11,754 nt of DNA, from assembly GCA_958430865.1 (NCBI GenBank), contig CAUDNR010000317.1, forward strand, positions 8,096 to 19,849, given 5' to 3'. The position numbers were made by a program, and so were the translations under genes. This document shows positions 1-11,754 of this stretch, piece by piece. How positions within the stretch are numbered: position 1 is the stretch's first letter; each line of letters opens with the position of its first letter. Origin of the DNA: Entrophospora sp. SA101. Lineage: Eukaryota > Glomeromycota > Glomeromycetes > Entrophosporales > Entrophosporaceae. The notes under the pieces are model-generated. The model had not been told where the DNA came from. It saw nothing but the letters and a program-made list of their open reading frames with translations, and made no database searches.

Positions 1-3000
1 TAGATGATATACTAGCTAATATATCAAAAAGGAAAAATAAGACTAAAGGAAAAACTGTCACTTTTAATTCACAATTATATATGTTTGCTGATGATAATGT
101 TGATGATGATTATGAGGATTATGAGGACGATGAAGAGGATGAAGAGGATGAAGATATTGAAGTTGGAGGAGATGAAGGAGAGTATGAAAATGAAGAATCT
201 AAAATTGTAATTAAAAAACAAAACCAATTAGAAGTAGATGCCAATAATAATAATATTATTATTCAAATACAAAATCAAGCATATGATGGACTAAACTTTG
301 ATGAAGATATGGATAGAGATAATGGTGTAGTTTACACCAATTTAGAACTAAAAAATGAAGATGTATTAATGACAGAGAAAAAAGAATTTAAAATCGAAGA
401 TAAAAACTTTTCAAATAGTCCTATTGAGAATACTGTAAACCCTTCAACACTAAATAATAATTTTGTATCTATTGATAATAAGACAAGCATTACATCAGAT
501 TCTTCAAAAATGCAAACAGAAAATAATTTTAATAATCTTAATATTAATAAACAAGTAACTATAGATCAATTAATAAGTCCTCCATTAAGTCCAGAACCAA
601 CTCGATTGAATTCCATTCCTAATATTAATCAACAAATGGAGCAGAAATATAACCAGCAGTATAATAATAATAATAGTAATCAACCATATAATAATTATAA
701 TGATCAATCACACAATCAACAAAGTAATAATAACCACCCATACAATCAACAGTACAATCAACAGGATGAACCAAACTATAATGGCAGTTTTGATTCTAAC
801 AATCAACCTCAAATGGCACCAGAATCCACTGGTATTATTTCTCCTACAAATCAAATCGAACTGAACAATAATAATATTCAGCCTCCTAATTCAAATACCT
901 TTGTTCTACCACTTCCTGATGAACCAAATCAGAATATAAAAGCGAGTATTACACCTGCTCTAGGTAGTGATTTCATGGACTTTACTGAAGATGATGAAGA
1001 GGAGGGTAATAATAATTATAACATTAATAAAAAATCTAGCAGTAAAAATGCCCTTGCAGAATATAATAAAATGATGACTTTAAAAGTTCAAGAAGAGAAA
1101 AAAAAAGAAAAAGAAAAACCAGGAGGATTATTCAAGAATTTACTTAAGAAAATTTCACCAAAGAAAAAAGATGAATCTGTCAAATTAGAAATAACCAAAA
1201 ATTTCTCATCGTCATCACTACCACCACCTTCACCATCATCTTCACTACCCTCATCATTTACATCATCATCATCACCATCCAATTCAGCAAAAATTTATAA
1301 TAGTTATACAACTGATTTCAATAATGCCATGAATCATATGTCAAAATCAACAAATAACATCACACCTAATTATATACCACCAACAATAAATCAAAGTCAG
1401 TACCAAATACAACAACAGAAACAACAGAGAGTGATCATCCTCTAGAGATATTTCAATCATTAAATTCATATTCAACTGCTCCATTACCATCCATAAAAAG
1501 AAGCTCAATAGCATCAGTATCTTCAACATCCTCCAACATATCAAATCATCCAAAAATAAAAAATCTTGAATCAAATTATAATGAAAATCCTGTTACTGTT
1601 GCCTTCTATCTAAATAAAAAAATTAGTAGAAATAGTAGATCATCCATTGGTGATAAAAAATTACATTTACGTGTTATAACATATGCTGACGACTTACCAA
1701 CTCATCTACGATCCAAAGGTCCCTTGGCACCAATACCAAGAATATCCTTGTCAGTAACAAAACATCTTGCTGACAAAACAGCTAGGAGGCGTTCACGCGA
1801 GGAAGGAAAACCAAGAGAAAAACATTTGATTGTCAATGGTTTGACAACTGTTGCTGATGTTATATTGAAATCAATGAAGAAATTTGGTATTGTTGATGGT
1901 ATTGTTGATGATGGTGAACACATAGAAAGTAATGATGATGAAATACCACGTTATAGACTAATGCTTAATATAGAAGGAAACGGTATGAATACTTTGACAC
2001 TTGGACATTTTTTAATAAATAAATATTATTATTATAAACATAAAATTAAATGATTTATTATATTTTATATCATAAATAGAAAAGTTATTAAATCCTAAAG
2101 CAGGAATCCTGTCTGAATATCCAACACCACCAAATCTTAGACATTTATCAATTGATTCATTAGATTCCGCTTCTTCACATGCATTGGATTATCTTCCAGA
2201 TGAACCCATTTTTGTTTTACGTCTATTAAAACCTGAAGATCGTATAAATCGTGCAATGCCAGATGCTATTGATCCAAAAAAATATATGCAACAATCATCA
2301 TCATCGTCATTAGAAAAACAAATGATAAATTATAATGAATCTATGAATGAAAATAGTGACAATAATGATGAACTATTGAAAAGAAAACAACTTATTGAAA
2401 AGCAACGTGAATACAGTAGAGCCAAGCAAAAGTCTATTATATCAGCTCATAAAAATACTGAACAAGGTATTGATATTGTCATAAGCGATGGAGCAATTAG
2501 AAGTTCAAGGATTTTTGGTGGGTCAAAAGTACGTTATTCATTTATTTCAGCTGATGGCGAAGAAATTGATATCAGTGACATTGTTGAAGATATTATGGGT
2601 GATGATTATGAGCTTGTGGTAGAGGAGGGTATTGATGAAGATCCAATAAAAGAACAACACCAAAAACATCAAGAAGACTCAAACCTGACACCAATAGATT
2701 TTAGTAATAATAGTAGTAATGAAGAATCATTGTCATCGCCAGCTCCTAACAAAAAGAAATCTTATAGAAGGAGTAGTACCCAAGATGTAGATATTTTGGT
2801 AAAGATTATAGGTCGGGCTCAAAATAGTAATGATGATGAAAGGTCAAGTCAATCATTAGACAAGATTGGTCTTGTAATTGAAAAAGTAAAACAAACTCCA
2901 TCATATAGGTTGAGTAAATCAAACTTAAATCCTAATTCTGATCCGAATTTCAATCCAAACTTTACTCAACCCAATTCAATAATGAGCATAGAATCCGAAA

Positions 3001-3557
3001 ATCAAGATACAGCGGGTAGTTTAGTTTACAAACCTAATAGTAAAACGCAACCATTCCAACAAACAAAAACAAGAGACAGATCCTTTTCCAATTCATCAGT
3101 TAGTTCAGCAAACTTATCATCAACCAATAATCTACAAAAACTTAATAAACATCATCAAATGTCATCATCATCAACATCATCATTATCTGCATTGTCAATT
3201 TCTGAAATTGATTTGGTGTTGTCAGGTGATTTTGGTTTGAAAGAATTGTTGATGCTTGTGAGATCAGGTGTTAATATGTTGGAATTGAGAGAGCGTAGGA
3301 AGAGTGGATGGCATTTAAATGAAGATCCTGAGAAAGTTTTGAAACAAATTAAACCAACTGAAATAAAAGAAGAAATTAAAGATATTTTTTCTGATGTTAA
3401 TCAACAAATTGATAAAATGGAACAGGTTAGTAGTAATTTTATTTTTATTTCAACCCATTTATATATTTTTTAACTCGCATAAATTGTTTATTTACTTTTT
3501 ATATTTTTACTTTAGGATCTCGATAAATTATTGGATGATGTAATAAATACATTTTGA
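1..3557 (+). CDS. Large acidic low-complexity protein with RA/ubiquitin-like core; 5'-partial, one frame break
   Basis: The reading frame is open from the left edge (codons from 3; the Met at 81 is internal), so the 5' end lies outside the window. Proposed coding parts are 3 to about 1427, about 1427-1982, 2080-3425 and 3516-3557. Intron 1983-2079 (97 nt, GTATGA...TAG) joins phase 1 to give EGN|EKLLNP; intron 3426-3515 (90 nt, GTTAGT...TTTAG) joins phase 0 to give MEQ|DLDKLLDDVINTF-stop. Together this is about 1,120 residues. In order: an Asp/Glu-rich stretch, Asn/Gln-rich linkers, a Lys-rich patch (FKNLLKKISPKKK), Ser/Pro runs, a conserved-looking core (1652-2250: LHLRVITYADDLP, a Lys/Arg-rich segment, KFGIVDG, YRLMLNIEG, LLNPKAGILSEYPTPPNLRH, PDEPIFVLRLLKPEDR), a helical RKQLIEKQREYSRAKQ segment, VRYSFISADGEEIDISDI, and a helical C-terminus. 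The core reads like a Ras-association or ubiquitin-like fold of an uncharacterised fungal family; that is inference. No function is assigned. Frames 3 and 2 must be joined between 1370 and 1445 without a credible intron. Confidence 0.8.
1983..2079 (+). other. Spliceosomal intron in the RA-like gene
   Basis: The donor GTATGA follows codon AAC plus one G, and the acceptor is AAATAG. The intron is 97 nt, phase 1. Splicing rejoins the two halves of the RA-like core (MLNIEGN and EKLLNPKAGILSEY) and shifts frame 2 into frame 3, which is required to reach the downstream reading frame. Confidence 0.85.
3426..3515 (+). other. Last intron of the RA-like gene
   Basis: GTTAGT donor after CAG, pyrimidine-rich tail ending TTTAG, 90 nt, phase 0. 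The 42-nt last exon encodes DLDKLLDDVINTF and a TGA stop at 3555-3557, extending the helical C-terminus. Without splicing the frame would end at 3473 in an AT-rich, non-protein-like tail. Confidence 0.85.
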
Positions 3558-3976
3558 TAAAAATTTATTATTTATTTATTTATAGAATTTTCCCTTATTA
3601 ATAATTTGTAAATTAGTTAAATTAGTTAGATTTATTGTTTATATATTATTAATTTCATTACTATTAAAGACATTATTATGATTTACTGCATCATTTAAGT
3701 TTAACAGTTCAACCAATACCTCGAAATATCCGTTGCCTAGAATGAATATTGTCCATTTTAAATAGAAGATACTTCCCTAATAATCTCACCTGAAATTTTG
3801 ATATGTGGGTAAAATATACATCTATGTTATTTCCATGTAACAATTTCAATTAAGTATTGTTCAAATCTTGAAATTATTAAAAGGAACAAAACGTTGACTT
3901 GATATATAAATGGCATAATAAGCGCGATCGACATGTTAAATAAATGTATTCATGTTCAGTGAAAATTATGAATTAA
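3558..3976. other. Intergenic stretch, no gene seen
   Basis: AT-rich sequence downstream of the RA-like gene. No reading frame, tRNA fold or repeat could be supported. It presumably holds the 3' UTR and polyadenylation region of that gene. Confidence 0.6.
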
Positions 3977-4504
3977 AATTTTGGCTCTGGTAACAGTGGT
4001 TGGAATGATGCCGATGACATGGAAGAGGAGATTAAAATAAATAGAAAACTTAAAGAATTACAATTGAAATGGAAAGTAAATGCTCAGTTAGAAAAAACTA
4101 ATATATGAAAGGCAAGATCAAGATTGACATTTAAAAATCCGTTATAATGAAGTTCAGCTGTGTATATTAGTATCAGAAATAATAATAACGAATTAAATCT
4201 TACTGTAGATTTAAATTATATTATTAAAATCCACGTAAAACATGCTAGAGGATTGACGATTAATGGTGTTTCTAAAAAGATCATGAATATTTAGAGGTAC
4301 TAATTAAATCAATTGGAGAAACTTGGAAAAAAGTATATAAAGATGACAATCTTTTAATAGTTGTACTAAATTGAAGGAAACCTATTACAATTAATTAAAA
4401 ATATCATTTGGAGACAGACAAATTATCAAGAGCTTTAAGTCAGATGCTTGAAAATTGTAAAAGTCTCTGGACCTTTATCTTTGAGATTTTTTATGCACAA
4501 TATA
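3977..4504 (+). pseudogene. Decayed protein-coding relic, family not recognised
   Basis: Several protein-like stretches follow one another on the plus strand but in changing frames and broken by stops. These are NFGSGNSGWNDADDMEEEIK with a Lys-rich helix after it (from 3977), then AVYISIRNNNNELNL and YIIKIHVKHARGLTINGVSK (about 4155-4280), then DHEYLEVLIKSIGETWKKVY (about 4280-4345), then LETDKLSRALSQMLENCKSL (about 4410-4470). Composition and amphipathic patterning differ from the surrounding AT noise, and at least three frame changes or stops separate the pieces. No start, splice pattern or family could be identified. The relic ends close to the left tip of the MITE-like element, which may have inserted into it. 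It could be an old gene copy or a transposon-borne gene. Confidence 0.45.
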
Positions 4505-4530
4505 CATAGGTAAACTTGATAAATCGGTCT
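4505..4530 (+). repeat. Left terminal inverted repeat of the MITE-like element
   Basis: This begins CATAGGTAAAC and pairs with the right terminus at 5134-5159. The outer ten bases are shared exactly, followed by a single-base gap and GATAA(A/G)TCG. Confidence 0.55.
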
Positions 4531-4611
4531 TGAATGGCTGGGCATGATGGACAGACTTATTGAGAGAACAGACTTATCAAGAATACGCAACTTTAAATTT
4601 TAGTTCGTAAT

Positions 4612-4680
4612 TATATAAAGATTTTATAAATGTAAATGGAGTTTTTAAAAACAATATTTATTTACACTGATCTTTATATA
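4612..4680. repeat. Internal inverted repeat (hairpin)
   Basis: TATATAAAGAT (4612-4622) is inverted at 4670-4680, and TGTAAAT (4631-4637) is inverted at 4660-4666. The two pairs nest, giving an imperfect hairpin with an asymmetric internal loop inside the MITE-like element. Confidence 0.5.
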
Positions 4681-4743
4681 AGTTGTCTGAAGATTATGAA
4701 ATCAACCTTTTTATACATACAAAATATAGTAAAACATAAATGC

Positions 4744-4925
4744 GTTGTTCACAATACAAAAAAGAAATGATTTTTTTTTTCTAAATTTTTCAAATGAGAT
4801 ATAACTTTAAATACAGATATATTGTTCATTGATACAAAAAAGAAACGTTTTTCTGAGATAAAATCAATAATATAACTAATATACAGTTATATTGATCACG
4901 ATACAAAAAAGAAACATTTCCTGAA
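4744..4925. repeat. Three diverged tandem repeats of about 70-78 bp
   Basis: ATACAAAAAAGAAA occurs at 4754, 4832 and 4901. Around the last two copies the upstream block (ATAACT..A.ATACAG.TATATTG.TCA) is also shared. Copies are spaced 78 and 69 bp apart and lie wholly inside the MITE-like element. Confidence 0.55.
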
Positions 4926-5133
4926 ATAATAATAATAATATTTTAATTTTTTACGTAAAATAATATCACACGTTACTAAAAATAGTAATGATGACCTTTA
5001 ACCCCAATGCAAATATCACGTGAGACCAACTTATCGAGAGATTTACATATACTCTAGAAGAAGGGTTGACCGACTTGCAACTTATCGCAATTTTATATAG
5101 ATTGGCCGAGTTAAGCTAAATCCGATTTATCAA

Positions 5134-5159
5134 GAGATCGACTTATCGAGTTACCTATG
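5134..5159 (-). repeat. Right terminal inverted repeat of the MITE-like element
   Basis: Read on the minus strand it begins CATAGGTAACTCGATAAGTC, matching the left terminus. It is followed outward by TA at 5160-5161. Confidence 0.55.
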
Positions 5160-5161
5160 TA

Positions 5162-5386
5162 TTAAGTTTATACGACCAACCCTGTACTGGCAATTTAAAG
5201 TAGAAGCAGTATATTTTTTAATATTTAATGGTTTTATTGATTGATTTTCAATTAATTATTATAATTAGAATAAAAAAAGTTTTTTCTATCTTTTCTACTA
5301 AATGTTCAATTTCTTATATAAATACAAGTAATATTAATAAATGATGTAAAAACTGCATATAACTAATTATTTATTAAAAAAATTGA
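5162..5386. other. AT-rich spacer downstream of the micro-exon array
   Basis: No gene is visible here. It would contain the 3' UTR of the minus-strand kinase/micro-exon gene, whose last exon stops at 5387. The string ACGACCAACCCTG near 5173-5185 is relatively GC-rich and may be the tip of another repeat, but no partner was found in the window. Confidence 0.4.
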
Positions 5387-6963
5387 TTATTCTGATTCAA
5401 TTATTACTATTTCCAAATTTTTATCAACCTCTCCAGGAACATCACTGCTCTGATGTGATTCGGTAATATCATCACCATTTAAACATGCTTCTATGCTCAA
5501 ATTTTTTTGAATTTTATCATCATCGTCATCATCATCATCATCATCACCTTTTCGAATTAAAAAGACGATTTGTAAGATTTTTTCTTTAAGTTTAAATGAA
5601 ATAACTTAATTTATTAATTTAACAAAAATTACTTAATATACAAAGATCCAATTGTCTTGAATCCAAACTTCTAAAGATTGCTGCTAATGAAACTAATAAC
5701 ATATTTCAATTAATAAAATATCTTGATGAATTTTATATTTTATATATAATTAATTACCTTCTTCTTCATTTATTTTATATTTTTCTTTATCTTCTAGAGC
5801 TAATACGATAAAAATATATAGTTTCAATTAATAAAATATGTTGATGAATTTTATATTTTATATATAATTAATTACCTTCTTCATCATTGATTTTATATTT
5901 TACTTTATCTTCTAGAGCTAATACAATAAAAATATATAGTTTGTTGTGCTAATGATGATACTGTAATGACAATAACAAATGATAATAATATTTACATAAT
6001 CCATTGAGTACTGCTGATAATGTAAGACCTAGTTATATTAGAAAATAAATATTAACTATAATAAATATTTTTATAGTATTAGTTAAAATAGGAATGATAT
6101 CACTAATTACCTTCTTGTGAATCAATTTGTGAATTTTCTTCAGTTTCTATAAAAAAAAATTTTTTTTTGAATTTATCAATTGTCTTTTGTTTCCTTTATT
6201 CATTCATCAATTAAAATCGATTAAATTAAACTTTATACCAATAACAGTTCTTAATTGGTTTGATGAAAAATTTGGAATTGCTTTCGATAATGTAAGCACA
6301 AGTTGTTTTGAATCTAAAATTAATTAAAATAATATAAATTGATAACAATTGATATATTCAAATATTTTACCTGATTCAACTAATGTTTCTTCTGTAGTTT
6401 CAAATAGCTCTGAACCTTAATATATAAAATAATAATAATAAATTGTCATGTTGTCTATTTAATTGGATTAATTTTTTTTAGTCAAACAAAAAAATTAACA
6501 AACAATAATAACAATAATTACAAATGTTTGGTATTGTAAGATTTATTAGGGTGCTGTCTAAATTAATTAAATAATAAATTAATTAAATTAAAAAAAATGA
6601 TACATTTTATGTTAACAACTAAAATAATAACTTGATTACCAAATCCTTGCAATCCTGGAGACCTTGGAGATTTTAAAGATTCTGGGGAGTTAGATAATTC
6701 TTCAAAAGATTCCTCTTATAATTGAAAAATCATATAATTAATAATATTTTATTTCGTGATATTGAATAATATAACATTACTATATCTATAATTTACCATT
6801 TGCTTTTGGTATTTGGATTGATTTAGATTCTTAATAAAAACAATTATTAATCAATTAATAATTATTATCAATTGATTAATAATAAATAATAGCCATAATA
6901 ATAATAATTATAAAATATCACCTTTTATAATATTGGACACTCTCAGATTTACTATTTTTGAAT
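5387..6963 (-). CDS. Array of twelve symmetric phase-1 micro-exons, probable variable C-terminal tail of the upstream kinase gene
   Basis: Exons in transcription order: E1 6922-6963, E2 6797-6829, E3 6640-6714, E4 6522-6557, E5 6371-6415, E6 6239-6313, E7 6111-6146, E8 5996-6028, E9 5876-5917, E10 5758-5799, E11 5642-5692, E12 5387-5547. E1-E11 are 42, 33, 75, 36, 45, 75, 36, 33, 42, 42 and 51 nt. Every one is a multiple of three with GT donor and AG acceptor, and every junction is phase 1. The introns between them are 57-106 nt. Peptides include E1 DSKIVNLRVSNIIK, E2 ESKSIQIPKAN, E4 DSTLINLTIPNI, E5 CSELFETTEETLVES, E7 ETEENSQIDSQE, E9 SLEDKVKYKINDEE, E10 ALEDKEKYKINEEE and E11 VSLAAIFRSLDSRQLDL. 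E12 is an Asp run followed by an acidic end (VIIESE) and TAA. The array has no start codon or signal peptide of its own; the kinase C-terminus (donor at 7056) is in the right phase. Joined, it would add 223 residues. It is not a recognised domain and the function is unknown. Confidence 0.65.
5704..5939. repeat. 118-bp tandem duplication of a micro-exon plus intron
   Basis: Two head-to-tail copies (5704-5821 and 5822-5939) differ at about five positions. Each contains one 42-nt exon (E10 and E9), its donor GTAATT, its acceptor ATTAG and flanking intron. Three differences fall in the exon: one is silent, the other two are E/V and E/D changes. Confidence 0.85.
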
Positions 6964-7056
6964 CTATAGTAAAAATACCGATTATAAATGTTATGTGTAT
7001 TATATATTATATTTAAATTAAAAATCATAGAATAATTAATTAATCTTTAAAGAAAC
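6964..7056 (-). other. Predicted alternative intron linking the kinase to the micro-exon array
   Basis: The donor GTTTCT sits inside the last kinase codons (ACT AGA G|GT), and the acceptor TTTTTACTATAG precedes E1. The length would be 93 nt, phase 1, matching every junction of the array. When retained, the kinase stops at 7040. A second in-phase donor (GTGATT at 7071) would give 108 nt. The donor hexamer is weak, so this join is an inference. Confidence 0.5.
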
Positions 7057-8538
7057 CTCTAGTTGAATCACCATCATCATCACTATCTGATATGTCATTG
7101 TCATCATTTTCAATCTTTGGAAATTTTATAAACCTGCTGACATAAATTGCTTCTGGATGTAACTTGCCTTTTGAGGGGTCAGAATTCGCAATATATTCAT
7201 CAGATGCCAGAAAATCTCGACCTATATCACTAATTGGATTATCAGATATACTCCAAGACCACTTATAAAGATGCATTGATAATTGTTTTGCTGTTGGTCT
7301 TTTTTTGGGGGACTTGTCTAAACAACATTCTGCTAAATCTTTATAACATTGAGGCGTTCCATTACCAAAATCAGGTCGTGATCCATTTACAATTTCAAGT
7401 GTCATCTGTGAATCATGTGGTTTGTTACCAAAAGGCCTTGTTCCTGATGATACTTCTGCCATTATTATGCCAAAGCTGTAAATATCCGATTCTTTTGTAT
7501 ATTTCTTGCCAAGTAAAATTTCTGGTGCAACGTATGGCAGTATCCCATAAATCTTGGTGTCTGGACTAGTTTTATCTTTGTATGATTTTGTTAATCCAAA
7601 ATCTGTCAGATAACTGATTATTTTTTCCCCATTGCTTGGTGAATGTTGTAAAATATTTCCTGTATGTAAATCCTTATGTACGAATTTTTTAGTATGTAAT
7701 GTGTCAAGATCTGTGGCTATATTTGCCAAGTAATTTAATTTTTCTGTCCATTTAAGTTTTTTAAAATTATATTCCAGATAATCTCGCAGATTTCCCCTGT
7801 TGGCATACGCCGTCACCATCATATACTCTAATGTTTTTGGATTTTTGGTCATTCCATAAATCTTAAGAAATGTATCAAACTCCAAGGAACATAAAACATG
7901 AATCCTAACCTTTTAAAATATATAATTTTTTGATAAATTATTATGATTATTATAATAATTATTATCAATATTCATTAAATAAATAAAAATTATTAAATAG
8001 CTATATGAATAAATAGAAATAGTGAATGTACGTAATACATATTATATATGTATATATATACACACGTATATATATTTTTATCAGGTTATCTTACCTCCTC
8101 CAAAAAATCTGCACAAGACCCTTTTGTTGTTGATGTTTTTATACATTTCAATGCAACTATACGTGCCGTGTCTGTAACGCTTCTATCAGTAAAAGTAGCC
8201 TTGAACACACTACCAAATCCACCTTCGCCAATCTTTCGAAAATCCTTAAATTTATTAAATGGTATCCATTCAAAAAAATAAGAAGAATCCTTTTCTCTCA
8301 GTTTCTCCTGAGCTTCTTCAATCAATCGATCTACTTCTGGATTACAACTTCCATATTCATAATCACTATATTTTGGTAAATCACACTTGTAACACCACGG
8401 TAATGATTCGTATGGTTCTGAACATTCATTACATGCTTTATTTGAAGTTCTTGATGAACATGAATTGTTGGAATCTGTTGAGCCAGTTGAATTGTTATTG
8501 TTGCTATTAATTTCAGTATATGAAGAAGACTCACTCAT
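7040..8538 (-). CDS. Protein kinase with N-terminal CxxC pair (Glomeromycotina-expanded family)
   Basis: Two exons: 8538-8095 (148 codons) and 7909-7040. They are separated by a 185-nt intron 8094-7910 (GAGGAG|GTAAGA...TTTAAAAG|GTTAGG, phase 0) that restores FLEE|VRIH; the product is 437 aa. Residues 1-35 are Ser/Asn-rich. CNEC (36-39) and CYKC (49-52) form a possible zinc site. An acidic helical linker (VDRLIEEAQEKLREKD) leads into the kinase domain: glycine loop IGEGGFGSVFKA (103-114), Lys131 in VALK, HKDLHTGNIL with the catalytic Asp228 (HKD rather than HRD), Asn233, DFG (251-253), APE (276-278), SDIYSFG with Asp290, and RPTA near 352. All catalytic residues are present, so it should be active; substrates are unknown. 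The tail after about 405 is acidic (DDNDISDSDDDGD) and stops with TAA. A phase-1 donor just before that stop could instead splice into the micro-exon array. A TTTATAAAAG box lies about 10-20 nt upstream of the ATG. Confidence 0.9.
7910..8094 (-). other. Intron in the kinase gene
   Basis: GTAAGA donor and TTTTAAAAG acceptor, 185 nt, phase 0. It falls at the alphaC helix of the kinase N-lobe. Its interior is AT-rich, with TATATA runs and nothing coding. Confidence 0.88.
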
Positions 8539-8949
8539 AATTGTCGACTTTTATAAACTGTTAAATATTTATATAATGTAGGGCTAATCTACTTTTTAAA
8601 AAATTCGAAGCTTTTTAAATAGTAAAAATAAAAATTTAACATTTCGCTGTTGCACGAAAAATAATAAATTTGTGCTATGTTTAGTAATAGAGTTAATAAA
8701 TATTTTTTATTTGTTTTTAAATTTTTTAAGAATTTTAATTTGTATAATTATATATATAAAAATAAAATAAAAACAAAGCTAAGTTTACATTTATATATAT
8801 TTATTTATTTAAATATAAAATATATGTTGTATAAGATGATATTAATGATATATCTAATTTTAATTTAATAATTATATATTTTTTAAAAAATATTAATGAC
8901 CCCACCAAAAAAAAGTTAATATATTAAGCGATATATATCTATTTTGAAA
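8539..8949. other. Intergenic region between eIF4E and kinase genes
   Basis: About 410 bp of very AT-rich DNA. It should hold the eIF4E 3' end and the kinase promoter. Apart from the TTTATAAAAG box just upstream of the kinase ATG, no element or reading frame could be supported. Confidence 0.5.
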
Positions 8950-9069
8950 TCATTCAATAACCCATTCATTTGATTCAATCAACCAACCTTCTTCTTTTAA
9001 TTGATAATTGATATCTTATTATTATTATTATTGTTATTATTATTATTACTATTATTATTATTATTGTTG

Positions 9070-9111
<42 letters not shown>

Positions 9112-10485
9112 GCGTTATTACTTCTTTTTGAATCCTTGTCACGCGCACATGCTCACTAATACTCTCGTTATTTTTTATTTTTTCTAATCTTTACCTCGAG
9201 GAGCACCACTTTTAATTGATTCTGAATGTGGTTGAAATTCAGGTTGAAGTCCTGAATTCAATTCTAAAGTTGCCCTTAACTGTCGTCTAAAAATTATAAT
9301 TAATGATAATTAATAATTAATAGATAATTATCGAATATATATAAATATAAAATACGATTATTTACATACCCAATTGATTCACAGACTGCTTTATTATTAG
9401 ATGTTCGTGTCCATAAAGATATTCTATAGAGAATTTTACGAACAGAAAAAACAACCCCACAAACTTCATCAGAATATTCGAAACTTTCACCAATACAAGC
9501 AAGCATCTAATAATAAAAATCAGAATGATAATGATGTTAATTAAATTATATGTTCACAAAGGACATTATACGATGATGATGACGAAAAAAGATTTTTTTT
9601 TTTATGATTTATTTGAATCTCTTCACTCAATATAACAATAATAGATACTTTTTAAAACATTCTCTAATTGTTCTTTCCAAAATTCTGGTCTTTTTATTCA
9701 CATACAAACACACAAATATAATATAATACACATATATATAAAAATTATATCTGGATTAATAATAATAAAATCAATCATCATCATCATCGCATAATAATAA
9801 TTATAATTATGATAACAATAGTAAAAATAACTAACCGTATGAAGCCAAAGTTTATTAATATCATCACCAATTTTATTTTTATGAAATTGGATTACCCATT
9901 TTCCACCTCTTTCATTTTCTGGATCTTCCCACATCGGTTTTATTCCATGTTTAAAAAGATGATAATTTGAATTGGTAGATAATTCACTAGCTTTGTAAAT
10001 ATTATTGTACACTCTATAAATATATATATATATATTAATAAAATGATATATTTGTAAAATTTTTTATATTTTATAAAATAAAATAGACAAAATGGAATTT
10101 ACCCCCAAAATTCTTCTACTGAATCAAATGTTATTAATTCCTTCAGATGTTGCGACCAACTTACTGTGTTAGCTTTTTTCCCCGGATTATCAAACCATAA
10201 TGTCCATGCATTATATAAAGGATGTTTGACATTAAAGTTTACTGGATCATTGAAAACAGTTCGTAGTTCACCTTCCTGTAAAATATTCTCATTATCTTCA
10301 AATTCAGGCAAAGTACCTACTGCTTTATTATTATCGTTTTCATTGTTATTAATTTTATCATTATCATTATCATTGATTTTGCTGTCATTGTTGTTTTTAT
10401 TGATTTCAATGTTATCAGTGTTGTTTTCATTATCAGTAGTATTGATGATTTTGACTTCCCCTTTAGCGTTATTATTTTCAGTCAT
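8950..10485 (-). CDS. eIF4E: Translation initiation factor eIF4E (mRNA cap-binding protein)
   Basis: Five exons: 10485-10103, 10013-9836, 9506-9370, 9286-9195 and 8993-8950 (introns 89, 329, 83 and 201 nt). The product is 277 aa. It binds the mRNA 5' cap in the cytoplasm and recruits eIF4G. The first 55 residues are an Asn/Asp low-complexity tail; the eIF4E fold starts near NFNVKHPLYNAWTLWF (83-98). Cap-stacking Trp110 (VSW) and Trp156-Glu157 (PMWEDPEN) are present, as are the RGGKW turn (163-167), the SVRK basic pair (210-211) and SLWT (217-220). VEEFW (123-127) is part of the eIF4G-binding face. Both aromatic cap residues being Trp favours class I eIF4E over 4EHP. The M at 9506 is internal (LHT|MLACIGES). 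If the last intron is retained, the protein ends at 9184 with RGKD (266 aa); if spliced, it ends REEGWLIESNEWVIE. The spliced form is preferred because donor, acceptor and phase all fit. Confidence 0.92.
8994..9194 (-). other. Last intron of eIF4E carrying a microsatellite
   Basis: The donor is GAG|GTAAAG and the acceptor ATTAAAAG, 201 nt, phase 1. It joins the SGAPR end of exon 4 to EEGWLIESNEWVIE-stop. About half the intron is an AAT/TTA repeat. An in-frame TAG at 9184-9186 gives the shorter protein if it is retained. Confidence 0.6.
9016..9111. repeat. TTA/AAT trinucleotide microsatellite
   Basis: About 96 bp of TTATTA repeat with a few G or C interruptions (TTG, ACT). It lies in the predicted last intron of eIF4E, or in its 3' UTR if that intron is not removed. 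Confidence 0.9.
9507..9835 (-). other. Long second intron of eIF4E
   Basis: 329 nt, GTTAGT donor and TTATTAG acceptor, phase 0, between LHT and MLACIGES. Splicing is required by the conserved eIF4E order. It holds TCA and CA/TA simple repeats. The minus strand at about 9643-9697 also has a short protein-like run (PEFWKEQLENVLKS) that does not belong to eIF4E. Confidence 0.85.
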
Positions 10486-10934
10486 TTTTTTTTTGGTTCG
10501 TTAATAATTATTTATTATTACAAATTATTTAATTGATTTTTTTAAAGCAATAAAAATATTTTTTAATTTTAAAGAAAAAATTCAAATAAATGAGTAAGTA
10601 AAAAAAAAAGTAAGCGCTATTTATCTATCTCGATGGAAAAGATCAAAATAGTTTTTTTTTTAAATATAAATATTGGTAATATCATTTATTCTACTTATAT
10701 ATATTTCACAAAAAAAAAAAACCATCGATGCCACACTTTTCGAATTCTATAGGTGGAATATTCTAAATCACGTGACAACTTATTCAGACAAGAAGACAAG
10801 AAATAAATTATGAAGAAGGAAACTTTCATTCAATTATTTAGTAAAGCACAATACAAACAGTAAAGCAGTAATTTAAATAGCAAAACCAAAAATAAATAAT
10901 TTATATATATGTTGTCATTTGCATAACAATTTTT
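10486..10934. promoter_or_regulatory. eIF4E upstream region, with a CACGTG box
   Basis: AT-rich, no gene. It must contain the eIF4E promoter, reading leftward from 10486. A CACGTGA palindrome-containing box lies near 10769-10775, a typical bHLH-binding core, about 285 bp from the eIF4E ATG. Poly-A/T tracts sit at 10603-10611, 10651-10660 and 10711-10721. Regulatory use is inference from motif alone. Confidence 0.35.
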
Positions 10935-11372
10935 TTACCATTTGACAGTCAAGGGATTTAATAACGTATTTTCTACTGCATGATATTGTGTACGAAGCAT
11001 TTTTCTACTTTTCAAACTGTCAAATCCTTCCAACCATTCACTAATAAATAATAATAATATTGTTATTAGAAATTATTATTATTGATAATATTATTATGAA
11101 CTTTACTATATAAAAATAACCTGTATAATTCTAATATTTTATCATTTTCTTCTGGTGATTTTGATGCTATTGCATGATAAATATTATTGACACTGTTAAT
11201 CCAATCTTTTATTGGAATTGTTTCACCCGGTTTCTATTGCACCACAATCAAGAGCTTCTATAGCAGCAAAATATGGTCTAACACCATTACAGGTACCTTT
11301 AAATTTCATTCAATTATAGCAGAATTAGGTAGTTGTTGACTTTTTGTTTTTGCGTGATAAATGGCAGATTCA
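10935..11372 (-). pseudogene. Unrecognised gene fragment, two exons with compensating frame breaks, 5'-truncated
   Basis: Exon a is 11372-11121 and exon b 11040-10935, split by an 80-nt intron (CAG|GTTATT...TATTAG). The join gives LELY|S|EWLEGFDSLKSRKMLRT, and exon b ends PLTVKW-TAA at 10935. Exon a is protein-like throughout but changes frame twice: SESAIYHAKTKSQQLPNSAI, then TCNGVRPYFAAIEALDCGAI (break near 11307-11312), then PGETIPIKDWINSVNNIYHA (break near 11230-11235). The shifts are -1 then +1, so the net frame is kept. The acceptor at 11373-11374 implies an upstream exon, but the next DNA is the oppositely oriented NAR1 exon. I do not recognise the family. It is either a pseudogene fragment or a real gene with sequence errors. 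Confidence 0.5.
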
Positions 11373-11406
11373 CTGATCAAAAAATGGATAAAAAATATGC
11401 ATTAAG

Positions 11407-11754
11407 GTGGCTAAACGTTTAACGCACTTTTTCAAGTCACTTGGAGTTCATTATGTATTCGATATTTCGTTCTCACGAGATTTTTCTTTGTTGGAAAGTG
11501 CACGTGAATTTGTTCAAAGATTTCGTGACTCTCAACAAGAAAATCAATCATATGATAATAACAACAAAGAAGGATCGGCTGGGACAAGATATGGAAATAA
11601 TAATAATAATAACCATTCGCAGCAACAAAAATACATGCCTATGTTGGCTTCAGCATGTCCAGGTTGGATTTGTTATGCTGAAAAAACTCATGGGTTTGTT
11701 TTACCATATGTTAGTCAAACTAAATCACCACAACAAATAATGGGTGTCTTGGTT
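11407..11754 (+). CDS. NAR1: NAR1 / CIAO3 iron-hydrogenase-like Fe-S assembly protein, partial at both ends
   Basis: Frame 1 from 11407 runs to the window edge. It reads [39 protein letters not shown], a Gln/Asn-rich insert, then [18 protein letters not shown] and [19 protein letters not shown]. The [19 protein letters not shown] and [16 protein letters not shown] blocks are characteristic of NAR1 (CIAO3/NARFL), the [FeFe]-hydrogenase-like component of the cytosolic iron-sulfur cluster assembly machinery. The Cys in SACPGW belongs to the conserved cluster-binding set. An acceptor (GCATTAAG at 11399-11406) probably starts this exon, because TAA at 11389-11391 closes the frame just upstream. 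The N-terminal part with the first Fe-S site is not found upstream in the window; a minus-strand gene fragment lies there instead. The low-complexity insert (about 35 residues) is a lineage expansion. Confidence 0.88.

Follow-up and report, generated by a model that had tools for sequence, protein, structure and literature searches.

In Entrophospora sp. SA101, the best explanation for the exon chain described here, held with good confidence, is a kinase gene of an arbuscular mycorrhizal (AM) fungus whose coding sequence continues past the kinase domain, by way of a phase-1 donor, into some eleven tiny exons, likewise in phase 1, and a final exon; this tail most likely grew by duplication. The gene lies on the minus strand of the DNA that was analysed (11,754 nucleotides of contig CAUDNR010000317.1, hereafter the window, to which positions refer). 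The chain is present in the window and departs from randomness. The best-scoring complete gene model joins it to the kinase, and most of the tail occurs in frame in Entrophospora candida.

Judged from its translation, the gene is a protein kinase of the expanded AM fungal kinase family (PF07714/PF00069). Kinase exon 1 (8095..8538, minus strand) starts with ATG and encodes the N-terminus, the glycine loop and the VALK lysine. It is identical in the public proteins P0002-P0004, and its match to PF07714 is weak, slightly below the cut-off. The following intron (7910..8094, minus strand) is in phase 0, has the form GTAAGA...AG and is called by the self-trained gene model presented below. P0002 and P0004 read ...LEEVRIH over this intron; since GTAAGA can itself be translated as VR, this mapping leaves an ambiguity of two residues. 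Kinase exon 2 (7057..7909, minus strand) carries HKDLHTGN, DFG and APE, and matches PF07714 with an E-value of 2.7e-36 and 125.6 bits (cut-off 23.1). It ends at a phase-1 donor in ...DGDSTR; left unspliced, it would stop at 7042-7040 (RGFFKD followed by a stop codon). The catalytic motifs of protein kinases are the glycine loop, the VALK lysine, H.D..N, DFG and APE. The translation contains GEGGFGSV, VALK, HKDLHTGN, DFG and APE.

AM fungi possess a very large kinase family, the diversification of which is little understood. The kinase protein used as query gave 607 matches at E ≤ 0.001. With one kinase model, 1908 candidate places were obtained in the genome at first look, 146 of which were scored. 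Within the genome, the DNA copy nearest to this kinase (L009, C630:107000-113184) is 89% identical over ~350 bp. By eye, it is a broken fragment, split by unrelated sequence and devoid of tail.

Downstream of the complete kinase, eleven GT/AG-bounded segments followed by a stop-containing last exon were rebuilt on the minus strand between 5387 and 6963, where the preliminary description had claimed twelve tiny exons, all in phase 1. The eleven micro-exons measure 42, 33, 75, 36, 45, 75, 36, 33, 42, 42 and 51 nt, in this order. Each is 33-75 nt long, a multiple of three, and is entered and left in phase 1. All the tail introns are of the GT...AG type, and no in-frame stop is created by any join, as had also been claimed. 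The introns between micro-exons span 57-106 nt, and the final intron 37-142 nt depending on the choice of donor and acceptor. The GC content is 0.21-0.37 in the micro-exons versus 0.11-0.21 in the introns. Since all the tail introns are in phase 1, the frame would survive the duplication, loss or skipping of an exon plus its intron.

Micro-exon 1 (6963-6922, 42 nt, DSKIVNLRVSNIIK) is followed by micro-exon 2 (6829-6797, 33 nt, ESKSIQIPKAN) and micro-exon 3 (6714-6640, 75 nt, EESFEELSNSPESLKSPRSPGLQGF), the 3' end of which is longer in two public models. Then come micro-exons 4 (6557-6522, 36 nt, DSTLINLTIPNI), 5 (6415-6371, 45 nt, SELFETTEETLVES), 6 (6313-6239, 75 nt, DSKQLVLTLSKAIPNFSSNQLRTVI), 7 (6146-6111, 36 nt, ETEENSQIDSQE) and 8 (6028-5996, 33 nt, GLTLSAVLNGL). 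Micro-exon 9 (5917-5876, 42 nt, (S/A)LEDKVKYKINDEE) has a tandem copy in micro-exon 10 (5799-5758, 42 nt, ALEDKEKYKINEEE). Micro-exon 11 (5692-5633, VSLAAIFRSLDSRQLDL(CILK)) is 51 nt long if it ends at 5642, as in the preliminary description, or 60 nt if it ends at 5633, the form found in the self-trained model and in all six public proteins. The last exon (5387..5604, minus strand) contains an aspartate run and ends with the stop codon TAA at 5389-5387. Its candidate acceptors are at 5604, 5583, 5547 and 5490. That at 5490 is used in P0001-P0004, and the junction residues are identical in P0121 and P0052. In its longest form, the last exon has no stop in the used frame, versus 7 and 18 in the other two.

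A splice-aware hidden Markov gene model was self-trained on ~125 kb from this genome; positions 5300-7060 were excluded, and no rule was set on phase or exon length. It calls nine of the eleven micro-exons, all in phase 1 and joined to the kinase donor at 7057. The nine called exons are micro-exons 2, 3 and 5-11 with the coordinates given above, the last of them (5692-5633) having its donor 9 nt beyond that of the preliminary description. Micro-exons 1 and 4 are skipped by the model and are less certain members of the chain.

The tail was found in six public proteins: P0001-P0004 and P0121 from SA101, and P0052 from E. candida. Tail-bearing predicted proteins are thus public, five from SA101 and one from E. 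candida, and gene callers, contrary to what had been foreseen, did not leave the region blank. P0001-P0004 match the translation of the window exactly over the exons that they include. All six models contain micro-exons 3, 6, 7, 8, 9 and 11, as well as the beginning of the last exon. Three models, including that of E. candida, contain micro-exon 1; micro-exons 2 and 5 are likewise in three, micro-exon 10 in two, and micro-exon 4 in one (P0001). Five of the six models derive from the DNA of the same strain.

The public SA101 models also omit pieces of the kinase domain, likely, and most simply, as a result of the masking of a repeated family. SA101 is described as Claroideoglomus claroideum/luteum in PMC6987183, the gene-calling passages of which give GeneMark-ES on repeat-masked assemblies with Swiss-Prot protein hints, the transcriptome being unused there. 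From their names, the public models of the tail in both SA101 and E. candida are apparently ab initio predictions without transcript support. The possibility that the public models represent splice isoforms was rejected: they are predictions on the same locus, apparently from the transcript-free pipeline of those passages (PMC6987183) or a similar one, and parts of the kinase are dropped as well. As the skipping of kinase-domain pieces fits masking, the exon differences among the models are not evidence for alternative splicing.

A regulated array of splicing cassettes, in which the skipping of micro-exons would yield many alternative kinase tails as the preliminary description had suggested, is compatible with the kinase gene and duplicated tail proposed here, and can be entertained tentatively. 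All the micro-exons (11/11) are symmetric. None of the 12 donors (7057 and those of micro-exons 1-11) has a G at position +5, versus 19 of 49 confident introns (p 0.012, uncorrected and one of several comparisons). The overall donor strength, however, equals that of other introns (6.48 in the gene versus 6.33, p 0.60), so that regulated skipping through weak sites is a possibility only. The symmetry of the exons is explained by frame-neutral duplication without regulation. The differences among the public models seem to be artefacts of gene prediction, probably due to masking, and parts of the kinase domain are cut in these models too.

Among complete models, splicing of the tail to the kinase is favoured but not proven. 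The joined model scores -3037.4. A kinase that stops at 7040 scores -3046.5 if a separate gene having a start of its own follows, and -3123.9 if non-coding DNA does. The donor at 7057 is weak (4.3 versus a mean of 6.33). When it is removed, the model uses 7072 and scores -3039.6. The cost is small, 2.2 nats, because 7072 can substitute. Donor 7057 is used in P0001-P0004 and in the self-trained model, and the same STR junction is found in P0121 and P0052.

It is improbable that the micro-exon chain is instead a separate small gene with its own start, downstream of a kinase ending at 7040. Such a kinase would use the in-frame stop at 7042-7040 and carry 30 residues after the shared C-terminal motif, and six AM fungal relatives do end roughly 10-60 residues after this motif. 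The model can build the separate gene with a first exon at 7028-6953. If that gene is permitted to start inside an intron at no cost, its first exon being unseen, the score of -3034.5 is slightly above that of the join. Once a start codon is required, however, the joined model is better by 9.1 nats, and the start exon is backed by nothing except the choice of the model itself. The tail is joined to the kinase at ...DGDSTR in the six public models.

Regarding the origin of the tail joined to the kinase, growth by in-frame duplication of units made of an exon and its intron is most likely. This reading stems from two observations: a recent tandem copy within the tail, and exon-pair repeats that vary between two copies of another kinase gene. 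The former is a tandem duplication of one exon with its intron (5704..5939, minus strand), with a 118-bp unit that holds micro-exons 9 and 10. The two copies differ at five sites, three of which are within the 42-nt exon. At the protein level, internal likeness is clear in the micro-exon pairs 9/10 and 1/4 only (z 7.0 for the resemblance of micro-exon 1 to micro-exon 4). The likeness is weak for the pairs 6/11 and 8/11, uncorrected for the 66 pairs.

The second kinase (L047, C1446:9000-16800) has a tail of 417-bp tandem units in 3.8 copies, unrelated in sequence to the micro-exon tail. In the self-trained model, this tail consists mainly of 144- and 108-nt exons between phase-1 introns, although its early part also includes an intron in phase 0 and several exons of unusual size. 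A second copy of this gene (L066, C1046:81500-85500) is 97-99% identical in two long aligned pieces and lacks one pair of 144- and 108-nt exons, ~410 bp, relative to L047. A third, partial copy of the L047 kinase is present on C1750. The difference of one unit between L047 and L066 could be allelic, nuclear or due to the assembly, in which repeats may have collapsed.

Eighteen other kinase tails were hand-picked, non-randomly, from the better of 149 matches, and all 18 are counted here, including L051, where the scan ended after 45 nt, and L058 and L059, where it continued into the next gene. In only one of the 18 (L060, C136:27060-29260), four exons of the tail are predicted to follow phase-1 introns, and a pair of these exons is alike by eye (YSSRILDDDIV.. 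and YSSRILDDDIA..). The first predicted intron past the fetched start is in phase 1 in 8 tails and in another phase in 4; it is absent from 6. Phase 1 accounts for 16 of 49 confident introns and for 85 of all 214 introns called in the sampled sequence. At these rates, twelve consecutive phase-1 introns would not be expected from independent draws. The micro-exon tail is best read as an extreme case of kinase tails growing via in-frame exon duplication.

The E. candida model (P0052) holds micro-exons 1, 3, 6, 7, 8, 9 and 11 together with 20 residues of the last exon, at which point it breaks off. Its alignment with the window, counted by eye, gives 5 differences over 142 tail residues and 3 over the 136 other residues aligned, and the frame is nowhere broken; micro-exons 6, 8 and 9 show one substitution each. 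Protein divergence is therefore similar in the tail and in the kinase flank. The preliminary description had staked the chain on frames being preserved in relatives, and in E. candida the seven micro-exons included in P0052 do keep the frame.

These figures also bear on the idea that the tail is a decaying relic, the unused exons of a once longer tail behind a kinase that now stops at 7040. In its favour, the kinase still has an intact stop at 7040, support for micro-exons 1 and 4 is weak, and the recent 118-bp copy bears no sign of purifying selection (3/42 exon sites differ versus 2/76 other sites). A relic is nevertheless quite unlikely: the 510 nt of micro-exon sequence are free of stops and frameshifts, as is the E. 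candida model, and the protein diverges alike in the tail (5/142) and in the kinase flank (3/136).

Protein searches of the public database revealed no relative of the tail outside Entrophospora up to an E-value of 10. Within its own genome, the tail DNA gave 93 matches, none of which was counted as a relative besides the locus itself. Off the locus, most matches hit the GAT-rich simple repeat in the last exon, the others being short matches to AT-rich stretches. The tail protein gave seven rows, six at the locus and a weak one on C1651 (E 1.46). The latter was discarded as a tail relative, as by eye it sits in an unrelated-looking gene. Searches of open-access literature found no description of a micro-exon array in an AM fungus, although one may exist.

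The log-odds of the tail region is 90.5 with the self-trained model, compared with a mean of 4.7 (sd 4.7, maximum 17.7) for 400 dinucleotide shuffles. Symmetric micro-exons form a run of up to 9 in the real region, versus at most 3 in the shuffles, a value reached in one of them. The antisense sequence scores -4.3 and the reversed sequence 12.7. Local shuffles (900, with 300 each at 20, 40 and 60 nt) keep the patchy GC content and represent a null of patchy non-coding composition. Against this null, the real region scores 95.0; none of the 900 shuffles scores above 39.8 or contains a run longer than 3. Over the eleven micro-exons, there is no stop in the used frame versus 14 and 15 in the other frames. 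Shuffling the micro-exons yields 10.6 stops on average, and none of 5000 shuffles was stop-free. The region also outscores 44 genomic segments labelled non-coding by the same gene model. As these segments were picked by that model, their low scores are selected and the null is biased; the shuffles are relied on instead. Much of the log-odds of the region is supplied by the AT-rich introns, and the deletion of a single exon shifts it by just -7.2 to +1.9.

The preliminary description had argued that stops and phase clashes should appear quickly by chance in DNA this rich in AT. Taken alone, this argument is weak since GT and AG are common in such DNA, and dense here; the shuffles, for their part, never come near the real score. 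By the gene model, the shuffles and the stop counts, the symmetric phase-1 chain attached to a fungal kinase that had been proposed is far beyond chance. A fortuitous chain of short open segments, which could be joined anywhere in AT-rich intergenic DNA with many GT and AG (62 and 86 in the ~1.76 kb of the micro-exon region), is thus very unlikely, even if the exons were initially chosen by eye with the frame as guide and several contribute little or no score singly, as the score is reached, or a symmetric run of 3 exceeded, in none of the 400 dinucleotide and 900 local shuffles, the antisense and reversed sequences fall far below it, nine of the eleven exons are found by a model without phase rule, and the frame is preserved in E. 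candida.

The gene would be transcribed and spliced along the predicted exon chain. The resulting tail, of roughly 210-240 residues, would have a fairly acidic composition with much serine and threonine, and would probably be mostly unstructured. Acidic residues make up 20% of the tail pieces, serine or threonine 18% and basic residues 10%. AlphaFold2 run on the single sequence of P0121 alone gave a mean pLDDT of 31; at this value the structure prediction says nothing about the fold. For the kinase, the tail may be a flexible and variable segment that serves in docking, as a substrate or in regulation; the number of exons, more than their sequence, would be the main variable.

Two kinases thus have tails made of frame-neutral exon units in the self-trained models, and one of them varies by a whole unit between assembled copies. 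This would offer a simple route by which kinases could gain new tails without the risk of a frameshift. It is conceivable, at the level of a working conjecture, that Entrophospora kinases possess a frame-proof means of diversification: a phase-1 donor past the kinase domain would feed arrays of tiny phase-1 exons, with duplication, loss and perhaps skipping of whole units, so that tails would vary between paralogues, between nuclei or haplotypes, and between transcripts. Masking combined with ab initio calling probably mangles such kinase genes in public annotation.

The window contains other features. A gene for eIF4E is found at 9195-10485 on the minus strand, with PF01652 in the first exon and several introns, the exons being those of the self-trained model. 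On the plus strand, a large gene for a low-complexity protein extends from 81 to 3539 with three main exons in the self-trained model; its open frames at 1370-2053 and 2076-3473 have no Pfam match at E 0.001. A further open frame on the plus strand (11392-11754), cut by the end of the window, matches the iron-only hydrogenase large-subunit domain (PF02906). A 68-bp tandem repeat in 2.1 copies is intergenic at 4799-4941. Elsewhere in the genome, contigs C1363, C450, C314, C1331, C35 and C1084 contain the same match at least two times in opposite orientations with equal scores. These contigs are perhaps chimeras from the assembly of amplified nuclei.

The present protein has the kinase domain in common with the AM fungal kinase-like family (PF07714/PF00069). 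Several kinase-like proteins from Rhizophagus, Gigaspora, Diversispora and Acaulospora share, by eye, a cysteine-bearing N-terminal segment and a C-terminal HPEAIY.SR-like motif. Six AM fungal relatives compared by eye have no tail like that of the Entrophospora kinase.

Micro-exon genes (MEG) of schistosomes have coding sequences dominated by symmetric micro-exons, and their products carry a signal peptide, are secreted and undergo alternative splicing. The resemblance lies in the consecutive tiny, frame-neutral exons that are multiples of three, here eleven and all in phase 1. In the Entrophospora gene, however, the micro-exons make up 510 nt of ~1.9-2.0 kb of coding sequence, most of which is kinase, and at 33-75 nt they are somewhat larger. 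No hydrophobic stretch was seen by eye in the N-terminus (MSESSSYTEINSNNNN), unlike secreted MEG products.

In animal extracellular proteins, exons encoding folded domains have been duplicated and shuffled in phase 1. The same-phase symmetric exons of the kinase tail likewise permit in-frame tandem duplication, but they encode pieces of 11-25 residues in a fungal kinase tail and not folded domains.

The bicycle genes of aphids have phase-2 micro-exons and encode secreted proteins with a signal peptide and a CYC motif. They too show an array of short same-phase exons; the exons are in phase 1 here, and the protein is an intracellular-looking kinase with no hydrophobic N-terminus by eye. The comparison with MEG and bicycle genes drawn in the preliminary description therefore holds for the exon architecture, which is analogous, and does not extend to the N-terminus or to the coding sequence, most of which is kinase.

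Bicycle genes are named as a family defined by exon structure in PMC11333574. The passages of the same paper on SP7-like effectors of AM fungi describe a signal peptide, one conserved intron before imperfect hydrophilic repeats, of which there are 6-11 per protein, and a conserved island (PMC11333574). These effectors resemble the present protein as repeat-bearing proteins of AM fungi. They differ from it in that the latter has a kinase domain and, by eye, no hydrophobic N-terminus, and a micro-exon chain is not part of the SP7-like architecture as described in those passages (PMC11333574). The gene belongs to none of the MEG, bicycle or SP7 families; it is a member of a known kinase family with an unusual micro-exon tail.
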